A stretch of DNA of 64,000 nucleotides, taken from contig NZ_JAAIKB010000012.1 in the NCBI RefSeq assembly GCF_011040385.1, positions 62,001 through 126,000 on the forward strand, in the 5' to 3' direction. The notes beneath the pieces are model-generated. The model was not told the origin of the DNA, did not search any database, and saw nothing but the letters and a program-made list of their open reading frames with translations. The translations under genes were made by a program, and so were the position numbers. The DNA is from Falsiroseomonas algicola. Its GTDB lineage: Bacteria; Pseudomonadota; Alphaproteobacteria; Acetobacterales; Acetobacteraceae. Of this stretch, positions 1 to 64,000 are shown piece by piece (the first letter of the stretch is position 1; the number at the start of each line of letters is the position of its first letter).

Positions 1-162
1 GCCGCCGGCGACATGGCGCCGATGATGCGCTGGCTGAACCAGGCGGTGCATGCGCAGGGCGCGCGGCTCGGCTTCCAGGACCTGCTGCGGCACGCCACCG
101 GCAAGTCGCTGGACCCCGCCGACTTCACCGCGCATCTCTCGGCCCGCTACCTCGTGGATTGA
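1..162 (+). CDS. M32 family carboxypeptidase (Taq type), C-terminal end only
   Basis: Only the last 53 residues are inside the window, read in frame 1 to a TGA at 160-162. The tail resembles the C-terminus of M32 metallocarboxypeptidases (thermostable carboxypeptidase 1, Taq): GDMAPMMRWLNQ, then VHAQGARLGFQDLLRHATGK and a final HLSARY. In that family these segments form the last helices behind the active site, and the HEXXH zinc motif lies far upstream, outside the window. The last 16 nt overlap the 3' end of the convergent cytochrome c gene. Identification rests on the tail alone, so it is moderately sure. Confidence 0.7.
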   Translation, partial: AAGDMAPMMRWLNQAVHAQGARLGFQDLLRHATGKSLDPADFTAHLSARYLVD

Positions 163-503
163 AGGAAGGCGACGATCGCGGCGCGGTCCGCCGCGTCCCG
201 CGCGCCGTTCCCGCCCATCCAGAGGCCCGGATACATCTCCTCCGGGTCTTCCAGGAAGCGGCCGAGGCGCGCGGCATCCCAGCGGTCCCCGGCGGCGCGG
301 GCGGCTTCCAGCACCGGGGAGTAGTCGAAGCCCTCCGCGCCGCCGACCACCCGCCCGATGACGCCCGCCAGGTTCGGCCCCGGCCCGGGCGGCGCCCCGC
401 GATCGACGGCGTGGCAACTGGCGCAGTGATCCTCGAAGGCGCGCCGCCCCTCCTGCGCCGCCGCCGGCAGCGCGGCCAGCAGCAGCGCCAGGGCAAGCCT
501 CAC
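147..503 (-). CDS. Small class I cytochrome c, periplasmic
   Basis: A 118-residue protein with a Sec signal peptide (hydrophobic residues 2-15, cleavage near AAA-QE) and one heme c motif, CASCH, at about 27-31. A downstream methionine-containing stretch (EEMYPGLWMGG) can supply the axial Met ligand. It begins with GTG inside a 4-nt GTGA overlap with the stop of the upstream beta-propeller gene, so the two are translationally coupled. It probably accepts electrons in the periplasm; the donor is unknown. Its 3' end overlaps the convergent carboxypeptidase gene by 16 nt. Confidence 0.88.
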   Translation of the reverse strand: MRLALALLLAALPAAAQEGRRAFEDHCASCHAVDRGAPPGPGPNLAGVIGRVVGGAEGFDYSPVLEAARAAGDRWDAARLGRFLEDPEEMYPGLWMGGNGARDAADRAAIVAFLQSTR

Positions 504-1510
504 AGCCCGTATTCGATCCGCACGATCCGGTCCGTGCCGGATTCGCCGCCCCAGGCCTCCCCGGCCACGCCATCCATCTGCCGGACATTGGCGTTGGCCT
601 TGTCCGAGGGAAAGGACAGGAAGGTCTCATTGGCGGGGTCGAAGCGGACGATGGCGTTGGCCGGGAAGTCGGTCAGCCAGACCTTGTCCGTCGGATCGAC
701 CCAGACCGAATAGGCCCGCGGCCGATCGCCCGGCAGGCGCCATTGCCGCCAGGACCCGTCGCGCGGGTCATGGACGGAGACGTTGCCGCTGTTCCATTCG
801 CTGATCCAGAGGCGGCCCTGGCTGTCGGACCAGACGCGCCGCGCGCCCTGGTTCGGCGTCGGCGGCTCCACGATCCGCACATGGCCGGTGGCGAGGTCGT
901 CGATCTGCGCCAGGTGGTTGCCGGCCAGGGAGACGTACCAGATGCCGCCCTGCGGCGTGCGCGTGATGCCATAGGGCCCGCGGCCGCGCGGCGCCTCCCA
1001 CACCTCCATCCGTTCGCTGGCGGGGGTGAAGCGGCCATAGATCCCGTTCTGCCCGGTGAACCACAGCGTGCCGGCGGGGTCGAAGACGCCGGTGTTGAGG
1101 TTCCCATTGGCGAAGCGCTCCGGCAGCTTCCAGAGCTGCACGCGATGGTCGGCGGGATCGACGCGGGCGATGGCGTTCTGCCCGCCCTCCGTCACCCAGG
1201 CCGCCCCGTCCGGCCCGCGGATGACGCCATGCGGCGCGGCCCGCGCCTCGCCCTGCGCCAGGCGGACCACGCGGATGGCGCCGGTCTTCGGGTCCAGCCG
1301 GTTCAGCGTGCCGTTGCGCTGGCCGCAGAACCAGAAGGTGCCGTCCCCGGCGGCGGTGATGTCGCGCGACCCGACGCGACCCGAGCCCGGGGTCGCCGCG
1401 TCGAAATAGGTCACGCGGAAACCGGGAGGGGTATTGGCGGCGGCGGGGCGGGGCAGGGTGGCGGCGCCGATGGCGGCACCCCCGAAGGCCAGCAGGTCAC
1501 GGCGACGCAT
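500..1510 (-). CDS. Exported Vgb/SMP-30-like beta-propeller protein
   Basis: The 336-residue protein starts with MRRRDLLAFGG, a twin-arginine-like signal followed by an Ala-rich segment, so it is probably exported. The body has repeated blades of the type W(F/V/I)xxxxxN-x-I-x-R-x-DP, as in virginiamycin B lyase-like and SMP-30/NHL propellers. ATG 1510 is chosen over the upstream in-frame start because a GGAGGA ribosome site lies 6 nt ahead. It is coupled by a GTGA overlap to a periplasmic cytochrome c. Antibiotic lyase activity should not be assumed: most relatives with this architecture are uncharacterised, and pairing with a cytochrome c suggests a periplasmic redox or binding role. Confidence 0.8.
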   Translation of the reverse strand: MRRRDLLAFGGAAIGAATLPRPAAANTPPGFRVTYFDAATPGSGRVGSRDITAAGDGTFWFCGQRNGTLNRLDPKTGAIRVVRLAQGEARAAPHGVIRGPDGAAWVTEGGQNAIARVDPADHRVQLWKLPERFANGNLNTGVFDPAGTLWFTGQNGIYGRFTPASERMEVWEAPRGRGPYGITRTPQGGIWYVSLAGNHLAQIDDLATGHVRIVEPPTPNQGARRVWSDSQGRLWISEWNSGNVSVHDPRDGSWRQWRLPGDRPRAYSVWVDPTDKVWLTDFPANAIVRFDPANETFLSFPSDKANANVRQMDGVAGEAWGGESGTDRIVRIEYGL

Positions 1511-1574
1511 GGGCTTCCTCCGTTCGTGGCGGGCGGAGGATACCGCAGCGGCCGGGGGGCGGCGCAAGCGCCGC

Positions 1575-2657
1575 TCAGCGCTCCCGGTCCGGCGCGGGCC
1601 AGGCGAGGGCGTCGAAGCGCATCACAGGGATGCGAGCCACCGCCAGCGTCCGGTCCTGGATCGTCAGCGGCAGTTCCACCTCCGGCTGCCCCGCGGCGTT
1701 GGGACGGCTCATCAGCGGCAGGATCGCCCGCGCCGTGGCGGCGGCGCGGCGGCCCACCAGCCCCGCCTCCGCCAGCGCGTCCAGCGCCGGGCCGGCCCCC
1801 ATGACGCGGAGCGACCCGGCGCCCATCGGCTGCAACCCCTCATCCAGCGCCAGGGTGGCGGAGGCCGCGGCCTCCACCGGCCCCCAGCGCAGGGTCAGGC
1901 TCTTCACCTCCAGCGTGCCGCCCGCATCCCGCCAGCTTTCGGCGCGCACCACCGGGAAGCGGCCGGGCGGCACCGGCCCGCTCAGGGCCATCTCCGCCGC
2001 CAGCGCGTTGATGCGGCGCCCGAAGGCGGCCGCGCGGCCGCCAGGTGCGGCGGGCAGGTCGATCTCCTCGGCCGAGGCATTCACCTCAAGCGCCGCCTCG
2101 CCCTCCGTCGCGGTGGAGGAGGTGTCGAGCGTCACCCGCGCGGCGCCGACCTCCATCGGCCCCGCCGGGGTCGATAGCCGGAGCCGCTCCGCCAGCACCT
2201 CTCCGCCGCGGGGCGGGGTGCCGACCTCCAGCGGCAGCAGCGCCACCAGCGTGTCGGCGGCGAAACGGAACTCGTCATCGCCGAGGCGCAGCCGCTGCGC
2301 GCCCGGCATCTCCACCCGCAGCCGGTCCACCCGCGGCAGCACCACGCGCAGCACCGCGCGCTCCGCCTGCAGGACGAAGCCGCCGGGCAGGGTGGCATCC
2401 CCGCCCTCGATCCGCAGGTTCGGCAGGATCAGCGCGGCGGAGAGCGGATAGCCCGCGCGCATGGGCGCCGCATGCTCCACGCGCCAGCCCTGGGCGCGGC
2501 GGATCTGCACCCAGGTGGCGAAGCCCTGCTCGATCTCCGTCGCCATCGCGCGCCACAGCAGCGCATGCCCGGCCCCGAGCGCGACCAGCGCCACCAGGGC
2601 GCCGAGGGCGATTCGGGGGGCGAGGGGCCGCCGGCGGCCGGGTGGCTTCATTTCCAT
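1575..2657 (-). CDS. DUF2125 family protein, membrane-anchored
   Basis: About 360 residues. A basic N-terminus is followed by one transmembrane helix (roughly residues 12-35, rich in Ala/Leu/Val) and a long periplasmic domain that starts with a W-containing segment (GFATWVQIRRAQGW). This layout matches the DUF2125 family of Alphaproteobacteria, whose function is unknown. The start is set at ATG 2657, with a second ATG two codons later; upstream in-frame sequence lies in the divergent promoter region and looks non-coding. The divergent neighbour is chaC, about 94 bp away. Family assignment is from overall shape and the WxxxR...GW segment. Confidence 0.7.
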   Translation of the reverse strand: MEMKPPGRRRPLAPRIALGALVALVALGAGHALLWRAMATEIEQGFATWVQIRRAQGWRVEHAAPMRAGYPLSAALILPNLRIEGGDATLPGGFVLQAERAVLRVVLPRVDRLRVEMPGAQRLRLGDDEFRFAADTLVALLPLEVGTPPRGGEVLAERLRLSTPAGPMEVGAARVTLDTSSTATEGEAALEVNASAEEIDLPAAPGGRAAAFGRRINALAAEMALSGPVPPGRFPVVRAESWRDAGGTLEVKSLTLRWGPVEAAASATLALDEGLQPMGAGSLRVMGAGPALDALAEAGLVGRRAAATARAILPLMSRPNAAGQPEVELPLTIQDRTLAVARIPVMRFDALAWPAPDRER

Positions 2658-2751
2658 CGTGGCAGGCGGTATAGCCCGCCCCCGCCCCACCGTGCAGACC
2701 TCATCCGCCCCTCCCGCCGCCGAAGCGCCGCCCATCGCCCCATGCGGGCAC

Positions 2752-3276
2752 ATGTGGGTCTTCGCCTATGGTTCGCTGATCTGGCGGCCTGGTTTCGATC
2801 ATGCGGGCAGCCAGGCGGCGCTGCTGCAGGGCTTCCATCGGCGCTTCTGCCTCTGGTCCCATCACTACCGCGGCACGCCGGAGGCGCCGGGCCTGGTGCT
2901 GGGGCTTGATCGCGGCGGCGCCTGCCGGGGCGTCGCCTTCCGCGTGCCGGGCGCGGCGGCGGCGGCGGTGCTGCGCTACCTCGATGACCGGGAACTGCCG
3001 GATGGGGCGGAGGTGGTCTATCACCGTCGCGTGGTGCCGGTGCGCCTGGTGGGGCAGGGCAGCACCGTGCCGGCCGTGACCTATGTCGCGAACCGCGCCT
3101 GCCGCCTCTATGTCCGCCACCTGGCGCCGGAACAGGCAGCCGCGACCATCGCACGCGGGGTCGGGCGGATGGGGCCGAACCGGGACTACCTGCTCAATAC
3201 CCTGGCCCATCTGCAGGCCATGGGCGTGCGGGATGCAGGGTTGGCGCGGATTGCGGCGCTACTGCCCGAAGCCTGA
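2752..3276 (+). CDS. chaC: ChaC-type gamma-glutamylcyclotransferase
   Basis: This 174-residue cytoplasmic protein opens with MWVFAYGSLIWRPGF, the nucleotide-like YGSL loop of glutathione-specific gamma-glutamylcyclotransferases. The family cleaves glutathione to 5-oxoproline and Cys-Gly. A later RYLDDRE segment supplies the conserved glutamate region, and the C-terminal GPNRDYLLNTLAHL helix is typical of ChaC. Length agrees with the family. The frame stays open far upstream, but that stretch overlaps the divergent DUF2125 gene and is not conserved, so ATG 2752 is used. A large hairpin follows 14 nt after the stop. Confidence 0.88.
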   Translation: MWVFAYGSLIWRPGFDHAGSQAALLQGFHRRFCLWSHHYRGTPEAPGLVLGLDRGGACRGVAFRVPGAAAAAVLRYLDDRELPDGAEVVYHRRVVPVRLVGQGSTVPAVTYVANRACRLYVRHLAPEQAAATIARGVGRMGPNRDYLLNTLAHLQAMGVRDAGLARIAALLPEA

Positions 3277-3290
3277 GCGACTAGCATTCA

Positions 3291-3334
3291 TCCACCGCGC
3301 CGAGGTGTGGTCGTTACAACCTCGGGTTGGTGGA
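3291..3334 (+). terminator. Long hairpin after chaC
   Basis: Inverted repeat TCCACC(3291-3296)/GGTGGA(3329-3334) encloses a second, CCGAGGT(3300-3306)/ACCTCGG(3319-3325). The two stems are separated by a symmetrical 3-nt internal loop and the terminal loop is 12 nt. It lies between convergent genes. There is no T-run on either side, so it may be a bidirectional Rho-independent-like end, an RNA-stabilising structure, or part of a small RNA. Confidence 0.4.
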
Positions 3335-3405
3335 GCAAAGATGAACGGCCGGATCAGCGATGGTTGCAGGTCGCGGTGATTTGCTTTTTGAATTCAACGG
3401 GTTAC

Positions 3406-3424
3406 ACCCTGGCTGATGCAGGGT
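3406..3424. other. Short perfect inverted repeat between chaC and plsC
   Basis: ACCCTG (3406-3411) and CAGGGT (3419-3424) form a 6-bp stem with a 7-nt loop. It lies in the 258-bp convergent intergenic region, which is less GC-rich than its surroundings. It could be the transcription end for the plsC operon reading leftward, but no T-run is visible. Confidence 0.25.
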
Positions 3425-3522
3425 CATCGACCCCGCGGTAACAGTGCATTGCAGAATAGCGGGCTGCCGCAGGCGCTTGGAGCCCGAGGCTGGCGCTGGG
3501 CGCGAATGGAAGACCCACAGAC

Positions 3523-3531
3523 TTATCCACA
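3523..3531 (+). other. Perfect DnaA-box-like 9-mer
   Basis: TTATCCACA matches the classical DnaA box exactly. A partial second copy, TTATCCCTG, starts 12 nt later and overlaps the plsC stop codon. There is no cluster of boxes, no AT-rich unwinding region and no dnaA or parAB nearby, so this is not evidence of an origin. A titration or regulatory site is possible, and so is chance. Confidence 0.3.
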
Positions 3532-3534
3532 GGC

Positions 3535-4266
3535 TTATCCCTGCGGCTCCGCCATCAATCGATCCGTCTCCGTCTCGATTTGCTCCTCCAGCGCCGCCAG
3601 CAGCTTCGCGCGGTTGAGGCCCGGCGGCAGCGGCGGCAGGACGGAGATGCGGATGGTGCCGGGATGCTTCAGGAAGGCCCGACGGCCCCAGACACGACCG
3701 CTATCGGTGGCGACCGGCACGACCCCCGCGCCCGTGGCCGCGGCGATGGCGACGACGCCGGGCTGATAGGGCACGCGCTCCCCCACCGCGGTCCGCGTTC
3801 CCTCGGGGAAGATCACGACCTGCCGGCCTTCCTCCACCGACGCGGTCGCGGCGCGCAGCATGGCCCGCAGCGCGGGTCCGCCGCCTTCGCGGTCCACCGG
3901 GATCATGCCCGCCCGCCTGGCGTAATGGCCGTAGAGCGGGATGCTCAGCAGTTCCTTCTTCATCACATAGGCCGGCTGCTTGAGCAGGCCGAGCCAGACG
4001 ATGGTGTCGAAGGCCGATTGGTGCTTGGCCGCGATCACCACGCCGCCGGGCGGGATGTTCTCCCAACCCCTGATGTCGATCTTCACCCCGACCACGTATC
4101 GCAGCGCCTGGATCACCAGCCAGGACCAGAGGTTGGCCGTGCGCATGGCGGCTTCGCGCGACATGAACAGCGTCGGGATCGCCACCAGCACCATGACGAT
4201 GGTGATGCCGAAGAACAGGATGTTGAACAGCAGCGATCGCAGCCAGACCACGGGGTAGGATCTCAT
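3535..4266 (-). CDS. plsC: 1-acyl-sn-glycerol-3-phosphate acyltransferase
   Basis: PlsC acylates lysophosphatidic acid to phosphatidic acid at the inner membrane. The 243-residue protein has an N-terminal transmembrane segment (about 10-35), then the acyltransferase block I HX4D motif, KHQSAFD (His82, Asp87), a block with the GMIPVDR loop, and the substrate-binding FPEGTR motif near residue 150. ATG 4266 overlaps the stop of the upstream ydcF-like gene as ATGA, so translation is coupled. This is the last gene of an ftsE-ftsX-ydcF-plsC unit, an arrangement seen in many Alphaproteobacteria. Confidence 0.92.
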   Translation of the reverse strand: MRSYPVVWLRSLLFNILFFGITIVMVLVAIPTLFMSREAAMRTANLWSWLVIQALRYVVGVKIDIRGWENIPPGGVVIAAKHQSAFDTIVWLGLLKQPAYVMKKELLSIPLYGHYARRAGMIPVDREGGGPALRAMLRAATASVEEGRQVVIFPEGTRTAVGERVPYQPGVVAIAAATGAGVVPVATDSGRVWGRRAFLKHPGTIRISVLPPLPPGLNRAKLLAALEEQIETETDRLMAEPQG

Positions 4267-4862
4267 CGACGGGCGGACTCCCTGGCCGGCAGGTAGCGAG
4301 TGAGGCCGGCGGCGGCCGTCCCATACTTCACAAATTCGCCGAGCATCAGGGCCCATCGGCGTCCGCGCGGCAGCGCCGCGAAGGAAGCCGGGCGGACGGG
4401 ATGCGGCTGGAGGTCCACACCGGGCAGGGCGCGGCGGAACTCCAGCATCGCGCGCGGCATGTGGTAGGCCGCCGTGACCAGGCGGATGGACCGGATGCCC
4501 CGCGCCTGCGCGAAGGCCGCTGCCTCCGCCGCATTGCCGATGGTGGTGGCCGCCGCATGCCCCAGCATGACCCGCCCGGCCAGGCTGCCGGGTGCCCTGC
4601 CATGCACGCGCGCCAACTCGGGCAGCGTCAGCGTGGCATGCGCGCCGGAGACCAGCAGCAGCGGCGCCGCGCCGGCATCCAGCAGTCGCAGCGCGGTCTC
4701 CACCCGTTCGGCGCCACCGGTCAGCACGACGATGGCGTCGGCGGGTGCGGCGGCGGGGTCGGGCAGGGCGCGCACGGCACCGAGGAAGGCCTGGAAGCCG
4801 AGGCCCAGCGCCAGCAGGGCCACCAGCCCCGCCACGCCCAGGCGGAGCAGCCGGCGGCGCAT
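4263..4862 (-). CDS. YdcF/ElyC family protein (DUF218)
   Basis: A 199-residue protein with one N-terminal transmembrane helix (about 8-27). The DUF218 domain follows: the IVVLTGG motif, a GxxxATTIGNA segment equivalent to the conserved xTxxNA loop, and LVTAAYHMPRAM near the end, as in YdcF/SanA/ElyC proteins. Members are linked to envelope maintenance and possibly lipid-carrier metabolism; substrate is unknown. Start ATG 4862 shares one base with the ftsX stop (TGATG). The stop overlaps plsC by ATGA. Context with ftsEX and plsC supports an envelope role. Confidence 0.88.
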   Translation of the reverse strand: MRRRLLRLGVAGLVALLALGLGFQAFLGAVRALPDPAAAPADAIVVLTGGAERVETALRLLDAGAAPLLLVSGAHATLTLPELARVHGRAPGSLAGRVMLGHAAATTIGNAAEAAAFAQARGIRSIRLVTAAYHMPRAMLEFRRALPGVDLQPHPVRPASFAALPRGRRWALMLGEFVKYGTAAAGLTRYLPARESARR

Positions 4863-5728
4863 CAGGGCAGCCGGTGCAGCCAGCGGCGCACCGTCGCCTG
4901 GGCCGTCGCCCATCCCACCAGGAAGGCCACGGGCGGCAGCGCCACCAGCCCCGGCCAGGGCAGCCCGGCCAGGCTGTCCATGGCGCCGGCGCTGCCGAGC
5001 CAGGGCCCCGCCAGGTCGATCAGCAATGCCAGCGCCGGCACGGCGGCCGCGGTGCCGACCAGCGCGCCGCCGGCGGCCAGCAGCCCCAGCCGCCGGGCGA
5101 AGCGGCCGGCGATGTCGCCATCCCGCGCGCCAAGCCCGTGCAGCACCTCGATCGCGTCCCGCCGCGCCGCCAGGCCGGCCCGGGTGCCGACGGCCACGAC
5201 GGCCGCCGCCACCAGCCCGACCAGCACCAGCACCACCAGCGCCAGCGCCTGCAGGCTGCGCGCCAGCGCCGCCAGCCGCTGGACCCAGAGGCCATGCGCC
5301 TCCACCAGCGCGCCGGGCACGGCCTCCGCCAGCCGGTCCCCGATCAGGACCGGATCGACGCGCGTGTCTCGCAGCCGCAGTTCCAGCACGCCGGGGACGG
5401 GGATGGAGGGAGCGGCGCCGAGCCAGGGGCGGAGCAGCCCCGCCAGCCGTTCCGGGTCCATCGCCTGGGCGTCATCGACCTCCGGCATGGCCCGGAGCGT
5501 GGCCAGCGCCCGCTGCACGCGGGCCTGGTCGGCATCGGGGATCTGCACCGTGACGGCCGCCGCGGCGCCGCGCTGCCAGCGATCCGCCAGCGCCGCCGCC
5601 CCTTGCGCGCCGGCCAGGGCCAGCGCGGCCAGCAGCGCCATCGCCGCCACCAGCCCCGGCAGCAGCAGCCCCGACAGCGCCCGGCGCAGGCCGAGCGGAT
5701 CGCGCGAATAGCGCCGGCGCCTAGCCAA
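4862..5728 (-). CDS. ftsX: Cell division ABC transporter permease FtsX
   Basis: FtsX is the membrane partner of FtsE and relays septal ring state to periplasmic peptidoglycan hydrolases. The product has one N-terminal transmembrane helix, a periplasmic domain with two short conserved strands (AVTVQIPD...; [10 protein letters not shown]), and three C-terminal helices (around [43 protein letters not shown]). The start is uncertain. TTG 5728 lies just inside the ftsE end and gives a plausible 288-residue protein. An ATG at 5803 would add an Arg/Pro-rich tail wholly inside ftsE and is less likely. Confidence 0.85.
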
Positions 5729-6524
5729 GGTCGGGATCCCGCCGGGGTGGTGGGGGCGGGGAGGGCGCCTCCGGCACCGCGTCCTCCTCCTCCGGCGCCG
5801 CAAAGCGATCCACGGTCAGGTCCGCATCGATGCCGCGCGCGCCATCGGGGTCATGCAGCCTGCCATCCCGCAGCACCAGCGCGGGGGCGGGGAAGCGCGC
5901 CACCAGGTCCTCGTCATGCGTCGCCACCACCACCGTGGCGCCCAGGCGGTTCATCTCCCGCAGCAGGGCCAGCAGGCGGCGGGCCTGCCGGTTGTCGAGG
6001 TTGCCCGTCGGTTCATCCGCCACCAGCAGCGCCGGGCGGTGGACCACGGCGCGGGCGATGGCGACGCGCTGCTGTTCGCCGCCCGAAAGTTCCGGCGGCA
6101 GGCTCCCCGCCTTCCCGTCCAGGCCGACCCATTTCAGGATCTCGTTCACATCGGCGCGCAGCGATGCCTCCGGCCGTCCCGCGAGCCGCAGCGGCAGGGC
6201 CACGTTGTCGAAGGCGGAGAGGTAGGGCAGCAGCCGGAAATCCTGGAACACCACGCCGATCCGCCGCCGCACCGGCGCCAGTGCGGCGCGCGCGGCGCGG
6301 GAGGATCGGAGCCCCAGCACCTCCACCTCCCCCCGCGTGGGTCGCAGGGCGAGGTGCATCAGGCGCAGCACGGAGGATTTGCCCGCCCCGGAGGGGCCGA
6401 GCAGCCAGGTGAAGGACCCGGGCGGCAGGGCGAAGGTGACGTCGACCAGCGCCTCCGGCCCCCAGGATCCGGTATGCGGGCCGCCGCCGGGGTAGCGAAG
6501 GCCGACGGCTTCGAAGCGAACCAT
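5721..6524 (-). CDS. ftsE: Cell division ATP-binding protein FtsE
   Basis: A 267-residue ABC ATPase with Walker [10 protein letters not shown] at residues 43-51, Q-loop [17 protein letters not shown], signature LSGGEQQR, Walker [13 protein letters not shown] and a switch His in ATHDEDL. The QDFRLLP and GNLD forms are typical of FtsE. It drives FtsX during division. A Pro/Glu-rich tail of about 45 residues after the switch region is longer than in most FtsE and may be disordered. It overlaps ftsX. The 145-bp gap upstream, shared with a divergent MJ0042 gene, carries 15-bp-phased repeats. Confidence 0.93.
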
Positions 6525-6562
6525 GGGCGATGTCTGCCATGGGCGCGCGGTGACGCCAAATG

Positions 6563-6615
6563 ATCATCGCGGGCTTGATCACGCGCCTATTGCTCACGCG
6601 GGGGTGTATCACGCG
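6563..6615 (+). repeat. 15-bp-phased (A/C)TCACGCG repeats in the ftsE promoter region
   Basis: ATCACGCG at 6578-6585, CTCACGCG at 6593-6600 and ATCACGCG at 6608-6615 recur at exactly 15-bp steps. A degenerate copy, ATCA-T-CGCG, begins at 6563, again 15 bp earlier. The array fills the divergent region between ftsE and the MJ0042 gene. Regular spacing suggests a protein-binding array controlling one or both genes; the binding protein is unknown. Confidence 0.55.
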
Positions 6616-6669
6616 GCGCGACAAGCCTGCTGGACGAGAGCCCTCAGGTAACGTCACTCTGCCGCACCG

Positions 6670-7119
6670 ATGCGAATCGCCTGCCCGAGCTGCGCCGCCG
6701 AATACGAGGTCCCCGACGCCGCCCTGGCCGCCGGCCCCCGGCTGCTGAAATGCGCCCGCTGCGGTCACCAGTTCCAGGCCGCGCTGCCCGAAGCCGCGGC
6801 GCCCGAGCCGGCCATGGCGCCGTCACCCGCCCCGGCGCCTGATCCCGCACCACCCGAGGCAGCCCCACCCCCGCCGGCCCCATCCGCGGACCGGCCGCCG
6901 CCCTCCCGCGGCCCGACGCAGTCCATGCCGATCGATCCGCCCCTGCCGCGCCTCAGCGATGCGCCGGCCAGCCCGCCGGACCGGCTGGCGCTGGCGGGCT
7001 GGATCATGACGCTGGTGGTGGTGGCGCTCGGCACCTATGCCGGCTTCGCCTTCCGGGGGGAGATCATGGAGGCCTGGCCGGCCTCCGCCAGGCTCTACCA
7101 GGCCCTCGGCCTCAGCTGA
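6670..7119 (+). CDS. MJ0042 zinc-finger membrane protein
   Basis: A 149-residue protein. Residues 1-38 form an MJ0042-type zinc ribbon, MRIACPSCAAEYEVPD...LKCARCGHQF, with two CxxC pairs. A Pro/Ala-rich low-complexity linker follows (about 40-105), then a single transmembrane helix near residue 117 (LAGWIMTLVVVALGTYAGF) and a short periplasmic tail. Such proteins commonly sit divergent to ftsE in Alphaproteobacteria; their role is unknown. The last 8 nt overlap the convergent ribF gene. Confidence 0.85.
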   Translation: MRIACPSCAAEYEVPDAALAAGPRLLKCARCGHQFQAALPEAAAPEPAMAPSPAPAPDPAPPEAAPPPPAPSADRPPPSRGPTQSMPIDPPLPRLSDAPASPPDRLALAGWIMTLVVVALGTYAGFAFRGEIMEAWPASARLYQALGLS

Positions 7120-8038
7120 TCCCGAGCACGCGGCGGGCATTCCGCGCATCGGCCGCGATCGCGTCCTGCAGCGCCTGCAGGCCATCGAACTTCGCATCCG
7201 CCCGCAGGAAGGCGCGGATCCGCACGCCGATCTCCTGGCCGTAGAGGTCGCCCGAGAAGTCGAAGAGGTGAACCTCCAGCCGCGTCACCGGATCGCCGCC
7301 CAGCGTCGGCCGGCGGCCGACATTGGCGACCCCGGGCACCAGCCTGCCATCCGCGAGCCGCACCGTCACGGCATAGACGCCGCGCGCCGGTTCCAGCTGC
7401 CGGCCGAGCAGGATGTTGGCCGTCGGCCAGCCGAGCTCGCGGCCGAGCTTGTCGCCGTGGAAGACCTCGCCGCGCAATTCCCAGTCCCGGCCCAGCATGG
7501 CGGCCGCGAGGTCCGGATAGCCGTCCTGCAGCACGCGGCGGATGCGGGTGGAGGAGACGGGGCCGGCGGCGTCCGTCACGGCCGGCACCACGGTCAGGCC
7601 GATGCCGCGCTTCTCCGCTTCCCGCGCCAGGAAGGCGACATCGCCGCCGCGGCGATGGCCGAAGGCGAAGTCGGCGCCGCAGGCCAGGTGCTTCGCGCCG
7701 ATGCCCTGGTGCAGCACCTCCTCCACGAAGGATTCCGCGGACATGGCGGCCAGTTTTTCGCCGAACGGGATGGCGAAGACGGTCCGCGCGCCGAGTGCGC
7801 CGAGCGCCTCCGCCTTGGCCGCCAACACGGTCAGGCGGAAGGGCGGGTCGTCGGGGCGGAAATGCTCCCGCGGATGCGGCTCGAAGGTCAGCGCCGCCAG
7901 CGGCAGGTCGGGCCGCGCCCCATGCGCCGCCCGCAGCACCGCCGCATGGCCGAGATGCACGCCATCGAAATTGCCAAGCGCGACGGTGGCGCCGCGCGCC
8001 GCCTCCGGCACGCCGTGCCAGTCCTGGATGATGGTCAT
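7112..8038 (-). CDS. ribF: Bifunctional riboflavin kinase/FAD synthetase
   Basis: RibF makes FMN and FAD from riboflavin. The 308-residue protein has an N-terminal adenylyltransferase domain with ALGNFDGVHLGH at about 20-31 and the SSTRIRRVLQDG region near 165. The C-terminal flavokinase domain carries GRELGWPTANI near 205 and a terminal region with LRADAKFDGLQALQ. Size matches the family. It is coupled to the upstream LOG-family gene by an ATGA overlap. Flavin supply is relevant to the many flavoenzymes in this window, though nothing in the sequence shows co-regulation. Confidence 0.94.
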   Translation of the reverse strand: MTIIQDWHGVPEAARGATVALGNFDGVHLGHAAVLRAAHGARPDLPLAALTFEPHPREHFRPDDPPFRLTVLAAKAEALGALGARTVFAIPFGEKLAAMSAESFVEEVLHQGIGAKHLACGADFAFGHRRGGDVAFLAREAEKRGIGLTVVPAVTDAAGPVSSTRIRRVLQDGYPDLAAAMLGRDWELRGEVFHGDKLGRELGWPTANILLGRQLEPARGVYAVTVRLADGRLVPGVANVGRRPTLGGDPVTRLEVHLFDFSGDLYGQEIGVRIRAFLRADAKFDGLQALQDAIAADARNARRVLGIS

Positions 8039-8631
8039 GCCTGGTGCGGCCGCAGCCAGGGCAGCACCTCCGGCGGCGGGCGGAAGGCGGCGAGCTTGTC
8101 GAGCGCCTCCTCCACCGTCGCCGCCTGCATGGCGAGCGGCCGCTGGCCGGGGCGGACGAAGCCCTCCTGCTGCATGAAGTCGAGCGTCTTGAGGAAGGGC
8201 TGCCAGAAGCCCTCGGTGTCCAGGAACACCACGCCCTTGGCCTGGATGCCGAGCTGCGCCCAGGTCAGCGCCTCCACCGCCTCCTCCAGCGTGCCGAAGC
8301 CGCCGGGCAGCACGATGAAGCCGTCCGAGAGGTCGGCCATCATCGCCTTGCGTTCATGCATGGTGTCGACGACATGCATCTCGACCCCGCCGCCATGGCC
8401 GACCTCCCGCTTCAGCAGGCCGTGCGGGATCACGCCGATCACCTCCGCCCCCGCCTGCAGCGCGGCATCGGCGGCGATGCCCATCAGCCCGACCGCGCCG
8501 CCGCCATAGACCAGGCCTAGGCCGCGCTTCGCCACGACACGCCCGAGTTCACGCGCGGCTTCCGCATAGGCCGGCCGCACGCCGGGCATGGAGCCGCAGA
8601 AGACACAGACGCGCTTGAAGGATCCGCTCAT
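8035..8631 (-). CDS. LOG family nucleotide 5'-monophosphate phosphoribohydrolase-like protein
   Basis: This 198-residue Rossmann-fold protein begins with VCVFCGSMPG and has LVYGGGAVGLMG, then MHERKAMM and the hallmark PGGFGTLEEAVE motif. These define the LOG/TIGR00730 family, often mislabelled lysine decarboxylase. Characterised members release bases from cytokinin or other nucleotide monophosphates. It overlaps ribF downstream and the MaoC gene upstream, each by ATGA, so three genes form one unit. The physiological substrate here cannot be read from the sequence. Confidence 0.88.
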   Translation of the reverse strand: MSGSFKRVCVFCGSMPGVRPAYAEAARELGRVVAKRGLGLVYGGGAVGLMGIAADAALQAGAEVIGVIPHGLLKREVGHGGGVEMHVVDTMHERKAMMADLSDGFIVLPGGFGTLEEAVEALTWAQLGIQAKGVVFLDTEGFWQPFLKTLDFMQQEGFVRPGQRPLAMQAATVEEALDKLAAFRPPPEVLPWLRPHQA

Positions 8632-9080
8632 GCCTGCCGCTCCTTCCTCGCGGCGATGGCGGCGCGGGACGGCACGGCGACCAGCGCCTCCCCCTCCAGC
8701 ACCGGGTTGCCCTTCACCAGGCAGACGGTGCGCAGGGTGGCGCGATGCTTCTCGGTGTTCAGGGCGGTGATCTCCACGATGGCGGTGACGGTATCGCCGA
8801 TCCGCACGGGGGCGCGGAAGCGCAATGACTGGGACATGTAGATCGTCCCCGGCCCCGGCAATTGCGTGCCCATGACCTTGGTGATCAGCCCCGCCGCCAG
8901 CATCCCATGGGCGATCCGTTCGCCGAAGATCGAATCCTTCGCGTATTCGGCGTTCAGGTGCATCGGGTTCGTGTCGCCCGTCACCGCGGCGAAGAGCACG
9001 ATGTCGGCTTCCGTGATCGTCTTGCCGAAGGAGGCCTTCTGGCCGACGGCCAGATCCTCGAAGAAGCAGCCTTCCTCCAT
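8628..9080 (-). CDS. MaoC-like (R)-enoyl-CoA hydratase
   Basis: A 150-residue single hot-dog-fold protein. The hydratase 2 motif is visible as ITEADIVLFAAVTGDTNPMHLNAEYA, where the Asp and His of D-x4-H are catalytic, followed by RIAHGMLAAGLI. PhaJ-like members hydrate trans-2-enoyl-CoA to (R)-3-hydroxyacyl-CoA for polyhydroxyalkanoate or fatty acid metabolism. ATG 9080 is chosen because conserved sequence begins directly after it, although the frame is open upstream; no strong ribosome site is seen. It heads the maoC-LOG-ribF unit and is divergent from the M20 peptidase. Confidence 0.87.
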   Translation of the reverse strand: MEEGCFFEDLAVGQKASFGKTITEADIVLFAAVTGDTNPMHLNAEYAKDSIFGERIAHGMLAAGLITKVMGTQLPGPGTIYMSQSLRFRAPVRIGDTVTAIVEITALNTEKHRATLRTVCLVKGNPVLEGEALVAVPSRAAIAARKERQA

Positions 9081-9200
9081 CCGCGCCGTCCCTGGTTGCA
9101 GCGCGCTCCCGTTAGCCCCGGGGACAGGGGTGGGCAAGCATGGACAACCCCCCGCCCGCTTGCGAGAAACCTGCCCCCACCAGCAGACGGACAGGACCAG

Positions 9201-10328
9201 ATGCCCCAGACCCAGCTTGGCACCGCGGAGCAGCTTCTCGCCGAACTCCGGGGCTGGGTGGAGCATGAGACGCCGACCACCGACGCCGCCGCCGTCAACG
9301 GCCTGATGGACCGCTGCGAGGCCGAGCTCCGTGCCGTGGGCGGCGCCATCACCCGGCTGCCCGGCCGCGACGGCTTCGGCGACACGCTGATCTGCCGCAC
9401 CCCCGGCACCGGCGCGCCGGTCGTCGTGGCCGGCCACCTGGACACGGTCTGGGACCATGGGACGCTGGCCGGGCCGATGCCCTTCCGGATCGATGGCGAG
9501 CGTGCCTATGGGCCGGGGATCTACGACATGAAGGCAGGCTCCTTCATGGCCTTCCATTCGGTGCGGGAGATCCTGCGCCAGAAGGTCGCGACGAAGCGCC
9601 CCATCACCCTGCTGCTGACGCCCGATGAGGAAGTCGGCAGCCCGACCAGCCGCGAGCCCATCGAGGAAGCCAGCCGCGGCGCCCGCGCCGTGCTGATCCC
9701 GGAACCCGCCGGTGCCGGCGGCGCCTGCGTCACGGCCCGCAAGGGCGTGGGCCGCTTCGTGGTCGATATCCGCGGCGTCTCCGCCCATGCCGGCGGCAAC
9801 TGGGCGGAGGGGCGCAGCGCCGTCGTCGCGCTGGCGCGGCTGATCCTCAAGGTGCATGGGATGACGGACCTCGATGCCGGCATCACGACGAATGTCGCGC
9901 CGATCTTCGGCGGCACGCGCCCGAACGTGATCCCGCCCGAGGCGGGCTGCGAGATCGACCTGCGCGTGCCGACCATCGCGGAGGGCGGGCGGATGGAGGC
10001 GATGATCCTGGGCCTGGCCGGGGAGAGCGACGGCATCGCCATCACCGTCACCGGCGGCATGAACCGCCCGCCCTTCGCGGAGACGGACGCGATCGTCGAG
10101 CTCTACAACCGCGCGGCCGCCTTCGCGCAGCAGCATGGCTATGCGCTGCCGACGCAGCATCGCGGCGGCGGCTCGGATGGCAACTTCACCGCGGCACTCG
10201 GCATCCCGACGCTGGATGGCCTCGGCTGCACCGGCGCCGGCGCCCATGCGCCGCATGAGCACATCCTCTGGCGCGACCTGGCGCCGCGCTGCGCGACCTT
10301 GTGTGGCCTGCTGGAGACGATCGACTGA
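9201..10328 (+). CDS. M20 family metallopeptidase (carboxypeptidase G2/ArgE-like)
   Basis: The 375-residue protein has the di-zinc ligand set of M20 enzymes: VAGHLDTVW (His, Asp), [11 protein letters not shown] (bridging Asp), TPDEEVGS (catalytic and ligand Glu), PEPAG, and a C-terminal GAHAPHEHI (His). The dimerisation domain begins at the [16 protein letters not shown] segment. The family removes C-terminal glutamate or deacylates amino acids; the pattern is closest to glutamate carboxypeptidase. No signal peptide is seen. ATG 9201 follows an AGGA site. Confidence 0.88.
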
Positions 10329-10654
10329 GCGCGATCGCGCTCTACGCCCTGGCGGCGCTGGCGGAGATCGCCGGCTGCTTCGCCGCCTGGGCGGTGCTGC
10401 GGGAAGGGCGCAGCGCCTGGTGGCTGCTGCCGGGGCTGCTGTCCCTCGCGCTCTTCGCCTGGCTGCTGACGCGCATCGACGCCGCCTTCGCCGGCCGCGC
10501 CTTCGCCGCCTATGGCGGCATCTACATCGCGGCCTCGCTCGGCTGGATGTGGGTGGTGGAGGGGGCGCGGCCGGATCGCTGGGACCTGATCGGCCTTGCC
10601 TTCTGCCTGGCCGGCGCCGGCATCATCCTGCCCGCGCCACGCCCCACCGGCTGA
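10301..10654 (+). CDS. YnfA family (UPF0060) small membrane protein
   Basis: About 110 residues with four predicted transmembrane helices. The family's hallmark stretches are present: [50 protein letters not shown] and [19 protein letters not shown]. YnfA proteins are related in size and topology to small multidrug transporters, but their function is not settled. No good ATG lies near the expected start; GTG 10301, overlapping the M20 gene by 28 nt, is used. Start position is therefore uncertain. Confidence 0.85.
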
Positions 10655-10665
10655 GGAATACCGCC

Positions 10666-11346
10666 ATGCCAACCCCCCGCGCCCTGATCGTCGGCACCGG
10701 CCCCGGCTTCTCCGCCAGCCTCGCCCGCAAGCTGGCGGGGGAGGGATACAGCGTCGCCCTTGCCGCCCGGAACACGGACAAGCTTGCGGCGCTGGCCGCC
10801 GAGACCGGCGCGACCCTCCATGCCTGCGACGCCAGCGACCCCGCGGCGGTCGCCGCGCTGTTCGGGAAGCCGGAGGCCGCCGAGGCGGAGGTGGTGCTCT
10901 ACAACGCCAGCTTCCGCGTCCGCGGCCCGACCATCGATCTCGATCCCGAGGATGTCCGCCGCACGATGGAGGTCTGCGCCTTCGGCGCCTTCCTCGTCGC
11001 GCAGCAGGCCGCGCGTCACATGCTGCCGCGCGGCCGGGGCACCATCCTGCTGACCGGTGCCTCCGCCGGGGTGAAGGGCTTCGCGCGGTCGGCCCCCTTC
11101 GCGATGGGGAAGTTCGCGCTGCGCGGGCTGGGCCAGGCGCTGGCGCGGGAACTGCACCCGCAGGGCATCCATGTCGTCCACATCGTCGTCGATGGCGGCA
11201 TCCGCAGCGAACGTCGCCCCGACCCCGGCGCCGATACGCTGATCGACCCCGACGCGATCGCGGAGGCCGCGCTGCACGCCATCCGCCAGCCCCGCAGCGC
11301 CTGGTCCGCCGAGATCGAGCTTCGCCCGTGGGTGGAGACCTTCTGA
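10666..11346 (+). CDS. SDR-family protein with Phe in place of the catalytic Tyr
   Basis: A 226-residue short-chain dehydrogenase fold: nucleotide motif VGTGPGFSASLARKL (TGxxxGxG-like) at the N-terminus, YNAS (NxAG-like) near residue 83, a conserved Ser in LLTGASAG, and FAMGKFALRGL where classical members have YxxxK. Loss of the Tyr hydroxyl predicts altered or no dehydrogenase activity, although this form recurs in a recognisable SDR subgroup. ATG 10666 follows a GAGGA site. Its substrate is unknown. Confidence 0.82.
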   Translation: MPTPRALIVGTGPGFSASLARKLAGEGYSVALAARNTDKLAALAAETGATLHACDASDPAAVAALFGKPEAAEAEVVLYNASFRVRGPTIDLDPEDVRRTMEVCAFGAFLVAQQAARHMLPRGRGTILLTGASAGVKGFARSAPFAMGKFALRGLGQALARELHPQGIHVVHIVVDGGIRSERRPDPGADTLIDPDAIAEAALHAIRQPRSAWSAEIELRPWVETF

Positions 11347-11387
11347 CAACTTCGCTAGCCTTTCCGGCACCAGCAAGGACGCCACCC

Positions 11388-12728
11388 ATGCAGGACGCCC
11401 AGGGCAATGCGCTGACCGTCGAGTCGGAGGAAGCCGCCCGCGCCTTCGACCACGTCATCGCCGGCTTTCTCAACTACCGCTTCGACACCGGCCTGCGCCT
11501 CAAGGCCTTCCGCACGCTCGACCCCACGGCGCCGCTGGGCCAGCTTCTCTCCGGCTACTTCGCCCTCATGGCCTATGACCGCGGCATGGCGCCCCGCGCA
11601 CTGGCCGCCGTCGCGGCCGCGGAGGCGATGCCCGCCAACCCCCGCGAACGCGCCCACATGGCCGCGCTGCGCGAATGGGCGGAAGGCCGGCCCGAAGGCG
11701 CGCTCTCGGCCTGGGAGCGGATCATCGCCGACCACCCCCACGACCTCCTCGCCTTCCGCCTGCACCATTTCTCCGCCTTCTGGATGGGCGAGCCCGGCCG
11801 CATGCGCGCGGCGGTGGAGCGGGTGATGCACCGCTGGTCGGAGGCGATCCCGGGCTATGGCAGCGTCCTCGCCTGCCGCTGCTTCGCGCATGAGGAATGC
11901 GGCGACTACCTGATCGCCGAACAGGCCGGCCGCCAGGCCGTGGCGATGGACCGCGGCGACCTCTGGGCCGCCCATGGCGTGGCGCATGTGCTGGAGATGC
12001 AAGGGAGGCGCACGGAGGGCCTGGACTGGATCCGGGCGCTCGAGCCGAACTGGGACGGCGGCAACAATCTGATGCACCATCTCTGGTGGCACCAGGCCAT
12101 GTTTCACATGGAACGTCGCGAATACGGCGCGGTGCTCGACCTCTACGACACGCGCTTCCGCAACCTTTCCTCCCCGGTCACCCAGGCGCAGCCCGACCTC
12201 TACATCGACATGCAGAACGCGGCCTCCATGCTGTTCCGGCTGCAACTCCGCGGCCTCGATCCCGGCGACCGCTGGACGGAGCTGGCGGAGAAGGCCGAGG
12301 CGCGGATCGGCGACACGCTCTCCGCCTTCACCCAGCCGCACTGGATGATGGCGCTGGTGGCGACCGGCCGCCGCGCCGCCGCGACGCGCCTGCTGGAAGC
12401 GCTGGGGGAAGCGGGCCGCGCGAATACCCACCACGCCGCCATCCTGCGGGAGGCCGCGCTGCCCGCCTGCCAGGCGGTGATGCTGCATGGGGAGGGCCGC
12501 TTCGCCGAGGCCGTGGCGGTGCTGCGCCCGGCGCTGGGCGCGCTGCATCGCCTCGGTGGCAGCCACGCGCAGCAGGACGTGCTGGAACAGCTCTTCCTCG
12601 ACGCTGCCATGAAGGCGGGCAGCGCGGAGGATACGCGGCTTGCCCTGGAACGCGCGGCCGGCCGCTACGCCCTCTCGCCCGCCCGGCGCATCGGCTATGC
12701 GGAGGCGGCGCTGGCGGTGCCGTTCTGA
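11388..12728 (+). CDS. TTC38-like tetratricopeptide repeat protein
   Basis: A 446-residue cytoplasmic protein built of helical repeats, with the TTC38-family segments AALREWAEGRPEGALSAWE, HPHDLLAFRLHHFSAFWMG, DLWAAHGVAHVLEMQGR and NNLMHHLWWHQAMFHMERREY. The family is found from bacteria to mammals and has no established biochemical function. The start is ATG 11388, 41 nt after the SDR gene. The His/Trp-rich centre is the most conserved-looking part. It is followed by a 143-bp leader with tandem hairpins that precedes the molybdenum hydroxylase genes. Confidence 0.85.
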   Translation: MQDAQGNALTVESEEAARAFDHVIAGFLNYRFDTGLRLKAFRTLDPTAPLGQLLSGYFALMAYDRGMAPRALAAVAAAEAMPANPRERAHMAALREWAEGRPEGALSAWERIIADHPHDLLAFRLHHFSAFWMGEPGRMRAAVERVMHRWSEAIPGYGSVLACRCFAHEECGDYLIAEQAGRQAVAMDRGDLWAAHGVAHVLEMQGRRTEGLDWIRALEPNWDGGNNLMHHLWWHQAMFHMERREYGAVLDLYDTRFRNLSSPVTQAQPDLYIDMQNAASMLFRLQLRGLDPGDRWTELAEKAEARIGDTLSAFTQPHWMMALVATGRRAAATRLLEALGEAGRANTHHAAILREAALPACQAVMLHGEGRFAEAVAVLRPALGALHRLGGSHAQQDVLEQLFLDAAMKAGSAEDTRLALERAAGRYALSPARRIGYAEAALAVPF

Positions 12729-12816
12729 TCCCTCGGAACAAGCTTTCTTGACACCCCTCCCACAGCCGGAAGTTGTTGTCGCGCGTCCCGCCCGCTGATA
12801 CGGATTCTTCCAACAC

Positions 12817-12854
12817 GCCGGGATACCTCCCGGCAGCCGGGACATGTTCCCGGC
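12817..12854 (+). promoter_or_regulatory. Tandem hairpins in the leader of the Mo-hydroxylase/sox operon
   Basis: GCCGGG (12817-12822) pairs with CCCGGC (12829-12834) around a 6-nt loop. One base later GCCGGGA (12836-12842) pairs with TCCCGGC (12848-12854) around a 5-nt loop. The arms are identical in sequence, so arms of one hairpin can also pair with the other. The block ends 17 nt before the first start codon. It could be an attenuator-like RNA switch or two tandem operators. It does not look like the known Moco riboswitch. Confidence 0.45.
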
Positions 12855-12871
12855 AAGGCGGGAGAGACGGG

Positions 12872-13336
12872 ATGGCCAAGCTCAACGTGAACGGGCGCGT
12901 GATCGAGGTGCAGGTGGAGGACGACACCCCCCTGCTCTGGGTGCTCCGCGAACAGCTCGAACTCACCGGGACAAAATATGGCTGCGGCATCGCGCAATGC
13001 GGCGCCTGCACCGTGCATGTGGATGGCGTGGCCACGCGGTCCTGCGCCATGCCCGTCTCCGCCTTCGACGAGAACCAGAAGATCGTGACGATCGAGGGCC
13101 TGTCGCCGGACAGCAGCCACCCCATCCAGCAGGCCTGGCTGGCGCTGGACGTGCCGCAATGCGGCTTCTGCCAGTCCGGCATGATCATGGCCGCTGCCGC
13201 CCTGCTGGCGAATACCCCCCGCCCGACGGAGCAGCAGATCCGGGAGGAAGTCACCAACATCTGCCGCTGCGGCACCTACAACCGCGTGCTGGCCGGCATC
13301 CAGCGCGCCGCCGGCACCGCCGGCGCGGCCGGCTGA
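12872..13336 (+). CDS. [2Fe-2S] subunit of a molybdenum hydroxylase (IorA-type)
   Basis: The 154-residue protein carries a plant-type [2Fe-2S] cluster (Cys38, 43, 46 and 58: GCGIAQCGACTV...C) and a C-terminal helical [2Fe-2S] domain (Cys97, 100, 131, 133: CGFCQSG...CRCG). It passes electrons from the molybdenum centre of its partner, the next gene. This is the small subunit of isoquinoline 1-oxidoreductase/aldehyde-dehydrogenase-type enzymes, which lack an FAD subunit. No signal peptide is present; export together with the TAT-tagged partner is expected. Start ATG 12872 follows a GGGAGAG site. Confidence 0.92.
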   Translation: MAKLNVNGRVIEVQVEDDTPLLWVLREQLELTGTKYGCGIAQCGACTVHVDGVATRSCAMPVSAFDENQKIVTIEGLSPDSSHPIQQAWLALDVPQCGFCQSGMIMAAAALLANTPRPTEQQIREEVTNICRCGTYNRVLAGIQRAAGTAGAAG

Positions 13337-13350
13337 GGGGGGTGCGCATC

Positions 13351-15558
13351 ATGAACGCGATCACCAAGCCCTCGCGCCGGGGTGTCCTCGGCACCGCCGT
13401 CGCCGCGGCCGGCGCCTTCACCTTCGGCTTCCGCTTCCCCGCGCCCTCCAAGGCGCTGGCGCAAGGGGCGGCCGCACCGGCCTCGCCGGAGATCAATGCC
13501 TGGGTCGTCGTGAAGCCCGACGACACCGTCATCATCCGCATCGCGCGGTCGGAGATGGGGCAGGGCACGCTGACCGGCCTCGCCCAGATGGTGGCCGAGG
13601 AGCTGGAATGCGACTGGGCCAAGGTCACGACGGAATACCCGACACCGGGCCAGAACCTGGCGCGCGGCCGGATCTGGGGGAACATGTCCACGGGCGGCAG
13701 CCGCGGTATCCGTGACAGCCACGAATACGTCCGCAAGGGCGGCGCCGCGGCGCGCATGATGCTGGTCCAGGCCGCCGCCAATGGCTGGGGCGTCGCGCCC
13801 GGCGAATGCCGTGCGGCCAACAGCGTCATCACCCATACGCCCACCGGCCGCACCACCACCTTCGGCGCCGTCGCCGAGGCCGCCATGCGCCTCACGGCGC
13901 CGGCCGCCGCCGATGTGCCGCTGAAGGACCCGCGCGACTGGAAGCTCATCGGCCAGCCCGTCGCGCGGCTCGACACCCGCGCCAAGCTGAATGGCAGCCA
14001 GGTCTATGGCATGGACCTGAAGCTGCCGGGGATGCTGAACGCCGCCATCCACGCCTGCCCGGTCTTCGGCGGCACCGTCGCCGCGGTGGACAGCGCGGAG
14101 GCCGAGCGCATGCCCGGCGTGAAGCGCGTGCTGCGCGTGGGCGACAATGCCGTCGCCGTCGTCGCCGATACGTGGTGGCGCGCCCATAAGGCGCTGGAGG
14201 CGGTGAAGATCACCTGGAACAACGGGGAGCACGCCAACGCTTCCTCCGCCGCCTTCCGCGACGTGATGATGCAGGCCTTCGACGCGCCCCAGGCAGCGGT
14301 CGGCAACCGCAACGGCGATGCGGCCGCCGCCATCGCGGGCGCCGCGCGCAAGGTGGAGGCCATCTACGGCTATCCCCACCAGAACCACGCCTGCATGGAG
14401 GTGATGAACGCCACCGCCGTCTGGACGCCGGAGCGCTGCGAGGTCTGGACCCCGACCCAGAATGGCGAAGCGGCGCACGCCGCCACCGCCGAGGCCTCCG
14501 GCCTGCCGCCCGCGCGCTGCGAGGTGCACAAGATCCACCTCGGCGGCGGTTTCGGACGTCGCGGCGCGGTGCATGACTGGGTGCGCCAGGTCGTCGCCAT
14601 CGCGAAGGAGATGCCCGGCACGCCGATCAAGCTGATCTGGACGCGGGAGGAGGACATGCTCCAGGGCCGCTTCCACCCCGTGACCATGTGCAAGCTGACC
14701 GCGGGGCTGGACGCGCAGGGCAACCTGACCGGCCTTCAGATGCGCATCAGCGGCCAGTCCATCGTCGCCGGCATCTTCCCGCAGAACATCCGGGATGGCC
14801 GCGACCCCGTAGTCTTCCAGGGGCTGAATGCGGGCGGCGGCGAGGCCGATATCGGCTACAGCTTCCCGAACCTGCTGATCGACCACGCCATGCGCAACCC
14901 GCATGTGCCGCCGGGCTTCTGGCGCGGCGTGAACCTGAACCAGAACGCGATCTACCTCGAATGCTTCCTGGATGAGGTGGCGCATGCGGCGGGGAAGGAT
15001 CCGCTGGAATTCCGCCGGTCCCTGATGGCCAACCACCCGAAGCACCTGGCCGTGCTGAACGCCGTCGCGGAACGCGCGGGCTGGGGCACGCCGGCTGCCG
15101 CCGTCAACGGCCAGGCCGTGCATCGCGGCCTCTGCGTCACCCATGGCTTCGGCGCCTATGTCGCGGCCTGTGCGGAGGTTTCCGTCAGTGATGCCGGGGA
15201 GGTGAAGGTGCATCGCATCATCGCCGCGACGGACCCGGGCCATGCCGTGAACCCGCAGCAGATCGCCGCCCAGGTGGAAGGCAGCTTCGTCTATGGGCTG
15301 TCGGCCGCGCTCTATGGCGAATGCACGGTCAAGGACGGCAGGATCGAGCAGACCAACTTCGACAGCTACCCGGTCATGCGCATGATCGACATGCCGAAGG
15401 TGGAGACGATCGTACTGCCGACGGGCGGCTTCTGGGGCGGCGTCGGGGAGCCGACCATCGCCGTCGCCGCGCCTGCCGTGCTGAACGCGATCTTCGCCGC
15501 CACCGGCAAGCGCATCCGCCAGCTTCCGCTGCAGCAGGCGGATCTGCGCCGGACGTGA
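13351..15558 (+). CDS. Molybdopterin-binding subunit of a periplasmic molybdenum hydroxylase (IorB-type)
   Basis: This 735-residue xanthine-oxidase-family large subunit begins with a TAT signal (SRRGVLGTAVAAAG, cleavage near ALAQG), so the complex acts in the periplasm. Visible cofactor-binding segments are SEMGQGTLTGLAQM, GGGFGRRG, and the C-terminal GGVGEPT containing the active-site Glu. Such two-subunit enzymes oxidise N-heterocycles or aldehydes and hand electrons to a cytochrome c. The next gene is a cytochrome c that starts inside this gene's stop codon. Substrate cannot be assigned. Confidence 0.92.
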   Translation: MNAITKPSRRGVLGTAVAAAGAFTFGFRFPAPSKALAQGAAAPASPEINAWVVVKPDDTVIIRIARSEMGQGTLTGLAQMVAEELECDWAKVTTEYPTPGQNLARGRIWGNMSTGGSRGIRDSHEYVRKGGAAARMMLVQAAANGWGVAPGECRAANSVITHTPTGRTTTFGAVAEAAMRLTAPAAADVPLKDPRDWKLIGQPVARLDTRAKLNGSQVYGMDLKLPGMLNAAIHACPVFGGTVAAVDSAEAERMPGVKRVLRVGDNAVAVVADTWWRAHKALEAVKITWNNGEHANASSAAFRDVMMQAFDAPQAAVGNRNGDAAAAIAGAARKVEAIYGYPHQNHACMEVMNATAVWTPERCEVWTPTQNGEAAHAATAEASGLPPARCEVHKIHLGGGFGRRGAVHDWVRQVVAIAKEMPGTPIKLIWTREEDMLQGRFHPVTMCKLTAGLDAQGNLTGLQMRISGQSIVAGIFPQNIRDGRDPVVFQGLNAGGGEADIGYSFPNLLIDHAMRNPHVPPGFWRGVNLNQNAIYLECFLDEVAHAAGKDPLEFRRSLMANHPKHLAVLNAVAERAGWGTPAAAVNGQAVHRGLCVTHGFGAYVAACAEVSVSDAGEVKVHRIIAATDPGHAVNPQQIAAQVEGSFVYGLSAALYGECTVKDGRIEQTNFDSYPVMRMIDMPKVETIVLPTGGFWGGVGEPTIAVAAPAVLNAIFAATGKRIRQLPLQQADLRRT

Positions 15559-15824
15559 GGGCCTTCGCGCTGGCGCTGCTGATGGCGGCGCCAGCCTTCG
15601 CGGCAGAGGAGGCGCCACCCGGCGCCTCCACCTGCCTCGGCTGCCATTCGCCGGTGCGCGCCGATGCCGCCATCCCCCCGCTGCGCGGGCGGGATGCGGC
15701 GGCGGTCGCGGCGGCGATGCGGGAGTTCCGGGAAGGGACGCGCCCCGCAACGCTGATGGACCGCCTGGCGCGCGGCTTCACCGAGGAAGAGAGCCAGGCC
15801 ATCGCCGCCTGGATCGTGCGATGA
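15555..15824 (+). CDS. Small cytochrome c, SoxE/FccA-like
   Basis: An 89-residue protein with a short signal peptide (LALLMAAPAFA) and one heme motif, CLGCH, near residue 30. A later Met (TLMDRLARGF) can serve as axial ligand. It starts with GTG in a 4-nt GTGA overlap with the molybdenum hydroxylase and ends in an ATGA overlap with soxF. By position it is the cytochrome subunit of a flavocytochrome c sulfide dehydrogenase, but it is equally placed to take electrons from the molybdenum enzyme. Confidence 0.85.
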   Translation: MRAFALALLMAAPAFAAEEAPPGASTCLGCHSPVRADAAIPPLRGRDAAAVAAAMREFREGTRPATLMDRLARGFTEEESQAIAAWIVR

Positions 15825-17059
15825 AGGCCACGCGACGCGCCCTGGCCGCGCTGCTGCTGCCGGCGCCGGTCTTCGCGCAGGCTCGCCCGCGCGTCGTGGT
15901 GGTCGGTGGCGGCTTCGGCGGCGCCACCGCCGCGCGGTCGCTCCACCGCGCCGGCATCGCGACGACGCTGGTCGAGGCCAGCGCCACCTACACCGCCTGC
16001 CCCTTCAGCAACGCCGTCATCGCCGGGCTGCGCGGGATGGCGGCGCAGCGCTTCGGCTATGATGCGCTGCGGGCAGAGGGGATCACTGTCGTGCACCAGC
16101 GCGCCACGGGCGTGGATGCCACGGCCCGGCGCGTGACCCTGGTCGATGGCACCACGCTGCCCTTCGACCGCGCCTTGCTCTCGCCCGGCATCGAGATCCG
16201 CTTCGATGGGTTGCCCGGCTATGACGAAGCGGCCGCCGAGGTCATGCCCCATGCCTGGCAGGCCGGCCCGCAGACGGAACTGCTGGCCGCGCAACTGCGG
16301 GACATGCCGGATGGCGGCACCGTCGTCATGGTCGTGCCCCCCAACCCCTATCGCTGTCCGCCCGGGCCCTACGAGCGGGCCTCCCTCATCGCGCATTTCC
16401 TGAAATCGAGAAAACCGCGGTCGAAGCTGCTGGTGCTGGATGCGAAGGACGTCTTCAGCAAGCAGCGGTTGTTCGAAGCCGCCTGGGCCAGCCTCTATCC
16501 GGACACCCTCGAATACGTGCCCCTCGCCATGGGCGGCCGCGTGACGGAGGTCGATCCGAAGTCGCGCCGCGTCACCACCGATTTCGGCACGCAGGACGGC
16601 GCGGTGGTGAACGTCATTCCGCCCCAGCGCGCGGGCGCCATCGCGCAGCTTGCCGGCGTCGCTGACCGCTCCGGCTGGTGCCCCGTCGATCCCGCCAGCT
16701 TCGAGAGCCGGCTGGTGCCGGGCGTGCATGTGATCGGCGACGCCATCATCGCCGGCGCCATGCCGAAATCCGCCTTCGCCGCGAATGCGCAGGCCCGGGT
16801 CGCCGCCGCGGCGATGGTGGCGCTGCTGGCCGGGCGCGCGGTGCAGGCGCCCAAGCTGCTGAACACCTGCTACAGCCTGGTGGCGCCGGAATACGGCATC
16901 TCCGTCGCGGGCGTGTACCAGCCCGCGAACGGCCTGCTGACGGATGTGTCGGGCGCGGGCGGCACCAGCCCGCTGGAGGCGCCTGCCGGCGTGCGGGCGG
17001 CGGAGGCGCGCTACGCGGAGGATTGGTTCGCGACGATCACGGCTGATGTTTTCGGCTAG
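15821..17059 (+). CDS. soxF: Flavocytochrome c sulfide dehydrogenase, flavoprotein subunit
   Basis: A 412-residue exported flavoprotein (signal about 1-20). It has the Rossmann motif VVVVGGGFGGATAAR at 24-38 and Cys60 in YTACPFSN, the expected site of covalent FAD attachment. Two further cysteines, in NPYRCPPGPYE and LLNTCYSLV, are equivalent to the redox disulfide of FccB. It oxidises sulfide or a related sulfur species in the periplasm and reduces the partner cytochrome. It lies between the soxE-like cytochrome and soxX. Confidence 0.9.
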   Translation: MKATRRALAALLLPAPVFAQARPRVVVVGGGFGGATAARSLHRAGIATTLVEASATYTACPFSNAVIAGLRGMAAQRFGYDALRAEGITVVHQRATGVDATARRVTLVDGTTLPFDRALLSPGIEIRFDGLPGYDEAAAEVMPHAWQAGPQTELLAAQLRDMPDGGTVVMVVPPNPYRCPPGPYERASLIAHFLKSRKPRSKLLVLDAKDVFSKQRLFEAAWASLYPDTLEYVPLAMGGRVTEVDPKSRRVTTDFGTQDGAVVNVIPPQRAGAIAQLAGVADRSGWCPVDPASFESRLVPGVHVIGDAIIAGAMPKSAFAANAQARVAAAAMVALLAGRAVQAPKLLNTCYSLVAPEYGISVAGVYQPANGLLTDVSGAGGTSPLEAPAGVRAAEARYAEDWFATITADVFG

Positions 17060-17075
17060 GGCAAGCGAACTGCAA

Positions 17076-17102
17076 CCCTCTCCCCTCTGTGGGGCGAGAG
17101 GG
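17076..17102 (+). promoter_or_regulatory. Hairpin that covers the soxX ribosome-binding site
   Basis: CCCTCT(17076-17081)+CCCC(17082-17085) pairs with GGGG(17091-17094)+AGAGGG(17097-17102); the loop is TCTGT and a 2-nt CG bulge sits on the right arm. The right arm contains the only Shine-Dalgarno-like sequence (GAGGG), 6 nt before the soxX ATG at 17109. The element resembles intergenic palindromic repeats common in Alphaproteobacteria. It could throttle soxX translation or protect upstream mRNA. Confidence 0.5.
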
Positions 17103-17108
17103 CTTGTC

Positions 17109-17513
17109 ATGGCCATCCTGGCCCTCCTCCTCCTCATCCCCTCCGCGCGTGCGGATGAAGCACCCCTGACCGCCACGCCCGGCGACGCCACCCGCGGCCG
17201 CGCCATCGTCGCCGACCGCACACGTGGCCTCTGTCTGCTCTGCCACTCCGGCCCGATCCCGGAGGAGCGCTTCCAGGGCAACCTGGCGCCGCCCCTCGAT
17301 GGCGCGGGCCTTCGCTGGACCGCTGCCGAACTCCGGCTGCGCCTGGTGGATGGCAAGCGCTTGAACCCGGACAGCATCATGCCTTCCTACTACCGGACCG
17401 AGGGCCTGCACCGCGTCGCCCCCGCCCAGCGCGGCCGCCCCATCCTGGCGGCGCAGGAGATCGAGGACGTGATCGCCTATCTGCTGACCCTGCGTGAGGA
17501 GCCGCCACGATGA
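17109..17513 (+). CDS. soxX: Sulfur oxidation c-type cytochrome SoxX
   Basis: About 134 residues with a Sec signal peptide (MAILALLLLIPSARA), a single heme motif CLLCH, and the family's methionine-ligand stretch DSIMPSYYRTEGLHRVA. The C-terminal QEIEDVIAYLLTL helix is typical of class I cytochromes. SoxX pairs with SoxA to form SoxAX, which loads thiosulfate or another sulfur compound onto the SoxY cysteine. ATG 17109 is preferred because the signal peptide begins there. Its stop overlaps soxY by 4 nt. Confidence 0.92.
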   Translation: MAILALLLLIPSARADEAPLTATPGDATRGRAIVADRTRGLCLLCHSGPIPEERFQGNLAPPLDGAGLRWTAAELRLRLVDGKRLNPDSIMPSYYRTEGLHRVAPAQRGRPILAAQEIEDVIAYLLTLREEPPR

Positions 17514-17950
17514 TCGTGCCGACACGCCGCCTGCTGCTCGCGGCCCCCGCCCTGCTGCTGCTGCCCCGCCAGGCCGATGCCACGCCCGAAGCCATGGCGG
17601 AGGCCGTGCGCGGCTTCACCGGCGGCGCGCCCGTCACGCCGGGCCGCGTCGCGCTCGACATCTCGCCGCTGGTGGAGAACGGCAACACCGTGCCGCTCTC
17701 CGTCATCGTCGAAAGCCCGATGACGGAGGAGGACCACGTCCGCGCCATCGCCGTCTTCAACGAACGCAACCCGCAGCCGCATGTCATCACCGCGCAGCTC
17801 GGCCCGCGCGCCGGTCGCGCGCTGCTCTCCACCCATATCCGGCTGGCGACGTCGCAGACGCTGCTGGCGGTGGCCGCGCTGTCCGATGGCAGCTTCTGGT
17901 CGGACCGCGCGCAGGTCGTCGTGACCCTCGCCGCCTGCATCGAGGGTTGA
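17510..17950 (+). CDS. soxY: Sulfur carrier protein SoxY with an atypical C-terminus
   Basis: SoxY carries sulfur intermediates on a C-terminal cysteine at the tip of a flexible arm, in complex with SoxZ. The 146-residue product has a signal peptide (RRLLLAAPALLLLP), the SoxY Ig-like domain (VPLSVIVESPM, NPQPHVITAQLGP, STHIRLATSQTLLAVAALSDG) and ends VVVTLAACIEG. Classical SoxY ends in GGCGG. Here the cysteine (143) is kept but is followed by Ile-Glu-Gly, one residue longer and bulkier. The position in a soxXYZA run leaves little doubt about the family. Confidence 0.9.
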   Translation: MIVPTRRLLLAAPALLLLPRQADATPEAMAEAVRGFTGGAPVTPGRVALDISPLVENGNTVPLSVIVESPMTEEDHVRAIAVFNERNPQPHVITAQLGPRAGRALLSTHIRLATSQTLLAVAALSDGSFWSDRAQVVVTLAACIEG

Positions 17951-17954
17951 GCCC

Positions 17955-18275
17955 ATGGCCCGCGTCCTGATCAACGTGCCGCGCAGCGCGAAGCGCGGCG
18001 ACATCATCACCATCCGCACCCTGATCCAGCACACGATGGAAACGGGCTACCGCCCCAATGCGCAGGGGGAGGTCGTGCCCCGCGACATCATCCGCCGCTT
18101 CACCTGCAGCTATGACGGCGCGGTCATCTTCAGCGCCGAACTGTCGCCAGCGATCGCCGCCAATCCGTTCCTGTCCTTCACCACCGTCGCCACGCGCTCC
18201 GGCACGGTGACGATGACCTGGGAAGGCGACAACGGCTTCGCGCAGACGGAGACGCGCCCGATCGAGGTGACATGA
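17955..18275 (+). CDS. soxZ: SoxYZ complex subunit SoxZ
   Basis: A 106-residue protein without a signal peptide, as usual for SoxZ, which is exported with SoxY. It reads RVLINVPRSAKRGDIITIRTLIQHTMETGYR, then RFTCSYDGAVIFSAELSPAIAANPFLSF and a final TWEGDNGF segment, all typical of the family. It starts 4 nt after soxY and its stop overlaps soxA by ATGA. Confidence 0.94.
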   Translation: MARVLINVPRSAKRGDIITIRTLIQHTMETGYRPNAQGEVVPRDIIRRFTCSYDGAVIFSAELSPAIAANPFLSFTTVATRSGTVTMTWEGDNGFAQTETRPIEVT

Positions 18276-18994
18276 GGCGCACCCTGGCGCTGCTGCTGCT
18301 GGCGCTGCCCGCTTCCGCGCAGGATCGCCGATCGGGCTTCGAGGACATGGCGCGGGAGACGCAGGCCATGCAGCGCGACGACATGCAGAACCCCGGCATG
18401 CTCTGGGTGGCGGAAGGCGAGGAGCGCTTCAACCGCGACTGCACGTCCTGCCACACCGAGGCCTCGATGCGCGGCGTCGCCGCGCGCTACCCCGCCTGGG
18501 ACGAGGCGACGGGCGCGCCGATCGACCTCGCCGGCCGCATCAGCGCCTGCGTGGAGCGCCACCAGCGCGCGACGCCGCCGGCGCGGGAGAGCCAGGCGCT
18601 GCTGGCGCTGACAGCCTATGTCGCGCACCAGTCGCGCGGATTGCCGATCAGCCGCCCGACCGATCCGCGCCTGGCGCCGGCGCTGGCGCAGGGGCGCGCG
18701 TTGTATGGGGAGCGTCGCGGCCAGCTCGACCTCTCCTGCGTCCAGTGCCATGACGACAATGCGGGGCGGCGGCTGGCGGGCAGCGTGATCCCGCAGGCGC
18801 ATCCCACGGGCTATCCGCTCTATCGCCTGGAATGGCAGGGGCTGGGGTCGCTGCAGCGGCGGCTGCGCGGCTGCATGACGGGCGTGCGGTCGGAGCCCTT
18901 CGCCTATGGCGCGGCCGAATATGTCGCGCTGGAGATTTTCCTCAATGACCGCGCCGCGGGGATGGCCATCGAGACTCCCGCGGTCAGGCCTTAG
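18272..18994 (+). CDS. soxA: Diheme cytochrome c SoxA
   Basis: SoxA forms the SoxAX enzyme that joins a sulfur substrate to SoxY. The 240-residue protein has a signal peptide (about 1-16) and two heme motifs, CTSCH at 57-61 and CVQCH at 156-160, so it is the diheme type. Cys201, in RLRGCMTGVRSEPF, corresponds to the active-site heme ligand that becomes a persulfide in characterised SoxA. The window shows no soxB, soxCD, soxV, soxW or soxS, so the full pathway would need genes elsewhere. Its 3' end overlaps the convergent acyl-CoA ligase by 11 nt. Confidence 0.93.
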   Translation: MRRTLALLLLALPASAQDRRSGFEDMARETQAMQRDDMQNPGMLWVAEGEERFNRDCTSCHTEASMRGVAARYPAWDEATGAPIDLAGRISACVERHQRATPPARESQALLALTAYVAHQSRGLPISRPTDPRLAPALAQGRALYGERRGQLDLSCVQCHDDNAGRRLAGSVIPQAHPTGYPLYRLEWQGLGSLQRRLRGCMTGVRSEPFAYGAAEYVALEIFLNDRAAGMAIETPAVRP

Positions 18995-20528
18995 ACTCCG
19001 CGATCAGACGTGCGCGCAATTCGCGCCGCAGCACCTTGCCCATGCTGTTGCGCGGCAGGTTCTCCACGAAGCGAATCTCCTTCGGCACCTTGTAGCGGGA
19101 CAGCTTCTCCCGGCACAGCGCCGTCAGGGTCGCGGCATCGACATGCATGCCGGGGCGCAGCACGACGAAGGCGGTCACGGCTTCCCCGAAATAGGGGTGC
19201 GGGGCGCCGGTGACGCCGCATTCGGCCGCGGCGGGATGCGCCAGGATCACCTCCTCCACCTCCCGCGGATAGATGTTCTCGCCGCCGCTGATGACCATGT
19301 CGTTCTTGCGGTCGACCAGGTAGACGAAGCCTTCCTCATCCTGTCGCGCCAGATCGCCGGTGACGAACCAGTCGCCCCGCGTGCCGGCCGCCGTCGCCTC
19401 CGGCATGTTGAGGTAGCCCGAGAACATGTAGGGCGAGCAGACCCAGAGTTCGCCGACCTCGCCCTGCGGCACTTCCTGGCCATCACCGTCGCAGATGCGG
19501 ATCTGCGTCGCGGGATAGGGAAGGCCGACGCAGGCCTGCTTGCGCAGCTGGTCCTTCGGCCCGAGCGAGGTGGCGATGGAGGTCTCCGTCGTGCCGTAGC
19601 GCTCGAACAGCTTGCCCTCGCCGAAATAGGCGACGATGCGTTCCTTGGTGGCCTGGGGCAGTGGCGCCGTGCCGCTGATGGCGGCCTTCATCGACCGCAT
19701 GTCCCACTGCGCCCGCTTCGCCTCCGGCAGCGCGAAGAGCGCGGCGAAATGCGCCGGCACGATATAGGCGCTGGTCGCCTGGAAGCTGGTGATGGTGCCC
19801 ATCAGGCTGTCGATGTCGAAGCGCGGCAGGATCTCCACCTGGCCGCCGAACCAGATCGGCGTCAGCGCCATCAGGAAACCCGCGCCGTGGAACATCGGCG
19901 TCGTCGCGACGGCGCGATCCTCCGGCGTGTAGCAGCGATGCTCGGCCGCCATCGCATAGCCCGACAGCACGCGCCCGCGATGCGACAGCTGCACGCCCTT
20001 CGGCCGGCCCGTGGCGCCGGAGGTATAGGGGACGGAGAAGATGTCGTGCTCCGTGACCTCCACGGGGCAGGGGCCCGCCGAGGCCTCTGCCAGCAGCGCC
20101 TCATAGGCCGGGCCGATGACGATGAAGCGCTCGACGGAGGGCGCGGCGGCGCGCGCCACCTCCTCCAGCGCCGCCGAGACGAACATCACGCGGGCACCGC
20201 TATCCTCCACGATGAAGCGGATCTCGGGCGGTGCGGCGGCGGGGCCGATGGTGGCGGCGGCGACGCCCGCTTCCGCCATGCCGCAGACGATCTCCATGTA
20301 TTCGAGGCAGTTCGCCGAGAACACCGCCGCGCGTTCCCCATGCCGCAGGCCGAGCCCCGCATGCACCAGGTTGGCCACGCGCGCGATGCGATCGACCAGC
20401 CGCGCATAGGTCAGCGAACGCCCGCTCTCCCGCATGGCCACCTTGTCCGGCGTGCGCCCCGCGGAGGCACGGATGCCGTCGGAGATGAGCATGTGGCGCG
20501 CGGCGCCGCGTCGCGTGAAATCGGGCAT
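18984..20528 (-). CDS. Class I AMP-forming acyl-CoA synthetase
   Basis: The 514-residue adenylate-forming enzyme has the P-loop-like YTSGATGRPKGVQ near 175-187, the GTTETS (A5) motif, TGDLARQDEEGFVYLVDRKND (A7-A8) and the C-terminal PRNSMGKVLRRELR with the catalytic Lys. It activates a carboxylic acid to its CoA thioester; substrate class (fatty or aromatic) cannot be told. It is divergent from a cupin gene, and the gap contains a TGTCAA/TTGACA inverted repeat. Confidence 0.9.
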   Translation of the reverse strand: MPDFTRRGAARHMLISDGIRASAGRTPDKVAMRESGRSLTYARLVDRIARVANLVHAGLGLRHGERAAVFSANCLEYMEIVCGMAEAGVAAATIGPAAAPPEIRFIVEDSGARVMFVSAALEEVARAAAPSVERFIVIGPAYEALLAEASAGPCPVEVTEHDIFSVPYTSGATGRPKGVQLSHRGRVLSGYAMAAEHRCYTPEDRAVATTPMFHGAGFLMALTPIWFGGQVEILPRFDIDSLMGTITSFQATSAYIVPAHFAALFALPEAKRAQWDMRSMKAAISGTAPLPQATKERIVAYFGEGKLFERYGTTETSIATSLGPKDQLRKQACVGLPYPATQIRICDGDGQEVPQGEVGELWVCSPYMFSGYLNMPEATAAGTRGDWFVTGDLARQDEEGFVYLVDRKNDMVISGGENIYPREVEEVILAHPAAAECGVTGAPHPYFGEAVTAFVVLRPGMHVDAATLTALCREKLSRYKVPKEIRFVENLPRNSMGKVLRRELRARLIAESKA

Positions 20529-20558
20529 GGCGCGGAGGATCGTGGCCGCGCGCGGGCG

Positions 20559-20583
20559 CTGTCAATCCGTCGCAGCTTGACAG
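20559..20583. promoter_or_regulatory. Inverted repeat CTGTCAA-N11-TTGACAG between divergent genes
   Basis: A 7-bp perfect inverted repeat lies between the acyl-CoA ligase (start 20528, minus) and the cupin gene (plus). Each arm reads TTGACA outward, like a pair of divergent -35 boxes. No convincing -10 box follows in either direction, so it may instead be an operator. Confidence 0.4.
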
Positions 20584-20603
20584 TCTGGGCGCAGCAGTGC
20601 GCG

Positions 20604-21452
20604 ATGCCACGCATGGCACGTCCGCATATCGAATGGATCCAGGCGCAGGCCCTGCCGTGGCAGCGCGATGCGATCGCAGCGCGCGAAGGCGCCGATGCGA
20701 AGATTCTCTCGCGTGATGACGAGACCGGCGCGCTCTCCTGCATCATCCGCTACCCCGCCGGCTATGCGCGCGGGCCGGAATGGCTGGCGGCGGATGAGGA
20801 GTTCTGGGTGCTGGACGGCAGCATCGTGATCGATGGTGTCGAATACGGCGAACACACCTATGCGCACCTTCCGAAGGACATGCCGCGCAGCGGTCTTTCG
20901 TCGGAGCATGGCGCCGCCGTGCTGACCTTCTTCTCCGCCACGCCGGTCGCGACAGCGGGCGGGGAGGGACGTGCCTTCGACGAACGCCGCCTGGTGCGGC
21001 GCCTCGCCGCCGCCGACAACATCTGGGATGGCGATTTCGCGTCGATGGGCCTGCAATCCATGGCCAGCACCGCGCGCATGCGCCGCCTGCGCACGGATCC
21101 CGACACGGGCGAGATCACCTACCTCACCGCGACCATCGCCTTCCGCCAGGGCGAGCGCAGCGAACGCCATCCGGTGGTGCAGGAGTTCTTCCTGATCGCC
21201 GGCGAACTCGCCGGCGATCTCGGCACCATGCAGGCCGGCGCCTATTGCTGGCGCCCGCCCTTCTTCAAGCACGCGCCCTACGGATCGCCGACCGGCACGC
21301 TGCTGCTGTTCCGCAGCATCGGCGGCCCGCAGACCACGGATTGGGAAGACCCAGACCAGCCCTTCACCTGGAAGCCCGAACACAAGCCGGTGCTGCCGCC
21401 CGACCTCGCGCCGCTGATGGCGAAGCCCTGGCCGCGGCCCAGTCGCTATTGA
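20604..21452 (+). CDS. Two-domain cupin protein (DUF4437/ChrR-like)
   Basis: A 282-residue cytoplasmic protein with two cupin-like halves. The first (about 20-110) contains GYARGPEWLAADEEFWVLDGSIVIDG and the second (about 165-250) contains SERHPVVQEFFLIAGELAGDL and HAPYGSPTGTLLLFRS. Metal-binding His/Glu residues are partly kept in the second half only (RHPVVQEFF). The function is unknown; cupins of this type are often sensors or dioxygenase-like. ATG 20604 is used; a second ATG at 20613 is possible. A GC-rich hairpin follows the stop. Confidence 0.75.
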   Translation: MPRMARPHIEWIQAQALPWQRDAIAAREGADAKILSRDDETGALSCIIRYPAGYARGPEWLAADEEFWVLDGSIVIDGVEYGEHTYAHLPKDMPRSGLSSEHGAAVLTFFSATPVATAGGEGRAFDERRLVRRLAAADNIWDGDFASMGLQSMASTARMRRLRTDPDTGEITYLTATIAFRQGERSERHPVVQEFFLIAGELAGDLGTMQAGAYCWRPPFFKHAPYGSPTGTLLLFRSIGGPQTTDWEDPDQPFTWKPEHKPVLPPDLAPLMAKPWPRPSRY

Positions 21453-21458
21453 GGCCCC

Positions 21459-21475
21459 GCCGCGCGTTGCGCGGC
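21459..21475 (+). terminator. GC-rich hairpin after the cupin gene
   Basis: GCCGCGC (21459-21465) and GCGCGGC (21469-21475) form a perfect 7-bp stem with a 3-nt loop, 7 nt after the stop codon. There is no T-run, so termination is plausible but unproven. Confidence 0.45.
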
Positions 21476-21484
21476 ATTCAAGCG

Positions 21485-21513
21485 TTGACTGGGATGCAAG
21501 CTGGACGTTAGCG
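21485..21513 (+). promoter_or_regulatory. Candidate promoter of the Dpp-type ABC/hydrolase operon
   Basis: TTGACT at 21485-21490 is separated by 17 bp from TTAGCG at 21508-21513 (or by 18 bp from TAGCGT). It lies 35 nt ahead of the first gene, directly after a hairpin, and there is no other space for a promoter in the following 12.7 kb of overlapping genes. Confidence 0.5.
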
Positions 21514-21547
21514 TCGTCCGTACAACCGAGATGGGCGAGACCACGTC

Positions 21548-23122
21548 ATGCCGAGCCCCCGCCGCCTGCTGGTCGCCACCGCCGCGCTTGCCGCGCTGAT
21601 CGGCCTCGCGCCGCCTGCAACGGCGCAGGATCGCACCATGGTCATGGCCATGGTCTCCACGCCGCGCGGCTTCGATCCCGATATCTGGGTGCCCGGCCAG
21701 ATCGAGGCCTCGGTCAACGTCTATGAGGGGCTGACACGCTTCGCCACGCGCCCCGGCGCCAATGGCCGCACGGAAGTCGATCCCGGCCGCGTGGAGCCGC
21801 ATCTCGCGGAATCCTGGACGGTGTCGGAGGACGGGAAGGAATACGTCTTCCGCATCCGCCCCGGCATGCGCAGCCATTTCGGCAATGAGCTGACCGCCGC
21901 CGATGTCGTCTGGACCTTCGAGAAATCGAACGCGCAGCGCCGCACCGGCCTCTTCATCCGCAACGTCGCGCTGATCGAGAGCGTGGAGGAAGTCTCCCGC
22001 TTCGAGGTCCGCTTCCGGCTGAAGGAGGCGAACCGCATCTTCCTCAGCGTGCTGACGCTGCACATCCCCGCGCTGTTCGACAGCACGGAGGCGAAGAAGC
22101 ACGCGACGCCGGAGGATCCCTTCGCCGCGCGCTGGCTCGGTTCCAACACCGCGGGCTTCGGCCCCTATCACGTGGAGAGCGTGACGGCGGGACAGCAGGC
22201 GATCTTCGTCCTCAACCGCGGCTACCAGTTCGACCGCCCCTTCTACAGCCGGATCGTGTGGCGGGAGGTGCCGTCCCCGGCGACGCGCGTCGCGCTGGTG
22301 CGTACCGGCCAGGTGCAATACGCGGAGCAGATCCCGCTGCAGCAGATCGCCGACCTGCGGCGTGACCGCAACGTGCGCGTGGAGAGCGTCGCGGCACCGG
22401 GCAGCGCCACCGTGCGGATGAACCCGCGCATTGCGCCCTTCACCGATGTGCGCGTCCGCCAGGCCGTCGCCTATGCCACCGACTATCGCGCGATCGGGGA
22501 GGCCGTGTTCCTCGGCCTCGGCACGCGCAGCCGCTCCATGCTGAACCCGCCGATCCCCGGCGCGATCGACGCCTATACCTACGAGACCGACTATGATCGC
22601 GCCAAGACGCTGCTGGCGGAGGCCGGGCACCCCAACGGCCTCGACGTCACGCTGGAATACAGCACGAACTGGTGGTGGGAGGAGCCGCTGGCGCTGCAGA
22701 TGCAGGCGAGCCTGGCGCGCGCCGGCATCCGCGTGACGCCGCGCCGCATCCCGGCCACCGAGATCACCGCGCGCCGCGCCGTGAATGTCTGGTCGCTGCC
22801 CTTCATGACGCACCTCACCTCCTCCTTCGTGCCTGATCCCTCCTACAACATGTTCCTCACGGCGCATTCGCGCGGCGGCTCCAACGTGAACGGCAACAAC
22901 AACGCGGAACTCGACGGCCTCATCGACGCCTCCGTCAGCGAACGTGACGATGCGCGCTGGCTCGACATTGTCGCCCGCGCGCAGCGCAGCCAGGCGGAAA
23001 GCGCCACCTTCGTCGAGACCTTCCTGCCCGGCACGCATGAGGTCTTTGCCGCCTGCATGGAGGGCTTCATGTGGCGGCCCCATAACCGCCTGGTCTGGAA
23101 GGATTTGGCCTGCCGCCGGTGA
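21548..23122 (+). CDS. Periplasmic substrate-binding protein of a Dpp/Opp-type ABC importer
   Basis: The 524-residue family 5 solute-binding protein has a Sec signal (LLVATAALAALIGLAPPATAQ). The family layout follows: YEGLTRF, PHLAESWTVSEDGKEYVFRIRPGMRSHFG, and a GFGPYHVESV segment near 200. The family binds peptides, but also opines, nickel, glutathione and amides. It is the first gene of an eleven-gene operon, so its ligand is probably the compound degraded by the downstream enzymes. It overlaps the permease gene by GTGA. Confidence 0.92.
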   Translation: MPSPRRLLVATAALAALIGLAPPATAQDRTMVMAMVSTPRGFDPDIWVPGQIEASVNVYEGLTRFATRPGANGRTEVDPGRVEPHLAESWTVSEDGKEYVFRIRPGMRSHFGNELTAADVVWTFEKSNAQRRTGLFIRNVALIESVEEVSRFEVRFRLKEANRIFLSVLTLHIPALFDSTEAKKHATPEDPFAARWLGSNTAGFGPYHVESVTAGQQAIFVLNRGYQFDRPFYSRIVWREVPSPATRVALVRTGQVQYAEQIPLQQIADLRRDRNVRVESVAAPGSATVRMNPRIAPFTDVRVRQAVAYATDYRAIGEAVFLGLGTRSRSMLNPPIPGAIDAYTYETDYDRAKTLLAEAGHPNGLDVTLEYSTNWWWEEPLALQMQASLARAGIRVTPRRIPATEITARRAVNVWSLPFMTHLTSSFVPDPSYNMFLTAHSRGGSNVNGNNNAELDGLIDASVSERDDARWLDIVARAQRSQAESATFVETFLPGTHEVFAACMEGFMWRPHNRLVWKDLACRR

Positions 23123-24129
23123 GCATCACCCGCTTCCTGCTGCGCCGCCTGCTGGTGGCGGTGCCGGTCCTGCTCGGCATCCTCTTCCTGACCTTCATGC
23201 TGGTCCGCATCGGGGACCAGGACCCGGTGGCGATGCTGGCGGGGCCGATGGCGGATGCGCCGATGCTGGCGCGCATCCGGGCGGAGCTGATGCTGGACCA
23301 GCCGCTGCTGACGCAGTTCTGGGGCTACCTCACAAGGCTTGTGCAGGGCGACCTCGGCATGTCCTGGCAGGGCAATGCGGCGGTGACGAAGGAGATCGCG
23401 ACGCACCTGCCCGCCACGCTGGAACTGGTGACACTCGCCGTCGGCATCGGCGCGCTGGTCGGCGTGCCGCTCGGCCTGCATGCGGCGGAACGCCCGAATG
23501 GGTGGTTCGACCAGCTGTCGCGCTTCGGCTCGCTCTTCGGCTTCTCGCTGCCGACCTACTGGCTCGGCCTGATGGCGATCTTCGTCTTCTTCTTCCTGCT
23601 GGGCTGGGCGCCGGCGCCGATGGGTCGCGTTTCCATGATGGTGACGCCACCGCCCGTCGTCACGGGATCGGTGCTGATCGACAGCATCCTGGCCGGCAAC
23701 GGGGAGGCTGCGTGGTCCGCAGCCTCGCAACTCGTCCTGCCCGTCGGCTGCTTCGCCATCGTCGCGACCGCGCCCATCATCAAGCACACCCGCGCCATCG
23801 CGATCGAGGTGATGGGCAGCGACTACATCCGCTACGCCCGCGCCTGCGGCTTCCCCCGCCGCGTCATCCGCCGCATCGCGCTGCGCGCGGCCCTCGTCCC
23901 CGTCATCACCTTCGTGGGGTCGGAGTTCACCTCGCTACTCGCGGCGGCAAGCCTGATCGAATTCGTCTTTGCCTGGGGCGGGCTTGGCCATTGGGGGCTG
24001 AACGCCATCCTGCTGGGCGATTTCGCGGCGGTGCAGGGCTATGTGCTGACCCTCGCCATCGCCTCCGTCATCATCTTCGCGCTGGTCGATCTCATTGTCC
24101 TGCTGCTCGAGCCGCGGGCGCGGGCATGA
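23119..24129 (+). CDS. ABC importer permease, DppB-like
   Basis: A 336-residue inner-membrane protein with six predicted helices. The N-terminus (ITRFLLRRLLVAVPVLLGILFLTFMLVRI) and LMLDQPLLTQFWGYLTRLVQGDLGMS are the DppB signature. The EAA loop reads YIRYARACGFPRRVIRRIALRAALVPVITF. The start is GTG 23119 in a GTGA overlap with the receptor gene. It forms the channel with the next gene. Confidence 0.93.
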   Translation: MSITRFLLRRLLVAVPVLLGILFLTFMLVRIGDQDPVAMLAGPMADAPMLARIRAELMLDQPLLTQFWGYLTRLVQGDLGMSWQGNAAVTKEIATHLPATLELVTLAVGIGALVGVPLGLHAAERPNGWFDQLSRFGSLFGFSLPTYWLGLMAIFVFFFLLGWAPAPMGRVSMMVTPPPVVTGSVLIDSILAGNGEAAWSAASQLVLPVGCFAIVATAPIIKHTRAIAIEVMGSDYIRYARACGFPRRVIRRIALRAALVPVITFVGSEFTSLLAAASLIEFVFAWGGLGHWGLNAILLGDFAAVQGYVLTLAIASVIIFALVDLIVLLLEPRARA

Positions 24130-24986
24130 GTGCCACCACGCTGGACCGCGTCGTCGGCACCGCGCGCCGCAGCCCCACCTTCGCGGTGGGCTTCGGCATC
24201 ATCCTGGTTTTCGCGCTGCTGGCCGCCTTCGCCGACATCCTCGCGCCGATGCCACCGACGCTGTCTCATCCCTATGAGACGCTGAAGCCGCCCGGCTCCG
24301 GGCCCTTCCTTCTCGGCACCGATGGCAACGGGATGGATGTGCTGTCCCGCGTCATCCATGGCGCGCGCTACGCTTTCGGCATCGCGCTGCCCGCGGGTGC
24401 CATCATGGCGGTGGTCGGCATCCCGCTTGGCCTTATCGCGGGCTGGCGCGGGGGATGGGTGGATGAGGTGCTGCTGCGCGTGCTGGACGTGCTGCGCGCC
24501 TTCCCGACCATCATCCTCGCACTCGCCATCGTCGCCGCCACCGGCCAGGGTTTTCTCAATGTCATCCTGGTCGTGGGGTTTCTCGACAGCCCGATCTTCG
24601 CCCGCATTGTGCGGGCGGAGGTGCTTGCCTTGCGCAACGCCACCTTCGTTCGTGCCGCGGTCGCGGCCGGCAATCCGGAATGGCGCGTGCTGCTGGTGCA
24701 TATCCTGCCCAACGCCATCCTCGGCGCCACGGCGCAGCTGCCGCTGCGCATGGCCTGGGCGGTGCGCATCTCCGCCACCCTCGCCTTCATCGGCATCGGC
24801 GTGCAGGCGCCGGCGCCGGAATGGGGCGCCATGATCCGCCAGGGCGCGGAATACGTGATCTCCGGCGAATGGTGGGTCGCGCTCTTCCCGGGCCTGGCAC
24901 TCATCGCGATGGTGCTCGGGCTCAACCTGGCCGGCGATGGGCTCTCCGACCTCCTCGACCCCAAGCGCCGGGCGACGGGCAAGTGA
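24126..24986 (+). CDS. ABC importer permease, DppC-like
   Basis: This 286-residue permease has an N-terminal helix, then LLGTDGNGMDVLSRVIHGARYAFGIALPAG, typical of DppC, and five further helices. Its EAA-type loop is NATFVRAAVAAGNPEWRVLLVHILPN. ATG 24126 overlaps the dppB-like stop as ATGA, and its own stop overlaps the first ATPase gene as GTGA. It pairs with the preceding permease. Confidence 0.93.
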   Translation: MSATTLDRVVGTARRSPTFAVGFGIILVFALLAAFADILAPMPPTLSHPYETLKPPGSGPFLLGTDGNGMDVLSRVIHGARYAFGIALPAGAIMAVVGIPLGLIAGWRGGWVDEVLLRVLDVLRAFPTIILALAIVAATGQGFLNVILVVGFLDSPIFARIVRAEVLALRNATFVRAAVAAGNPEWRVLLVHILPNAILGATAQLPLRMAWAVRISATLAFIGIGVQAPAPEWGAMIRQGAEYVISGEWWVALFPGLALIAMVLGLNLAGDGLSDLLDPKRRATGK

Positions 24987-25960
24987 GGCTGCTGGAGGTC
25001 GAGGACCTGCATGTGGAATTCGCGGCCCGAGGCCTCGACAACCGCGTCCGCGTCGCCCGCGCGCTCAACGGCGTCTCCTTCACCGTCGATGCCGGTGAGG
25101 TGGTGGGCCTGGTCGGTGAGACCGGCGCGGGCAAGTCGCTGACCGCCCTCGCCGCCATGGGCCTGCTGCGCGCCCCCGCCCGCATCCCGCAGGGCTCCAT
25201 CCGCTTCGAGGGCCAGGACATCCTGGCCATGTCCGATCGCGAACTGGAGAAGATCCGGGGACGGCGGATGGCGATGGTGGTGCAGTCGCCGCTCACCTCG
25301 CTCGATCCGCTGAAGCGCATCGGTGACCAGCTGGTGCGCATGCAGCGCGTCCACGGCACGGCGCGCGGGGCCGAGGCGCGCGCGCGGGCGGAAGCGATGC
25401 TCGCCGCCGTGCGCATCCCCGACCCCGCGCGCCGCATGCAGGCCTGGCCGCATGAACTTTCCGGCGGCATGGCGCAGCGCGTGCTGATCGCGATGGCGCT
25501 GGTGAATGAACCGGCGCTGGTCATCGCGGACGAACCCACCACGGGCCTCGACGTCACGGTGCAGGCGCAGGTGCTGGATACGCTGCGGGACCTGGTGCGG
25601 GCGCGCAACCTGGGCGCGCTGGTCATCACGCATGACCTCGGCGTGGTCGCGCATTACTGCCAGCGCGTCGCGGTGATGTTCGCCGGCCGCATCGTGGAGG
25701 ATGGCCCGGTCGCGGAGGTCTTCGCGCGCCCAGCCCATCCCTACACCCAGGCGCTGATCGCCAGCACGCCGGGCCGCATCGCGCAACTCGGCTACACCGT
25801 CACGGGAGGCACGCCGCCCGACCTCTATGACCTGCCGAGCGGCTGCCTCTATCGCGACCGCTGCCCGCGCGCGACCACGGCCTGCCTCGCGCCACCGCCA
25901 CGGATCGCGCTGGACGCGACGCATGGTGCCGCCTGCCACTATGCGTGGGAGGCCGCATGA
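24983..25960 (+). CDS. ABC importer ATPase, DppD-like
   Basis: A 325-residue ATPase with Walker A GETGAGKSLT, Q-loop VVQSPLTSLDPL, signature LSGGMAQRV, Walker B LVIADEPTTGLDVTVQ and switch ITHDLGVV. The C-terminal oligopeptide-transporter extension carries four cysteines (GCLYRDRCPRAT...C...C) that in relatives bind an iron-sulfur cluster. GTG 24983 is the start, in a GTGA overlap. Confidence 0.93.
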   Translation: MRLLEVEDLHVEFAARGLDNRVRVARALNGVSFTVDAGEVVGLVGETGAGKSLTALAAMGLLRAPARIPQGSIRFEGQDILAMSDRELEKIRGRRMAMVVQSPLTSLDPLKRIGDQLVRMQRVHGTARGAEARARAEAMLAAVRIPDPARRMQAWPHELSGGMAQRVLIAMALVNEPALVIADEPTTGLDVTVQAQVLDTLRDLVRARNLGALVITHDLGVVAHYCQRVAVMFAGRIVEDGPVAEVFARPAHPYTQALIASTPGRIAQLGYTVTGGTPPDLYDLPSGCLYRDRCPRATTACLAPPPRIALDATHGAACHYAWEAA

Positions 25961-26925
25961 TGCTCGATGTCCAGAACCTCGTGCATCGCTTCCCCGGCGG
26001 CGTGAACGCGGTGAACGACGTCTCCTTCTCCATCGCGGCCGGGGAGACGCTGGGCCTTGTCGGCGAATCCGGCTCCGGCAAATCCACCATCGGGCTGCTC
26101 GTCACCCGGCTGCTGGCGCCGACGGGCGGCACCATCCTGTTCGAAGGCGAGGACATCACGCGCCTGCCGCCCGCCGCGCTGCGGAAGCTGCGCGCGCGGT
26201 TGCAGATCGTCTTCCAGGACCCTTGGGGATCGCTCAATCCGCGCATGACCATCGGCCGCCTGCTGGAGGAACCGCTGGCGCTGCACACCACGCTGGACAG
26301 CGCGGCACGCATCGCGGAGGCGCGACGCCTGGCGGATCGCGTGCGCCTGCCGGCGGCGTCGCTCTCGCGCTATCCGCATGAACTCTCGGGCGGCCAGCTG
26401 CAGCGCGTCTCCATCGCCCGCGCGATCGCCAATCGCCCGAAGCTGGTCGTGCTGGATGAGCCGACCTCCTCGCTCGACCTCTCCGTCCGCGCGGGCATCC
26501 TGCAATTGCTGGATGAGCTGCAGCGGGAGACGGGGATCGCGATGCTGTTCATCAGCCACGACCTGGAGACGGTGCGCCTCGTCTCCCACCGCGTCATCGT
26601 GCTCTATCTCGGCCGCATCGTGGAACAGGCACCCGCCGCGACGCTGTTCGACAACCCCGCGCATCCCTACACGCAGGTCCTGCTCTCCGCGCATCTGCCG
26701 CCCGATCCCGCCATGCGGCTGCGGCGGCATGAGGTGACGGGCGAGATTCCGTCCCCCATCAACCTGCCGCCCGGCTGCTTCTTCGCCGGACGCTGCCCCG
26801 TGGCGTTGCCTGCCTGCACGGCCGCGCCGCCACCCGCCATCGCGCTGGAGGCCGGCCATAGCGCCGCCTGCCTCCGCATCGCCGATGGCACCAACATCAT
26901 CGATCCTGTCGAGGAACGCGCATGA
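25957..26925 (+). CDS. ABC importer ATPase, DppF-like
   Basis: A 322-residue second ATPase with Walker A GESGSGKSTI, Q-loop VFQDPWGSLNPRM, signature LSGGQLQRV, Walker B LVVLDEPTSSLDLSV and a C-terminal PPGCFFAGRCPVALPAC extension. ATG 25957 starts in an ATGA overlap with the first ATPase; a further upstream ATG at 25945 is less consistent with the operon's pattern. It completes the importer and overlaps the amidohydrolase gene. Confidence 0.92.
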   Translation: MMLDVQNLVHRFPGGVNAVNDVSFSIAAGETLGLVGESGSGKSTIGLLVTRLLAPTGGTILFEGEDITRLPPAALRKLRARLQIVFQDPWGSLNPRMTIGRLLEEPLALHTTLDSAARIAEARRLADRVRLPAASLSRYPHELSGGQLQRVSIARAIANRPKLVVLDEPTSSLDLSVRAGILQLLDELQRETGIAMLFISHDLETVRLVSHRVIVLYLGRIVEQAPAATLFDNPAHPYTQVLLSAHLPPDPAMRLRRHEVTGEIPSPINLPPGCFFAGRCPVALPACTAAPPPAIALEAGHSAACLRIADGTNIIDPVEERA

Positions 26926-27821
26926 CCGTCTTCAACCCCGCCGCCACGAAAACGGGCTACGGCGCCATCGACATCGTGGTGAACGTCTTCACCCCCGAAG
27001 CCTTCGCCGAGGGCCGCATCCCCACCGATGGCCGCTTCCGCGAACAGGTTCGCACCAAGGCGGAGGATCGCCGCGGCGTCTCGATCGAGGATTACCTCCG
27101 CAAGATGGATGCGGCGGGCATCGAGCGTTCCTTCCTCATCGCCGTGCGCTGCGGCGACCTCCGCGTGAAAGGCTCCGTCGAGATCCCCTATGAATGGGTG
27201 CGCGACATCTGCGCGAAGTATCCGGACCGCTTCAGTGGGCTCGCGGGCATCGATCCCACGCGCGGCATCAAGGGCCTGAAGGAACTCGACGTCGCCATCA
27301 AGGAATACGGCTTCGTCGGCGGTCACCTCTATCCGCACTGGTTCGGGGAGGCGCCGGACAGCGCGATCTACTACCCCTACTACGCCCGCTGCGCGGAGCT
27401 GGAGGTGCCGATCATGATGCAGGTCGGCCACTGCCTGGTCTACCAGCAGGATCGCCGCCTGCCTTCCGTCGGCCGCCCGATGACGCTCGACAAGGTCGCG
27501 ATCCATTTCCCGGAGCTGACCATCATCGGCATCCATCTCGGCTATCCCTGGACGGATGAGATGATCTCCTGCTGCACCAAGCATCCCAACGTCTACATGG
27601 CGGGCGATGCCTATGCGCCGAAGCACTGGCCGCCGCAGGCCGTGCACTACGCCAACACCTATGGGCAGGACAAATTCCTCTTCGGCACGGACTGGGCGGT
27701 GATCGACCCGGAACGCGCGATGAAGGAGATGCATGAGTTGAACTTCCGGCCGGAGCCGCTGAAGAAGATCCTGCGCAACAACGCCATCAACATCTTCAAG
27801 CTGGCCGACAAGCCGGCATGA
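26922..27821 (+). CDS. Amidohydrolase-2 family TIM-barrel protein lacking the HxH motif
   Basis: A 299-residue cytoplasmic protein of the amidohydrolase 2 superfamily, which includes decarboxylases such as ACMSD and gamma-resorcylate decarboxylase and hydrolases such as LigI. The usual DxHxH near the N-terminus reads IDIVVNVF (16-23), so the first two metal-binding His are missing. Later His residues (QVGHCL, GIHLGYPW) and the catalytic Asp (FGTDW) are kept. A close paralogue lies at 35092. It is coupled by ATGA overlaps to the ABC importer and the FAD oxidoreductase. Substrate is unknown. Confidence 0.83.
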   Translation: MTVFNPAATKTGYGAIDIVVNVFTPEAFAEGRIPTDGRFREQVRTKAEDRRGVSIEDYLRKMDAAGIERSFLIAVRCGDLRVKGSVEIPYEWVRDICAKYPDRFSGLAGIDPTRGIKGLKELDVAIKEYGFVGGHLYPHWFGEAPDSAIYYPYYARCAELEVPIMMQVGHCLVYQQDRRLPSVGRPMTLDKVAIHFPELTIIGIHLGYPWTDEMISCCTKHPNVYMAGDAYAPKHWPPQAVHYANTYGQDKFLFGTDWAVIDPERAMKEMHELNFRPEPLKKILRNNAINIFKLADKPA

Positions 27822-29341
27822 GCGACCTGGCGGCGGCGCTGCGCGACCTACTCGGGGAGGCGCATGTCGCGACCGACGAGGCCGCCTGCGCGCTCGCCGC
27901 CTCCGACCTCTTCGAATGGCCCGATGCCGTGCCGGCGCTGCTGGTGATCCGCCCTGGCAGCACGGAGGAATGCGCCGCCGCGCTGCGGATCGTGGCGCAG
28001 CATGGCGCGCCCGTCGTGCCGCGCGGCGCGGGGCTCTCCTACACCGCGGGCGTCGTGCCGGCCGCGCCCGCGGTGGTGGTGGATACGGCACGGCTCGATG
28101 CCATCCGCATCGATGCCGCCAACCTCACCGCCATCGTCGGCGCCGGCACCACCTGGCAGAAGCTGGCAGAGGCGCTGGCGCCGCATGGCCTGCGCTCCGC
28201 CCAGGCCTCGCCCATTTCGGGCGCCGCCAGCACCATCGGCGGCGTCGCCGCGCAGAACCTGCCGGGCAGCATGGACGGCATCGTCGGGCTTGCGGTCGTG
28301 CTCGCCGATGGCAGCGTCGCGCGCACCGGCGCGCTGGCGATGCGGGAGGAGCCGCGCTTCTGGCGGAACATGGGGCCGGACCTCACCGGCCTGTTCCTCG
28401 GGGATTGCGGCGCCTTCGGCGTGAAGACGGAGATTGCCCTGCGCCTGGCGCCGGAACGTGAGGCCGCCTTCGCTTCCTTCGCCTTCGAGGATGGCGCCGC
28501 AATGATGGGCGCGCTTGTCAGCATCGCGCAGAAGGGCCTGGTCGCGCGGGCGCTGGCCATGGACCCGGTGCGCGGCCGATCCGCGACGAAGGTCGAAGCG
28601 GGCGAGGCGCTGCGCACCGCCGCCGCCGTAGCCGCCCGCGCGGGCTCCGTCATGCAGGCCATGCGCGACGTCGCGGGCCTGGCGCGCGCGAAGCTGGCCG
28701 ATCCCGCCTGGACGCTGCACCTGACCGCGGAGGGCGTGACCACCACCGCGGCGGAAGCGGGCATCACGGCCGCGCGTTCCATCGCGCTGGCCGCTGGCGG
28801 TCGCGAGACAGACGCCGCCATCCCCCGCGCGCTGCGCGCCCGCCCCTATTCCATCCGCGGCTTCGTGGGCCCCGATGGAGAGCGCTGGGTGCCCGTGCAT
28901 GGCATGCTGCCGCTCGGCACCGCGCAGGCCTGCCTCGCAGCGCTGGAGGCGCGCCTGCCATCGCTGCACCTCGCGGAGCACGGTATCAGCGTCAGCCACA
29001 TCATCTCCTCGCTCGGCGCCTATGTGACGATCGAGCCGATGTTCTACTGGCGCGATGCGCTGGACCCGCTGCACCTTCAGCACCTCAGCGAGAAGAACCG
29101 CGCCCGCTTCGGCGCCTTCCCCGCCAATCCGGCGGCCCGCGCCGTGGTGCGCGATGCGCGCAAGGCGCTCGCCGCGGTGATGGATGCGCATGGCGCGGTG
29201 CACGCGCAGATCGGCCGCCACTACGCGCTGGCGGAGCGCATGACGCCGGAGGGCGCGGCGCTGCTGCGCCAGGTGAAGGCCATGCTGGACCCGGATCGCC
29301 GAATGAATCCGGGCGCGCTGCTGCGGGGGGACACGCCATGA
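27818..29341 (+). CDS. FAD-binding oxidoreductase, GlcD/D-lactate dehydrogenase type
   Basis: The 507-residue flavoprotein has the PCMH FAD-binding domain: VVPRGAGLSYTAGVVP near 70, IVGAGTTWQKLAEAL, and the ASTIGGVAAQNLPG pyrophosphate loop at about 145. The FAD-oxidase C-terminal domain ends in LDPDRRMNPGALL. Relatives oxidise 2-hydroxy acids (glycolate, D-lactate) or alkyl-ether-type compounds such as vanillyl alcohol. In this operon it probably oxidises a hydroxy acid released by a neighbouring hydrolase; this is inference from context. Confidence 0.88.
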   Translation: MSDLAAALRDLLGEAHVATDEAACALAASDLFEWPDAVPALLVIRPGSTEECAAALRIVAQHGAPVVPRGAGLSYTAGVVPAAPAVVVDTARLDAIRIDAANLTAIVGAGTTWQKLAEALAPHGLRSAQASPISGAASTIGGVAAQNLPGSMDGIVGLAVVLADGSVARTGALAMREEPRFWRNMGPDLTGLFLGDCGAFGVKTEIALRLAPEREAAFASFAFEDGAAMMGALVSIAQKGLVARALAMDPVRGRSATKVEAGEALRTAAAVAARAGSVMQAMRDVAGLARAKLADPAWTLHLTAEGVTTTAAEAGITAARSIALAAGGRETDAAIPRALRARPYSIRGFVGPDGERWVPVHGMLPLGTAQACLAALEARLPSLHLAEHGISVSHIISSLGAYVTIEPMFYWRDALDPLHLQHLSEKNRARFGAFPANPAARAVVRDARKALAAVMDAHGAVHAQIGRHYALAERMTPEGAALLRQVKAMLDPDRRMNPGALLRGDTP

Positions 29342-30996
29342 GGATCACGAAGCACTTCCTGACCGTGGGCCAGCGCCGCGTCCATTACACCCGCGCCGGC
29401 GCGGGCCCGGCCGTCTGCCTGCTGCATGCCTCGCCCTGCTCGGCCAAGGTGCTGCGCGATCCGCAATCCGTCTTCGCGGGTTCCTTCACCGCCTTTGCCT
29501 TCGACACGCCCGGCTTCGGCCTTTCCGACCTGCTGCCGCTGGAACAGCCGGAGATCGAGGACTTCGCCGATGGCCTCGCGGAGGCGCTGACCGTGATGGG
29601 CGTGGAGCAGGCCGCGACCTATGGCCGCCACACCGGCGCTTCCATCGCCGTCGAATACGCGCTCCGCCATCCCGATCGCTGTTCGATGGCGCTGACCGAT
29701 GGCTTTCCGGTGTTCTCCGTGAAGGCGGCGCAGGAGCGGCTGTCGAAGTATCTCCTGCCCATCGTGCCGTCCTGGGATGGCAGCCACCTCGTCTGGCTCT
29801 GGTACCGCTACCGCGACCAGCACGTCTTCTGGCCCTGGCATAACCAGACTCTCGCCTTCCGCGCGGATACCGATGCGCCCGACACGGAGTTCAACCATCG
29901 CGGCGTGCTGGAATTGCTGGAAGCCGGCGATGGCTACCGCATCGGCTACAGCGCCGCCTTCCGGCATCGGGGGCTGGAGGTGCTGCCGGAACTCCGCGTG
30001 CCCGTCTGCTTCGGCAACCGCCCCGGTGACAGCCAGCACCGCACCATGGCGCAGTATCCTGCGACGGCGTGGCAGGAGGAAATGCCGCGCGACCCGCTGG
30101 CCGCCGCGGCCGTGGAGCGCCAGATCCTGTTGCGTCATCCCGCGCGGGGCGAGCCGCCGCCACCGCCGATGGCGACGCCCATCGCGGGCCGAAGCACTAC
30201 CAACTACCTGACCATCGGCGATGCCCAGGTGCTGGTGCGCGTGATGGGGGACATTCACGCGGCGCCGCCGCTGGTCATCGCGCCGCATGTGCCGGGATCC
30301 TCTGCGCTGTATGAGGATCTGCTGCGGGCCCTCGATATCCCCGCCATCAGCTTCGATCCGCCGGGCCATGGCGAGAGCGACGACGGCGCGGTGCAGTCGC
30401 CCGAAGCCTGGGCCGCGACGCTGTGGCAGGTCTGCGATGCGCTCGGCGTCGCGCAGGTGCATCTGCTCGGCCACAACAGCGGCGCCGCCACCGTGGTCGC
30501 GGCCGCCGGCGCAAGACCGGATCGCGCGCTGTCCGTGCTGCTCGATGCGCCCATCGCGCTGCCCGCCAGGCTGCGCGCCGCATGGGCCGATCGCTGGGCG
30601 CCGGATGTCACGCCGAGCTGGGACGGATCGCATCTGCTGAAGATGTGGCACATGCGTCGCGACATGGGGCTCTGGTTCCCCTGGTGGGATCGGCGCCTGG
30701 CGAACGCGCGTGCCGTGGAGCCGCGCATCGAGCCAGAGCGCCTGCAGATGGAGATCCGCGAGCAGGCCAAGAACCCGCGCAGCTTCGCCCCCGCCTGGCG
30801 CGCCGCCATCGCCTGGCCGCTGCCGGAACGCCTGGCCGCGCTGCCGCATCGCATCGCGCTGCTGGCGGCGGAATCGGATCTCTTCGTGCAGTGCCTGGCC
30901 GATGCCGCCGCGGTGCGTCCGGAGGCAGCGGTCCACCGCTACGGCGAGACGGTGGCGGAACGCGCCGCGGCGATCCGCTCGGCCCTGTCCCGCTAG
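29338..30996 (+). CDS. Fused double alpha/beta-hydrolase protein without nucleophilic Ser
   Basis: The 552-residue product contains two alpha/beta-hydrolase domains (about 1-270 and 290-552), joined by a Pro-rich linker. Each has an oxyanion segment (LLHASPCSAK; IAPHVPGSS) and a nucleophile elbow, but the elbows read GRHTG (His98) and GHNSG (Asn380) instead of GxSxG. Both halves share WDGSHL and an FWPW/WFPW segment, so they arose by duplication. A single-domain relative lies at 33416 in the same operon. The activity may be non-hydrolytic (for example a lyase), or the domains may be binding proteins. Confidence 0.82.
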   Translation: MRITKHFLTVGQRRVHYTRAGAGPAVCLLHASPCSAKVLRDPQSVFAGSFTAFAFDTPGFGLSDLLPLEQPEIEDFADGLAEALTVMGVEQAATYGRHTGASIAVEYALRHPDRCSMALTDGFPVFSVKAAQERLSKYLLPIVPSWDGSHLVWLWYRYRDQHVFWPWHNQTLAFRADTDAPDTEFNHRGVLELLEAGDGYRIGYSAAFRHRGLEVLPELRVPVCFGNRPGDSQHRTMAQYPATAWQEEMPRDPLAAAAVERQILLRHPARGEPPPPPMATPIAGRSTTNYLTIGDAQVLVRVMGDIHAAPPLVIAPHVPGSSALYEDLLRALDIPAISFDPPGHGESDDGAVQSPEAWAATLWQVCDALGVAQVHLLGHNSGAATVVAAAGARPDRALSVLLDAPIALPARLRAAWADRWAPDVTPSWDGSHLLKMWHMRRDMGLWFPWWDRRLANARAVEPRIEPERLQMEIREQAKNPRSFAPAWRAAIAWPLPERLAALPHRIALLAAESDLFVQCLADAAAVRPEAAVHRYGETVAERAAAIRSALSR

Positions 30997-32451
30997 ATGC
31001 CCTTCGACGCGATCTTCCGCCTGCATCGCCGCACGCGGCCGGACAAGACCGCCATCATCGATGGCGACCGGCGCATCGACTATGCGACGCTCGACCGGAT
31101 GATCGATGGCGCCTGCCACGCGCTCCACGCGCGCGGCGTGCGGCGGGAGATGCTGGTCGGCCTCGGCCTTGGCGACCATGCGGAGCATGTGGTCGCGATG
31201 ATCGCGCTGGCGCGGCTTGGCGCCGTGATCCTGCCGATGGATTGCCGCTGGCAGACGGAGGAGAAGCACCGCTTCGCGGAGGCCTTCCAGCCCGACATCG
31301 TACTGCTGGAAGCCGAGGACGCTGCGCTGCCCATGGCGGGTTGGCACGGCATGCAACCCGGCTGGATCGCGCCATCCGACACGCCCTACCACGACGCTGC
31401 CATCACCGATGACAGCCCGCTGGTGCTCTCGCTTTCCTCCGGTACCACGGGTCTCCCCAAGGGCCCGCGCGCGACGCATCGGCAGTTCGAGGCGCGCTTC
31501 ATGGTCTACTGGCTGAACATGGGCCTGAACGCGCAGGACGTGTATGTTTCCGTCACGCCGCTCTATTTCGGCGGCGGCCGCGCCTTCAACCTCGCCACGC
31601 TCTTCGCCGGCGCCACCATCTCCGTCCTCTCGCCGCGCACGAAGGTCAGCGCGCTTTCCGCGCATCTCGCCGCGATCGGCGGCACGGTGCTGTTCCTGGT
31701 GCCGACCATGATCCGGCGCCTGCTGGACGAGAAGCCGGCATCGCTCGCCTTCCCGACGCTGCGCGTCCTCATCTCCTCCGGCTCCGCCCTGCATCCGGAG
31801 GAACGGATCGCCATCCGCACGCAGCTCACGCCCAACCTCTTCGAGTTCTATTCCTCGACCGAAGGCGGCGGCGTCTCCATCCTCACCCCCGCTGATTGCG
31901 AACGCCATCCCGACAGCGTCGGCCGCCCCGGCTTCCGCGTCGAGGTCGAGATCGTGGATGAGCATCACGCCCCGCAGCCCCCCGGCACCATCGGCCGCCT
32001 GCGCTACCGCAGCCCCGCCTCCGCCCGCGGCTACTGGCGCGCGGAGGATGGCGACGCCTTCCGCGACGGGTGGTTCTACCCCGGCGACCTGGCGCGGCTC
32101 GACGAGGAGGGGTTCCTCTATCTCCATGGCCGCGCCAAGGACATGATCATCCGCGGCGGCGTGAACATCTATCCGCAGGACATCGAGCGTGTGCTGCGCG
32201 AGCATCCCGGCATCCGCGACGCCGCCGTCACTGGCGCACCGTCCCGCGAGATGGGGGAGGAGGTCGCCGCCTTCATCGTCGCCGACTCCGGTGTCAGCGA
32301 CGAGGATCTGCGCGCCCACTGCCGCGCCGCGCTGGCGCCCTACAAGGTGCCGAGCATCATCCATCGCCTGGCCGAGTTGCCGCGCAACGCCGGCGGCAAG
32401 GTGGTGAAGGCGGAACTGCTGACGCTGCTGAACCCAGGAGCCCGATCATGA
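30997..32451 (+). CDS. Class I AMP-forming acyl-CoA synthetase
   Basis: A 484-residue adenylating enzyme with LSLSSGTTGLPKGPRATH at about 143-160, FYSSTEGGG (A5), PGDLARLDEEGFLYLHGRAKDMI (A7-A8) and a C-terminal PRNAGGKVVKAEL holding the catalytic Lys. ATG 30997 follows the upstream stop with no gap. It would convert an acid released by the operon's hydrolases and oxidoreductase to its CoA ester. The P-loop ends in GPRATH rather than the more usual GVxxTH. Confidence 0.9.
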   Translation: MPFDAIFRLHRRTRPDKTAIIDGDRRIDYATLDRMIDGACHALHARGVRREMLVGLGLGDHAEHVVAMIALARLGAVILPMDCRWQTEEKHRFAEAFQPDIVLLEAEDAALPMAGWHGMQPGWIAPSDTPYHDAAITDDSPLVLSLSSGTTGLPKGPRATHRQFEARFMVYWLNMGLNAQDVYVSVTPLYFGGGRAFNLATLFAGATISVLSPRTKVSALSAHLAAIGGTVLFLVPTMIRRLLDEKPASLAFPTLRVLISSGSALHPEERIAIRTQLTPNLFEFYSSTEGGGVSILTPADCERHPDSVGRPGFRVEVEIVDEHHAPQPPGTIGRLRYRSPASARGYWRAEDGDAFRDGWFYPGDLARLDEEGFLYLHGRAKDMIIRGGVNIYPQDIERVLREHPGIRDAAVTGAPSREMGEEVAAFIVADSGVSDEDLRAHCRAALAPYKVPSIIHRLAELPRNAGGKVVKAELLTLLNPGARS

Positions 32452-33419
32452 CCCAGGCCATCCCGCGCCGCCTGCTGCTCGGCGCCTCGCTCGCTTCCCT
32501 CGCGACGCCTGCGCTGGCGCAGGGCGCCTGGCCGGCGCGCCCCATCCGCTTCATCAGCCCCTGGCCGCCCGGTGGCCCCGCGGACCTGATCGCGCGCCCG
32601 ATCATCGAGAAGGTGAGCCAGGCGCTTGGCCAACCCGTGGTGCTGGAAACGCGGCCCGGCGCGGGCGGCACGCTGGCCGTCGCCTCCGTCGCGCGCGCGG
32701 CGCCGGATGGCTACACGGTGCTCTTCTCCCAGGCCGGCCCCAATGCCATCACGCCGGCCTTCCGCAGCGTGCCCTACGATCCCATCAAGGACTTCATCCC
32801 GGTCACGCAGCTGGTTTCCTCCGGCCTCGTCTTCGTCATCCGGCCCGGCATCGCGGCGACCAACGTGGCGGAGCTGGTGAACGTCGCGCGGTCCTCGAAC
32901 CCCGGCCTGAACTTCGGCTCCATCGGGCCTGCCAGCACCACGCATCTGGCAGGGGAGATGTTCATGCGCGCCGCGAACATCAACCTGCTGCACGTGCCCT
33001 ATACCGGCTCCACCCAGCCCATCACGGACATGCTCGCGGGCCGCATCGACATGGGCTTCTGGAACATCGGCGCCGTCATGGGCTTCATCCAGTCGGGCCA
33101 GCTCCGGCCGCTGGCGGTGACCACGCTCGGCCGCAGCAGCCGCCTGCCGGATGTGCCGGCGATGGCGGAGACCTATCCGGGCTTCGAGATGAATTCCTGG
33201 TACGGCGTCCACATGCCGGCCGGCACGCCACAGCCCATCATCGACCGCCTGCACACGGAATTCGTGGCCGCTTTGCGCGCCCCCGATGTCAGCGCGCGCC
33301 TGGTCGAGGCCGGGCTGGAGATCGAGGGCACGAGCCCCGCGCAATTCGCGCAGAAGATCGCCGCGGACCTGCTCCGCATGCAGGAACTGCAGCGCGCCAC
33401 GGGGCTGCGCGCCGAATGA
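32448..33419 (+). CDS. Bug-family tripartite tricarboxylate transporter receptor
   Basis: The 323-residue periplasmic receptor has a TAT/Sec-like signal (RRLLLGASLASLATPALAQ), then WPARPIRFISPWPPGGPADLIAR, GAGGTLAVASVARAAPDGYTVL and LHVPYTGSTQPITDMLAGRIDM, the standard Bug landmarks. Members bind carboxylated ligands through the PPGG and GTL loops. No tctA/tctB membrane genes are nearby, as is common for orphan Bug proteins. The operon thus carries two unrelated binding proteins. It overlaps its neighbours on both sides by 4 nt. Confidence 0.92.
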   Translation: MTQAIPRRLLLGASLASLATPALAQGAWPARPIRFISPWPPGGPADLIARPIIEKVSQALGQPVVLETRPGAGGTLAVASVARAAPDGYTVLFSQAGPNAITPAFRSVPYDPIKDFIPVTQLVSSGLVFVIRPGIAATNVAELVNVARSSNPGLNFGSIGPASTTHLAGEMFMRAANINLLHVPYTGSTQPITDMLAGRIDMGFWNIGAVMGFIQSGQLRPLAVTTLGRSSRLPDVPAMAETYPGFEMNSWYGVHMPAGTPQPIIDRLHTEFVAALRAPDVSARLVEAGLEIEGTSPAQFAQKIAADLLRMQELQRATGLRAE

Positions 33420-34243
33420 TCCGCCGCGGCTTCACGGAGATCGCGGAAGGCCAGGTGCATTACCGCACGGCCGGGCAGGGCGGCGTGCCGCTGGTGATGA
33501 TGCATGCCTCGCCGGGGTCGGCGAAGCTGCTGGAACCGCTGATCGGCGCCTTCGGGCAGCGCCGCCGCACCATCGCCTGCGACACGCTCGGCAATGGCGA
33601 TTCCTGCGTGCCCGGCACGAAGGACACCACCATCGCCTATTTTGCCGATGCCCATCTGCGGGCGCTGGATGCGCTGGGCCTCGATCGCTTCGACCTCTAC
33701 GGCAGCCACACCGGCGCCAACATCGCGGTCGAGATCGCGATCGCCGCGCCGCATCGCGTTCGCCGCCTGGTGCTGGACGGTGTCTCGCTCTATGCGCCGG
33801 CGGAGCGGGCCGACATGCTGGTGCATTACGCGCCGGGCGTGACGCTGGACCAGAACGGATCGCAGCTGTCCTGGATCTGGAACTTCGTGCGCGACGCCTA
33901 CCTGTTCTGGCCCTGGTACAAGCGGGATGCCGCGCATCGAAGGCCGCTCGGCCTGCCCTCCGCGGAGGAGCTGCACGACAAGGTGGTGGAGGTGCTGAAA
34001 TCCGCGCGGACCTATCACCTCAGCTACAACGCCGCCATCGGCTACGACAAGGAACCGCGGCTCAAGCTGGTCACGGTGCCGACCCTGCTGGCCTGCGCGC
34101 GCAGCGACATGCTGTTCGAATACTTCGACCGCGTCCGCGCGCTGATGCCGCAGGCGGAGCCGCTGGTCACCAACGGCACCGGCAACCCGAAGGCCTTCGC
34201 GGAGACGATCGGCGCCTTCCAGGCCTTCTACGACCGCGGCTAA
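33416..34243 (+). CDS. Single-domain alpha/beta-hydrolase with His at the nucleophile elbow
   Basis: A 275-residue alpha/beta-hydrolase-fold protein. It has MMHASPGSAK as the oxyanion segment, DTLGNGDS, and GSHTG (His98 at the centre) where GxSxG is expected. The NGSQL and FWPW segments match those in the double-domain protein encoded upstream, so it is a paralogue. It ends the operon, directly abutting the stop of the convergent GntR gene with no spacer between the two. Confidence 0.83.
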   Translation: MIRRGFTEIAEGQVHYRTAGQGGVPLVMMHASPGSAKLLEPLIGAFGQRRRTIACDTLGNGDSCVPGTKDTTIAYFADAHLRALDALGLDRFDLYGSHTGANIAVEIAIAAPHRVRRLVLDGVSLYAPAERADMLVHYAPGVTLDQNGSQLSWIWNFVRDAYLFWPWYKRDAAHRRPLGLPSAEELHDKVVEVLKSARTYHLSYNAAIGYDKEPRLKLVTVPTLLACARSDMLFEYFDRVRALMPQAEPLVTNGTGNPKAFAETIGAFQAFYDRG

Positions 34244-34969
34244 TCAGGAAGCCGGTTCTGGCTGCATCACGCCGGCGGGCAGCACCACCCGCAGCGCCAC
34301 GTCGCGATCCGCCCGCAGATGCAGGCGCATCAGCTGCTCCGCCTCCTCCGCCTTGCCCGCGACCAGCGCATCGATGATGTGCCCGTGTTCCAGCAGCGCG
34401 CGTTCGACACGGCCGTGGCGCAGCGTCAGCAGGCCGAAGCGGTGCACCTGGTCGCCGAGCTGCCCCATGAATTGCGAAAGCCGCGAATTGCTGGCCAGCC
34501 CGATGATCCGGCTGTGCATCAGCACGGAGAAGTCGTAGGCGGCACGGAGACGCCCCGCCTGCATGTGGGACACGGCCTCCCGATGATCCGCGCGCAGCGC
34601 CTCCGCATCCGCGGGGCCCATGCGTTCGGCCGCGACGCGGACCGCGAAGCCCTCCAGCTGTTCGCGTAGCTGGTAGACCTCGACGATGTCCTGGACCGAC
34701 AGCTCGGAGACGATGATGCCGCGCTGGGGCAGGATGCGCACCAGGCCGCCGCTCGCCAGTTCTCGCAGCGCCTCCCGGATCGGCGTGCGGCTGATCGCGA
34801 GTTCATCGGCCAGCTGGTTCTCGCTCAGCAGCGCGCCGGGCGCATAGCGGCTGTCCAGGATGCCCTGCTTGATCGCGTCATAGGCCTGCTCCCGCAGGCT
34901 CCGCGGTGCTTCCCCGCCGGTGCCCTTGCCCCGTGTCATCGCCCGTCCGTCATCCATGGCCGATCCCAT
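34244..34969 (-). CDS. GntR-family regulator with FCD effector domain
   Basis: The 241-residue protein has an N-terminal winged helix (YDAIKQGILDSRYAPGALLSENQLADELAISRTPIREALREL, about 29-70) and a C-terminal all-helical FCD domain with conserved His/Asp positions (RADHREAV, FSVLMHSRI, HGHIIDAL) that bind a metal and organic acids. It probably represses one or both adjacent catabolic units. Several in-frame ATGs (34969, 34957, 34939) exist and none has a strong ribosome site, so the exact start is unsure. A perfect palindrome lies 6 nt upstream of the first. Confidence 0.9.
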   Translation of the reverse strand: MGSAMDDGRAMTRGKGTGGEAPRSLREQAYDAIKQGILDSRYAPGALLSENQLADELAISRTPIREALRELASGGLVRILPQRGIIVSELSVQDIVEVYQLREQLEGFAVRVAAERMGPADAEALRADHREAVSHMQAGRLRAAYDFSVLMHSRIIGLASNSRLSQFMGQLGDQVHRFGLLTLRHGRVERALLEHGHIIDALVAGKAEEAEQLMRLHLRADRDVALRVVLPAGVMQPEPAS

Positions 34970-34975
34970 GAGTCA

Positions 34976-34990
34976 ATCTGTATGCCAGAT
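34976..34990. promoter_or_regulatory. Palindrome ATCTG-N5-CAGAT before gntR
   Basis: A perfect 5-bp inverted repeat with a TATGC spacer lies between the divergent gntR and amidohydrolase genes, immediately upstream of the gntR start. Position and symmetry suggest the regulator's own operator. The core TGTATGCCA resembles a sequence upstream of the isochorismatase-like gene near 38100. Confidence 0.45.
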
Positions 34991-35043
34991 AAGGATCGGC
35001 CGCAAATGAGGGAGCATGGGGCGCCTGGCCTTGCCGGTCGCAC

Positions 35044-35059
35044 TTGTATCCCAATACCA
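35044..35059. promoter_or_regulatory. Imperfect palindrome TTGTAT-N4-ATACCA before the amidohydrolase gene
   Basis: GTAT (35046-35049) and ATAC (35054-35057) form an inverted repeat with a 4-nt spacer, with flanking bases partly symmetrical. It lies about 33 nt before the ATG at 35092. TTGTAT/ATACAA-type half-sites are usual for GntR/FCD regulators, so this is a candidate second operator. Confidence 0.35.
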
Positions 35060-35091
35060 TCCCAGGCACCGCGCCACGGAGGAACTGACGC

Positions 35092-35973
35092 ATGGCCTAT
35101 CCCATCGCCGCCATCGATGCCGTCACCAACTACGAATTCGCCGATCCTGAACTGGAGCGGAAGGGCTGGCAGGAAACCTTCATTCGCGGAAAGATCGGCG
35201 CCGAGGAATCCCGCATCAAGGGACTGACACCCGAGGCCTTCATCGAGAAGATGGACCGCGCCGGCGTCGAACACTGCTTCCTGCTGGCCATCAAGGCCGG
35301 CAGCGCGCTCAACACCATCAATCGCCGGGTCCCCTATGAGAAGGTGGCGGAGATGGTGCGCCGCTACCCCACGCGCTTCAGCGCGCTGGCCGGCGTCGAT
35401 CCCACGGAGGGCATGCGCGGCCTGAGGGAACTCGAATACGCGGTGAAGGAACTCGGCTTCATTGGCGCGCACCTCTATCCCCACTGGTTCGAGATGGCGC
35501 CCGACCATGCGCGCTACTACCCGATCTATGCGAAGTGCTGCGAGCTCGACATCCCGATCCAGATGCAGATCGGCCACTGCCTGCGCTACAGCGAGGAGCG
35601 CCCGCTGAAGAGCGTCGGCCGCCCCATCACGCTGGACACGATCGCCTGCGATTTCCCGGAGCTGAAGCTCGTCGGCATCCATATCGGCTGGCCCTGGACG
35701 GAGGAGATGATCGCCGTCGCCTACAAGCATCCGAATGTCTATATCGGAACGGACGCCTATGCGCCGAAGCACTGGGACGAGAAGTTCGTCCGCTACATGA
35801 ACAGCTTCGGGCAGGACAAGGTGATCTTCGGCACCGACTATCCCGTCATCGACCTCGAACGCGCGCGCGTGGAGTTCGAGGCGCTGGGCCTGCGCGAGGT
35901 CGCGAAGCGCAAGGTGCTCCGCGACAACGCGATCAGGCTGTATGGGCTGAAGCTGCCGCTTTCAGAGGAGTGA
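35092..35973 (+). CDS. Amidohydrolase-2 family protein, paralogue lacking HxH
   Basis: The 293-residue protein is closely similar to the one encoded at 26922 throughout: HLYPHWF, QIGHCLRY, GIHIGWPWTEEM, DAYAPKHW and FGTDYPVIDLERA. Its N-terminus reads IDAVTNYEF where DxHxH is expected, so the same two metal ligands are missing while later His and Asp residues remain. It starts after a GGAGGAA site and stands alone, divergent from gntR. Its last 12 nt overlap the convergent hydantoinase-like gene. Confidence 0.83.
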   Translation: MAYPIAAIDAVTNYEFADPELERKGWQETFIRGKIGAEESRIKGLTPEAFIEKMDRAGVEHCFLLAIKAGSALNTINRRVPYEKVAEMVRRYPTRFSALAGVDPTEGMRGLRELEYAVKELGFIGAHLYPHWFEMAPDHARYYPIYAKCCELDIPIQMQIGHCLRYSEERPLKSVGRPITLDTIACDFPELKLVGIHIGWPWTEEMIAVAYKHPNVYIGTDAYAPKHWDEKFVRYMNSFGQDKVIFGTDYPVIDLERARVEFEALGLREVAKRKVLRDNAIRLYGLKLPLSEE

Positions 35974-37347
35974 GCGCGGTACGTAGCGCCCGCTGCCCAC
36001 GGCCGTGTCGTCCAGCGCGCCATCGCGCATGACGGCGCGGCCCCGCACGATGGTGTGGACGACCTGGCCCGTCAGCGTCCAGCCTTCGTAGATCGAGTAG
36101 CCGGCGGAGGAGAGCACGCCATCGCGCGTCACGGTCCAGCGGCGGCCGGGATCGACGATGGCGAAATCGGCATCCATGCCGGGCGCAATCGCCCCCTTGC
36201 GATGCAGGCCCATCGCCTTCGCCGGATTGGTCGAGACCAACTCCACGATCCGCGCCAGGCTCAGCCCGCGCTTCATATGCCCCTCGCTCAGCAGCACGGG
36301 CAGCATCGTCTCCATCCCCGGGCAGCCCGGGGAGGCGGCCCAGATGCCGCCCTCCTTGCCACTCAGATCACGGTGCACATGGTCCGTCGCGACGGTGTCG
36401 ATGCTGCCATCGAACAGCCCGCGCCACAGTGCCTCCCGGTCCGCGGCTTCGCGAAGCGGCGGGTTGATCTTGCCGGTGACGCCTCCTTCCCAGGTGACGT
36501 CATGCGTCAGGTAGTGCGGGCAGGTCTCCACCCAGACCTTGCCGCCGGCCTGGCGACCGCGCTTCGCCGCCTCCAGCGCCTCGGCGGAGGAGGTGTGGAC
36601 GATGTAGAGCGGTGCCCGCGCCTCCTTCGCCACCAGCGCCGCGCGCTGCACGGCATCGGCTTCCACGAAGGGGGGGCGGGACGCGTTCCAGCTGGCGAGT
36701 CCGCCGTGGCCCTCGGGATCCTGCGCCATGATCTGCTTGCGGCGTACCCAGGCGAGTTCGATCGTCTCGGGATGCGGGCAGACCATGCCGCCATGCGCGG
36801 CAACCGTCTCGCAGAGCCGCAGCAGGAAGCCGTCATCGATATCCGGCAGGCCGAGGCGCTTGCCCTCGCCGCCGCGGTTGTTCATGAAGATCTTGAAGCT
36901 GGGCGCGCCGAACTCCTCGACATAGCGCCTGATGCCCGCGAGCTGCGCCTCGGTCGAGATGATGGGGTGGTAGCCGAAGTCGATGCGCGATCCCGCTTCC
37001 GTGACGGCGATGACCTCGTCCCAGAAATCCTCGAAAGGATCGGTCGCCATGAGGTAGGGGATGAAGCAGGTGATGCCGCCCGCGGCCGCCGCCGCGCTTT
37101 CCTGCGCCGCATCGCCCGGTACGCGCGGCCGCGAGATATCCTTGCCGTGGCCGAGATGGAGGTGCACGTCCACCGCGCCCGGCATGGTGACGAGGCCCGA
37201 GACGTTCCAGACCTCCTCCGCTTCCGCCGCCGCGCCGCGCGCCAGGATGGCGGCGATGCGGCCATCCTTCACCGCGATCTCGCAGGTAGTGGGGCCGAGG
37301 CCCGGCAGCACGGCGCTGCCACCGCGCAGCAGCAGGTCGTAGCGCAT
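35962..37347 (-). CDS. Dihydropyrimidinase/hydantoinase-family amidohydrolase
   Basis: The 461-residue cyclic amidohydrolase has VDVHLHLGHGK (HxH metal ligands) near 60, SFKIFMNNRGG with the Lys expected to be carboxylated, His in CPHPETIEL and YIVHTSS, Asp in VATDHVH, and a C-terminal beta domain (GMDADFAIVDP). It opens a cyclic amide, as in hydantoin, dihydropyrimidine, allantoin or dihydroorotate. The paired isochorismatase-like gene overlaps its start (TGATG). A two-step ring opening and decarbamoylation, such as N-methylhydantoin to sarcosine, is a reasonable hypothesis only. Confidence 0.88.
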   Translation of the reverse strand: MRYDLLLRGGSAVLPGLGPTTCEIAVKDGRIAAILARGAAAEAEEVWNVSGLVTMPGAVDVHLHLGHGKDISRPRVPGDAAQESAAAAAGGITCFIPYLMATDPFEDFWDEVIAVTEAGSRIDFGYHPIISTEAQLAGIRRYVEEFGAPSFKIFMNNRGGEGKRLGLPDIDDGFLLRLCETVAAHGGMVCPHPETIELAWVRRKQIMAQDPEGHGGLASWNASRPPFVEADAVQRAALVAKEARAPLYIVHTSSAEALEAAKRGRQAGGKVWVETCPHYLTHDVTWEGGVTGKINPPLREAADREALWRGLFDGSIDTVATDHVHRDLSGKEGGIWAASPGCPGMETMLPVLLSEGHMKRGLSLARIVELVSTNPAKAMGLHRKGAIAPGMDADFAIVDPGRRWTVTRDGVLSSAGYSIYEGWTLTGQVVHTIVRGRAVMRDGALDDTAVGSGRYVPRSLL

Positions 37348-38039
37348 CAGGCGGCGTCCCGCGGCGCCAGTTGGCCGAGCGCCGCCATGGCCTCCCCGGT
37401 CGTCATCACATCGGCATATTTCGAGGCCATGTCGAAGAGGTTCACGGCGTGGCTGGTGGCGCTGCGGTCATAGACCGCGTCCTGCGGCACGACGACGCGC
37501 CAGTTATAGGCGAAGGCATCGACGACCGATCCGCGCACGCAGCCGCTGGTCGTGCAGCCCGTCACCACCAGCGTATCGACGCCGAGATCGACCAGGTAGC
37601 TCGCCAGCGGCGTGCCGAAGAAGGCGCTGGGGTGCTTCTTCGGCAGCAGGATGTCGCCATCCCGCGGCGCGACCTCCGCCACGAAGCCGTAGCTGTCCCG
37701 CGGCACCGTCATCAGGGCCGGCACCTTCGCGGCCAGGCGCCCCGTATCGAAGCTCTCCTTGGGCGACACATGGGGGTAGAGCACCGGCCAGCCCTTCTCC
37801 CGGAACAGCGCGAGCAGTTCCTGGATGCGCGCCACGGCGGCCCAGCCGACCTCGCCGCAGCTGGTCGGATATTCCTTGATCGCCTCCCAGAACGGCATGG
37901 GCCTGGTGCCGACGGTACGGTACTGCACATCGATGATCAGCAGCGCGGGCCGGCGGCCCAGCCCCGAGCGCCGCCCGAACCCGGCGGCGCCATAGGCGCG
38001 TTGCTCTTCCTCGGAGATGATTCCATCCCAGGGCTTCAT
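37347..38039 (-). CDS. Cysteine hydrolase, isochorismatase/N-carbamoylsarcosine amidase fold
   Basis: A 230-residue protein with the Asp-Lys-Cys triad of the family: LLIIDVQYR (Asp near 38), LLPKKHPSAFFGTPL (Lys), and VTGCTTSGCVRGSVVDAF (nucleophilic Cys). The cis-peptide and surrounding TTSGCVR segment match carbamoylsarcosine amidase and related amidohydrolases. It is cotranscribed with the hydantoinase-like gene, which supports cleavage of an N-carbamoyl product. The gene starts a two-gene unit whose 107-bp upstream region has TGTAT motifs near 38044 and 38101. Confidence 0.88.
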   Translation of the reverse strand: MKPWDGIISEEEQRAYGAAGFGRRSGLGRRPALLIIDVQYRTVGTRPMPFWEAIKEYPTSCGEVGWAAVARIQELLALFREKGWPVLYPHVSPKESFDTGRLAAKVPALMTVPRDSYGFVAEVAPRDGDILLPKKHPSAFFGTPLASYLVDLGVDTLVVTGCTTSGCVRGSVVDAFAYNWRVVVPQDAVYDRSATSHAVNLFDMASKYADVMTTGEAMAALGQLAPRDAA

Positions 38040-38146
38040 GCGACTGTATCCGGTTGTTCCTCTCGCCCGAAGCTAGAGGATCGGTTGCAGCCACACAAGA
38101 TGTATGCAAGTGGCGCCGGAAAGGCGGCGCCGAAGCGCCGCCGCCC

Positions 38147-38983
38147 TCAGCGGGCTGCCCAGCCGGAGGCCGCCAGGATGTCGTGGCTGGCCTTGATGTC
38201 GCCATCCGGATCGGCGCCCGGCGTCAGGGCGTCGGTGATGATCTCAAGCACCGTCATGCCGCTGTATCCGATCTCCTTCAGCGCCGCGGCCGCCGGGCCC
38301 GGTTCCACGATGCCGGTGCCGAGCCGTTCATGCTTGAAGACCGCATAGCCGCTGTCGGAGATGTGGACATTCTTGATCCGCTTGCCAAGCAGGCGGATCG
38401 CGGCGGGCACATCCTCCTTGATGTAGGCGCTGTTGCAGACGTCGAAGTTGATCCCGACTTCGGGTCCGATCTCCTCCGCCACCGCCAGCATGTCGGCGGC
38501 CTTGGGCAGGAAGGTGAAGGGCACGTTCTCCAGGATGATCTCGACGCCGGAGCCCTTCGAAAAATCGACGAGTTCGCGCATGCCTTCGATGAACCAGGCG
38601 CGCATCCAGGGAACGGGCGGATCGATCAGGGAATTCACCGGGCCGGGGATGGCGCAGACATAGGGGCAGCCCCAATCGGCGGCGAGATCGATGGCTTCCT
38701 TGTACCGGTCCAGCGTGTAGCGCCGCATCTTCGCGCAGACGCTGTTCGGGTTGTTGTCGAGCAGCGGATAGCAGAAGGAGGTGATGGCCGAACCGCTGTC
38801 GCCGAGCCAGGACTTGTACTCCCGCCGCTTCGCGGGGGTGAGTTCGGAGGGCCAGCAATGCGGCGGGAAGATCATCATCTCGAAGGCGCGATAGCCCTGC
38901 GCATGCAGGTGCTTCAGCGCGCCGAGACCGTCATGCGAGTAGAGGAAGGGGAAGGTGGAGGCGGCAACGCGCAGATCGGCCAT
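38147..38983 (-). CDS. Sugar phosphate isomerase/epimerase family TIM barrel
   Basis: The 278-residue AP-endonuclease-2-type barrel has metal-ligand segments EIILENVPF (Glu), GINFDVCNSAY (Asp), NVHISDSG (His/Asp) and TVLEIITD (Glu). The family interconverts keto/aldo sugars or dehydrates inosose. ATG 38983 follows GAGGAG. It is the last gene of an eight-gene sugar operon (importer, DapA-type aldolase, two SDRs), so it probably acts on the imported sugar or sugar acid. Confidence 0.87.
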   Translation of the reverse strand: MADLRVAASTFPFLYSHDGLGALKHLHAQGYRAFEMMIFPPHCWPSELTPAKRREYKSWLGDSGSAITSFCYPLLDNNPNSVCAKMRRYTLDRYKEAIDLAADWGCPYVCAIPGPVNSLIDPPVPWMRAWFIEGMRELVDFSKGSGVEIILENVPFTFLPKAADMLAVAEEIGPEVGINFDVCNSAYIKEDVPAAIRLLGKRIKNVHISDSGYAVFKHERLGTGIVEPGPAAAALKEIGYSGMTVLEIITDALTPGADPDGDIKASHDILAASGWAAR

Positions 38984-38994
38984 GGCTTGTCTCC

Positions 38995-39720
38995 TCAATA
39001 GCTGTGTTCGGATCGCGTGTTCACGACGAGTTCGGCGATGGTCGCGGTATCGGGCAGCCGCAGCAGCAGCGAGACGATCTCCGCGATCGTGGCCGGCGAG
39101 AGGCGGTTGGCGGAAATGCCGGGCAGGCCTGCCAGCAGTTCGGTATCGATGGCGCCGGGGCAGAGCGCGGTGACGCGCACGCCTTCCTCCCACCCCGCCA
39201 GCTTCGTCGCCTGGCTGAGGGCCACGAGCGCATGCTTGCTCATGGCATAGCCGATGGAGACGGAGGCATCGCGGATGCGCTTGCCGTCGGTGGAGGCGAT
39301 GTTCACCACGCGCCCATGCCCCGCCGCCCGCAGATGCGGCAGCGCCGCCTTGGTGGCGCGGAAGGGCGACTTGACGTTGACGGTCCAGAGCTCGTCCAGC
39401 TCCTCCTCGCCGCCCTCGTCCCAGGTCACGCGGCGCAGGATGCCGGCATTGTTGATGAGGCCGTCGAGGCGGCCATGGGTGGCGACCGCACCCTCGATCC
39501 ACGCCTCCGCCGTCGCGGGCTTCGTCGCGTCATAGCCATGGAAGCTGGCGCGTTCCGCGAAGCCGAGCCGCGCCCGCGCCGCGCCGGGATCCCGCACGCC
39601 GAGCGCCAGCGTGTAGCCTTCCCCATGCAGCCTGCGCGCGATGGCGGCGCCGAGCCCGCGCCCGCCGCCGGAGATGGCGATGACGCGGCCCGCGGTGGGA
39701 ATCAGCTCCGCGTCACGCAT
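38995..39720 (-). CDS. Short-chain dehydrogenase/reductase
   Basis: A 241-residue classical SDR with the cofactor motif SGGGRGLGAAIARRL near 17-31, NNAG (about 90), a catalytic Ser in NIASTDGK and the YAMSK catalytic pair near 158. It probably oxidises a sugar or sugar-acid hydroxyl in the importer operon. It lies 2 nt after the preceding SDR gene. Confidence 0.9.
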   Translation of the reverse strand: MRDAELIPTAGRVIAISGGGRGLGAAIARRLHGEGYTLALGVRDPGAARARLGFAERASFHGYDATKPATAEAWIEGAVATHGRLDGLINNAGILRRVTWDEGGEEELDELWTVNVKSPFRATKAALPHLRAAGHGRVVNIASTDGKRIRDASVSIGYAMSKHALVALSQATKLAGWEEGVRVTALCPGAIDTELLAGLPGISANRLSPATIAEIVSLLLRLPDTATIAELVVNTRSEHSY

Positions 39721-39722
39721 GC

Positions 39723-40505
39723 TCAGAACAGGCCCTGATAGACGCCGCCATCATTGACGATGTTCTGCGCCGACATGAAGCCGGCCTGCGCGCTGCAGAG
39801 ATAGGCGACCAGATCGCCGCATTCGGAGGGATGCGCGAAGCGGCCCGCGGGGCAGCCGTTGATGCGGTCCTCGACCATCGCCTCATAGGTCGTCCCGCGC
39901 CGCGCGGCGTGGCCGTGCAGGTTGGTGCGCAGCGCATCCGTGTCGAAAAGGCCCGGGCAGACCGTGTTCACCGTCACGTTGTGCGGCAGCAATTCGCGCG
40001 CGATGGAGGCGATGGCGCCCGACAGCGCGACGCGCGCGGCGTGCGAATGCGCAAAGCCCACCTGCGGGAACTTGATGAAGCTGACGGAGATGCTGACCAC
40101 GCGACCGAACTTCCGATCGCACATGCCCGGCGTGACGCGGCGGATCAGCTCCATCGAGGAGTAGAAATGCACGTCCCACCAGCGCAGCCATTCGTCGCGT
40201 TCCCAGCCGCGGAAATCGCCGGGCACCTGGCGGACGCCGGGATTGCAGACCAGGATGTCCGGCGCCGGGCAGGCGGCCAGGATGGCGTCGCGCCCCTCCG
40301 GCGTGTTCACATCCGCGGCCACGGTCTGCACGGTGACGCCGGTATCGCGCCGCAGGCTTTCCGCGGCCTCCTCCAGCGCTTCCTGGCCGCGCGCAACGAT
40401 GGTGAGATTCACGCCCTCCTGCGCCAGCGATCGCGCGCAGGCCTCGCCGAGGCCGCGGCTGCCGCCGCAGACGATGGCGTGGCGCCCCCTGATGCCGAGA
40501 TCCAT
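39723..40505 (-). CDS. Divergent SDR lacking the YxxxK catalytic pair
   Basis: The 260-residue SDR fold has a clear dinucleotide motif (CGGSRGLGEACARSL) and VTVNTVCPGLFDTD after the active site. Where YxxxK should stand the sequence reads SHAAR (in GFAHSHAARVAL), and NNAG is replaced by CNPG. A Ser-containing strand (VSISVSF) is kept. The protein may use other residues, act in the reverse or a related reaction, or be structural. It sits between a DapA-family aldolase and a normal SDR in the sugar operon. Confidence 0.85.
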   Translation of the reverse strand: MDLGIRGRHAIVCGGSRGLGEACARSLAQEGVNLTIVARGQEALEEAAESLRRDTGVTVQTVAADVNTPEGRDAILAACPAPDILVCNPGVRQVPGDFRGWERDEWLRWWDVHFYSSMELIRRVTPGMCDRKFGRVVSISVSFIKFPQVGFAHSHAARVALSGAIASIARELLPHNVTVNTVCPGLFDTDALRTNLHGHAARRGTTYEAMVEDRINGCPAGRFAHPSECGDLVAYLCSAQAGFMSAQNIVNDGGVYQGLF

Positions 40506-40506
40506 C

Positions 40507-41409
40507 TCAGAGCAGCCCCATATCCGTGAGACCCTTGCGCAGCCCCTCCAGCGGCGCGCCCGTCAGCGCGCGCAGCGGCGGGCGCGGCGTGCCGCCGCCA
40601 GCAAAGCCCATCATGTCCATCGCCGCCTTGGTGGCGGGATAGAGTGTGCGGCCGCCACTGGTGAACAGGTCCGTCAGCCTGCGCCCCGTCTCCTGCAGGG
40701 CGGCGGCATCGCTGCGGCCATCGCGCGCGGCGTAGTAGAGGTCGAGGCAGCCGGTCCAGACATTCGGGAAGCAGTCCACCGTCCCATCCGCGCCGAGCGC
40801 CACGGCCGGCACGCCGAAGACGGAGGAGGGGCCGCAGAAGACGCGCAGCCGGTCCTTCACCGCCAGCATCGTGGCGTAGAAGTTGTTCCAGTCGCCGGAG
40901 GATTCCTTGATGGCGACGACCTTCTCGAGATCCGCCAGGCGATCGGCCAGGGCAGGCGAGATGGCGTTCACCGCATTGCCCGGGATGTTGTAGACGACGA
41001 TCGGCAGTTCGACCGCATCCGACACCGCCTTGTAGTGGGCGAAGATCTCGTCATCGGTCAGCTTCACGAAATAGGGCGGCAGCACCAGCACCGCATCGGC
41101 GCCGACCTGCTTCGCGTGCTTCGCCAGCTCGATCGTATCGGCTTCACCGACGCAGCCCGTGCCGACGATGACGGTGCCGCGCCCGGCCGTGGCGGCGACG
41201 GCTTCGGCATAGAGCGCCTTGCGTTCGTCCATGGCCAGCGCCCAGAACTCGCCGGTGCAGCCGCAGGCGACGATGCCCGTGGCGCCGGCATCCAGCATGC
41301 GCGTGACATTCGCGCGGAAGCCCGCATTGTCCACCCGCCCCGCCGCATCGAAGGGCGTCGTCAGCGCCGGCATCGGGCCGGTCCAGTCGACGTCGTCGCG
41401 GTTCATCAC
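40507..41409 (-). CDS. DapA-family aldolase/dehydratase
   Basis: A 300-residue class I aldolase barrel. It has GCTGEFWALAMDER (the GxTGE motif), the VVYNIPG Tyr loop and AIKESSGD with the Schiff-base Lys near 173. Context with a sugar importer, SDRs and an isomerase suggests a 2-keto-3-deoxy-sugar-acid aldolase or dehydratase rather than lysine biosynthesis. It overlaps the ATPase gene by ATGA. Confidence 0.9.
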   Translation of the reverse strand: MMNRDDVDWTGPMPALTTPFDAAGRVDNAGFRANVTRMLDAGATGIVACGCTGEFWALAMDERKALYAEAVAATAGRGTVIVGTGCVGEADTIELAKHAKQVGADAVLVLPPYFVKLTDDEIFAHYKAVSDAVELPIVVYNIPGNAVNAISPALADRLADLEKVVAIKESSGDWNNFYATMLAVKDRLRVFCGPSSVFGVPAVALGADGTVDCFPNVWTGCLDLYYAARDGRSDAAALQETGRRLTDLFTSGGRTLYPATKAAMDMMGFAGGGTPRPPLRALTGAPLEGLRKGLTDMGLL

Positions 41410-42485
41410 TCACTCTCCCCAAGGGTCACGGCACGCGCATCCAGGCGCGCCTGGCTTTCGGCATCGAACAGGTGCAGCTTCTCAGCCCGTAGCGCGAAGG
41501 AGACGGCATCGCCAGGGTTCAGGCTGGCCTCGGCCGGGGCGCGGGCGGTCAGCGGCGACCCGCCGGCATCGAGCATGACGATCGTCTCATGCCCGGTCGG
41601 CTCCACGACGCGCACGGTCGCGCGATGCGGCCCCTGGCCGATCAGCACATCCTCCGGCCGCACGCCGAGCACGACCCTGGCGGGTGCGCCCGTCACCGTG
41701 AAGCGCGCCGTGATGGCGGGATGGCTGAAGGTGCCATCGGTGAAACCGCCGGGCAGGGTGTTCATGGGCGGCGTGCCGATGAAGCCCGCAACGAAGAGGT
41801 TGGCGGGCCGGTCATAGACCTCCCGCGGCGGCGCGAATTGCCGCAGCTCCCCGCCCTCCATCACCGCGATCCGATCCGACATCGTCATCGCTTCCAGCTG
41901 GTCATGCGTGACGTAGACGAAGGTGCGGCCCAGCGTGCGATGCAACTCGATCAGTTCCGCCCGCATATGCGCGCGCAGCTTGGCGTCGAGGTTCGACAGC
42001 GGCTCATCCAGCAGGAAGACCTTGGGGCTGCGCACCAGCGCACGGCCCAGCGCCACGCGCTGCTGCTGCCCGCCGGAGAGCTGCCGCGGCTTGCGGTCCA
42101 GCAACGCCTCCAGCTTCAGCATGGCGGCGATGCGGGCCACCTGCGTGGCCCGCTCCGCCTTCGCCATGCCCTGCTTCTTCAGGGGATAGGCGATGTTCTC
42201 GCCGACCGTCATGTGCGGGTAGAGCGCATAGGACTGGAACACCATGGCGATGTCCCGCTTGCCCGGCGCGACGTCGTTCACGACGCGGTCGCCGATCATG
42301 ATCTCCCCGCTCGTCGGGAATTCCAGCCCCGCCAGCATGCGCAGCGTCGTCGTCTTCCCGCAGCCCGAGGGGCCGAGGAGCGACACGAACTCGCCGGGCC
42401 TGATCGCGAGGTCCAGCCCCTTGACCGCGACGGCCTCCCCGAAGGCCTTGCGGACGCGGGTGAAGGTGACTCCGGCGGCGCTCAT
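41406..42485 (-). CDS. CUT1 sugar importer ATPase (UgpC/MalK-like)
   Basis: The 359-residue ATPase has Walker A GPSGCGKTTT, signature LSGGQQQRVALGRA, Walker B VFLLDEPLSNLDAKLR and switch VTHDQLEAM. A C-terminal TOBE/MalK regulatory domain contains NLFVAGFIGTPPMN and VLGVRPEDV. ATG 42485 overlaps the permease stop as ATGA and is preferred to a longer open frame upstream. It energises the two permeases upstream in the operon. Confidence 0.93.
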   Translation of the reverse strand: MSAAGVTFTRVRKAFGEAVAVKGLDLAIRPGEFVSLLGPSGCGKTTTLRMLAGLEFPTSGEIMIGDRVVNDVAPGKRDIAMVFQSYALYPHMTVGENIAYPLKKQGMAKAERATQVARIAAMLKLEALLDRKPRQLSGGQQQRVALGRALVRSPKVFLLDEPLSNLDAKLRAHMRAELIELHRTLGRTFVYVTHDQLEAMTMSDRIAVMEGGELRQFAPPREVYDRPANLFVAGFIGTPPMNTLPGGFTDGTFSHPAITARFTVTGAPARVVLGVRPEDVLIGQGPHRATVRVVEPTGHETIVMLDAGGSPLTARAPAEASLNPGDAVSFALRAEKLHLFDAESQARLDARAVTLGESE

Positions 42486-43300
42486 CCCTTCACGCCCCCG
42501 GCGCCGAAGCCGCGCGTCAGGTATTTCTGCAGGACGGCGAAGATGATGATCAAGGGCACACTCATCATGACGGAGGCCGCCATCAGCAGCGACCATTCGA
42601 TGTTGAAGGAGGAGACGAGCATGCTCATGACACCCGTCGTCAGCGGCCGCGCGCTATCCGTGTTCACCAGGACCAGCGCGTAGAGATACTCGTTCCAGGA
42701 CAGGATGAAGGTGAACAAGGAGGTCGAGATGATGCCCGGCAGCGCCTGCGGCAGGATCACGTCGAAGAAGGCCTCCATCCGCGTCGCGCCATCCACCAGC
42801 GCCGCCGATTCCAGGTCATCCGGGATGCCCTGCATGAAGCTCCGCAACAGCCACAGCGCATAGGGCAGGGCGAAGCTCGTATAGGCGATGACCAGGCTCA
42901 GCAGCGAATTCGCCACGCCGAGCCACACCATCATGAGGTAGAGCGGCAGGATCAGCACGACGGAGGGCAGCAGGTAGGTGAAGAGCACCAGCTGCGCCAG
43001 CCTCTCCCGCCCCGGATAGCGGAAGCGCACCAGGCTATGCGCGCCGAGCGTCGCGACGGCCACCACCAGCACCGTGGTCGAGAAGGACAGGATCAGCGAG
43101 TTCCGCATGAAGGTGAGGAACGGCGTCTCCCACAGCAGGCGCCGGTAGTGCTCGAAGGTGATCTCCTCCGGCCAGAAGGTCGGGGGGATGCGGAACAGTT
43201 CGAATTGCGGCTTGACCGAGGTGATGACCATCCAGATGAGCGGAAACGCCGTGACCAGCACGATGGTCCAGGCCATGAGGTTGAAGGCGACGCGCTTCAT
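42482..43300 (-). CDS. CUT1 sugar importer permease (MalG/UgpE-like)
   Basis: A 272-residue inner-membrane permease with six predicted helices and the EAA loop, seen as EAALVDGATRMEAFFDVILPQALPGI. N-terminal FPLIWMVITSVKP is typical of MalG-type proteins. It overlaps both neighbours by 4 nt and pairs with the MalF-like permease. Confidence 0.93.
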   Translation of the reverse strand: MKRVAFNLMAWTIVLVTAFPLIWMVITSVKPQFELFRIPPTFWPEEITFEHYRRLLWETPFLTFMRNSLILSFSTTVLVVAVATLGAHSLVRFRYPGRERLAQLVLFTYLLPSVVLILPLYLMMVWLGVANSLLSLVIAYTSFALPYALWLLRSFMQGIPDDLESAALVDGATRMEAFFDVILPQALPGIISTSLFTFILSWNEYLYALVLVNTDSARPLTTGVMSMLVSSFNIEWSLLMAASVMMSVPLIIIFAVLQKYLTRGFGAGGVKG

Positions 43301-44211
43301 CGCGCTTCCTCCTTCCCCATGCGGCGGAGATACAGCACCATGAAGACCAGCATCACCGCCATCATCGCGACCGCGACGGCGGTTGCGCGGCCCATCGCAT
43401 CCAGCCCGAAGGCTTCCTTGTAGACCATCAGCGGCAGCGTCTGCGTCGCGATCAGCGGCCCGCCGCCGGTCATCAGGTAGATCAGGTCGAATTCCTTGAA
43501 GTCCCAGATGGCGCGCAGCAGCACCACCACCATCAGCACGTCCTTCAGCTGCGGCAGCGTCACATCCGTGAAGCGCGACCAGGCGCCGGCGCCGTCGATG
43601 GTCGCGGCCTCATAGAGCTGGTCGGGGATGGTCTGCAGCCGCGCGAGGATCGCGATGACGACGAAGGGGAAGTACTTCCATGCGCCGACGAGCACGATGC
43701 TGACCATCGCATTCGGCATGGAGCCCAGCCAGTCCAGCGGCATCTGCAGCAGGCCGGACCACATCATCAGGTGGTTCAGGATGCCGTAGAGGTCGTTGAA
43801 CAGCCAGCGCCAGACCAGCACCGCCACGACGGTCGAGACGAAGTATGGAAACAGGATCAGGCTTCGCGCGAGCGCCCGGAAGACGATCGCCTGGTGCAGC
43901 ATCAGCGCGGCCGCGACGCCCAGCACCACCTGCAGGAACAGCGTGCAGACGGTCCAGATCAGCGTGTTGAGCAGCGAGCGCCAGAACTCCTCACCGGCAA
44001 ACAGCTCCGCATAGTTCTGCAGCCCGACGAAGTTGCCCTGCAGCGTCGGGGTGAAGATGTTGAACAGGCTCAGATAGACGGCCGAGACCAGCGGATAGAC
44101 GATGACGGCGCAGAAGATCAGCACGCAGGGGGCGATCAGCATCACCCCCAGCATCGCATCCCGCCGGTCGAGGGGATTGCCCCTCGCCGGCCCGCCAGCC
44201 TTGGACGTCAT
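43297..44211 (-). CDS. CUT1 sugar importer permease (MalF/UgpA-like)
   Basis: A 304-residue permease with six helices, an N-terminal segment (LIAPCVLIFCAVIVYPLVSAVYLSLFN) usual for UgpA/MalF-type proteins and an EAA loop, YEAATIDGAGAWSRFTDVTLPQLKD. It starts 9 nt after the binding-protein gene and overlaps the next permease. Confidence 0.93.
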   Translation of the reverse strand: MTSKAGGPARGNPLDRRDAMLGVMLIAPCVLIFCAVIVYPLVSAVYLSLFNIFTPTLQGNFVGLQNYAELFAGEEFWRSLLNTLIWTVCTLFLQVVLGVAAALMLHQAIVFRALARSLILFPYFVSTVVAVLVWRWLFNDLYGILNHLMMWSGLLQMPLDWLGSMPNAMVSIVLVGAWKYFPFVVIAILARLQTIPDQLYEAATIDGAGAWSRFTDVTLPQLKDVLMVVVLLRAIWDFKEFDLIYLMTGGGPLIATQTLPLMVYKEAFGLDAMGRATAVAVAMMAVMLVFMVLYLRRMGKEEAR

Positions 44212-44220
44212 GCGCCTGGA

Positions 44221-45552
44221 TCAGCCGCGCATCAGCGCTTCGAGGCGCTGCGCGGTGGTGGAGACCACGGCCGCCATCGGCTCGTTGTTGATGACGTAGC
44301 GCTGCACCGCCTCCGCCAGCACGTGGCTCGCGATGATGCGTCCCGCCGCGGTGTTCGGCCGGTGCCGCGGCGATTCCCAGCCGAGATTGTGGCCCGCAGC
44401 GGCGCTTTCGCTCATCAGGTCCACTTCGGCACGGTACTTCTGGATCAGCGCATTCTCCTGGTATTGCGGCATGGCGCTGATCGTCTTCAGCACCGGCAGC
44501 ACATGGCCCGGCGCCGCATGCAGCTGGCGGATATAGCCATCGGCGCGGAACAGATGCGCCGCGAAGCGCTTGGCCAGCGCGATGTTCGGCGCGACCTTCG
44601 GGATCATCACGCTCGGGAAGTCGTTGAAGGTCCAGGGCGCGACATTCGTGGAGATCGTCGGATAGCGCGCGCAGGTGACATGGTCCGCGATCCGCGGATT
44701 CTGCGCGGCGACATTCGCCAGCACGCGGCCCGTGTAGATGCCGGTCGCCGTCGCGCCGGCGACGAAGGCCGTCAGGCTCTCGCCCCAGGAATAGTTGGTT
44801 GCACCCGGCGGGCAGAGTTCCCGCATCGACTTGTAGAATTCCAGCGCGTTGCGGAAGGCGTCGCTGTCCACCGTCACCTGCAGGTCGGGCGAGAAGATGT
44901 TGCCGCCGGCGCCATGCACGAAGCAGATGAAGATCAGGCTCGTCATGGAGTTGCGCGCATAGGGGAGGGGCGCGCCGAAGACGCCGCCGCCCTGCATGCG
45001 CCGGCAGGCATCGCGAAGCTGGTCCCAGGTGCGCGGCGCCTCCGCGATGTTGGCGCGCTGCATGAGATCCTTGCGCAGCCACATCATGTTGGCGGCGGAG
45101 TTGCCGATGCCGGTGCCGGCATACTGGCCCTGAGTGATCTCGTAGATGCGGTTCGCGCCATCGTAGAAGTTCGACGTCCCGATCATGTCGATCACGTCGT
45201 TGAAGGGCTCCAGCAACCCGTTCTGCCAGTAGGTCGCCACCGCGAAGTGGGGCAGGTGCGTGACCACGGAAGGCACCTGGCCGGAGGCGAAGGCCGCCGC
45301 CATCTGCGCGGGATAGCCCTCATCCGACGTGGCCTCGAACACCACGCGCACGCCCGGATTCGCTTCCTCGAAGGTGCGGATCTGGAAGTTGTAGGCCTCG
45401 CGCTGCGCCGGCGCCGTCTGCGGCGACCACCAGCGAAGCGTCGTCGGCGTCTGCGCGCGGGCGCCGCCTGGCGCGGCCAGCGCCATGGCGCCGGCGCCCA
45501 GCGCGGTGCCCAGGCTGCGGCGAGAGAGGCCGCTGCGGGTGGTCTCGGTCAT
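44221..45552 (-). CDS. Extracellular sugar-binding protein, family 1
   Basis: The 443-residue binding protein has a TAT-type signal (LSRRSLGTALGAGAMALAAPGGARA). The family 1 layout follows: TLRWWSPQTAPAQREAYNFQIRTFEEANPGVRVVFEATSDEGYPAQMAAAFASG, and a central AAGHNLGWESPRHRPN region. It delivers a carbohydrate to the CUT1 permeases. It heads the eight-gene operon and has a purine-rich ribosome site (GGAAGGGAAGAG). A divergent IclR gene lies 174 bp away. Confidence 0.92.
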   Translation of the reverse strand: MTETTRSGLSRRSLGTALGAGAMALAAPGGARAQTPTTLRWWSPQTAPAQREAYNFQIRTFEEANPGVRVVFEATSDEGYPAQMAAAFASGQVPSVVTHLPHFAVATYWQNGLLEPFNDVIDMIGTSNFYDGANRIYEITQGQYAGTGIGNSAANMMWLRKDLMQRANIAEAPRTWDQLRDACRRMQGGGVFGAPLPYARNSMTSLIFICFVHGAGGNIFSPDLQVTVDSDAFRNALEFYKSMRELCPPGATNYSWGESLTAFVAGATATGIYTGRVLANVAAQNPRIADHVTCARYPTISTNVAPWTFNDFPSVMIPKVAPNIALAKRFAAHLFRADGYIRQLHAAPGHVLPVLKTISAMPQYQENALIQKYRAEVDLMSESAAAGHNLGWESPRHRPNTAAGRIIASHVLAEAVQRYVINNEPMAAVVSTTAQRLEALMRG

Positions 45553-45699
45553 GTCTCTTCCCTTCCTTCCCTGCTTCCGTCACCCGCCGGCGGCGACCGC
45601 ACAGCGAACGCTTGACCGCAGTGTGAAACAGGCCGTGACGACACCGCAAGGGGCTTTCCGAGGATTTCCCGCGTTGACCGCCCGGAATCCCGCGACCTA

Positions 45700-45716
45700 T
45701 GTTCGCGCTGCGAACA
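45700..45716. promoter_or_regulatory. IclR-type operator TGTTCGC-N3-GCGAACA
   Basis: A perfect 7-bp inverted repeat with a GCT spacer, ending 10 nt before the iclR ATG. It lies between iclR and the divergent sugar importer operon. TTCGC-N3-GCGAA palindromes are usual for IclR-family regulators. A second copy of the same core is at 51772. Confidence 0.65.
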
Positions 45717-45726
45717 GCCTGACCCG

Positions 45727-46545
45727 ATGGGCAAGACCACCATGGATGATGCGATCCCGCGCGACCTGCATGCGCCCGAGCCTCGCGAGGACCGGGAGAT
45801 CGTGCAGTCCGTTCTTCGCGCGCTCGACGTGCTGCGGAGCTTCGACCGGCAGACGCCGCGGCAGACCCTGTCGCAGGTGGCGGAACGCACGGGCCTGAGT
45901 CGCGCCACTGCGCGCCGCTTCCTGCTGACCTTCACCCATGCCGGCTACATGGAGCAGGAGGGCGGGCGATTCCGCCCGACCGCGAAGCTGCTCGAACTCG
46001 GCCATTCCGCGGTCGCCTCGCTCGGCCTCTGGGACATCGCGCGACCCATCATGGCGGATCTCTCCATGCGGCTCGGCGAGGCGGCCTTCGCCGCCGTGCT
46101 GGATGGGGAGGATGCGCTCTATGTCGCGCATGCGCCCTCCCCGGGTCGCGTCGTGGCCGTCGGCATTGCGGTCGGCCGTCGCCTGCCGGCATACGCGACC
46201 TCCGTCGGCCGCGTGCTGCTCGCGGGCCTCGGCGACCAGGCGCTGGCCCAGGCGCTGGCCACGATGAAGCCCTCGGCGCTGACGCCGAACACCGTGACGT
46301 CGAAGGCGAAGCTCCGCGCGATCATCGAGGAGGTGCGCCGCAACGGCTTCTCCATCGTGGATGAGGAACTGGAAGTCGGCCTGCGCTCCGTCTCCGTGCC
46401 GCTGCGCGCGCCGGGCGGCGCGGTGCTGGCGGCGTTGAACGTTTGCGGCCCGTCGTCGCGCGTCACGGCGGAGGTGCTGCACAGCCGCTTCCTGCCGGAA
46501 TTGCTGGAGGCCGCGGACCGCATCAACCGCTCGCTCCGCGACTGA
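45727..46545 (+). CDS. IclR-family transcriptional regulator
   Basis: The 272-residue regulator has an N-terminal winged helix (QSVLRALDVLRSF...LSQVAERTGLSRATARRFLLTFTHAGY, about 27-75). A C-terminal ligand domain follows, with ATSVGRVLLA, GFSIVDEELEVGLRSVSVPLR and a final Cys-containing ALNVCGPSSRV. The pattern is close to PcaR/PobR-type IclR proteins. It has an operator at its own start and probably controls the sugar operon and the gcvP-like operon. Its 3' end overlaps the convergent flavoenzyme gene by 23 nt. Confidence 0.92.
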   Translation: MGKTTMDDAIPRDLHAPEPREDREIVQSVLRALDVLRSFDRQTPRQTLSQVAERTGLSRATARRFLLTFTHAGYMEQEGGRFRPTAKLLELGHSAVASLGLWDIARPIMADLSMRLGEAAFAAVLDGEDALYVAHAPSPGRVVAVGIAVGRRLPAYATSVGRVLLAGLGDQALAQALATMKPSALTPNTVTSKAKLRAIIEEVRRNGFSIVDEELEVGLRSVSVPLRAPGGAVLAALNVCGPSSRVTAEVLHSRFLPELLEAADRINRSLRD

Positions 46546-47674
46546 AGCGATCCGGCGTGAAGCGCGCCACGGGAAAGCCGGGATCGCGGCCGAGCAGGAT
46601 CGCCGCCGCCATGTCGGCGACCAGCGGGCCGAGCGTGTAGCCAGCATCGCCCGGTACGGCGATGTGCACGCGCGGCTCCGCGGCCAGTGGCCCGAGCACG
46701 CATTGCCCATCCGTCGTCGTGTTCACGCCGGCCCATGTGCGCAGCAGCCGCAGCTCGCGCACGCTGGGCACGATGTGCTGCGCCAATGTCAGGTTCTGCA
46801 CGAGCGAGTCCATGCGAACGGTCGGCGCCTGGTCCGGGCCCGCGAATCGCGCCGGCCAGCCGCCGCCGATCACCACCTGGCCGCTCGCCAGCTGCTTCAG
46901 CGTGATCATCCGCTCCGCATGCTGCACCAGGTGTTTCACGAGTGGCGCCGCGGATTCGGTGATGTTCATGTGCAGCGGCTCCGCGACCGTCGGCACATGG
47001 CCGCCGATCTGCGCCGCCAGCCTGCCCGTGCCCGCGCCCGCCGCCAGCACCACGCGCCCCGCGCGCACCACGCCGCCATCGGAAAGCGTCAGGCGCAGCG
47101 CGGCGCCATCGCGCTCGATCCGCTCCACCCAGGTCTTCAGCCGATGCGGCACGCCGCGCGCGCGCAAATCCCGCGACAGCGCCTGGTTCGCCAGCAGCGG
47201 GTTCAGCTTGCCCTCGTCATGGCAGAGCTCCGCGCCCACCACGGCGTCGCCGAGATAGGGGGCGATGCGCCGCACCGCCGCGCGGTCCAGCATCTCCACG
47301 CGCAGGCCCAGCTCCTCCTCCCGCGCGCATTTCCGGGCGAGGAAGTCGTAGCTCGTCGCATCCTCGCAGACCATCAGCCCGCCGGACTGCCGCAGCTCCA
47401 CATCCGCGCCGAGTTCCTCCGCCAGTGTTCCCCAGCGCCGCGCCGCCGCGGGATAGAGCGGCAAGGACGCTTCGAGATTCGGCACGAGGTCCGGATACAT
47501 CCGCAGGAAGCGGCTCTGCATCTGGACGTGCAGGCTGCCGGCATTGGCGTTGGCGCCGCCATGCCGGCCTTCATCCAGCAGCAGCACGTCCTGCCCGGCG
47601 ATCGCCAGGTTGCGCGCCAGGCAGAGGCCGACGATGCCGCCACCGATGATGGCGACATCGGCCTGCTGGATCAC
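46523..47674 (-). CDS. DAO-family FAD-dependent oxidoreductase
   Basis: The 383-residue flavoprotein starts with the Rossmann motif VAIIGGGIVGLCLARNLA. It has the DAO-family LLDEGRHGGANANAGSL segment, and its C-terminal region reads LRTWAGVNTTTDGQCVLGPL followed by AVPGDAGYTLGPLVA. Relatives include glycine oxidase, sarcosine oxidase beta, D-amino acid dehydrogenase and hydrogen cyanide synthase. It probably oxidises an amine or D-amino/N-methyl amino acid. It is the last gene of the AcoX-like/gcvPA/gcvPB operon, overlapping gcvPB by 4 nt. Confidence 0.87.
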   Translation of the reverse strand: MIQQADVAIIGGGIVGLCLARNLAIAGQDVLLLDEGRHGGANANAGSLHVQMQSRFLRMYPDLVPNLEASLPLYPAAARRWGTLAEELGADVELRQSGGLMVCEDATSYDFLARKCAREEELGLRVEMLDRAAVRRIAPYLGDAVVGAELCHDEGKLNPLLANQALSRDLRARGVPHRLKTWVERIERDGAALRLTLSDGGVVRAGRVVLAAGAGTGRLAAQIGGHVPTVAEPLHMNITESAAPLVKHLVQHAERMITLKQLASGQVVIGGGWPARFAGPDQAPTVRMDSLVQNLTLAQHIVPSVRELRLLRTWAGVNTTTDGQCVLGPLAAEPRVHIAVPGDAGYTLGPLVADMAAAILLGRDPGFPVARFTPDRFSRGASG

Positions 47675-49221
47675 TCCGCCGCCTGCTGCGCCAGCGCTGC
47701 CCGCTTGCGCAGCCAGGCGCGCCAGGTGGTGGCCCAGCGCGCGGGATCCTCCGGCGCCTCGCTATCCACGCGGCCGATCGGCGCGTTGTGGGGCGCCGTG
47801 CGTACCATCTCCGGATCGCTGCGCGCTTCGTCACACACCTTGGCGAGGACATCGCACCAGAGGTCGATATCCTCCTTCGACCACAGCTCTCCCGCTTCCG
47901 GCGTGAAGGGCTCCGCCACCACCCAGGGCTCGTGGGAGAGCCAGGGCGCGTCGATCCCGTAGTCGGTCATGCGGTTGCCGACTTCGATGACGCCGAGCCC
48001 GGTTTCCTCCTTCAGCGGCCCCAGCCCGTAGCGCGTCATCTCCATCCGCCAAGTCTTGGCCTCCGGGTTGGATCGCGCGACGCCGGGGATCGCGAGCAGC
48101 CGCTTCTCCATGTAGTTGTTGGCCAGCACGGCGATATCGGCGGCTTCCTTGATGCCATCCGCGCCCATCGCCCGCGCCCAGGCATAGGCGCGCATGACGA
48201 TGTGGAGGTTGCCCAGGAACTCCCTCACCTTGCCGACGGAATCCGGCCGGTCGTGATCCATGCGGTAGAGGCCCGTCGCCTCGTCCTTCACGACGATCGG
48301 CTTGGGCAGGAACGGTGCCAGTTCGGCGGAGCAGCCATAGGCGCCGACGGCAGGCCCGCCGCCGCCCTTCGGGCCGCCGAAGGTCTTGTGCAGCATGAAC
48401 ATGCAGGCATCGAAGCCGAGTTCGCGCGCGCGGATGCGGCCCATCACGCCGTTGAAGTTGGCGTGGTCGTAGAACGCCAACCCACCCGCCTGCTTCACCA
48501 GCTTCACCCATTCGGCGATCTGCGGGTTGTAGACGCCCATGTCGTCGGGGTTGTTGATCATCAGCGCCGCGGTGCGGTTGGACAGCGCGGCCTTCAGCGC
48601 CTCGATGGACGGATAGCCGTTCTCCTCCAGCATCAGGGTCACCACCTTGAACCCCGCGGTCGCGGCGGTGGCGGGGTTGCAGGGATGCGCCTGGATGGAG
48701 GTGATGATCTCGTTCCGCTGCTCCAGCTCCCCCTTCGCCGCGAAATAGCCGCGCGTGACGCAGGTATGGGTATAGGCGGCATCCGCGCCGCCCGCGGCCT
48801 GGAAGACGAACTGGTCCATGCCGGACAGTTCGCGCAGGATCAGGTCGAAGCGGTGCACGATCTCCAGCAGCCCCTGCAGGGTGCTGTCATCCTGCAGCGG
48901 GTGAAGCTCCGCCATCTGCGGCCGCAGGCCCAGGGCCTCGCTGACGCGCGGGTTGTATTTCATGGTGCAGGTGCCGAAGAGGCTCACGCCCATCATGCCC
49001 AGCACCTGCTGCGAGAGGTGCAGGTAGTGGCGCAGCACGTCGTGTTCCGTCATTTCCGGCAGGGCAGGGGCGCTGCGGCGGCGCATGCCGGCGGGCACGA
49101 GGGCCGCGGCATCGCCCTCGGCCTTCGGGAAGACGATCCCGCGCCGTCCCTTCACGCCCATCTCCATCACGACGGGCTCGTTCCACCGCGCCTGGTGGAT
49201 CAGCTTCGGCGTCCCGCTCAT
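47671..49221 (-). CDS. gcvPB: Glycine dehydrogenase subunit 2 homologue (GcvPB-like)
   Basis: GcvPB is the PLP-binding half of split glycine decarboxylases. The 516-residue protein has TCTMKYNP, PEDDSTLQG-like HPLQDDSTLQGLLE, and HANFNG. The PLP lysine is Lys279 in MLHKTFGGPKGGGG, where standard GcvP has HKTFSTPHGGGG. The His-to-Lys change next to the PLP site is unusual. No gcvH or gcvT lies in the window, so the substrate or acceptor may differ from glycine/H-protein. It overlaps gcvPA by ATGA. Confidence 0.88.
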   Translation of the reverse strand: MSGTPKLIHQARWNEPVVMEMGVKGRRGIVFPKAEGDAAALVPAGMRRRSAPALPEMTEHDVLRHYLHLSQQVLGMMGVSLFGTCTMKYNPRVSEALGLRPQMAELHPLQDDSTLQGLLEIVHRFDLILRELSGMDQFVFQAAGGADAAYTHTCVTRGYFAAKGELEQRNEIITSIQAHPCNPATAATAGFKVVTLMLEENGYPSIEALKAALSNRTAALMINNPDDMGVYNPQIAEWVKLVKQAGGLAFYDHANFNGVMGRIRARELGFDACMFMLHKTFGGPKGGGGPAVGAYGCSAELAPFLPKPIVVKDEATGLYRMDHDRPDSVGKVREFLGNLHIVMRAYAWARAMGADGIKEAADIAVLANNYMEKRLLAIPGVARSNPEAKTWRMEMTRYGLGPLKEETGLGVIEVGNRMTDYGIDAPWLSHEPWVVAEPFTPEAGELWSKEDIDLWCDVLAKVCDEARSDPEMVRTAPHNAPIGRVDSEAPEDPARWATTWRAWLRKRAALAQQAAE

Positions 49222-50612
49222 CGCACGATTTCCTCGAGTGCCAGTGCCAGCCGTTCGATGTCCTCGGCCGAATGGATTTCCGTCACGGCGTAGAGCGCGC
49301 TCTGCCCCAGCGCCGGGATATCGGCGGACAGGTCCTTGCCGCCGAAGATGCCTTTCGCCAACAGCGCCTTGTTCACCACCGCCACCGTCTTGCCGGTGGC
49401 GTTGAAGTCCACGACGAATTCCCGGAAGAACCCGCCGCCCCAGCGGACCGAAATCCCCGGCACCGAAGCGATCCGCTTCGCCGCCGCATGCGACCGCGCC
49501 AGCACCAGCTCGCCCAATTCGCGAAAACCTTCCGGTCCCATCAGCGACATGTACACGGCATTGGCGATGGCGGTGAGATAGACGGAATTGCCCGTCCAGT
49601 CCTTGCCCTGTTCCCGCATCCCGTAGCTCGATTGATGCGCCAGGCTCAGCGCGAAGCCGTGCTCGCCGGGATTGCGCGTGGTGGTGATGGAGATGTTCAG
49701 CGTCGGGTATTCGCGCGCGTAGCGTTCCTCGTCGCGCGATGCGATGAAGCCGCCCGCGCCGCCGCCCGCGCTCATATGCGCGCCCAGCGTCTGCGTGGTG
49801 CCGACGACGATGTCCGCGCCGTAGTCCGGCGGGGGCGCCAGCACGCCGAGGCTGATGGGATCGACGCCCACGATCACCTGCGCGCCCGCCTGGTGCGCGA
49901 TCTGCGCGATCGCCTCGCCCTGCGTCTCGATCAGGCCGAGGAAGGAGGGATTCTCGAAATAGACGGCGGTGACGCCGTCGCTCATCTTCGCGCGGAGGTC
50001 GGCGAGGTCCAGCAGGCCCGTCGCCGCATCCTGCGCCACGGTCACCACGGCGATGTGGCTCGCCATCCCCTCCGGCTCGCAATACTGCCGGATCACCGCC
50101 AGCCTTTCCGGGTCCATCCAGGCCGGCACCAGCACGCGCCGCCGCCCGTTCAGCCGCGACGCCAGGCGGATGGCATTGCCCGCCGCGCAGCCCCAGGAAT
50201 AGACGGGCAGGCCCACGAAATCACACGCCACCAGCTCGCCGAGCTGGGAGCAGAATTCGAACCAGGCCTGGTTGCGGCCATGGTCCGACATGGCCGTGCC
50301 CCAGACCGAGGTCAGGAACTCGCTCCGCCCCGCCACTTCATCCACGATGGCCGGGACGTGATGCTGCCAGATGCCGGCGCCGAGGAACGACAGGTTCTCC
50401 TCGCAGGACCGGTTCTTCGCCAGCAGCTGCAGCATGTGGCGCCGCAGCTCCACCTCCGACCGCAGCGCGGGCGGCAGGGCGAAATCGTGCTTCGTGCGGT
50501 GGCTATCGGGGATCTGCTCGAACAGCGCCTCGATCGAAGGCGCGCCGATCTCCTTCAGCATCGCCTCCTTGATCGCGGGCACGGAATTGGCCATCCAGGG
50601 ATGCGCCGTCAT
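49218..50612 (-). CDS. gcvPA: Glycine dehydrogenase subunit 1 homologue (GcvPA-like)
   Basis: A 464-residue partner of GcvPB. It has MLQLLAKNRSCEENLSFLGAGIWQHHVPAIVDEVAGRSEFLTS, corresponding to the GcvPA N-terminal FLGAG...HxxP region, and a QTLGAHMSAGGGAGGFIA segment near 285. GcvPA has no PLP lysine of its own and completes the active site of GcvPB. ATG 50612 is preferred because an AGGAGA site lies 5 nt upstream; an earlier in-frame ATG at 50636 lacks one. It lies in an operon with an AcoX-like gene and a flavoenzyme. Confidence 0.88.
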   Translation of the reverse strand: MTAHPWMANSVPAIKEAMLKEIGAPSIEALFEQIPDSHRTKHDFALPPALRSEVELRRHMLQLLAKNRSCEENLSFLGAGIWQHHVPAIVDEVAGRSEFLTSVWGTAMSDHGRNQAWFEFCSQLGELVACDFVGLPVYSWGCAAGNAIRLASRLNGRRRVLVPAWMDPERLAVIRQYCEPEGMASHIAVVTVAQDAATGLLDLADLRAKMSDGVTAVYFENPSFLGLIETQGEAIAQIAHQAGAQVIVGVDPISLGVLAPPPDYGADIVVGTTQTLGAHMSAGGGAGGFIASRDEERYAREYPTLNISITTTRNPGEHGFALSLAHQSSYGMREQGKDWTGNSVYLTAIANAVYMSLMGPEGFRELGELVLARSHAAAKRIASVPGISVRWGGGFFREFVVDFNATGKTVAVVNKALLAKGIFGGKDLSADIPALGQSALYAVTEIHSAEDIERLALALEEIVR

Positions 50613-50641
50613 GCTCTCTCCTGTCACGTCCCTCATCTCCT

Positions 50642-51733
50642 TCAGGCGGCGACCTTGATCATGGCGCTGCGGTCGGGCGCGGTGCGCACCGCGATGTAGC
50701 CCGAGAGTTCCGCATCCATGGTCGCGTCGCCGGTATCCACATGCAGGCAGGCGGGATCGAGCGCCGCGAGCTTCATCGCCCCCGCCACCACCACCAGGTT
50801 CTCCCGCCCGATCCGCCGCAGCACCGCGGCGCTGAGCTGCTGGTTGCCGCGGCCGAGCAGGAAGCCCTGGCCGCCCGTCACGCCGAGGATGGCCGTCGCC
50901 GGCGCCTGCTCCGTCAGCCGCAGCAGCTGCGCCTCGCTCACATCCGCCGCCAGCAGCCTGCCATCCAGCGCGACATCCACGCCCATCAGCGTGCCCTCGA
51001 AGCCGATGGCGCGCTTGATGCGCCGCATCGTCGTGCCGCAGCCCAGCACATAGAGCCGGCCGCGCTGCATCTCCCCGGCGATGCGCCGGGCCAGCGCGTC
51101 CAGCGCCGCCTCATCCGGCACGGCGGCGCCGGCCTTGCCCGCCTGCATCAGCGCGCGTTCCTCCGGCACCAGCGCCACGCCATGCAGGCGCGGACTGACG
51201 CGGCCGGCGCGCAGCGCCTCCTCATCGAGGTCCATGACCTCCGCCTCCCGGAACCGCGCCTCGCCCGCCATGACGCGCGCGGCGAGTCGTCCCGCAGCCG
51301 CGGGGCTGGTCGCGAAGACCGCGGATTGCATCTTCACGCCGGTCGGGATGCCGAGCACGGGGATGCGCGTGCCGACCACGCCCGCCACGTCCCGCGCCGT
51401 GCCGTCGCCGCCGGCGAAGAGGATCAGCGCGACACCCGCCGCCTCCATCGCCCGTGCCGCCTCGCGCGTGCCCTGCGCATCCGGCGTCACGCCGTCCAGC
51501 ACCGCGCAGGCCAGGCCCGCCGCGGCGCAGGGCTCCGCGCCCATCGCGCCGGGCGCCGCCAGCACCGCCACGCCGCGCAGCTCCGCCAGCGCCCGCGCCG
51601 CGCGCAGGCCGGAGACGGGTTCCGCCCCCAGCGCCCGTGCACGCGCCAGCACCTCCGGCCCATCGGTGCCCTTCAGCCCGACCCTGCCGCCCATGCCCGC
51701 GATGGGGTTCACAATGACGCCCAGCCGCCGCAC
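50642..51733 (-). CDS. ATP-NAD kinase family protein, AcoX-like
   Basis: The 363-residue protein has a kinase-like fold with GVIVNPIAGMGGRVGLKGTDG at the N-terminus and FAGGDGTARDVAGV (the NAD kinase GGDGT motif) near 112-117. A C-terminal domain follows with VLGCGTTMRRIKRAIG and GVTGGQGFLLGRGNQQLS. This is the AcoX/ATP-NAD-kinase-like family found in acetoin and other catabolic operons; its reaction is not established. GTG 51733 is chosen because a GGGAGG site lies 4 nt upstream. It heads the gcvP-like operon. Confidence 0.85.
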   Translation of the reverse strand: MRRLGVIVNPIAGMGGRVGLKGTDGPEVLARARALGAEPVSGLRAARALAELRGVAVLAAPGAMGAEPCAAAGLACAVLDGVTPDAQGTREAARAMEAAGVALILFAGGDGTARDVAGVVGTRIPVLGIPTGVKMQSAVFATSPAAAGRLAARVMAGEARFREAEVMDLDEEALRAGRVSPRLHGVALVPEERALMQAGKAGAAVPDEAALDALARRIAGEMQRGRLYVLGCGTTMRRIKRAIGFEGTLMGVDVALDGRLLAADVSEAQLLRLTEQAPATAILGVTGGQGFLLGRGNQQLSAAVLRRIGRENLVVVAGAMKLAALDPACLHVDTGDATMDAELSGYIAVRTAPDRSAMIKVAA

Positions 51734-51771
51734 CAAGCCTCCCTCGGCGTTCGCGTCGCGGTTTCCCGCGC

Positions 51772-51786
51772 GTTCGCACTGCGAAC
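51772..51786. promoter_or_regulatory. IclR-type operator GTTCGC-N3-GCGAAC
   Basis: A perfect 6-bp inverted repeat with an ACT spacer, 38 nt upstream of the AcoX-like start at 51733, in the 184-bp region shared with the divergent flavin monooxygenase gene. It has the same arms and spacer length as the site at 45700, so the IclR regulator encoded at 45727 is the likely binder. Confidence 0.62.
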
Positions 51787-51917
51787 AGCGATGCGCCAGA
51801 CGCACAATCTGCGGGGCTTCGGGCGGCGGCGCAATCCTGAAGATGAAGCATCCGACATCCCGCGCGGCGCCGCCACAGGGTTGTGGCTGCGCGCCCGCCG
51901 GTCCTACCCTTGCCGCG

Positions 51918-53378
51918 ATGCAGCAAACCGCTTCCACCCCCGAAGGCCTGCCCGCGCTGGAGGCGCGCCTCGCGCGCGACCTCGCGCTGCTCAACCTGCC
52001 GCCCAAGGCCTGGGTGCCGGAGACGCCCTGGGCGGCGGGCGAGTTGCTGGATGTCGCCGTCATCGGCGGGGGACTCTCGGGCCTCTGCGCCGCCGCCGCG
52101 CTCCGCTTCCTCGGCATCACGCGGCTCGCGGTGCTGGACCGGGCGGAGGCCGGCACGGAAGGCCCCTGGGTGACGACGGCGCGCATGCGCACCCTGCGCA
52201 CGGCGAAGGAGGTCGCGGGGCCGGCGCTCGGCGTCCCGTCGCTCACCTTCCGCGCCTGGTTCGAGGCGCAGTGGGGGCCGGAGGCCTGGGCGGCTATGTT
52301 CCGCATCCCGCGCCCGATGTGGATGGACTACATGGTCTGGTACCGCCGCGTCTTGGCGCTGCCGGTCCGCAACGGCGTCGAGGTTCTGGCGATCGAGCCG
52401 CTTCCTGATGGCCCCGTCCGCATCGTGACGAAGACGGGTGTGCTGCACGCGCGGCGCGTGGTGCTGGCCACCGGCATCGATGGCCTCGGCGGTCCCGCCG
52501 TGCCCGCCGCGCTGCGCGACCTGCCGCGCCGCTTCTGGGCCCATTCGGCGGAGGCGATCGAGATCGCCTCGCTCGCCGGCAAGCGCGTCGGCGTGGTCGG
52601 CGCCGGCGCCTCCGCCATGGACAATGCGGCGGTGGCACTGGAAGCCGGTGCCGCTTCCGTGGACATGCTGATCCGCCGCCCGCAGATGCCGCGCATCGAC
52701 AAGTTCACGGGTATCGGCAGCAAGGGCATGGCGCATGGCTTCATGGGTCTGCCCATGGCGGACAAGTGGCGCTTCTTCCGCCTGGCCAATGACGCGCAGC
52801 TGCCCGCGCCGCGCCAATCCGTCCTCCGCGTCTCCGCCTTCCCCAATGCGCGCTTCCTCTTCGGCTGCCCGATCCTGGCGGCGCGGGAGGATCGCGGCGC
52901 GATCCGCGTGGAGACGCCGCGCGGCGTGCTGCGGCTGGATTTCCTCATCCTCGCCACCGGCTTCGCCATCGCGCCGGAGACGCGGCCGGAATTGCAGGCC
53001 ATCGCGCCGCATATCCGCCGCTGGGCGGACAGCTACACGCCCCCGCCGGAGGAACGTGACGAGGCGCTGGCGCAGCACCCCGACCTCGGCCCGGGCTTCG
53101 AGTTCCAGGAACGCCTGCCCGGCGCCTGTCCCGGCCTGTCGCGCATCGCCTGCTTCACCTTCCCCGCGGTGCTGTCGCACGGCAAGCTCACCAGCGGCAT
53201 CCCCTCGGTCAGCGAGGGTGCGCGCCGCCTGGCGGAGGCGATGGCCCGCAGCCTCTTCGTCGAGGATCGCGCCCTGATCCGCGACCAGTTCGACCGCTAC
53301 GATACCGCCGAGTTGCAAGGCGACGAATGGACGCCCTGGACCGGCCCCCTGGAGAGTGAGGACGATGCCGCAGCCTGA
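51918..53378 (+). CDS. Flavin-containing monooxygenase-like NAD(P)/FAD oxidoreductase
   Basis: A 486-residue two-dinucleotide-domain flavoprotein. FAD motif: DVAVIGGGLSGLCAAAAL near 44-61. NAD(P) motif: RVGVVGAGASAMDNAAVALE near 220-239. LILATGF is a typical late segment. The fingerprint between them (RFWAHSAE) resembles the FxGxxxHxxx(Y/F) of class B monooxygenases in altered form. Bacterial relatives hydroxylate or Baeyer-Villiger-oxidise small substrates. ATG 51918 lacks a strong ribosome site. It is divergent from the AcoX-like operon and followed by an isomerase gene. Confidence 0.85.
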   Translation: MQQTASTPEGLPALEARLARDLALLNLPPKAWVPETPWAAGELLDVAVIGGGLSGLCAAAALRFLGITRLAVLDRAEAGTEGPWVTTARMRTLRTAKEVAGPALGVPSLTFRAWFEAQWGPEAWAAMFRIPRPMWMDYMVWYRRVLALPVRNGVEVLAIEPLPDGPVRIVTKTGVLHARRVVLATGIDGLGGPAVPAALRDLPRRFWAHSAEAIEIASLAGKRVGVVGAGASAMDNAAVALEAGAASVDMLIRRPQMPRIDKFTGIGSKGMAHGFMGLPMADKWRFFRLANDAQLPAPRQSVLRVSAFPNARFLFGCPILAAREDRGAIRVETPRGVLRLDFLILATGFAIAPETRPELQAIAPHIRRWADSYTPPPEERDEALAQHPDLGPGFEFQERLPGACPGLSRIACFTFPAVLSHGKLTSGIPSVSEGARRLAEAMARSLFVEDRALIRDQFDRYDTAELQGDEWTPWTGPLESEDDAAA

Positions 53379-53967
53379 GATCCTGGTCTTCTACGGCATC
53401 TCCTCCCCCTGGGCCTATCTCGGCACGCCGCAGCTCTGGTCCATCGCGCGCAAGCACGGCGCGCGCATCGTGCTGCGCCCCATCCGCGTGATCGAGGCGA
53501 ATGGCGGCATCCCGCTGCGCACCCGCGCCCAGCCGCGGCAGGACTACCACGCGCTGGAACTCTCGCGCTGGCGCGAGCATCTCGGCATGAAGCTGAACCT
53601 GACGCCGCGCTTCTACCCCTGCCGCACCATCGAGACCGCGGCCCAGGCCGTGATCGCGGTGCAGGAAGCGGGGCTGGATGCGCCTGCCTTCAGCTTCGCC
53701 GTGCAGCGCGCCCTCTGGGCCGAGGATCGCGACATCGCGGATGTGGAAACGCTGCGGGAACTGGCGCGCGGCACGGTCGGGGAGGAAGGCGCCGCGCTGG
53801 TCCGCGACCCCGCGCTGCCCCGCCACATCGAGACCTGGCACGGCAATCTGGCGGAGGCCGAGCGGCGCGGCATCTTCGGCACGCCCACCTATGTCGTGAA
53901 TGACGAGCTGTTCTGGGGCCAGGATCGCCTGGATTTCGTCGATCGCGCTTTGGCGAAGGCCGCGTGA
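53365..53967 (+). CDS. DsbA-fold isomerase, 2-hydroxychromene-2-carboxylate isomerase family
   Basis: A 200-residue thioredoxin-fold kappa-GST-like protein. It starts EILVFYGISSPWAYLG with the Ser of the family active site (S/F-SPWSYL), has RFYPCRTIETAAQAVIAVQE in the helical insert, and IFGTPTYVVNDELFWGQDRLDFVDRAL at the end, the standard cis-Pro and terminal helix. Members isomerise glutathione-dependent aromatic intermediates or act as dehydrogenase partners. ATG 53365 has GGAG at suitable spacing. It overlaps the monooxygenase end by 14 nt. Confidence 0.88.
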   Translation: MPQPEILVFYGISSPWAYLGTPQLWSIARKHGARIVLRPIRVIEANGGIPLRTRAQPRQDYHALELSRWREHLGMKLNLTPRFYPCRTIETAAQAVIAVQEAGLDAPAFSFAVQRALWAEDRDIADVETLRELARGTVGEEGAALVRDPALPRHIETWHGNLAEAERRGIFGTPTYVVNDELFWGQDRLDFVDRALAKAA

Positions 53968-54989
53968 TGCTGGCGCATGAGGATCCCGCCATCATGGAAC
54001 GCGCTAGCGCGCTGCATGCGCGCGCGGTCGTCTTCGATGGCCTCTCCACCTGCAACTGGTCCCGCACCATCTTCGAGGAGATGAAGGCCGGCGGCGTTAC
54101 CGCCGTGAACGCGGCCTCCGTGCTGTGGGAGGATCTGCGCGGCGGGCTCGACAACATCAGCGACTGGCGGCGCATGCTGGCAGAGAATGCCGATTTGCTC
54201 CGGCCGGTGAAGACGGTGGCCGATATCCACGCCGCCAAGCGGGAAGGGCGGACGGGCATCAGCATCGGCTGGCAGAACACATCGCCCATCGAGGACCGGC
54301 TGCAGGACATCGGGATCTTCAAGGATCTCGGCGTCGGCATCATGCAGCTGACCTACAACACGCAGAACTATTCCGGCGCCGGCTACCTGGAGCTGACCGA
54401 TTCCGGCCTGACCGGCTTCGGCCGGGAAGTGGTGCATGAGATGAACCGCGTCGGCGTGCTCTGCGACCTCTCCCATGTCGGAGAGAAAACGAGCTTCGAT
54501 GCCATCGCCTGGTCCAGGCAGCCCTGCGCCATCAGCCATGTCCTGCCCCGCGCGCTGCATGACGTGCCGCGCAACAAGACCGATGCGCTGCTGAAAGCCT
54601 GCGCGGAGGCCGACGGCATCATCGGCATCAGCCTCTTCGCCCCCGGGCTGCGCCGCGGCAATGACGCGACGGTGGAGGACTACATCGACGCGATGGAGCA
54701 TGTGCTGGCGCTGGTCGGCGAGGATCATGTCGGCCTCGGCGCCGATTTCAGCCTGGACCATCCGCGCCCTGGCCCCTACCAGAACTACGCCAGCCGGGAC
54801 AAAGGCACGGCGCGCAACCTGACGGAATTCGCGACCGCCAAGATCAGCAAGCCCCGCGGCATCCAGCGCATCCATGAGATGCCGCACATCACGGCGGCGA
54901 TGGTGAAGCGCGGATGGAGCGAGGACCTGATCCTGAAGCTTCTGGGCCGCAACTGGCTCAAGCTGCTGGAGCGTGTCTGGGGCGGCTAG
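53967..54989 (+). CDS. M19 membrane-dipeptidase homologue with altered metal site
   Basis: The 340-residue renal-dipeptidase-fold protein keeps the family's later landmarks: LTYNTQNYSGAGYLE, VLCDLSHVGEKTS (His ligand), AISHVLPRALHDVPRNKTD (second His) and VGLGADF (Asp). The N-terminal HxD ligands of M19 enzymes are missing (VFDGLSTCNW, 22-31). The bridging Glu region reads ISIGWQN, with Gln in place of Glu. A canonical di-zinc dipeptidase is therefore unlikely. ATG 53967 overlaps the previous stop (TGATG). Confidence 0.83.
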   Translation: MLAHEDPAIMERASALHARAVVFDGLSTCNWSRTIFEEMKAGGVTAVNAASVLWEDLRGGLDNISDWRRMLAENADLLRPVKTVADIHAAKREGRTGISIGWQNTSPIEDRLQDIGIFKDLGVGIMQLTYNTQNYSGAGYLELTDSGLTGFGREVVHEMNRVGVLCDLSHVGEKTSFDAIAWSRQPCAISHVLPRALHDVPRNKTDALLKACAEADGIIGISLFAPGLRRGNDATVEDYIDAMEHVLALVGEDHVGLGADFSLDHPRPGPYQNYASRDKGTARNLTEFATAKISKPRGIQRIHEMPHITAAMVKRGWSEDLILKLLGRNWLKLLERVWGG

Positions 54990-56461
54990 GCCATCCGGTC
55001 CCAGGCATCGTCGGTCGCGCGCGAAAGCCGGTGCTTCATGATGCGCTGGCTCGGCGTGCGCTCGAATGCCGCCACCACCGCGATATAGCGCGGCCGCTGG
55101 TGGCGGGCGAGGCGCGTCTCCAGCCAGGCGGAAAGCGCCGCCGGGTCCAGCACCACGCCGGGCTTCGGCTGGACGAAGAGCTTGATCTCCTGCTCCCCCA
55201 CCTCGGCCGCCACGCCGATCATCGCGCAATCCGCGATGGCGGGATGCTGGGCCGCGACGCTTTCCACCTCCCACGCCCCGACATTCTCGCCCCGCACCCG
55301 TGCGCTGTCGGAGAGGCGGCCGTGGAAGAACAGGTTGCCCGCCGCATCGAAGGACCCCTGGTCGCCCGTATGCAGCGCGCCGTCGCGCAGCGCCTTCGCG
55401 GTGGCCTCGGGATTGTCGAGGTAGCCCCGCGTCAGCGCCAGCGGATCATGCGCGCGCACCACGATCTCGCCGCGCTCCCCCGGCGGGCCGAGCAGCGAGA
55501 CGGTGAACCACGGCATCGCGGTGCCGACGGAGCCCTGCGCGCCGTTGCGGTTCGCCGTGCTGAAGCTGCTGGCCTCCGTCATCCCGTAGCATTCGCGCAG
55601 CTCCACGCCGAAGCGGGCCCGCACCGCGTCCCAGATCTCGGGCGGCGCGCCGCCACCCCAGGCCACGCGCACGCGATGCGCGCGTTCCTTCGGATGCGGC
55701 TCCTGCTTCAGCAGGATCTGCAATATGCCGCCGAGGTAGTGGATATGCGTGGCGCCGGCCGCGATCACCTCCTCCCAGAAGCGGCTCGCGGAGAAGCGCG
55801 GCACCAGGTGCAGCATGGCGCGCCGCAGCAGCGGCACCACCACCATCTGCGCGCCGCCGATGTGATACAGGGGCTCCCACATGAACATCACGTCGCCGTC
55901 CCGCGCCTCGGACACCAGCAGCACGCCCTCTCCCGCCAGGCGCAGCATGCGGTGGGAGACGCGCACGCCTTTGGGCGGGCCGGTGGTGCCGCTGGTGTAG
56001 CCGATGGCGAAGTCATCGGCGGGGTCGGGCAGCACGGCCTCGAACCGCGCGGGCGGCGCGGCTTCCAGCGCCGCCAGCGTCACCACGCCCTCGATGCCGG
56101 CCAGCACGTCCAGCAGCGCCGTATCTGCCACCACCAGGCGCGGCCGCGCATGGCCCAGTATGTAGCGCAGCCCGTCCCCGACCAGCGCCGTGTTCAGCGG
56201 CACCCAGACCAGCCCCGCCTTGGCCAGCGCGAAGACCAGTGCCAGCGCCCCTGCGCCATTCGGCAGCATCACCGCCACGCGATCGCCGCGCGCCGCGCCC
56301 AGGCCCCGCAGCGCCGCCGCCATGGCATCGCTGCGCGCATCCAGCGTCCCGAAATCGAGCGGCGCCCCATCCACCAGCGCGAAGATCCGCGCCGGCTCCG
56401 CCGCGGCGATTGCGCGGAACAGCTCGAGAAACCCGCCCGGCGGCGGCACGCCCTGCTGCAT
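54986..56461 (-). CDS. Class I AMP-forming acyl-CoA synthetase
   Basis: A 491-residue adenylating enzyme with IGYTSGTTGPPKGVRVSH near 155-172, ECYGMTEASSF (A5), TGDQGSFDAAGNLFFHGRLSDSARVRGENV (A7-A8) and a C-terminal PSQRIMKHRL with the catalytic Lys. The A8 core has SARVRGENV rather than KxxGxN, typical of crotonobetaine/carnitine-CoA ligase-like members. ATG 56461 follows GGAGG by 7 nt. It is divergent from an enoyl-CoA hydratase and probably acts in the same pathway. Confidence 0.9.
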   Translation of the reverse strand: MQQGVPPPGGFLELFRAIAAAEPARIFALVDGAPLDFGTLDARSDAMAAALRGLGAARGDRVAVMLPNGAGALALVFALAKAGLVWVPLNTALVGDGLRYILGHARPRLVVADTALLDVLAGIEGVVTLAALEAAPPARFEAVLPDPADDFAIGYTSGTTGPPKGVRVSHRMLRLAGEGVLLVSEARDGDVMFMWEPLYHIGGAQMVVVPLLRRAMLHLVPRFSASRFWEEVIAAGATHIHYLGGILQILLKQEPHPKERAHRVRVAWGGGAPPEIWDAVRARFGVELRECYGMTEASSFSTANRNGAQGSVGTAMPWFTVSLLGPPGERGEIVVRAHDPLALTRGYLDNPEATAKALRDGALHTGDQGSFDAAGNLFFHGRLSDSARVRGENVGAWEVESVAAQHPAIADCAMIGVAAEVGEQEIKLFVQPKPGVVLDPAALSAWLETRLARHQRPRYIAVVAAFERTPSQRIMKHRLSRATDDAWDRMA

Positions 56462-56502
56462 GCATGGCCCTCCTGCCGCGATGCTCCCGCGGGCCCCGCG
56501 CC

Positions 56503-56532
56503 GCGTCAATCGACCGGCCCCGCGCTTGACGC
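56503..56532. promoter_or_regulatory. Divergent promoter region with GCGTCAA/TTGACGC inverted repeat
   Basis: GCGTCAA (56503-56509) and TTGACGC (56526-56532) are a perfect inverted repeat with a 16-nt spacer, between the acyl-CoA ligase and enoyl-CoA hydratase genes. Each arm reads as a TTGACG -35 box pointing outward; 17-18 bp further on both sides lie weak GAGCAT/AAGCAT -10 candidates. A shared divergent promoter is plausible. Confidence 0.4.
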
Positions 56533-56580
56533 TGTCGCCGCGCCGGTGGAAGCATCCGCCGCGACGCGGGGAGACGCTGC

Positions 56581-57357
56581 ATGACCATCGACGCCGAGGT
56601 TGAACGCCAGGTGGTGGCGGAGAACCGGGACGGCACGCTGCTCGTCACGCTCAACCGGCCGGAACGGCTGAATGCCTGGAACGCGCCGATGCGCGCGCGG
56701 CTCGTCTCGCTCATCAACGGCGCCAACAGCGATCCCGCCATCCGCGCCTTCGTCCTCACCGGCACCGGCCCGCGCGCCTTCTGCGCCGGGCAGGATCTGA
56801 ACGAAGGCAAGACCTTCGACGGCGCCCGCGCCGAGGAATGGATCGAGGAATGGCGTCGCCTCTACGGCGCCATGCGGCGCTTCGAGAAGCCGATGGTCAT
56901 CGCGCTGAACGGCCTCGCCGCTGGCTCCGCCTTCCAGACCGCGCTGCTCGGCGATATTCGCGTGGGTCATGCCGGATCGCGCATGGGCCAGCCGGAGATC
57001 AATTCCGGCATGGTCAGCGCCACCGGCTTCTGGATCATGCGGGAGATGCTGGGCCTGTCCCGCGCGATCGAGATGGTGCTGACCGGCCGCCTCGCCTCCG
57101 CGGAGGAATGCTACCGCATCGGCATCCTCCACCATCTGGTCGAGCCGGAAGCGGTGCTGCCGACGGCACTCTCCATTGCCGCCGAACTGGCCGCCAAGCC
57201 GCCACTGGCCTTCAAGCTGAACAAGCAGCGCTTCTGTGCCGCGACGCAGGCGAGCTTCGACGAGACGATGGAAGCCGCGCGGCTGCTGCATCGCCAGGCC
57301 TTCGATGCCGGGGAGCCGCAGCGCGTCATGGGCGAATTCCTGAACAAGGCGCGATGA
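56581..57357 (+). CDS. Enoyl-CoA hydratase/isomerase family protein
   Basis: The 258-residue crotonase-fold protein has NRPERLNAWNAPMRARL at the N-terminus, GTGPRAFCAGQDLNE (first oxyanion segment) near 60-74, and NGLAAGSAFQTALLGDIRVG (second oxyanion region) followed by GQPEINSGMV near 135-145. It hydrates or isomerises an enoyl-CoA. It overlaps the next SDR gene by ATGA and is divergent from an acyl-CoA ligase, a set that fits a short CoA-ester degradative path. Confidence 0.9.
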   Translation: MTIDAEVERQVVAENRDGTLLVTLNRPERLNAWNAPMRARLVSLINGANSDPAIRAFVLTGTGPRAFCAGQDLNEGKTFDGARAEEWIEEWRRLYGAMRRFEKPMVIALNGLAAGSAFQTALLGDIRVGHAGSRMGQPEINSGMVSATGFWIMREMLGLSRAIEMVLTGRLASAEECYRIGILHHLVEPEAVLPTALSIAAELAAKPPLAFKLNKQRFCAATQASFDETMEAARLLHRQAFDAGEPQRVMGEFLNKAR

Positions 57358-58040
57358 TCTCCATGTCCACTCGGCACGCCCTCGTCACCGGCGCCTCCTC
57401 CGGCATCGGCGCCGCCATCGCGCAGCGCCTCATCACCGATGGCTGGCAGGTCACCGGCCTCAGCCGCAAGGCGCCGGATTGGGCGGGCGACGGCTACACG
57501 CATCGCGCCGTTGATCTCCTCGATCCCGAGGCGCTGGCGCCAGCGCTCGACGGCTTGGCGCCCCACGCCCTGGTGCATGCCGCCGGGCTGATGCGGGCGG
57601 AGGCGCTGGGCGCGATGAAGCCGGAGACGGGCGACCAGCTCTGGCGCCTGCATGTCGATGTCGCCGCGCGGCTGGCCGATGCGCTGATCCCGCGCATGGA
57701 AACGGGCGGCCGCGTCGTCTTCGTGGGATCGCGCACCTCCGGCGGCGCGCCGGGCCGCGCCTATTACGCCGCGACCAAGGCGGCGCTGGTCGGCCTCGCG
57801 CGCTCCTTCGCCGCCGAGCTCGCGCCGCGCGGCATCACGGTGAACGTCGTCGCACCCGGCGTCACCGATACGCCCATGCTGCGCGACCCCGCCCGCGCCT
57901 CCATGCAGCCCAAGGCGCCACCCATCGGCCGCTTCATCCGGCCGGAGGAAGTGGCGGCGCTCGTCGGCTTCCTGCTGGGGCCGGAGGCAGCCGCCATCAC
58001 CGGCCAGCAGATCATGATCTGCGGCGGCGCCTCCCTCTGA
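57354..58040 (+). CDS. Short-chain dehydrogenase/reductase
   Basis: A 228-residue classical SDR: TGASSGIGAAIAQRL near 10-24, HAAG, a catalytic Ser in VGSRTSGG, YAATK, and VNVVAPGVTDTPML. The start ATG 57354 overlaps the hydratase stop; a second ATG three codons later is possible. It probably oxidises the 3-hydroxyacyl-type product of the hydratase. Confidence 0.9.
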   Translation: MISMSTRHALVTGASSGIGAAIAQRLITDGWQVTGLSRKAPDWAGDGYTHRAVDLLDPEALAPALDGLAPHALVHAAGLMRAEALGAMKPETGDQLWRLHVDVAARLADALIPRMETGGRVVFVGSRTSGGAPGRAYYAATKAALVGLARSFAAELAPRGITVNVVAPGVTDTPMLRDPARASMQPKAPPIGRFIRPEEVAALVGFLLGPEAAAITGQQIMICGGASL

Positions 58041-58050
58041 ATCACCCGGC

Positions 58051-58079
58051 TTGACGCGGACTGCGCCGCGGGCGTAACG
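58051..58079 (+). promoter_or_regulatory. Candidate promoter of the tetronate operon
   Basis: TTGACG at 58051-58056, 17 bp, then GTAACG at 58074-58079 (or 18 bp to TAACGC). It lies just upstream of the palindrome at 58086-58116 and of the iclR gene. The -10 is weak but the -35 and spacing are good. Confidence 0.4.
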
Positions 58080-58085
58080 CTAGGC

Positions 58086-58116
58086 ATCGGTTCCGAACAA
58101 AAGTTCGGATTCCGAT
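58086..58116. promoter_or_regulatory. Nested palindrome upstream of the second iclR gene
   Basis: TCCGAAC (58092-58098) and GTTCGGA (58103-58109) are a perfect 7-bp inverted repeat with an AAAA spacer, flanked by an outer pair, ATCGG (58086-58090) and CCGAT (58112-58116). It sits directly before the regulator's coding region and downstream of a candidate promoter, as expected for an autoregulated operator. Confidence 0.6.
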
Positions 58117-58141
58117 GGATGGGGAAGGGACGCCGCGGCCG

Positions 58142-59005
58142 ATGAGCCTCGCGCAGGACAGCACCGGAGCCACGCCGCGCGGCGCCACCACGCGTGCCCT
58201 GGACAATCCGAAGAACCAGGTGCAGTCCGTCGCCAAGGTCTTCGCCGTGCTGCGCAGCTTCACCGCGGACCATCCGGAGCAGACTCTGGCGGGGGTTGCG
58301 GCGCGCAGCGGCCTCGATCGCGGCACCGCCTATCGCCTGGTCCATACGCTGGCCGATCTCGGACATCTCCGCGCGGTGCCCGGCACGCGACGCTTCAGGC
58401 TGACGCTGAAATGCCTGGAACTCGGCTTCGCCGCGCTCTCCGCCGATGATCTTCCCGGCCACGCCACGCCGCTGCTGAAGGAAGTCGTGCCGGCGCACGC
58501 CGATGCCGCCTCGCTTGGCATGCTGGAGCAGGGGGAGGTCGTCTATCTCGCGCGCGTGGAGGCGGGGCTGGAACGCCACGGCCTGGTGCGTCGCGCCGGC
58601 ACGCGCATCGGCGCCTATGCGACGGCGCTGGGCCAGGCGATGCTGGCCTGGCTGCCGTTGGCGGAACAGCACGCGCAGCTCGCCGCCGTGCCGCGCCTCA
58701 TGCTGTCGGAACGCACCATCACCGACCTCGATGCCTTGATGGAGCGCCTCGCGCAGGTACGGGCGCAGGGCTACGCGGTCTCGGATGGCGAGAACGCCTA
58801 CGGCCTGCGCACCGTCGCCGCGCCGGTGCTGGATGGGCGTGGCCGGCCCATCGCCGGCATCAGCATGACCATCGCGGCGGGCCGGGCCTCCATCGAGGAT
58901 TTCGTCGCCGACGCCGCGCCGCAGGCGCTGCGCATCGCGGCCGAGCTGGGGGAGGGTGTGCGGCTTTCCCTCGGCGCCATCGCCGTGACGCGGGGCGGGG
59001 GCTGA
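58142..59005 (+). CDS. IclR-family transcriptional regulator
   Basis: The 287-residue regulator has a winged helix (QSVAKVFAVLRSF...LAGVAARSGLDRGTAYRLVHTLADLGHL, about 30-75). A ligand domain follows with LKEVVPAHADAASLGMLEQGEVVYLARVE, AYATALGQAMLAWLP and GYAVSDGENAYGLRTVAAPV. ATG 58142 follows a GGGAAGGGA stretch; an upstream in-frame ATG at 58115 lies inside the palindrome and lacks a ribosome site, though a leaderless start cannot be excluded. It is first in the tetronate operon (TGATG overlap with the kinase), so it likely controls that operon and itself. Confidence 0.9.
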   Translation: MSLAQDSTGATPRGATTRALDNPKNQVQSVAKVFAVLRSFTADHPEQTLAGVAARSGLDRGTAYRLVHTLADLGHLRAVPGTRRFRLTLKCLELGFAALSADDLPGHATPLLKEVVPAHADAASLGMLEQGEVVYLARVEAGLERHGLVRRAGTRIGAYATALGQAMLAWLPLAEQHAQLAAVPRLMLSERTITDLDALMERLAQVRAQGYAVSDGENAYGLRTVAAPVLDGRGRPIAGISMTIAAGRASIEDFVADAAPQALRIAAELGEGVRLSLGAIAVTRGGG

Positions 59006-60083
59006 TGCTGCGCCTGCTGGCCGATGACCTGACCGGCGCGCTGGACAGCGCCGCGGAATTCACCGGCCTCTTCGGCCCCGTGCGCGTGGCGTGGGACGGC
59101 AGCCCGCCCGGCAACCTCGCGATCGATACCGGGACGCGGGAGGCCGCGCGGGGTGCCGCGCTGGTCGCGACGCGCGCGGCGGCGCCGATGCTCGGCGGTG
59201 CCGCCATCGCCTTCAAGAAGGTCGACAGCCTGCTGCGCGGCCACCCCATCGCGGAACTCGCGGCGTGCCGCGACGGCTTCCGTCATGTCGTGCTGGCGCC
59301 TGCCTTCCCCGCCATGGGCCGCGTGACGCGCCACGGGACGCAATATGCGCGCGACGGCGCCGGCTGGACTGCCCGCGCGGCGCTGCCCGCGCTGCTGGCG
59401 CAGGAAGGGCTGCAGCCCCGCCCGCTGCCCGCCAGCGGCCCGCTGCCGCAGGGCATCGTGCTCTGCGATGCGGAAGATGACGGCGACCTGGCCCGCATCG
59501 TCGCGCGCTTCCGCGCTGCCGATGGCCCGGTGCTGTGGTGCGGCAGCGGCGGCCTGGCCGGCGCGCTGGCCAGCGCCCGACCCGCCTTGCGCGACACGGG
59601 GCTGCGCGGCCCGGTGCTCGGCCTCTTCGGCTCCGACCAGGGCGTCACGGCGCGGCAACTGGCCGCCTGCGGCAAGCTGGCGCTGCGCCTGCCCGATGGC
59701 GGCGCCGAGAGTGCGGCGCGGTTGCGCGCCCTGATGCAGGCCGAGGGCGCCGCCCTGGCCGGCTTCTCCCTGCCGGAGGGCACGGCCCGCCCGGCCGCCG
59801 CGCTCGCCATCGCCACGGCGCTGCGCGCGCTGGTCGTCGCGCTGCCGCGCCCCGGCACGCTGATCGTGGCGGGCGGGGAGACGCTGCGCGCGCTCTGCCA
59901 GGCGCTGGGTGCCAAGGCGTTGGAAGCCACCAGCCTGCTCGCCCCCGGCGTGCCGCGGTCCCGCCTGCTCGGCGGGCGCTGGGACGGGGTCGAGGTCATC
60001 TCCAAATCCGGTGCCTTCGGCGGCGACGCGCTGTGGCGCGACCTGCTGGCGGCGAACGGTCTTCTGACGGGAATCGAAGTCGC

Positions 60084-60087
<4 letters not shown>
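59005..60087 (+). CDS. Four-carbon acid sugar kinase family protein (DUF1537)
   Basis: DUF1537 kinases phosphorylate tetronates (D-threonate, D-erythronate, oxo-tetronate) at C4. The 360-residue protein starts MLRLLADDLTGALDSAAEF (the DDxTG substrate loop), has AFKKVDSLLRG near 70-80 and VLAPAFPAMGR. Its C-terminal ATP domain contains LIVAGGETLRAL and VISKSGAFGG. At 360 residues it is shorter than typical members, with a compact central part. The next gene is a PdxA2-like dehydrogenase, the usual partner. Confidence 0.88.
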
Positions 60088-61099
<1,012 letters not shown>

Positions 61100-61100
<1 letters not shown>

Positions 61101-62230
61101 TGACCGACCTTCTCCGCCCCATCGAGATCCTGCGCCCGACGCGCCTGGAATTCGGCGCCGGCACCGTCGGCATCGTCGGCCAATGGGCGCGGGAGCACGG
61201 GATCACCCGCACGCTCGTCGTCAGCGGCGGCTTCAACGCGAAGCGCGTCGATGTGCTGGGCCTGCCGGGGGAAGTCGCCATCTTCGGCCAGGTGAAGCCG
61301 GAACCCGACCTGCCGAACCTGCATGCCGCGCTGGCCATGGCGGAGGCATTCAAGCCGCAACTCGTCGTCGGCTTCGGCGGCGGCAGCGCGCTCGACCTCG
61401 CCAAGCTCGTCGCCGTGCTACCCGGCAGCGGCCAGACGCTGCATGAGGTGGTGGGGCCGGAGAAGGTGAAGGGCCGCAGCGTCAAGCTCGCCCAGGTCCC
61501 GACCACGGCGGGCACGGGCAGCGAGGCCGGCACGCGCTCCCTCGTCACCGATCCCGCGACGGAGCAGAAGCTGGCGGTGCAGAGCCGCCACATGCTGGCC
61601 GACCTCGCCGTGGTGGACGCGGAACTCACCATGAGCGTCCCGCCCGCCGTCACCGCCGCCACCGGCGTGGATGCCATGGCGCATTGCGTGGAGGCCTTCA
61701 CCAGCAAGCGCGCGCATCCGCTGATCGACCTCTATGCGCTGGAGGGCATCCGCCTCGTCGGCCGGTACCTCGCCCGCGCCGTCGCCGATGGCAGCGATAC
61801 GGAAGCGCGGGCGGGCCTCATGCTCGCCTCGCTCTATGGCGGCTACTGTCTCGGCCCGGTGAACACCACGGCGGGCCATGCCGTGGCCTATCCGCTCGGC
61901 ACGCGCCAGCACATCGCCCATGGCCATGCCTGCGCGCTGGTCTTCCCGCATACACTCGCCTTCAACGCGCCGGTGATGGCAGAGAAGACCGCGCTGGTGC
62001 TGCAGGCGCTCGGCCTTCCCGCCAGCAGCGAGGAGAGCGTGGTGCGCGAGGCGACCCACGCCTTCTGCGCGAAGCTCGGCATCGAGATGCGCCTCTCCGC
62101 CCTCGGCGTGCCGGAAGCCTCGCTGGAATCGATGGCGCAGGAGGCCCACGCCATCCGCCGCCTGCTGGATAACAACCCCCGCGACATCAGCGCGGCGGAG
62201 ATCCTCGCGATCTACCGCCGCGCCTTCTGA
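61100..62230 (+). CDS. Iron-containing alcohol dehydrogenase
   Basis: A 376-residue group III dehydrogenase with VGFGGGSALDLAKLVAVL (GGGS coenzyme loop, about 88-105), VPTTAGTGSEAGTRSLVTD, and the iron ligands in DLAVVDAEL...GVDAMAHCVEAF, GHAVAYPLG and HGHACALVFPH. It probably oxidises or reduces a small alcohol or aldehyde in the tetronate operon. Maleylacetate-reductase-like relatives also share this pattern. Start ATG 61100 shares a base with the previous stop. Confidence 0.9.
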
Positions 62231-62241
62231 GGAAAAGCGCG

Positions 62242-63411
62242 ATGGACACCGGCATCATCGAGAAGCCCGAGACGCTGGCCGCCGCGCCCGGCGATCCCGC
62301 GCGGACGGAATGCTTCATCCCGACGCCCTGCGTGCAGAACCATGCCGCCTTCCTGATGGAGTTGCCGGGCGGCGATCTCGGCTGCGTCTGGTTCGGCGGC
62401 ACGCAGGAAGGGGTGCCCGACATCTCCGTGCGCTTCTCCCGCCTCAAGCCTGGCGCCACGCGCTGGTCGCCGACGCAGACGCTGTCGGATGACCCGACGC
62501 GGTCGGAACAGAACCCGCTGCTCTTCCCGGCACCGGATGGGTCTCTCTGGCTGCTCTGGACCGCGCAGATCAGCGGCAACCAGGACACCGCCCTCATCCG
62601 CCGCCGCATCAGCCGCGATGGCGGCGACAGCTGGGGCCCGATCGAGACCACGATCGGGGAGCAGCCGGGCTTCGGCACCTTCATCCGCCAGCCCATCATC
62701 GTGACATCGGAAGGCAACTGGCTGCTTCCGATCTGGCGCTGCACCAAGCCGCCCGTCGGCGCCTGGACCGGCGACCTCGACACCTCCTCCGTCATGCTCT
62801 CCGCGGACCAGGGGAAGACCTGGACCGAACGCGCGGTGCCCGACAGCACCGGCACCTGCCACATGTGCATCCTCGACATGCAGGACGGCACGCTGGTCGC
62901 CTTCTACCGCAGCCGCTGGGCCGATTGGGTCTATCGCAGCACGTCGCAGGATGGCGGCCGCACATGGACCGCGCCGGTGCCGACCACGCTGCCCAACAAC
63001 AACTCCTCCATCCAGGCGATCCGCCTGGCCGATGGCGGCATCGCCATCCTGTTCAACGACAGCAGCGCGAAGGATGCGACGGATCGCCGCGTCTCGCTCT
63101 ATGACGACATCAGCGACATGGAAGCCCCGGTTGCCCCGCCCGCCGAGGGGCGCAGCGCCTTCTGGGGTGCGCCGCGCGCGCCGATGACGCTGGCAGTGAG
63201 CTATGATGGCGGCCTCACCTGGCCGCATCGCCGCAACCTCGAAACCGGGGACGGCTTCTGCATGACCAACAATTCGAAGGAGAGGCTGAACCGCGAGTTC
63301 AGCTATCCCTCGCTGCGCCAGGCCGCCGACGGGTCGCTGCACATCGCCTACACCTATTGGCGCCAGGCCATCAAATACGTCCATGTGCCCCTCGACTGGG
63401 TGCGTGGCTGA
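62242..63411 (+). CDS. Sialidase-fold (BNR/Asp-box) protein
   Basis: A 389-residue six-bladed propeller with four clear Asp-boxes of the S-x-D-x-G-x-T/S-W type: SRDGGDSW, SADQGKTW, SQDGGRTW and SYDGGLTW. No signal peptide is seen, so it is probably cytoplasmic. Sialidases need an arginine triad and a Tyr/Glu pair; candidates exist (FIRQP, YRSRW, FSYPSLRQ) but cannot be assigned by eye. In a tetronate operon it may cleave or isomerise a glycoside or sugar-acid conjugate. Its start lies 11 nt after the dehydrogenase gene. Confidence 0.8.
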   Translation: MDTGIIEKPETLAAAPGDPARTECFIPTPCVQNHAAFLMELPGGDLGCVWFGGTQEGVPDISVRFSRLKPGATRWSPTQTLSDDPTRSEQNPLLFPAPDGSLWLLWTAQISGNQDTALIRRRISRDGGDSWGPIETTIGEQPGFGTFIRQPIIVTSEGNWLLPIWRCTKPPVGAWTGDLDTSSVMLSADQGKTWTERAVPDSTGTCHMCILDMQDGTLVAFYRSRWADWVYRSTSQDGGRTWTAPVPTTLPNNNSSIQAIRLADGGIAILFNDSSAKDATDRRVSLYDDISDMEAPVAPPAEGRSAFWGAPRAPMTLAVSYDGGLTWPHRRNLETGDGFCMTNNSKERLNREFSYPSLRQAADGSLHIAYTYWRQAIKYVHVPLDWVRG

Positions 63412-63439
63412 ACGAAACCCGAGAAGGAGGAACAAAGAA

Positions 63440-64000
63440 ATGCTTCGCCGCACCCTGATCCAGTCCGCCGTCGGCGGCCTCGGCCTGCTGGCCGCGCCCG
63501 TCGTGCATGCCCAGGCCGCCTGGCCGCATGGCCGCACCATCCGCGTGGTCTGCCCCTGGCCGCCCGGCGCCGCGAATGACGCGCTCGCCCGCCTGCTGGC
63601 GCAGAAGCTGCAGGAGAAGCTGGGCGCGACCGCCATCGCGGAAAATCGCACCGGCGGCGCCGGCCTGGTCGGTACGCGGGAAGTGCTGAACGCGGCGCCG
63701 GACGGCTACACGCTGCTCGCCTCCGCCTTCAATACCGCCGTCATGCCGCTGGTGCTGCGCGGCGCGAATTTCGATCCGGAGCGCGACCTGGAGGTGATGG
63801 CCCGCGTCGCCCGCGCGCCGCTGGTGATGGTGATCAGCGGCAGCCGTCCGCAGCGCACCGTCGCCGATGTCGTCGCCGCGGCGAAGGCCAATCCGCGGGA
63901 CTGGAACATCGCCATCTCCTCCCTCGGCTCCGCCGGCCACCTGGCGACCATCGAGTTCAACCGCCGCACCGGCGCCAATCTCGACATGGTCGCCTATCGC
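63440..64000 (+). CDS. Bug-family tripartite tricarboxylate transporter receptor, truncated by window end
   Basis: The first 187 residues of a periplasmic receptor: signal peptide MLRRTLIQSAVGGLGLLAAPVVHAQ, then WPHGRTIRVVCPWPPGAANDALARLLAQKL, NRTGGAGLVGTREVLNAAPDGYTLL and an ISSLGSAGHLATIEF segment. The gene has a strong AAGGAGGA ribosome site and runs past position 64000, so the C-terminal half is missing only because of the window. It is the last visible gene of the tetronate operon and a good candidate for the tetronate-binding protein. Confidence 0.92.
   Translation, partial: MLRRTLIQSAVGGLGLLAAPVVHAQAAWPHGRTIRVVCPWPPGAANDALARLLAQKLQEKLGATAIAENRTGGAGLVGTREVLNAAPDGYTLLASAFNTAVMPLVLRGANFDPERDLEVMARVARAPLVMVISGSRPQRTVADVVAAAKANPRDWNIAISSLGSAGHLATIEFNRRTGANLDMVAYR

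Follow-up and report, generated by a model that had tools for sequence, protein, structure and literature searches.

Positions 12872 to 18994 of the 64,000-nucleotide stretch of DNA that was analysed (the window) hold genes for a molybdenum hydroxylase and for Sox proteins. As the first-pass annotation had it, they form a contiguous series, iorA-iorB-cytochrome-soxF-soxX-soxY-soxZ-soxA, on one strand and with only small gaps or 4-base overlaps between them:

12872..13336, + strand: iorA-like [2Fe-2S] small subunit, 154 aa (Fer2_2, E 4.4e-27; Fer2, E 1.9e-9)
13351..15558, + strand: iorB-like molybdenum-binding large subunit, 735 aa (MoCoBD_1 and MoCoBD_2; GVGEP, GGGFGRR, twin-arginine signal)
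15555..15824, + strand: small monohaem cytochrome c (soxE-like), optional (one CxxCH; Cytochrome_CBB3 23.7 bits, gathering 27)
15821..17059, + strand: soxF, flavocytochrome c sulfide dehydrogenase flavoprotein, optional (FCSD_central, E 8e-47; FCSD-flav_bind, E 1.8e-26)
17109..17513, + strand: soxX, monohaem cytochrome (TIGR04485 77.3 bits, cut-off 61)
17510..17950, + strand: SoxY paralogue with AACIEG arm, not GGCGG (TIGR04487 198.0 bits, cut-off 172; TIGR04488, true SoxY, 82.9 bits, cut-off 125)
17955..18275, + strand: soxZ (TIGR04490 85.7 bits, cut-off 76)
18272..18994, + strand: soxA, dihaem cytochrome, RLRGC kept (TIGR04484 203.3 bits, cut-off 110)

The iorB stop codon (TGA) and the GTG start of the cytochrome gene do overlap as GTGA at 15555-15558, and there are further 4-base overlaps at the cytochrome/soxF, soxX/soxY and soxZ/soxA junctions; the soxX start at 17109 was chosen in this analysis. 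Two of the earlier descriptions need revision. The 89-residue cytochrome c begins with an apparent signal peptide and falls below the Cytochrome_CBB3 gathering threshold, though CxxCH is present once, and the gene called soxY scores well under the cut-off for true SoxY while exceeding that of TIGR04487. The latter is the NCBIfam model for the SoxY-related AACIE arm protein, of which the window protein is a member by score, its AACIEG tail differing from the classical GGCGG-type arm. SoxX, SoxZ and SoxA are all above their NCBIfam cut-offs, and the classical SoxXA and SoxYZ set is thus present with SoxY as a paralogue only. Both FCSD models are above gathering and a monohaem protein adjoins, as in flavocytochrome c sulfide dehydrogenases. 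We note that the first-pass annotation overlooked both the AAC-arm identity of the SoxY paralogue and the lack of SoxB and SoxCD in the unit.

A putatively exported enzyme of the xanthine oxidase family

The first two genes code for an IorAB-type enzyme of the xanthine oxidase family, with a [2Fe-2S]2 subunit and a molybdenum cofactor-binding subunit, as judged from Pfam models, the GVGEP motif and the fold; we use the name IorAB for this architecture and not for activity on isoquinoline or other N-heterocycles. The open reading frame list and Pfam gave no FAD subunit in the window unit apart from the FCSD flavoprotein. GVGEP, whose glutamate we take to be catalytic, is present in all 126 IorB copies linked to sox genes, and both cluster-cysteine motifs are kept in 124/125 linked IorA copies. 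No export signal was seen in the window IorA (154 aa), and an RR pair lies within the first 35 residues of every linked IorB (126/126), so the earlier placement of both the molybdenum and the sulfur enzymes in the periplasm is probably right. The solved structure nearest to the window IorB is 8gy3_C, the aldehyde dehydrogenase large subunit of a Gluconobacter membrane-bound enzyme (TM 0.85, 27% identity). Aldehyde dehydrogenases of this membrane-bound type are partnered by a multihaem cytochrome subunit; the window unit has no gene for one, and the acetic acid bacterial enzyme is nonetheless the closest in fold.

A conserved and widespread block

The adjacency of IorB and sox genes is not confined to one strain: IorB and SoxY lie on the same strand in 52 sampled Pseudomonadota genomes, including that of the window, and gene order shows few departures across these units. 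Among 385 genomes sampled from the class, the IorB clade occurs in 28/98 with a TIGR04487 match and in 1/287 without one (Fisher p 2e-17), and co-occurrence of IorB and SoxY thus exceeds chance. Starting from IorB alone, with the patterns WGGVGEPT and WRGVNxN[QH]N, we found the block at 74/80 named loci among the matches listed (593 rows), which is not an unbiased rate because both patterns derive from sox-linked copies. The core, iorA-iorB-soxX-soxY(AAC arm)-soxZ-soxA, is a conserved, operon-like block that is sometimes plasmid-borne.

The genes soxE and soxF are not part of this core. soxF is missing from 16/52 sampled units, and among the matches listed, 64 sox-linked named loci had room for a search reaching 6.5 kb downstream and 2.5 kb upstream; soxE/F went undetected in 45 of these, followed soxA in 10, and lay between iorB and soxX, as in the window, in nine. 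The soxE-soxF pair is therefore an optional add-on, and the small cytochrome that the first-pass annotation proposed as common to the molybdenum and sulfur enzymes does not hold as a general mechanism. Since soxE/F vary in position and presence, translational coupling of iorB to the cytochrome gene is likewise a lineage detail.

No conserved flanking gene reveals a substrate; the best cluster, read from its sequence as an ABC ATPase, is found at 32/128 loci and all others at 10/128 or fewer. Within a smaller set of loci, 6/52 units are flanked by a gene resembling class III aminotransferases (by sequence reading) and 9/52 by a family-5 solute-binding protein, matching the SBP_bac_5 model in the window, recurrences too few to be used.

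The changed SoxY arm and the missing SoxB and SoxC

The arm of SoxY differs with linkage to IorAB. We counted 128 linked SoxY proteins, one of which (L255, at a contig end) has an unreadable tail; the 127 intact ones carry AAC (101), SAC (15), GAC (7), PAC (2) or ASC (2). None of them has the GGC tail, which is confined to 22 SoxY without linkage to IorAB. The other 12 of the 34 unlinked SoxY include eight accounted for by contig ends (L046, L048, L050, L056, L078, L085, L138 and L202), two with a divergent IorAB of 37-40% identity adjoining (L198 and L199), and two with no IorB nearby yet with IorB elsewhere in their genomes (L152 and L162). The TIGR04487 cut-off misses several IorAB-linked SoxY (L058, L059 and L062, for example); the model names a single protein, with no stated link to IorAB or to SoxB.

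SoxX is monohaem in 122/122 and SoxA dihaem in 117/117 of the copies found beside the 126 linked IorB; some of those missing are explained by contig ends (L077, L246, L255, L258 and L280), and soxX was undetected in the units labelled f87. In an alignment with the SoxA structure 1h31_A, the window RLRGC cysteine, presumably that of the active site, is in register. A role for the SoxA active-site cysteine is supported by PMC4423706 (excerpt). Linked copies cluster in a SoxA tree (0/500 shuffles as low), which adds little because the rows labelled 'other' include numerous linked copies truncated by the end of a contig.

SoxB and SoxC are each below cut-off in 37/52 unit genomes and both are below it in 35/52, with best matches in the window genome of 19.9 bits for SoxB (cut-off 550) and 170 bits for SoxC (cut-off 420). 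Eight unit genomes without SoxB are in nine contigs or fewer. SoxB is present elsewhere in 15/52, and many others have weaker matches to its model of up to 174 bits, against the cut-off of 550.

IorAB without sox genes

An exclusive coupling between the IorB clade and sox genes is contradicted by plasmids of Sinorhizobium meliloti (two), Rhizobium gallicum and Methylosinus trichosporium, on which clade members occur and the surrounding 8 kb contain no sox genes. A c-type cytochrome lies upstream in both annotated cases. These IorAB nest inside the sox-linked clade, and their chemistry therefore may not need SoxY. Lone extra copies also occur (L181 and L182). In the BLAST census of the class, SoxY was beside IorB in 22 of 29 clade-bearing genomes, that of the window among the 22, from which set of 29 three unit genomes of the census sample were left out (G160, G270 and G295) with iorB broken or cut. 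One genome (G214) keeps iorAB-soxX-soxA without soxYZ, and in two more (G219 and G241) the IorB or SoxY sits on a short contig or at the edge of one. The remaining four (G239, G275, G438 and G515) have their clade IorB away from SoxY; next to a SoxY with an SGACIE tail, G438 and G515 carry an additional, divergent IorB (48-50%). A single origin of the sox link is unsupported. In a second IorB tree the sox-less paralogue L187 branches between the main clade and the f87 units, and the divergent L198 and L199 units group with sox-less paralogues; all trees, that of SoxA included, are 'quick' ones, with no bootstrap and with long paralogue branches.

A candidate pathway and its alternatives

The block, usually without SoxB, points to an uncharacterised periplasmic pathway. 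We tentatively propose, as possible rather than probable, that an organic sulfur compound is oxidised in the periplasm with the help of a carrier and independently of SoxB. SoxXA, with its haem motifs and cysteine kept, would oxidatively join a thiol substrate to the AAC-arm cysteine of SoxY; SoxXA of the classical pathway is thought to do likewise with thiosulfate, the job ascribed to it being oxidative S-S bond formation. The exported IorAB would then attack the organic part, still tethered or freshly released, oxidising an aldehyde or an activated C-H in it and passing electrons to c-type cytochromes. Hydroxylation next to sulfur would free the carbon part, so that no SoxB-type hydrolase would be needed, and the remaining persulfide or sulfide sulfur might pass to SoxEF where present, or to other sinks. 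The more specific picture, in which the SoxYZ arm, joined to the organic thiol through a mixed disulfide, delivers it to the molybdenum hydroxylase active site, independently of SoxB and in many Alpha- and Betaproteobacteria, we regard as rather unlikely.

We favour this proposal because the arm change follows IorAB in 127/127 intact linked SoxY, the block is conserved (52 sampled units, and 74/80 IorB-first loci among the matches listed), SoxB and SoxC are each below cut-off in 37/52 unit genomes, the SoxA and SoxX haem motifs and IorB GVGEP are invariant in linked copies, and the nearest structure is the Gluconobacter aldehyde dehydrogenase. Further reasons are that a similar Starkeya novella cluster is very low with thiosulfate (PMC3797975, excerpt), and that other divergent SoxYZ carriers adjoin PQQ alcohol dehydrogenase or xoxF (PMC11237559, excerpt). 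Against it we count the plasmid IorAB without sox, the genome without soxYZ and the four with clade IorB apart from SoxY, as well as the lack of a conserved substrate-naming neighbour, the SoxB found elsewhere in 15/52 genomes and its weaker matches in many others. Nor do we know of any xanthine oxidase family enzyme with a carrier-bound substrate. Excerpts of the literature add that the Starkeya novella cluster is low in all conditions tested (PMC3797975) and that the Sox reactions themselves have not been directly demonstrated (PMC5336275).

The first-pass annotation had suggested a sequential degradation, in which IorAB hydroxylates a free sulfur-bearing heterocycle or aldehyde and SoxXA, SoxYZ and SoxEF scavenge the released inorganic sulfur, with IorAB never touching SoxY. 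Sox-less clade members and lone extra copies of IorAB are consistent with this, as is the frequent addition to the unit of soxEF, a sulfide enzyme; however, it leaves the changed arm of every intact IorAB-linked SoxY unexplained and gives no account of how SoxY is unloaded in the 37/52 genomes where SoxB is missing, and we consider it plausible, if doubtful. Another candidate is carrier-bound aldehyde oxidation with no sulfur transfer, IorAB converting a hemithioacetal on the SoxY cysteine to a thioester or acid while SoxXA resets or protects the thiol. The nearness of IorB to aldehyde dehydrogenase argues for it, and SoxYZ-like carriers lie beside PQQ-ADH/soxH and xoxF/fdh in other bacteria (PMC11237559, excerpt). 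Such a scheme needs no S-S bond formation, whereas SoxX (122) and SoxA (117) are retained beside the 126 linked IorB, and no conserved flanking gene is a possible thioester hydrolase; we think it quite improbable.

We give still less credence to a variant of thiosulfate oxidation with IorAB in place of SoxCD and some hydrolase in place of SoxB. SoxXA, SoxYZ and a molybdenum enzyme do stand together as in the full Sox system, and many unit genomes have distant SoxB-model matches, but IorAB is a member of the xanthine oxidase family and not of the sulfite oxidase family, to which SoxC belongs (PMC5336275, excerpt), and the Starkeya novella cluster is very low with thiosulfate (PMC3797975, excerpt). 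With SoxB below cut-off in 37/52 genomes and the arm changed, this variant is very unlikely. Finally, SoxXA and SoxYZ(AAC) could be a periplasmic sulfur donor that re-sulfurates the molybdenum of the exported enzyme to Mo=S. Xanthine oxidase family enzymes need a sulfido ligand at molybdenum, and a persulfide carrier does adjoin one here; an XdhC/CoxI-like gene lies next to the Methylosinus copy that lacks sox genes. No XdhC neighbour accompanies the sox-less copies of Sinorhizobium and Rhizobium, however, and XdhC is near 2/130 linked and 1/37 other IorB loci, no difference, and is therefore no general substitute for the sox genes; we hold the donor role to be highly improbable.

Implications and comparison with known systems

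The presence of sox genes is often taken as a sign of thiosulfate oxidation; here, in many soil and freshwater bacteria, soxXYZA is found in a widespread block without SoxB and SoxCD, which ties a changed SoxY arm to a molybdenum enzyme that oxidises carbon. If our proposal is correct, the thiosulfate oxidation read from the genomes of some soil, plant-associated and freshwater bacteria may be a misreading, the block would represent a way of degrading organic sulfur that has yet to be described, and SoxYZ-like carriers beside methanol and PQQ dehydrogenases would fit the same frame.

In the literature searched, no named pathway combined these genes, in agreement with the first-pass remark that no standard pathway joins an IorAB-type enzyme to Sox. 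The window shares SoxX, SoxA, SoxZ and the SoxY fold with the classical thiosulfate pathway (SoxXA, SoxYZ, SoxB and SoxCD), but its genome has neither SoxB nor SoxC above cut-off, its SoxY arm is AAC and not GGC, and a xanthine oxidase family molybdenum enzyme is in the unit. The Gluconobacter membrane-bound aldehyde dehydrogenase (8gy3) and IorAB/PaoABC-type enzymes have the same IorA plus IorB architecture and fold, and differ from the window enzyme in that the latter is adjoined by soxXYZA. The quinoprotein-associated SoxYZ-like carriers (SoxYZ-S2 and S4), which adjoin PQQ alcohol dehydrogenase/soxH or xoxF/fdhAB, resemble the window unit in that a periplasmic carbon dehydrogenase has a divergent SoxYZ carrier as its neighbour, but are fused YZ proteins (PMC11237559, excerpt). 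The window SoxY scores 45.9 bits against their model, TIGR04557 (cut-off 140).

Closest in content is the second sox cluster of Starkeya novella, soxX2Y2Z2A2F2 plus a xanthine oxidase family molybdenum enzyme (Kappler et al. 2013, PMC3797975, excerpt), which shares SoxAX, SoxYZ, SoxF and the molybdenum enzyme with the window unit and likewise lacks SoxB and SoxCD; we liken the two by description and not by sequence, and its gene numbering suggests a different order. The excerpt reports very low expression under all conditions tested, thiosulfate included, so thiosulfate is not singled out, and suggests that this hardly expressed cluster is without functional significance. That text concerns one species, and the part seen mentions neither the arm nor the spread of the genes; the block is far more widespread than this single-species record.

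Gene layout of the unit

Reading the sequence bore out the eight genes that the first-pass annotation had listed at 12872-18994 of the window (G000:C3:62001-126000, from a genome of 6.56 Mb) and places them on the plus strand; they run iorA-iorB-soxE-soxF-soxX-soxY-soxZ-soxA, with soxE coding for a small cytochrome c and soxF for a flavocytochrome c flavoprotein. One junction joins the two parts of the unit:

15555-15558, + strand, 4-base overlap (GTGA) of iorB and the cytochrome gene

Overlaps of 4 bases also occur at cytochrome/soxF, soxX/soxY, and soxZ/soxA, and there are gaps of 14 bases at iorA/iorB, 49 at soxF/soxX (the soxX start being taken as the ATG at 17109), and 4 at soxY/soxZ. NCBIfam and Pfam back the gene assignments with two reserves: the small cytochrome scores under the Pfam gathering score, and the 'soxY' product is a SoxY-related AACIE arm protein (TIGR04487; 198.0 bits, cut-off 172) that fails the true SoxY model (82.9 bits, cut-off 125). 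Neither soxB nor soxCD is present within the unit. The window IorB shares 93% identity with its Falsiroseomonas stagni counterpart. Downstream of the unit, at 21548-24986, lie genes for a family-5 solute-binding protein and permeases; family-5 solute-binding proteins are found near 9 of 52 sampled units.

Conservation of the block

TIGR04487 was searched in overlapping genome samples at three levels, family (150 genomes), class (385), and phylum (398), with any match in 73, 98, and 120 genomes, and a match above cut-off in 14, 21, and 15, respectively. Regions around the better matches were retrieved and the eight window proteins placed in each by tblastn. The adjacency of IorB-like and sox genes, for which the first-pass annotation had proposed a search of other genomes, is conserved: counting the window, 52 loci, one per genome, code for IorB at 45% identity or above on the same strand as SoxY and no more than 7.5 kb from it. 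Matches extend to a genus of another class with genomes of 1.7-2.1 Mb (G707, G657, and G872). Apart from a few loci cut by contig ends, the order iorA-iorB-(soxE-soxF)-soxX-soxY-soxZ-soxA holds throughout, with three departures:

L154, soxF behind soxA
L158, soxX last
L060, 13038-17393, two tandem iorB copies in one unit

No soxF was found by tblastn in 16 of the 52 units. Spacing is tight: the median is 11 bases for iorA-iorB and 3 for soxY-soxZ, and soxX-soxY and soxZ-soxA have a median overlap of 4 bases. Two units have a broken iorB, with one in-frame stop in L155 (G330) and two separate pieces in L158 (G160), reflecting either sequencing error or decay.

The catalytic motifs of SoxA, SoxX, IorA, and IorB appear intact where SoxY and IorAB genes are neighbors at one locus (linked copies). 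The SoxA dihaem is present in 117/117 linked copies and the SoxX monohaem in 122/122, both IorA cysteine motifs are kept in 124/125, and among 126 IorB copies GVGEP and the RR near the start are present in all and GGGFGRR in 124. The window SoxA can be aligned to 1h31 with the presumed active-site cysteine conserved; a loose pattern for this cysteine has no match in 4 of the 117 linked SoxA copies. The window IorB model (pLDDT 84.5) has its best structural match (TM 0.85) in 8gy3_C, the membrane-bound aldehyde dehydrogenase of Gluconobacter oxydans.

A changed SoxY arm

Among 128 distinct IorAB-linked SoxY proteins, the C-terminal arm carrying the cysteine is intact in 127, and the tails are AAC (101), SAC (15), GAC (7), PAC (2), and ASC (2), with GGC in none of the 127. 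Of 34 unlinked SoxY proteins, 22 end in GGC and 12 in other tails. Ala or Ser therefore precedes the arm cysteine in all intact linked copies and Gly in all GGC copies. The family search favors AAC tails through its TIGR04487 seeding, but the set collected from IorB without this seeding gives a matching picture. The window SoxY is predicted to fold well (pLDDT 88) with a loose arm (57 for the last block).

The units of family f87 (L197, L200, L201, and L202) have the SoxY tail SGAC[IA]E and an IorB of 46-50% identity, with that of L202 located on a separate contig; in none of the four did tblastn find soxX. Two divergent units, L198 and L199, combine a trihaem cytochrome with iorAB in one or two copies, a SoxY with 20-34 residues past a GACVE tail, and SoxZ, soxEF, and soxXA in a different order.

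SoxB and SoxC in unit genomes

SoxB (TIGR04486) scores above cut-off in 15 of the 52 unit genomes and not in the other 37, the window's own included, compared with 10 of 13 genomes chosen for GGC-tailed SoxY. SoxC (TIGR04555) is likewise above cut-off in 15, and neither is in 35. Poor assembly is not the cause in eight genomes of nine or fewer contigs that lack SoxB (G350, G163, G493, G503, G441, G330, G187, and G821). Many unit genomes have SoxB-model matches below the cut-off of 550 bits, up to 174 bits; because 10 of 14 control genomes give comparable matches, we read these as general phosphoesterases, among which a distant SoxB substitute might conceivably be hidden.

A second sulfur locus, soxE-soxF-soxY-soxZ, lies elsewhere in the window's genome (L039 9429-11642; G000:C90, ~216-218 kb). 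Its SoxY tail is TTGGCLS, and nothing in that genome scores above the SoxB cut-off. These four genes recur, in either of two orders, in L065, L072, L073, L074, L075, and L076.

IorAB with and without sox genes

A reverse scan of contigs begun from an IorB alignment (A1) gave, among the matches listed, 80 named loci from Roseomonas relatives, Bosea, Microvirga, and many Burkholderiales (Duganella, Massilia, Roseateles, Rubrivivax, and others). Sox genes lie directly downstream of IorB in 74 of the 80, a rate biased upward because the patterns came from sox-linked copies and only listed matches were counted; five of the remainder end <400 bases past iorB, and L279 alone has room yet no sox genes. 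L279 and L274 come from metagenome bins titled Bordetella parapertussis, labels that look doubtful; their IorB copies resemble those of environmental Burkholderiales (L279 in the tree). Among 64 listed sox-linked loci with >5 kb of room, nine share the window arrangement, with soxE-soxF placed between iorB and soxX, soxF lies behind soxA in 10 (with soxE seen in six of these), and no soxEF was seen in 45; soxEF is therefore accessory.

A class census free of pattern bias searched 385 genomes (evidently the same draw as the TIGR04487 class sample) with the IorB protein, and 29 match at E <= 1e-220, every one with at least 60% identity. This IorB clade occurs in 28 of the 98 genomes that match TIGR04487 and in 1 of the 287 that do not (Fisher p 2e-17). 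It is also in 21/21 genomes with SoxY above cut-off, although in two of them, G270 and G295, contig ends leave just fragments of it. SoxY adjoins IorB in 22 of the 29; contig ends interrupt the loci of G219 and G241, and G239, G275, G438, and G515 have clade IorAB apart from SoxY, the last two with a second, divergent IorB beside SoxY. The one clade genome lacking a TIGR04487 match, G214, is a natural variant with iorA-iorB-soxX-soxA and no soxY or soxZ (L320 7849-11913). In a control set of 20 further IorB paralog loci that do not belong to this clade (L327-L346; 35-43% identity, with some loci just 5-9 kb long), none has soxX, soxY, or soxA close by.

A quick tree built from 55 IorB proteins groups the main sox-linked copies and three lone copies in one supported clade (SH-aLRT 100); Betaproteobacteria are interspersed among Alphaproteobacteria, pointing to transfer. 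The f87 units fall outside it and, because a second tree places a sox-less paralog between them and the main clade, a single origin of the IorB-sox link is not established.

Six of 201 plasmid records were inspected. Full units are carried by two of them, one from Methylobacterium sp. NMS14P and one from Roseomonas marmotae. On the other four, S. meliloti psymA and pB and the plasmids of R. gallicum and of Methylosinus trichosporium OB3b, no sox genes lie within 8 kb of IorAB. These four IorAB are the main result against exclusive coupling of IorAB to sox; they keep the motifs of sox-linked copies, and both annotated members have a c-type cytochrome upstream. Their nested position inside the sox-linked clade (SH-aLRT 99-100) suggests that the uncoupling is derived. 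On the OB3b plasmid pOB3b1 (L287 3122-10049), genes for an arylsulfatase and a multihaem cytochrome c precede the clade IorAB, which faces XdhC/CoxI and nucleotidyltransferase genes.

A possible mechanism

Enzymes of the XO family use water-derived oxygen to hydroxylate aldehydes and activated C-H bonds. The scheme given in PMC4423706 and PMC5336275 has SoxXA attach thiosulfate through a disulfide to the cysteine of SoxY, SoxB hydrolyze off the sulfonate, and SoxCD oxidize the sulfane; PMC5336275 adds that direct demonstration is lacking for every one of these steps. With SoxB missing, the usual route of sulfate release would be closed, and because the arm is changed wherever IorAB adjoins, IorAB and SoxY likely act on one common thing. 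Tentatively, SoxXA would load an organic sulfur compound onto SoxY and IorAB would oxidize its carbon, with the substrate class, its tethering, and its release all presumed. We regard this scheme as possible rather than probable, because the sox-less IorAB copies suggest that the carrier may be dispensable for the IorAB chemistry.

Comparison with known systems

In the literature searched, which took in little of the subscription literature, none was found that ties AAC-arm SoxY to IorAB in general. Passages of PMC11237559 describe divergent SoxYZ fusions that adjoin PQQ alcohol dehydrogenase/soxH and xoxF/fdhAB, and its main text contains no words starting 'xanthine' or 'molybd'; for SAR324, parts of PMC4782131 mention isoquinoline 1-oxidoreductase and soxYZ separately. 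Only one prior description of such a cluster was found, in passages of PMC3797975: Starkeya novella has a second set of sox genes, soxX2Y2Z2A2F2, together with a Mo enzyme of the XO family, for which Kappler and Nouwens 2013 is cited. Like the window unit, it is without SoxB and SoxCD. The same passages report very low expression on glucose, methanol, and thiosulfate, with its SoxAX and SoxYZ undetected in those cultures and one SoxF-like subunit at a low level except after glucose growth, and suggest that the cluster lacks functional significance, allowing for other growth conditions. The wide conservation of the block argues against dispensability; the block is real and widespread, a Sox variant that has gone largely unstudied.
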